Shown here: positions 1-11,507 of the stretch, in pieces | Position numbering within the stretch: the stretch's first letter is position 1 | Layout: the number at the start of each line of letters is the position of its first letter | Origin: Bacteroidota bacterium | GTDB lineage: Bacteria > Bacteroidota > Rhodothermia > Balneolales > Balneolaceae | Assembly (NCBI GenBank): GCA_024635465.1 | Contig: JAGXIS010000007.1 | Span: forward strand, 1-11,507 | Length of the DNA stretch: 11,507 nucleotides | Reading direction: 5' to 3' | Notes under the pieces: model-generated | What the model was told of the DNA's origin: nothing | The model's input: only the letters and a program-made list of their open reading frames with translations | The model's database searches: none | Translations under genes and position numbers: made by a program

Positions 1-9
1 GGGGATGGG

Positions 10-1854
10 TCACCTAAACTTACCTCTCAACTCCTCCATCGACATATAAACCAATGTGGGCTTATTCAAGGGATCTGTATAAGGCTCTTCACAAGCGAAA
101 AGTTGATCAATCAACAATTCCATCTCCATTTCACTCAGGCGTTTGCCGCGTGGAATGGCTGTTCGCGAGGCAAATGCAATGGCAACACGATTCCTTGCGT
201 CCAAAGCCGGACGCTTGCTGAGTTCCCGATACTGCTGCAACATTTCCCGCAGTACCTGTTTCTCATCCCCAATTTCTATATCAGCCGGCACACCACTGAT
301 GATCACACTATTCCCACTCAATAGCTGAATACTAAATCCCATTCTCAAAATTATCGGAAGAAGCTCCTTCAGAAGTGAAAACTCAGATGCTGACAACTCA
401 ACTGTTTGCGCAAAAAGAAGTTGCTGAGTCCCCGGCAGCGTCTCTTCCGTTGCACTGAGTGCTTTTTCATAAATGATTCGCTTGTGGGCAGCATGCTGGT
501 CTATCATGCAGAGACCGGTTCGTGTTTGAGTCATCACATAACTGTTGTGTAACTGCCAAAATCCCCGATCACGATAACGACGTCCCTGCTCGGATTTTGA
601 GCTCTCTTCTCTTTGTCGCTGCGCATCCTCCCCATCACCACTCAATGGTTGAGCACCGTAAAGCAGCTCGGCGTTCTCCTCTCCATCAACACCTCTGTTT
701 TGATGGTTTATTCGTGATGAAAACTGAATAGGACCGGTTTCTCGGCCTCGGTTTTCACCGAAAGATCTCTCGCCATGAAGCTGATCAAAGGAGAGATTAA
801 AATCGTTATCAAATGAATCAGAACCGCTAACATCAGGAACTACAAAGTATTCATTTATCGCTTTTTTCACGACCGATCGTACCAGCTGTATGATGCTCCG
901 TTCATCATCAAACTTCACCTCCATTTTAGCAGGGTGAACATTCACATCCACCTGTGCAGGGTCCATCTCCATAAAGATGGCGTAAAAAGGATACTCATTC
1001 TGTTTCGTCCACGCATCAAACAGGCTCAATATAACATAGCTCAGATATCGGTGTTGAAATGGCCGTCCATTCACGAAGAAAAACTGCTCTCCACGACTCT
1101 TTTTGGCCAATTTAGGATCTGCCAGCAAACCATGAATTTTCACATAGCTGGTCTCTTCCTCAAACGGAATCAGACTGGCCTTGTACTGCTTACCAAACAG
1201 TTCAGTAACCCGCTGCTCCAAAGTCTGTTTCGGCAAATGATAGAGAATATCGCCATCTCCATGCAGTTCAAATTCGATTGATGTGTTGGCCAGTGCGCTA
1301 TTTTGAAACGTTCCGATGATATGTTTAAGCTCTGTAGCATCAGTTTTCAGGAACTGACGCCGCGCCGGTACGTTATAGAAAAGGTTTCTCACTGCAATGG
1401 ATGTGCCGTCGGCAACGGCAGCCGGCTCAAACCGCCTCTCTTCTCCACCCCAAATCTCAAGCAGAGTTCCAGATTCATCCTCCACCCTTTTTGTTTTCAT
1501 CTCAACCTGAGAAATCGATGCTATGGATGCCATCGCCTCACCCCGAAAACCCATGGTTCGAACTTTAAAAAGATCCTCTATCGACTGAATTTTTGATGTG
1601 GCGTGACGCTCAAAACAGAGCCGTGCATCTGCTTCTGACATACCGGTTCCGTTGTCAACCACCTGAATCAGAGTTCTACCAGACTGCTGTACGATCAACT
1701 TGATATGATCGGCACCGGCGTCAATCGCATTGTCCAACAGTTCCTTGGATACGGAGGCCGGGCGCTGGATTACTTCACCTGCGGCAATTTTATTGGATAA
1801 CTCCGGGGGCATTGTCCGTATGATCGACTGCCCAATGTCTTCTGTCTGCTTCAA
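10..1854 (-). CDS. mutL: DNA mismatch repair protein MutL
   Basis: MutL is the GHKL ATPase that links MutS mismatch recognition to strand removal. The N-terminal ATPase motifs are all visible: a KELLDNAIDAGA helix carrying the catalytic Glu and Asn, DNGTGM, a GFRGEA lid segment, GTSIAVRNLFYNVPARR, and a VHPAK segment with the conserved Lys. A polar linker of about 90 residues follows, then a C-terminal dimerisation domain beginning near GFWQLHNSYV. In that domain the usual DQHAxxExxxxE motif reads DQHAAHKRIIYE, with Lys in place of the first Glu, and the CPHGRP zinc motif reads DPLNKP. The frame is open back to a TTG at 1914, but that start would overlap the upstream small gene. I prefer the TTG at 1854 (614 residues), which adds an 8-residue extension relative to typical MutL N-termini. 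ATG 1812 would delete conserved N-terminal residues. Identity is certain; the exact start is not. Confidence 0.95.
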   Translation of the reverse strand: MKQTEDIGQSIIRTMPPELSNKIAAGEVIQRPASVSKELLDNAIDAGADHIKLIVQQSGRTLIQVVDNGTGMSEADARLCFERHATSKIQSIEDLFKVRTMGFRGEAMASIASISQVEMKTKRVEDESGTLLEIWGGEERRFEPAAVADGTSIAVRNLFYNVPARRQFLKTDATELKHIIGTFQNSALANTSIEFELHGDGDILYHLPKQTLEQRVTELFGKQYKASLIPFEEETSYVKIHGLLADPKLAKKSRGEQFFFVNGRPFQHRYLSYVILSLFDAWTKQNEYPFYAIFMEMDPAQVDVNVHPAKMEVKFDDERSIIQLVRSVVKKAINEYFVVPDVSGSDSFDNDFNLSFDQLHGERSFGENRGRETGPIQFSSRINHQNRGVDGEENAELLYGAQPLSGDGEDAQRQREESSKSEQGRRYRDRGFWQLHNSYVMTQTRTGLCMIDQHAAHKRIIYEKALSATEETLPGTQQLLFAQTVELSASEFSLLKELLPIILRMGFSIQLLSGNSVIISGVPADIEIGDEKQVLREMLQQYRELSKRPALDARNRVAIAFASRTAIPRGKRLSEMEMELLIDQLFACEEPYTDPLNKPTLVYMSMEELRGKFR

Positions 1855-1892
1855 TAAACTATCTTGTGAAAGTTGAGAATTGGAAATATGAC

Positions 1893-2096
1893 TTATAGTA
1901 TTGATATGACCCAAATCACCAGTGCCAGTCCCAAAGCCATGATAATGATCCGGATATTCTGACTACGGTTTCGATTCCGGTTGCTCTTGAATTTTATGCG
2001 CTGCCGTCGCTTCTCATCCTTTTTAGGATCATGGTATCTGAGCGGTAAATCAAATTTTTTTGGCTTGGCCCGGTGGCCGAACATTGGTTTTATCAT
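1893..2096 (-). CDS. Small basic single-pass membrane protein next to mutL
   Basis: This is a 67-residue protein of unknown function. The first two thirds is very basic (MFGHRAKPKKFDLPLRYHDP, then a Lys/Arg/Asp run and a stretch of RN repeats). The C-terminus is a single hydrophobic helix (IIIMALGLALVIWVISIL), so it is probably a tail-anchored inner-membrane protein with a positively charged cytoplasmic part. An aromatic-rich (K/R)F..P.RY.DP motif before a charged region resembles short conserved proteins that, from memory, sit near mutL in Bacteroidota and Rhodothermota genomes. The ATG at 2096 has no strong ribosome binding site. The gene ends 38 bases before the preferred mutL start on the same strand, so the two are probably cotranscribed. 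It is short, but composition and topology support a real gene. Confidence 0.7.
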   Translation of the reverse strand: MIKPMFGHRAKPKKFDLPLRYHDPKKDEKRRQRIKFKSNRNRNRSQNIRIIIMALGLALVIWVISIL

Positions 2097-2255
2097 AACA
2101 AAACTGAGTTTTCTTCGATTAACGATCTATCAGCCTAAATGTTCTTTAAGATACAATTTGAAGTGGGAAGTTTGCACTTTTTTTTCCAATTACAACTACC
2201 ATACTTTTTCATTATTTTGAAGGATTAGATAATGCTAACCTAAAATTGAATAGGA

Positions 2256-3503
2256 ATGAGTTTCGATAAATTAGTAAGACCGACTAAAGGCACAATTATT
2301 AAGAAAAATTTGGATGGATCCCTTCTTGTGGGAGACGATCCGATCGTCCCTTTTATAGAAGGAGATGGAATTGGAATCGATATTACACCGGCGATGATGC
2401 ACGTAGTGAATAGTGCAGTCAAAAAAGCTTACAGTGGAAAGAAAAGGATCAATTGGTTTGAAGTATATGCAGGAGAAAAAGCACTGGAAGTATATGGAAA
2501 CGATGACTGGCTCCCTCAAGATACTCTTACTGCGTTTGAAGAGTATCTCGTCGGGATTAAAGGTCCACTGACAACCCCTGTGGGCGGTGGAATTCGCTCT
2601 CTGAATGTAGCCATCCGTCAGAAATTGGACCTCTTTGCTTGCGTGCGTCCTGTCAGATATTTTGATGGAACACCCAGTCCGGTTTGTCAGCCCGAACTCA
2701 CCGACATGGTGATCTTCCGCGAAAATACAGAAGACATCTACGCCGGTATCGAATATCAGACAGGTACTCCTGAGAATACAAAACTCAAAGACTTTTTGAT
2801 TAATGAACTCGGAACAACCAATATTCGGTTTCCAAATTCATCCTCATTAGGCATCAAACCGATTTCGACAGAAGGAACGAACAGATTGGTTCGTGCTGCT
2901 ATCAACTATGCCATTGAGCAGAAGCGCGATAGCGTGACACTCGTTCACAAAGGAAATATCATGAAGTTTACGGAAGGCAGCTTCAAAAACTGGGGTTATG
3001 AACTTGCGAAGAAAGAGTTCGGTGCCGTTGAAATTGATGGCGGACCCTGGTGCAAACTTCCGAACGGTATCATTATCAAAGATGTGATTGCGGATGCATT
3101 CCTACAACAGATATTAACGCGTCCGGCCGACTATGACGTGATTGCCACAATGAACCTGAATGGAGATTATATCTCGGATGCTCTTGCTGCCTGTGTAGGC
3201 GGAATCGGTATTGCACCCGGAGCTAATATAAACTACGATAGCGGAATCGCTGTTTTTGAAGCAACACACGGAACGGCACCAAAATACACCGGTCAGGATA
3301 AAGTAAATCCCGGATCTCTGATTCTATCAGCAGTGATGATGCTTCGATACATGGGCTGGAATGAAGCTGCTGATCTGATCGAAAAAGGATTGGAAGCCTC
3401 CATCAGCGATAAAAAAGTTACTTACGATTTCGAACGTCTCATGGAAGGAGCCACCTTGCTGAAATGTTCAGAATTTGGCGAAGAAATCGTAAAAAATATG
3501 TAA
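2256..3503 (+). CDS. icd: NADP-dependent isocitrate dehydrogenase
   Basis: This homodimeric TCA-cycle enzyme oxidatively decarboxylates isocitrate to 2-oxoglutarate with reduction of NADP. At 415 residues it is colinear with the E. coli-type enzyme. Substrate-binding residues are present in RSLNVAIRQ (Ser115, Asn117, Arg121), Arg131, Arg155, Tyr162 and Lys232 (HKGN). Metal-binding Asp residues lie in IADAFLQQ and [10 protein letters not shown]. Cofactor preference is readable: HGTAPKY with Lys343-Tyr344, plus Tyr390 and Arg394 in VTYDFERLM, is the NADP-type signature. Ser115 is the position phosphorylated by AceK in enterics; whether that kinase exists here cannot be seen. The gene is monocistronic, divergent from the mutL pair and closed by a strong terminator. 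The ATG at 2256 follows a purine-rich TAGGA. Confidence 0.97.
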
Positions 3504-3511
3504 TTTGTAAT

Positions 3512-3548
3512 TGTCATCCTGCTTCTTCTAAGCGGGATGACATTTTTT
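3512..3548 (+). terminator. Rho-independent terminator of icd
   Basis: A 13-bp stem (3512-3524 with 3530-3542, one G-U wobble) with a 5-base loop is followed directly by six T residues. It starts 8 bases after the icd stop. The T-tract overlaps the stop codon of the convergent lipoprotein gene. The stem core TGTCATCC...GGATGACA is the same sequence found in the palindromes between pdxJ and era. Confidence 0.88.
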
Positions 3549-4068
3549 AAAAAACCCTCCTCGCACCCAGAAATTTCCCCGCCCAATATCTCTCTCCAAC
3601 ATTGGAAATCATCACGCCGGATGAGTATGACGCGTGCAAAAAATCACCATTTTCCATCGCTAAGCCCACATGTAGAACTCCCTTTCCTGTCCGGAAAAAG
3701 ATCAGGTCGCCCGGTCGAATTGAGTTTCGCCTAACCGAGGAACCGGCTTGAAGCTGATCACGAGAGTGTCGTGGAATGTCGACTTCAAAGTATTCATCAA
3801 GTACAGATTTTGTAAATGCTGAACAGTCCACCCCACTTTTACTGCTTCCACCTAGCAGATATGGAGCACCGCCCCAATCATCATATGCACTCCTTAGATG
3901 GCTCAATACCACCCTCTCACTATCAGAGACCGGTGAACTTGTGGGTACTGCAATACTTTCGCTACCTGCTGCAGTTCGAGTCGTTTCTCTTGAAATGCCG
4001 CAGGCCGACATATAAAGGATAAGAGTGCAAAAAATCAGATTGTTAAGTAGATGATTGAAGTTTACCAT
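3547..4068 (-). CDS. NlpC/P60-family lipoprotein, MepS-like peptidoglycan endopeptidase
   Basis: This is a predicted outer-membrane or periplasmic lipoprotein of 173 residues with a C-terminal NlpC/P60 cysteine-peptidase domain. These enzymes cut D,L bonds in peptidoglycan stem peptides or cross-links and so permit cell-wall growth. From the ATG at 4068 there is a short n-region, a hydrophobic stretch (LIFCTLILYMSAC) and a lipobox-like MSAC with Cys23 as lipidation site, then a Ser/Thr-rich linker. The catalytic Cys82 lies in GVDCSAF, His133 in LHVG and the third residue His145 in FLHAS. The ending SGVMISNV..RYW....ARRVF closely follows the E. coli Spr/MepS pattern. The frame extends to an ATG at 4119, but that start would bury the signal peptide behind a charged extension, so the internal start is preferred. 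Its start lies 52 bases from pdxJ on the opposite strand. Confidence 0.87.
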   Translation of the reverse strand: MVNFNHLLNNLIFCTLILYMSACGISRETTRTAAGSESIAVPTSSPVSDSERVVLSHLRSAYDDWGGAPYLLGGSSKSGVDCSAFTKSVLDEYFEVDIPRHSRDQLQAGSSVRRNSIRPGDLIFFRTGKGVLHVGLAMENGDFLHASYSSGVMISNVGERYWAGKFLGARRVF

Positions 4069-4120
4069 GCTAAACTTTTGATGATGAATATTGTATCTTC
4101 GAATAACTAAACGAGACATT

Positions 4121-4861
4121 ATGCAATTACTTGTAAATATCGATCATGTAGCAACACTTCGCAATGCCCGAGGTGAAGGTTATCCGGATCCAACGGAAGC
4201 AGCCATTGTCTGCGAACAGGCGGGGGCGGCCGGAATCGTATTTCACCTTCGAAGCGAGCGGCGCCATATTCGGGATGATGATGTATATAATCTTAAACGT
4301 GCCATTCGAGGGGTTCTGGATTTTGAAATGGCAGCCAGTGATGAAATGATTAAAATCTGTAAAGAGGTGAATCCTCATCTCTCAACATTGGTTCCTGAAG
4401 GACGTGAAGAGCTTACAACAGAAGGTGGACTCAACATGAAAAAAGTATACAATGATTTTGAAAACCGAGTGATGCCTGCTTTTGAGGGGACCGATATTGA
4501 AGTGAGCCTCTTTCTCGATCCAAATCCGGAAGATATTCACCTGGCTCATAAACTTGGGGTCAATGCCATTGAACTTCACACCGGAACGTTTGCCAATGCT
4601 ACTAATCCGGCTGATATAAAGCGAGAGTTGGAGAGGCTCAAAGAAGGGGCAATCCTGATTCATGAATTGGGAATGAAAGTGAATGCCGGGCACGGGCTAA
4701 ATCTCAAGAATCTGCCTGCATTGATTGAGAATGTTCCACACATGGAAGATATCAGCATTGGTCACGCCCTCATTTCGAAATCGATCTATTGGGGTTTAGA
4801 TAGAACTGTGAGAGAATATATAAAACTCATGAAGTCGGATTCAAATATGAGACTTGTATGA
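4121..4861 (+). CDS. pdxJ: Pyridoxine 5'-phosphate synthase PdxJ
   Basis: This is the last step of DXP-dependent vitamin B6 synthesis: it condenses 3-amino-2-oxopropyl phosphate with 1-deoxy-D-xylulose 5-phosphate to form pyridoxine 5'-phosphate. The TIM-barrel protein has 246 residues, the usual family length. Family motifs are clear: VNIDHVATLRNARG at the N-terminus, HLRSERRHI (His42), FEMAAS (Glu69), VPEGREELTTEGG, IELHTGTFA, and KVNAGHGLN with His191. The frame is open to a TTG at 4091, but the ATG at 4121 starts exactly where PdxJ proteins start. The gene is divergent from the lipoprotein gene and probably cotranscribed with era across a gap that holds a palindromic repeat. Confidence 0.96.
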   Translation: MQLLVNIDHVATLRNARGEGYPDPTEAAIVCEQAGAAGIVFHLRSERRHIRDDDVYNLKRAIRGVLDFEMAASDEMIKICKEVNPHLSTLVPEGREELTTEGGLNMKKVYNDFENRVMPAFEGTDIEVSLFLDPNPEDIHLAHKLGVNAIELHTGTFANATNPADIKRELERLKEGAILIHELGMKVNAGHGLNLKNLPALIENVPHMEDISIGHALISKSIYWGLDRTVREYIKLMKSDSNMRLV

Positions 4862-4875
4862 AACCATTCACAACC

Positions 4876-5007
4876 GTCATCCAACCCCCCTACGTCATCC
4901 CGACTCCCCCCAACGTCATCCCGGCCGGAGAGCCGGGATCTCCATACGTTGTTCTGGGGCTGCCCTATATTAACACACGCAGATCCCGCATCAAATGCGG
5001 GATGACG
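4876..5007. repeat. REP-like palindromic element between pdxJ and era
   Basis: GTCATCC occurs three times in direct orientation (4876, 4894, 4915) and once inverted (GGATGAC ending 5006). The third copy starts a hairpin ATCCCGGC/GCCGGGAT (4918-4925 with 4932-4939). The inverted copy ends a hairpin ATCCCGCAT/ATGCGGGAT (4983-4991 with 4995-5003, loop CAA). The two halves also form a larger inverted repeat: CGTCATCCCG at 4914-4923 matches CGGGATGACG at 4998-5007, and CGGGATCT at 4934-4941 matches AGATCCCG at 4981-4988. This looks like a paired REP/BIME-type element. The open frame running across it is fortuitous. Role could be transcription attenuation, mRNA stability or selfish dispersal. Confidence 0.7.
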
Positions 5008-5057
5008 TTGAGAGTGTTTTTGCCAACCAACAAATTCAAACATAAAATCCTAGCCAG

Positions 5058-5939
5058 TTGACCGAAACCCCACATAAATCCGGCTATGTTGCCATCATTG
5101 GAAAACCCAATGCGGGAAAATCTACGTTGATGAACCGCATACTTGGCAGTAAAATATCAATTACCACACATAAAGCGCAGACCACTCGACATCAGATAGT
5201 GGGGATCTACTCGGATGATGACACACAAGTCGTTTTTTTAGACACCCCCGGCGTAATAACACCTAAGTATGAACTGCAAAAAGCGATGATGAGTACTGTG
5301 GGGCGAGCTCGAACAGATTCCGATTTGATCCTGTTTATCATGGATCCTACCGACTCTCATCCTACTGATGAAGTGATCGAATTGTTGAAATCGATACAAA
5401 AGCCGATCCTATTGGTCGTGAATAAGATTGACACCCTGGATCGAGCTGTAGCCGGTATCAAGGCAAAATCAGTAGAAGATCGATTACGCGTACACTCTAC
5501 TCACTTTGTGTCAGCACTCAATGGGGATGGAATTAATGAGTTGATGCAGTCTATTCGAGCTTTGTTGTTACCGGGCCCACCCTTCTATCCAAAAGAGGAT
5601 TTAAGTGAACACCCGGTTCGTTTTTTCGTCTCCGAGTTGATACGTGAACAACTTTTTCTTCGATTTCATGAAGAGATTCCTTACTCCTGCTCGGTAGAAG
5701 TGATCTCTTATGAGGAAGATCAGGATATCGATCGAATCAGCGCCAATATCATCGTTAATCGTAAGTCTCAAAAAGGGATGTTGATCGGCAAAGGTGGCAA
5801 AGCCATTAAGGATCTCGGTATTCGATCCAGAGAATCTATTGAAGCATTTATTGGAAAACAGGTCTTTCTTGATCTGCACGTCAAAGTACGAGAAAAATGG
5901 CGCGAAAAGGAAAATTGGGTAAAAAATTTAGGGTATTAA
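5058..5939 (+). CDS. era: GTPase Era, ribosome assembly factor
   Basis: Era is an essential GTPase that binds the 3' end of 16S rRNA and acts in maturation of the small ribosomal subunit. The 293-residue protein has the full family layout. In the G domain, G1 is GKPNAGKST (15-23), the switch I Thr lies in AQTTRH, G3 is DTPG (62-65), G4 is NKID (122-125) and G5 is VSAL (151-154). The C-terminal KH domain follows, with its IGKGGKAIK loop (243-251). The start is a TTG at 5058: an in-frame TAA lies five codons upstream and no ATG is near, and this start gives a normal Era N-terminus. No good Shine-Dalgarno sequence is visible. It lies 196 bases after pdxJ, with the palindromic repeat between. Confidence 0.96.
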   Translation: MTETPHKSGYVAIIGKPNAGKSTLMNRILGSKISITTHKAQTTRHQIVGIYSDDDTQVVFLDTPGVITPKYELQKAMMSTVGRARTDSDLILFIMDPTDSHPTDEVIELLKSIQKPILLVVNKIDTLDRAVAGIKAKSVEDRLRVHSTHFVSALNGDGINELMQSIRALLLPGPPFYPKEDLSEHPVRFFVSELIREQLFLRFHEEIPYSCSVEVISYEEDQDIDRISANIIVNRKSQKGMLIGKGGKAIKDLGIRSRESIEAFIGKQVFLDLHVKVREKWREKENWVKNLGY

Positions 5940-5965
5940 AAGCCGGTTATTGTCTCATAATATTT

Positions 5966-5999
5966 GGGGTTATTTAGAATCTTACCCCTACACTTTTTT
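5966..5999 (+). terminator. Possible weak terminator of era
   Basis: GGGGT (5966-5970) can pair with ACCCC (5984-5988), and a run of six T lies 5 bases further on. The stem has only five pairs and the loop is 13 bases, so this is a weak candidate, placed correctly 26 bases after the era stop. Confidence 0.35.
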
Positions 6000-6026
6000 A
6001 TGTAGCTGAAGGTTGTCCAATTTACA

Positions 6027-6095
6027 TTACTCATTTAAATTAACTTTAGACTTTAAGAATTCCGTTCTCAAGAGTCTACCTAAATTGATGAGTAA
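6027..6095. repeat. Long imperfect inverted repeat in the era-leader gap
   Basis: Four nested paired segments occur in order: TTACTCAT/ATGAGTAA (6027-6034 with 6088-6095), AATT/AATT (6038-6041 with 6083-6086), TAGACT/AGTCTA (6047-6052 with 6073-6078) and AGAA/TTCT (6056-6059 with 6065-6068). Together they make 22 pairs over 69 bases with small internal loops. There is no following T-tract and no ORF of note. It could be a folded RNA, an operator or a remnant of a small palindromic element; the sequence alone does not decide. The rest of 5940-6200 is AT-rich and shows no gene. Confidence 0.4.
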
Positions 6096-6200
6096 CCCGA
6101 GGAGATGATGATAGATTTTACAAAAATGATAAAAATAAAACCCTTTAAAACACATTAAAACGACACTTTTAAAAAAATTTAAAGGAAATGGAAAAAATAA

Positions 6201-6230
6201 TTGCATTATAATTCAAAAAGGGGTTATACT
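6201..6230 (+). promoter_or_regulatory. Likely promoter of the leader-met operon transcript
   Basis: TTGCAT (6201-6206) and TATACT (6225-6230) are separated by 18 bases, a good sigma-70-like pair preceded by a very AT-rich region. It also fits loosely with the Bacteroidota TTG/TA pattern. The expected transcription start falls within a few bases of the ATG at 6238, so the leader ORF would be leaderless or nearly so. An inverted repeat CCTTTAAA/TTTAAAGG (6142-6149 with 6178-6185) lies just upstream and might bind a regulator. Confidence 0.5.
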
Positions 6231-6237
6231 TTAATCA

Positions 6238-6294
6238 ATGAAAAATTCAGCCCTAAATATTATTTGTAAAATGTGTATGTGTTGTTGCACATAA
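6238..6294 (+). CDS. Cys/Met-rich leader peptide of a putative transcription attenuator
   Basis: This 18-codon ORF, MKNSALNIICKMCMCCCT, has five Cys and three Met residues. Codons 12-17 read Met-Cys-Met-Cys-Cys-Cys, a density very unlikely by chance in an AT-rich spacer. An in-frame TAA lies two codons upstream of the ATG, so the start is fixed unless an internal Met is used. There is no Shine-Dalgarno sequence, and the likely promoter places the mRNA 5' end at or near the ATG. Three bases after the stop lies AGAGGG (6298-6303), complementary to the left arm of the next terminator. The peptide itself probably has no function; translation speed through the Cys/Met codons would report charged tRNA levels and set termination upstream of the methionine genes. 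The interpretation is inference; the ORF and the pairing are seen directly. Confidence 0.68.
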   Translation: MKNSALNIICKMCMCCCT

Positions 6295-6297
6295 CAT

Positions 6298-6361
6298 AGA
6301 GGGATTGCTTTTTTTAGTTAAGAAATTGTAGAGCCCTCTGATATTCAGCAGGGCTTTTTTA
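6298..6361 (+). terminator. Attenuator: antiterminator segment and intrinsic terminator
   Basis: The terminator stem is AGCCCTCTGA (6332-6341) with TCAG-C-AGGGCT (6345-6355, one bulged C), loop TAT, followed by a run of T. The segment AGAGGG (6298-6303), just after the leader ORF stop, is perfectly complementary to CCCTCT (6334-6339) inside the left arm, so the two pairings exclude each other. A ribosome at the stop codon should cover bases to about 6304 and mask AGAGGG, letting the terminator form. A ribosome stalled at the Cys codons near 6280 would leave it free to antiterminate. Confidence 0.72.
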
Positions 6362-6402
6362 TTAACCGCTTTCTGCGGATTCGTTCTTTTAAAATTTTGA
6401 AT

Positions 6403-6542
6403 TCTTATCCAGAAAGGTGGAGGGACAGGCCCTGTGATACCTTAGCAACCGGTCCCGGCATATTTGTCGGGTTGTCAGGTGCTAAATCCTGCCCGTTACG
6501 AAATTGACTTTACAGTTGATCTCGTGATTGGGAAAGATGAGA
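6403..6542 (+). ncRNA. SAM-I (S-box) riboswitch aptamer
   Basis: The core is that of the S-box family: AGGTGGAGGGACAGGCCC, then GATACC, AGCAACC, and GGTGCTAAATCCTGCC (6475-6490 region). P1 forms between 6403-6409 and 6536-6542 (CTTATC with GATGAG). P3 is CCCGGC...GTCGGG. P4 is ACGAAATTGAC with GTTGATCTCGT (about 6498-6525), with one mismatch and two wobbles. It binds S-adenosylmethionine, and in this family binding turns the downstream genes off. It sits 44 bases after the attenuator T-tract, with no convincing promoter between, so it is probably read on the same transcript. Downstream is the methionine operon, as expected for this class. Confidence 0.95.
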
Positions 6543-6575
6543 TGCCAGGTACATTTGTGTATAGATCTATATAAC

Positions 6576-6628
6576 AAAAGCCTCTTCTTAAAATCTTTCC
6601 CACAGGATTTTTGGAAGAGGCTTTTTTT
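6576..6628 (+). terminator. Riboswitch expression platform: terminator with antiterminator
   Basis: The outer stem is AAAAGCCTCTTC (6576-6587) with GAAGAGGCTTTT (6614-6625). The inner stem is AAAATC (6590-6595) with GATTTT (6606-6611), followed by a run of seven T. The right strand of riboswitch P1, TGGGAAAGAT (6529-6538), is perfectly complementary over 10 bases to ATCTTTCCCA (6593-6602) within this hairpin. Without SAM that pairing competes with P1 and the terminator (genes on); with SAM, P1 holds its strand and the terminator forms (genes off). This is transcriptional control, not translational. Confidence 0.92.
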
Positions 6629-6735
6629 GTTTTAGGGTTTAGGAGTTGTCTTTATCATTGATTCCGAAACCAAACAGATAATCATAGATACACAAACCAT
6701 TGAGAAATACATTTAATAACTGGTACGATACCAAG

Positions 6736-7179
6736 ATGCGATCTACATCAGAGATCTCTGCTGAAACCGATGCAGTAGAGAAGGTTTTGGATGAAATCAA
6801 AACCATTGCCATCGTTGGAATCTCCAGAAACAGGCATAAAGACAGTAATTTTGTTGGTCGATATCTTCAAAATGCCGGTTACAAAATTATTCCAGTGAAT
6901 CCGGGAGCTGATGAGATTCTCGGCGAAAAAGCATATGCAGATCTTTCATCAATTCCTGAAAAAGTGGATGTGGTGGATATTTTCATCAAGCCCGAAGATG
7001 TGCCACAAATTGTAGATCAGGCACTGGAAATTAATCCGGTTGCAATCTGGCTTCAACTTGGGACCGGTGAACACCCTGAAGAGATGAAAAAAGCGAAGCA
7101 AGCGGGGGTCATGATGCTACAAAATCGGTGTATCAAGGTCGATCACCAATTTTTAATTCGAAACCGAAAGAAAAATTGA
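6736..7179 (+). CDS. CoA-binding-domain (YccU-like) Rossmann protein, first gene of the met operon
   Basis: This small single-domain protein (147 residues from the preferred ATG) belongs to the CoA_binding_2/YccU-like family, whose fold resembles the CoA-binding domain of succinyl-CoA synthetase. Visible features are TIAIVGISRNRHKDS with the dinucleotide-type loop (about residues 23-38), IIPVNPGADEILG, VDVVDIFIKPEDV, IWLQLGTGEHPEEM, and NRCIKVDHQ with the family's conserved Cys (residue 132). Catalytic activity is not established for the family. The frame opens at a TTG at 6700, but the ATG at 6736 gives the normal family start. It is the first cistron after the SAM riboswitch terminator and lies 76 bases before metY. 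A link to CoA or acetyl-CoA use by MetX is conceivable but only inferred. Confidence 0.85.
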   Translation: MRSTSEISAETDAVEKVLDEIKTIAIVGISRNRHKDSNFVGRYLQNAGYKIIPVNPGADEILGEKAYADLSSIPEKVDVVDIFIKPEDVPQIVDQALEINPVAIWLQLGTGEHPEEMKKAKQAGVMMLQNRCIKVDHQFLIRNRKKN

Positions 7180-7234
7180 TGCTCGGCCAGGCCTCCAACA
7201 CCAAACAGTGATTCACAAATTTCAACAAGAATAA

Positions 7235-8587
<1,353 letters not shown>

Positions 8588-8599
8588 AATCCAAAAAAA

Positions 8600-8629
8600 T
8601 AGCAGAACTCCCTCGCCGGAGCTCTGCTA
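8600..8629. other. Hairpin after metY, T-tract only in the reverse direction
   Basis: TAGCAGA-A-CTCC (8600-8611) pairs with GGAG-C-TCTGCTA (8618-8629), with one A/C mismatch and a 6-base loop. On the plus strand no T-tract follows, so it is not a classical terminator for metY. On the minus strand it is followed by seven T and would stop antisense transcription. On the operon mRNA it could slow 3' decay or give partial termination. Confidence 0.55.
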
Positions 8630-8642
8630 ATAATTAAAACGC

Positions 8643-8670
8643 GTGAGTGAGATCAAAATGGTCTCATCAC
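8643..8670 (+). other. Second intercistronic hairpin, upstream of the OsmC gene
   Basis: GTGA (8643-8646), a bulged G, and TGAGATC (8648-8654) pair with GGTCTCA-TCAC (8660-8670): 11 pairs with one wobble and a 5-base loop. It lies 33 bases before the OsmC-family start. No T-tract follows. It may affect mRNA processing or translation; no known motif was recognised. Confidence 0.4.
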
Positions 8671-8703
8671 ACATTCCTTCATAACATCAAAAATACAAAA
8701 CAA

Positions 8704-9237
8704 ATGAGTATAGCAGAAACAACAATTTCAACGGAAAACGAAATACTTAAAAATAGTCTCTTGAACCTGATTAAAGGAATACAAGAAGATCCTGACAATG
8801 CAAATGCAACATTTAGGGCAAAATCAAAGCTGGAGGATGGGTTTTTGGCTGAGGTACAAACTCGTGATTTCAAATTTAAATCGGATGAACCCACTGATTT
8901 GGGTGGTACAGATCAGGGACCCAATCCGGTAGAGTATGTATTGGGCGCGTTTGCAGCTTGCCAGGAGATCGTCATCAAGGCATATGCAACTGTTCTTGAT
9001 ATTAACTTGAAATCTGTTTCCGTAGAGGTGGACGGACATCTGGATCTTCATGGATTTTTGAATCTTACAGATCAGCGTGCCGGTTTCACTTCATTAAATT
9101 ATAAAACAACCGTTGAAACAAACGAAAAAGACACTAAAAAACTTCAACTACTTGAAGAGCTATCTGTTACCAGATGTCCGGTTCTGGATATCATACAAAA
9201 TCCGGTTGAGGTCACCGGTAGTGTAACATATATATAG
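8704..9237 (+). CDS. OsmC/Ohr-family protein
   Basis: This 177-residue protein belongs to the OsmC fold, which includes thiol-dependent peroxide reductases and many uncharacterised relatives. Family marks are GGTDQGPNPVEYVLGAFAACQEIV with the first redox Cys (residue 86) on the central helix, and VTRCPVLDII with the second Cys (residue 158). The LGAFAACQ and C-P-V pattern is nearer the YhfA-like subgroup than Ohr. The N-terminal 30 residues are polar and helical. The open frame reaches a GTG at 8647, but the ATG at 8704 avoids translating through a hairpin and fits the family. Its place between metY and metX in a sulfur-regulated operon suggests a role in handling reactive sulfur, sulfide or homocysteine thiols rather than only peroxides. 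That role is inference. Confidence 0.88.
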   Translation: MSIAETTISTENEILKNSLLNLIKGIQEDPDNANATFRAKSKLEDGFLAEVQTRDFKFKSDEPTDLGGTDQGPNPVEYVLGAFAACQEIVIKAYATVLDINLKSVSVEVDGHLDLHGFLNLTDQRAGFTSLNYKTTVETNEKDTKKLQLLEELSVTRCPVLDIIQNPVEVTGSVTYI

Positions 9238-9247
9238 CGCTAAAATA

Positions 9248-9283
9248 ATCCCTGCAAGGCACTCATTTCTGTCTTGCAGGGAT
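9248..9283 (+). other. Strong intercistronic hairpin just before metX
   Basis: ATCCCTGCAAG (9248-9258) pairs perfectly with CTTGCAGGGAT (9273-9283). Two further pairs (G-U and C-G) extend the stem inward and leave a 10-base loop. The metX ATG is only 17 bases downstream and no T-tract follows. It could be a partial terminator, an RNA-processing site or a 5' stabiliser for a metX-hom sub-transcript. Confidence 0.6.
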
Positions 9284-9300
9284 ATCAATCTAAATAAATA

Positions 9301-10338
9301 ATGAACCAGGGAATTTCAAAAACAGTACTAAATCAGTCATTCACTACTGAATCAGGTTTTGAGTTTCAGAAACCGGATGTAGCTTATAAAACATGGGGTA
9401 ATTTGAATGAAGCCCGGGATAATGTGATACTTATATGTCATGCTCTAACTGGTCATGCAGCGGCCGATGAGTGGTTCCCCGGTATTTTTGGTGAGAGTAG
9501 AATTTGTGACCCGGAAAAATATTTTATCATCTGTATTAATGTACCCGGAAGTTCATACGGTTCAATTGGTCCCTGGACAATCAACTCAAAAACCAATAAA
9601 CCCTACCGAAATGATTTTCCTCCGATTACGATACGGGACATGGTTCGATTTCAACAACATTTTCTGGATCAACTTGAAATAAAAGGTATTGAACTGGTGA
9701 TAGGCGGATCTCTTGGAGGTATGCAGGCATTGGAATTTGCCATTTTGGACGATAGGGTCAAATCTGCAGTACTTATCGCGATGAGCAAAGCTCACAGCCC
9801 TTGGGCGATTGGCATTAGTCATGCACAGCGAATGGCTATTAAATTGGATCCCAAATGGAATGACGGAAACTATGAAAAAGGGGAAGGCCCTGTTGAGGGC
9901 TTGGCGACTGCAAGAATGATGGCAATGATCACTTACCGTACGCCCGTCGATTATGAATCTAAATTTGGCAGGGATCTGCAGAACGGGAAAGAGCTGTATC
10001 AAGTTGAATCCTATTTAAACTATCAAGGAGATAAACTGGCCGGTAGATTTGATGCGCACTCCTACCTGAATTTGACTGAGGCGATGGATTCCCATGATGT
10101 ATCCAGGGGTCGTGGTTCATTTTTGGAAGTTTTACAAAATGTACAAGTACCGGTTAAAGTAGTGGGCATAGATAGCGATCACCTCTACCCTACTCATGAA
10201 CAGAAAGATTTAACCGCACTGCTTGACAATGCAACCTATAGTGAAATTCGTTCAACCTATGGTCATGACGCCTTTTTGATCGAATTTGAGCAGTTGAACT
10301 CAATTATTCAATCGTTTTTAGAAAAAAAAGTTAAATAA
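9301..10338 (+). CDS. metX: Homoserine O-acetyltransferase
   Basis: MetX transfers acetyl from acetyl-CoA to homoserine, making the substrate of MetY. The 345-residue alpha/beta-hydrolase has the complete triad: Ser137 in the nucleophile elbow GGSLGGMQALEF, Asp293 in GIDSDHLYPTHEQ and His322 in YGHDAFLIE. The oxyanion-side LICHALTGHA and the N(V/M)PGSSYGSIGP segment (residues 80-91) are also family features. The lid region with RTPVDYESKFGR is present. Some MetX-fold enzymes use succinyl-CoA; the pairing with a MetY-type sulfhydrylase favours acetyl. The start ATG at 9301 follows a strong hairpin. The gene is separated from the next by only 6 bases, so the two are translated from one mRNA. 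Confidence 0.94.
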   Translation: MNQGISKTVLNQSFTTESGFEFQKPDVAYKTWGNLNEARDNVILICHALTGHAAADEWFPGIFGESRICDPEKYFIICINVPGSSYGSIGPWTINSKTNKPYRNDFPPITIRDMVRFQQHFLDQLEIKGIELVIGGSLGGMQALEFAILDDRVKSAVLIAMSKAHSPWAIGISHAQRMAIKLDPKWNDGNYEKGEGPVEGLATARMMAMITYRTPVDYESKFGRDLQNGKELYQVESYLNYQGDKLAGRFDAHSYLNLTEAMDSHDVSRGRGSFLEVLQNVQVPVKVVGIDSDHLYPTHEQKDLTALLDNATYSEIRSTYGHDAFLIEFEQLNSIIQSFLEKKVK

Positions 10339-10344
10339 ATCATC

Positions 10345-11421
10345 ATGTCAGAATTGAAAGTGTACAAAAAACCTCTCGATAAGAAATCACCGCAAGTGAA
10401 GAAATTGTTTATAGCCGGCGTTGGTGCAGTTGGGAATACCCTATTGAAACAAGTCTCCAGGTATGGAACTGAAAAATCATTGCGTGTTTTAGGAGTTTGT
10501 AATAGCAATCATCTTTTATGGTACGATCGAGTACAGGGAAATTACTCACTCAGAGATCTTCTGCGTGCTCCTGATCTGGATTGGGAAAGTGTGATTCAGA
10601 AGTTAATATCTTATGAAAAAGGAAGTGTTGTATTTGTGGATACCACGGGTAGCTTAGAGATCGCTGAACTCTATCCAAGACTTCTTAAAAATCATATTCA
10701 CGTTGTAACACCCAGTAAACTTGCTAATACTCAAAAGCAAGATCAGTTTGATAACCTGCACCACATAGCTGCGGAGAATGGTGTAGAATTTTTATATGAA
10801 ACCAATGTTGGAGCTGGTCTGCCCATTATAAGTTCTATAAAAAATCTAATCCACACGGGTGATGAAATTCTTGAATTAAGTGGTGTACTTTCAGGAACTA
10901 TGACTTACCTCTTCTCTGAGTTGGATAAAGGAGGTACTTTTAGCGAGACCATCATCAAAGCGCGTCGACTTGGATATGCGGAGCCCGATCCCCGGGATGA
11001 TCTTTCCGGGGAAGACGTTGCAAGAAAGTTTATGATCTTAGCCCGTATTTGCGGTCACAAAATTGAGCGGGAAGAGTTAGAAGTTGAGTCACTCATACCG
11101 AAAGAACTACAAGACGTCGATTCTGCTGCCTTTCTTGAAAGAGTGAGTGAATTTGATGATGAGTGGACACGTAAATGTGAAGAGGCAAGTCTTGAAAATC
11201 GAACATTACGATATGTAGGACGCTATTATAAAGGTAAAGGCCAAATTGGAATTCAGGCTGTACCCATCTCATCTGCATTGGGTCAGCTCAAAGGCACCAC
11301 AAACCTGATCTCTATTCGATCACGAAGATACAACGATCAACCTTTGGTTATACAGGGACCCGGTGCAGGAAAAGAAGTGACGGCGGCCGGTGTTCTGGCG
11401 GATCTTCTAAGTATAAGTTAG
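10345..11421 (+). CDS. hom: Homoserine dehydrogenase (ThrA/MetL C-terminal type, stand-alone)
   Basis: This enzyme reduces aspartate semialdehyde to homoserine with NAD(P)H, supplying MetX. The 358 residues correspond to the dehydrogenase half of bifunctional aspartokinase-homoserine dehydrogenases, without the kinase and without an ACT domain. The Rossmann loop is AGVGAVG (24-30). VDTTGS (99-103) and TPSKLANT with Lys125 follow. The catalytic domain has YETNVGAGLP (151-160), GVLSGTMTYLFSEL (180-192) and GYAEPDPRDDLSGEDVARK (210-228) with the acidic and Lys residues of the active site. The C-terminal GPGAGKEVTAAGVLADLL returns to the nucleotide domain. It is the last gene of the methionine operon. 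The missing regulatory domain suggests that control is at the RNA level here. Confidence 0.94.
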   Translation: MSELKVYKKPLDKKSPQVKKLFIAGVGAVGNTLLKQVSRYGTEKSLRVLGVCNSNHLLWYDRVQGNYSLRDLLRAPDLDWESVIQKLISYEKGSVVFVDTTGSLEIAELYPRLLKNHIHVVTPSKLANTQKQDQFDNLHHIAAENGVEFLYETNVGAGLPIISSIKNLIHTGDEILELSGVLSGTMTYLFSELDKGGTFSETIIKARRLGYAEPDPRDDLSGEDVARKFMILARICGHKIEREELEVESLIPKELQDVDSAAFLERVSEFDDEWTRKCEEASLENRTLRYVGRYYKGKGQIGIQAVPISSALGQLKGTTNLISIRSRRYNDQPLVIQGPGAGKEVTAAGVLADLLSIS

Positions 11422-11442
11422 AAAACCACACTAAAAATGATT

Positions 11443-11472
11443 GCTCCATAATAATATGGGGCTTTCTTCTTT
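11443..11472 (+). terminator. Terminator of the methionine operon
   Basis: GCTCCAT (11443-11449) pairs with ATGGGGC (11456-11462), seven pairs including one T-G wobble, with a 6-base loop. A T-rich tail (TTTCTTCTTT) follows. It lies 21 bases after the hom stop. Confidence 0.65.
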
Positions 11473-11507
11473 GATTGAATGGCCAGATCTCCCACACTCT
11501 TCCACAC

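Follow-up and report, generated by a model that had tools for sequence, protein, structure and literature searches.

A Cys/Met-rich leader ORF as a probable ribosome-mediated transcription attenuator in series with the SAM-I riboswitch of the Balneolaceae metY operon

Why a methionine operon that already carries a SAM-I riboswitch should also be preceded by a short ORF crowded with Cys and Met codons is the question raised by the locus described here. The window, which is the whole stretch of 11,507 nucleotides that was analysed (contig JAGXIS010000007.1 of assembly GCA_024635465.1), is part of a genome that is 62.5% complete and has the gene order era, leader, SAM-I riboswitch, CoA-binding protein, metY, osmC-like, metX and homoserine dehydrogenase (Table 1). 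Among named matches of the CoA-binding gene a Bacteroidetes MAG is the closest (97% identity); Balneolaceae MAGs come next and, lower down, Fodinibius and Gracilimonas strains. An initial annotation, made from the letters of this DNA, had described an 18-codon ORF whose codons 12-17 are Met-Cys-Met-Cys-Cys-Cys, an AGAGGG segment behind it and a terminator containing the complement CCCTCT, and had read them as a putative Cys/Met attenuator; every coordinate proved correct when the sequence was read again, and the reading itself is supported by conservation of the ORF and by covariation of AGAGGG with CCCTCT. The leader is unnamed by Rfam, as RF00162 (SAM) was the sole entry for the window in a search at E up to 1, at which no T-box matched either. 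We conclude that the leader is very probably a ribosome-mediated transcription attenuator which would sense a shortage of charged Cys-tRNA, and probably of Met-tRNA, in series with the SAM-I riboswitch.

Table 1. Features of the leader and the operon, with positions in the window
Feature	Position	Strand	Basis or remark
Predicted -35 element TTGCAT	6201..6206	+	TTG-TANNNT spacing across loci
Predicted -10 element TATACT	6225..6230	+	7 nt before ATG
Leader ORF MKNSALNIICKMCMCCCT	6238..6294	+	18 codons plus stop
Segment A, start region and first codons	6239..6254	+	Minimum-energy fold; A:C swap tests
Segment B AGAGGG, antiterminator arm	6298..6303	+	B:E swap tests, pair types
Segment C, partner of start region	6310..6316	+	Fold and swap tests
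Intrinsic terminator	6330..6360	+	Left arm (E) contains CCCTCT 6334-6339
boxA-like element GTTCTTTTA	6383..6391	+	GTTCTTT core before aptamer
SAM-I riboswitch aptamer	6402..6543	+	RF00162, 73.7 bits vs gathering score 44.4
Riboswitch antiterminator	6530..6601	+	GGGAAAGAT 6530-6538 can pair with ATCTTTCCC 6593-6601; duplex energy -16.5
Second intrinsic terminator, SAM-I expression platform	6576..6628	+	Fold of 6571-6632, -26.2
CoA-binding-domain protein, operon gene 1	6736..7179	+	Partial acetate--CoA ligase model matches, all below cut-offs
metY, O-acetylhomoserine sulfhydrylase	7256..8587	+	TIGR01326, above cut-off
OsmC-like protein	8704..9237	+	Slightly below NF041052 cut-off
metX, homoserine O-acetyltransferase	9301..10338	+	NF001209, above cut-off
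Homoserine dehydrogenase	10345..11421	+	Best matches are homoserine dehydrogenase models, below cut-offs

Among first-order Markov shuffles of 5940-6401, 1/5000 yields an ORF of 10-40 codons containing five or more Cys and two or more internal Met, by a criterion that was fixed only after the ORF had been seen, and comparative conservation is the stronger evidence. The initial annotation had asked for conservation of the ORF and its Cys/Met codons in close relatives, and both are conserved, in the family and in four further families. A search with RF00162 of 92 family genomes found at least one site in 82 of them, 104 sites in total, all of which were retrieved, and at 74 of these 104 a Cys/Met-rich ORF has its stop beginning 75-160 nt before the aptamer. 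All 74 family leaders precede metY. The remaining 30 sites comprise 22 before a metH-type gene, none of which has the leader, and eight before metY without one; of the 22 metH-type genes one was scanned (L036, which matches MetH) and the other 21 were assigned by eye from their first residues. The eight exceptions fall in genera g19 and g9 and at locus L046, so the leader is dispensable in some lineages. The six loci of genus g19 (L065, L073, L075, L077, L084 and L091) belong to genomes of 1.6-2.6 Mb that keep era, SAM-I and metY without the leader, and five of the six retain the boxA-like core.

Beyond the family, a class-wide search covered 244 genomes and 80 upstream stretches outside the family were read. 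Inspected by eye, 25 of the 27 sites from families f2-f5, which belong to the same order, carry a leader, with peptides that are quite different and still Cys/Met-rich. Under one fixed automatic criterion the leader is called at 73/74 leader sites, 0/22 metH-type sites and 0/8 other sites of the family, at 18/27 order sites, at 1/53 sites in the other families of the class and at 2/65 sites elsewhere in the phylum, the last being 40 sites picked for spread and the 25 best-scoring ones. Outside the class, locus L363 of family f27, one of these last two positives, has a Cys/Met leader, MKIQIKNTSGKLNMAMCMCCMCNIGPR, and a terminator-like hairpin before its SAM-I riboswitch, which may reflect either shared origin or convergence.

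Structural comparisons were made on 94 loci, 74 from the family and 20 from the order, with start codons set by a scoring rule in the family and by eye in the order, and with the terminator of L043 set by hand, as the automatic call was wrong. Order loci L166, L168, L177, L186 and L146, which have a leader and no intrinsic terminator by the rule used, were left out. Across the 94 leaders 18.9% of the residues after the start are Cys and 13.8% are Met, the two are crowded into codons 2-14 before the stop, and at least two Cys are present in 93/94 and at least two additional Met in 85/94; the short ORF is enriched in the codons of the amino acids that would be regulated. The peptides themselves are highly diverse between families, as seen in MKKVMSMSMSMMSCLGG (L175), MIFAYAYMALCCMSCHRR, MKQIATLISCCMCCMRESHTA and MKLIRQNINSSCVIMCCMCMCVAQT. 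Differences at codon positions 1/2/3 are 0.31/0.35/0.39 in g1, 0.15/0.23/0.23 in g4, 0.21/0.27/0.24 in g2, 0.40/0.36/0.44 in f5 and 0.34/0.22/0.41 in g3, where the third positions are more variable than the second, so that some peptide constraint is possible there. Outside g3 these figures show little constraint on the peptide, as would be expected if codon identity counts rather than the peptide. Sensing of Met, for which codon content is the evidence, is less certain than sensing of Cys, and the Met codons could partly be internal starts.

The terminator of the window has a stem of 6330-6337/6350-6357 and a T-run at 6355-6360, and the initial annotation had proposed that AGAGGG (B) competes for its left arm (E) and that the two should change in step among relatives, which they do. 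In a swap test, in which the pairing energy of each locus's own B and E is compared with that of partners exchanged between loci, the 94 loci have a mean of -15.02 against -11.72 for swapped partners (sd 0.25), a value reached in 0/5000 swaps, and against -14.58 (sd 0.11) for swaps within groups, where it is reached in 1/5000. Reversed-sequence controls of the 94 loci attain the own value in 357/5000 of all swaps and 669/5000 within groups. When the true sequences of the family are taken by themselves (74 loci), the own value is reached by 58/5000 swaps within groups. Six B:E pairs were tabulated in 90 loci, four of the 94 not being anchorable, and standard pairs fill 486 of the 540 cells, with exchanges on both sides at pair 1 (GC 64, AT 8, TA 3), pair 5 (AT 38, GC 31, GT 13) and pair 6 (AT 34, GC 24), the last being non-standard in 24/90 loci. 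Covariation supports an antiterminator and an intrinsic terminator that exclude one another in these loci, with the five order loci above lacking the terminator. Inspection of some genera had suggested one more hairpin (C:D), within the linker that separates B from the terminator, but over the 94 loci it is unsupported (mean z -0.42).

The proposed geometry, in which a ribosome that has finished the ORF masks AGAGGG and a stalled one leaves it free, also fits the 94 loci. For an assumed footprint that puts the edge of a ribosome on the stop at stop+12, all of B is covered in 88/94 loci and at least half in 94/94, while B stays free with 611 of the 650 Cys/Met codons placed in the A site. The search admitted a start of B anywhere from 24 nt before to 28 nt after the first base of the stop, and the starts that it found range from 11 nt before that base to 8 nt after it. 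In the window a transcript ending at 6344 forms B:E, and when the stalled state is folded from B onward the equilibrium structure is still the terminator; the antiterminator is the fold only while the right arm (F) has not yet been made, and the switch must therefore be kinetic.

A second pairing concerns the leader when it is not translated, as the untranslated leader of the window folds 6239-6254 against 6300-6316 (B and C) with the terminator formed. Over the 94 loci A:C has an energy of -7.65 against -6.28 for within-group swaps (sd 0.17), reached in 0/5000, with a reversed-sequence control that is itself somewhat low (86/5000 for all swaps, 242/5000 within groups). A:C reaches -6 kcal/mol in 55/94 loci, in 43 of which it takes in two or more bases of the start codon, and the pairing is present in 17/23 loci of g1, 12/12 of g3 and 12/12 of f5. 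None of the 28 loci of g2, g4, g6, g8, g11, g13, g21 and f4 reaches -6 kcal/mol, so a lock on the untranslated state is not general, and these comparisons lend it support in some lineages only.

A predicted promoter lies close to the leader ORF. In 53/99 loci the distance from the end of a TANNNT element to the leader start codon is exactly 7 nt, and in 68/94 it is 5-8 nt, against 23/94 reversed controls, and when a TTG 16-19 nt further upstream is also demanded 66/94 loci comply, the window included, against 0/94 reversed; the spacing does not fit in g3, g7, g10, g16 and f5. From this conserved spacing the leader ORF is probably leaderless, with a predicted transcription start at 6237/6238 in the window. 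A sigma-70 scan missed the window's predicted promoter because TTGCAT is a poor match to TTGACA.

Between the first terminator and the aptamer lies a boxA-like element, whose GTTCTTT core is found at most 60 nt before the aptamer in 72/74 leader loci, all but one of the 72 having it at -16 to -23, for a chance expectation of about 0.005 per 60 nt. The core also precedes 7/8 metY sites without a leader and 0/22 metH-type sites. The family's rRNA loci (nine, from 8 genomes) have an identical core 84-151 nt before 16S in 7/9 and, in 8/8 of those that reach far enough, 1905-2066 nt past the 16S start, where the 16S-23S spacer presumably lies; we take this core to be the rRNA boxA of the group. In the wider phylum GTTCTTT lies directly before the SAM-I aptamer in 39/65 sites, independent of a leader, and so it is the riboswitch, not the leader, to which the element belongs. 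In four f2 loci, L166, L168, L177 and L186, the leader ORF ends near the boxA-like core with no intrinsic terminator by the rule used, and the start region still pairs with sequence just before the core. The literature, in the parts available, links boxA to rRNA, phage nut sites and suhB, and a literature search by title or abstract opening found no paper joining boxA to a SAM riboswitch.

The SAM-I platform has an intrinsic terminator of its own at its end, so the two gates would lie one behind the other, and low charged tRNA and low SAM are both predicted to be necessary for expression. This bears on the initial claim that a shortage of either Met or Cys turns the operon on: with SAM high, a Cys shortage alone should not do so, as the SAM-I terminator follows in series. 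The Met codons of the leader make sense in this arrangement, since a Met shortage must open the first gate too. The operon behind the gates, with metY, metX and homoserine dehydrogenase, serves the amino acids that would be sensed.

Leaders of the same design occur at a second locus. The MCMC-codon pattern ATGTGYATGTGY has 172 matches in the 92 genomes against 96 for its reversed control, and as it is held by 40/74 metY leaders and 8/18 retrieved second leaders much of this excess is already explained; the first 30 matches retrieved contain 12 leaders, eight of the metY type and four of the second type. Matches in genus g3 led to this second Cys/Met leader, which stands ahead of genes for a sulfurtransferase and for an assimilatory sulfite reductase. 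The sulfurtransferase is found at E up to 1e-60 in 53/155 class genomes, and the second leader is present in 18/18 retrieved family loci (L306-L323), the window's own genome included, with the family sites outside the 18 being a second site in G016 and one in G104. In the window's genome (L319, G000:C54, upstream of 10108) it reads MNNQFLNFTICTMMCICMSMMCCMCICMRKDSGRKIIG, with GATAGTGGG against CCCACTATC. Own pairs of the second leader have an energy of -17.42 against -16.09 for swapped pairs (sd 0.33; 1/5000), and the frame in which its B segment is read changes between genomes, some giving ...GSG... and others ...KVVE..., which argues against a peptide function. At L308 the automatic frame was wrong and the Cys-rich frame was seen on reading the sequence. 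Five second-leader loci gave no Rfam match above gathering score. That a second, unrelated sulfur operon has the same design counts in favour of attenuation.

Between the second terminator and the sulfurtransferase start many of L306-L323 have, by eye, complementary CTTTGTG ... CACAAAG segments, which may be a further RNA element. Among more distant sulfurtransferase homologues, seven of f16 have no Cys-rich ORF and four of five of f18 have one further upstream; the latter (L332, L333, L334 and L335) are short, Cys-rich and not Met-rich, and lie 246-387 nt upstream of the sulfurtransferase, followed at L333 and L334 by a terminator-like hairpin by eye. Searches of 30 relatives gave matches for cysE in 30/30, many weak and none above cut-off, and for CBS in 30/30, nine above cut-off.

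We propose the following model for the leader in the context of the transcribing polymerase, in which translation, stalling, termination and NusB binding are what we infer from the ORF, the pairings and their covariation, the geometry, the promoter spacing, the aptamer and the boxA-like core as read in the sequence. The transcript would begin with the leader ATG or a base beside it, and a ribosome would load on its 5' end. When Cys and Met codons are freely read, the ribosome would arrive at the stop and cover B, allowing the E:F terminator to form, and the operon would be off. When charged tRNA is short, the ribosome would stall at the Cys/Met codons, leaving B free to pair with E before F is made, and the polymerase would pass the first gate. 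If the leader is not translated at all, the start region could pair with B/C and the terminator would again form. The polymerase would next pass the boxA-like element, likely loading NusB/S10, and would then meet the SAM-I terminator, which would open only at low SAM. Transcription of metY, osmC, metX and homoserine dehydrogenase would follow only once both gates are open.

Other readings of the same locus account for parts of these observations. The ORF could encode a small Cys/Met-rich protein with a function of its own, such as the binding of metal, with the hairpin merely its terminator, and its conservation with many Cys and Met and some third-position excess in g3 would agree with this. 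Such a protein would hardly differ so greatly in sequence between families, however, nor would its three codon positions be expected to differ at broadly similar rates, as they do in g1, g4, g2 and f5; the terminator arm, moreover, covaries with a segment overlapping or just past the stop, and the second leader's B segment lies in different frames in different genomes, and we give this reading very little weight. Equally concerned with the peptide is the idea that stalling is triggered by a metal or by a thiol or oxidant bound by the nascent Cys/Met-rich chain, rather than by uncharged tRNA. Cys-rich upstream ORFs linked to copper genes have precedent, and MCMC-type motifs would bind soft metals, but both leader-bearing operons concern sulfur assimilation, and Cys and Met keep to no fixed spacing or order, with the peptide of L175 given above as the extreme, which makes this trigger very unlikely.

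The hairpin might instead be the transcription terminator of era, the ORF and its complementarity being incidental. This has next to nothing to recommend it: era does lie upstream in the window and in 28/74 family leader loci, but it was not found upstream in the other 46 (1500 nt examined in 73 loci, 229 nt in one), a predicted promoter separates it from the hairpin, and the ORF and the pairing are conserved. Finally, the leader could act mainly through Rho and boxA, its translation controlling Rho loading or the accessibility of boxA, with the intrinsic terminator secondary, which we regard as unlikely. It would suit the f2 loci without an intrinsic terminator, which keep their start-region pairing just before the boxA-like core and three of which, out of four, pair better with their own partner than with any swapped one, and boxA-like cores occur with or without a leader. 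Against these stand the 94 loci in which B:E and E:F are present, while the other type amounts to four loci, in one of which a swapped partner pairs better than the own one. Attenuation by a ribosome reading Cys and probably Met codons remains the reading that we favour. A wider joint reading, to which we lean only tentatively and at somewhat less than even confidence, would have a regulon of attenuators that read Cys and Met codons together, the Met codons being true sensors; its metY member would be three-layered, with a leaderless ORF whose start region is locked by RNA that follows it, a boxA for NusB/S10 and a SAM-I riboswitch, and the f2 lineage without the intrinsic terminator would work through boxA/Rho.

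The kind of attenuator proposed here is already known and its occurrence in this phylum has been suggested before, as far as the available parts of the sources cited below go. Like the classical trp, his and thr attenuators it has a short codon-rich ORF, a mutually exclusive antiterminator and terminator, the position of the ribosome as the switch and a biosynthetic operon downstream; unlike them it combines Cys and Met codons, is probably leaderless, would have its start region in the lock and stands in series with a boxA-like element and SAM-I. Leader-peptide systems were described in Proteobacteria and Actinobacteria, with Firmicutes added in 2010 (PMC2965389), and leader genes in Bacteroidetes and other groups are treated in another context in PMC4833913. 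In Flavobacterium psychrophilum there are strong clues to leader-peptide attenuation before amino-acid biosynthesis operons (PMC9723704) and in Bacteroides thetaiotaomicron short ORFs in long 5' UTRs resemble leader peptides (PMC7366714); the available parts of these two accounts name neither a Cys/Met leader nor a SAM riboswitch in series.

The nearest parallels for Cys are the leaderless polycysteine short ORFs of mycobacteria (Canestrari 2020, cited in PMC9031893; also cited in PMC9094748), which are described as giving Cys-responsive attenuation of a downstream operon. The present ORF is likewise short and Cys-rich, and is probably leaderless, but the mycobacterial ORFs are said to regulate downstream translation, whereas here an intrinsic terminator, found in 94 loci, is combined with a covarying antiterminator, added Met codons and SAM-I in series. 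In Actinobacteria, Cys leaders have been predicted upstream of cys or cbs operons as short ORFs in which Cys codons follow one another in runs (Seliverstov 2005, PMC1262725), and the available part of that study, unlike our comparison, reports no conserved terminators. The Xanthomonas SAM-I riboswitch also senses uncharged initiator tRNA, and so likewise joins SAM and Met-tRNA charging for a met operon, but does so, in the part of the account available, in one RNA that acts mainly on translation and binds the tRNA directly (PMC7270179). In the Salmonella mgtCBR leader two short ORFs form tandem attenuators thought to control structures and transcription, in response to signals other than those of the present leader (PMC3641672, as far as available). 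For the combination of Cys and Met, a probable leaderless start, stacking on boxA and SAM-I, and covariation support, a literature search that covered few subscription papers found no prior description.

Under this model the list of amino acids that leader-peptide attenuators with an intrinsic terminator sense would grow by Cys, and perhaps by Met, and there would be a firmly supported case in a branch of the Bacteroidota where such control had only been suggested. The model would also account for the extra control on metY, and not on the metH-type gene, beside the same class of riboswitch, and would describe a natural two-gate circuit of tRNA charging and SAM. Furthermore, leaderless initiation, boxA and attenuation could be dissected together within a single short leader. 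Finally, the boxA-like element that recurs before SAM-I aptamers across the phylum is testable by itself.
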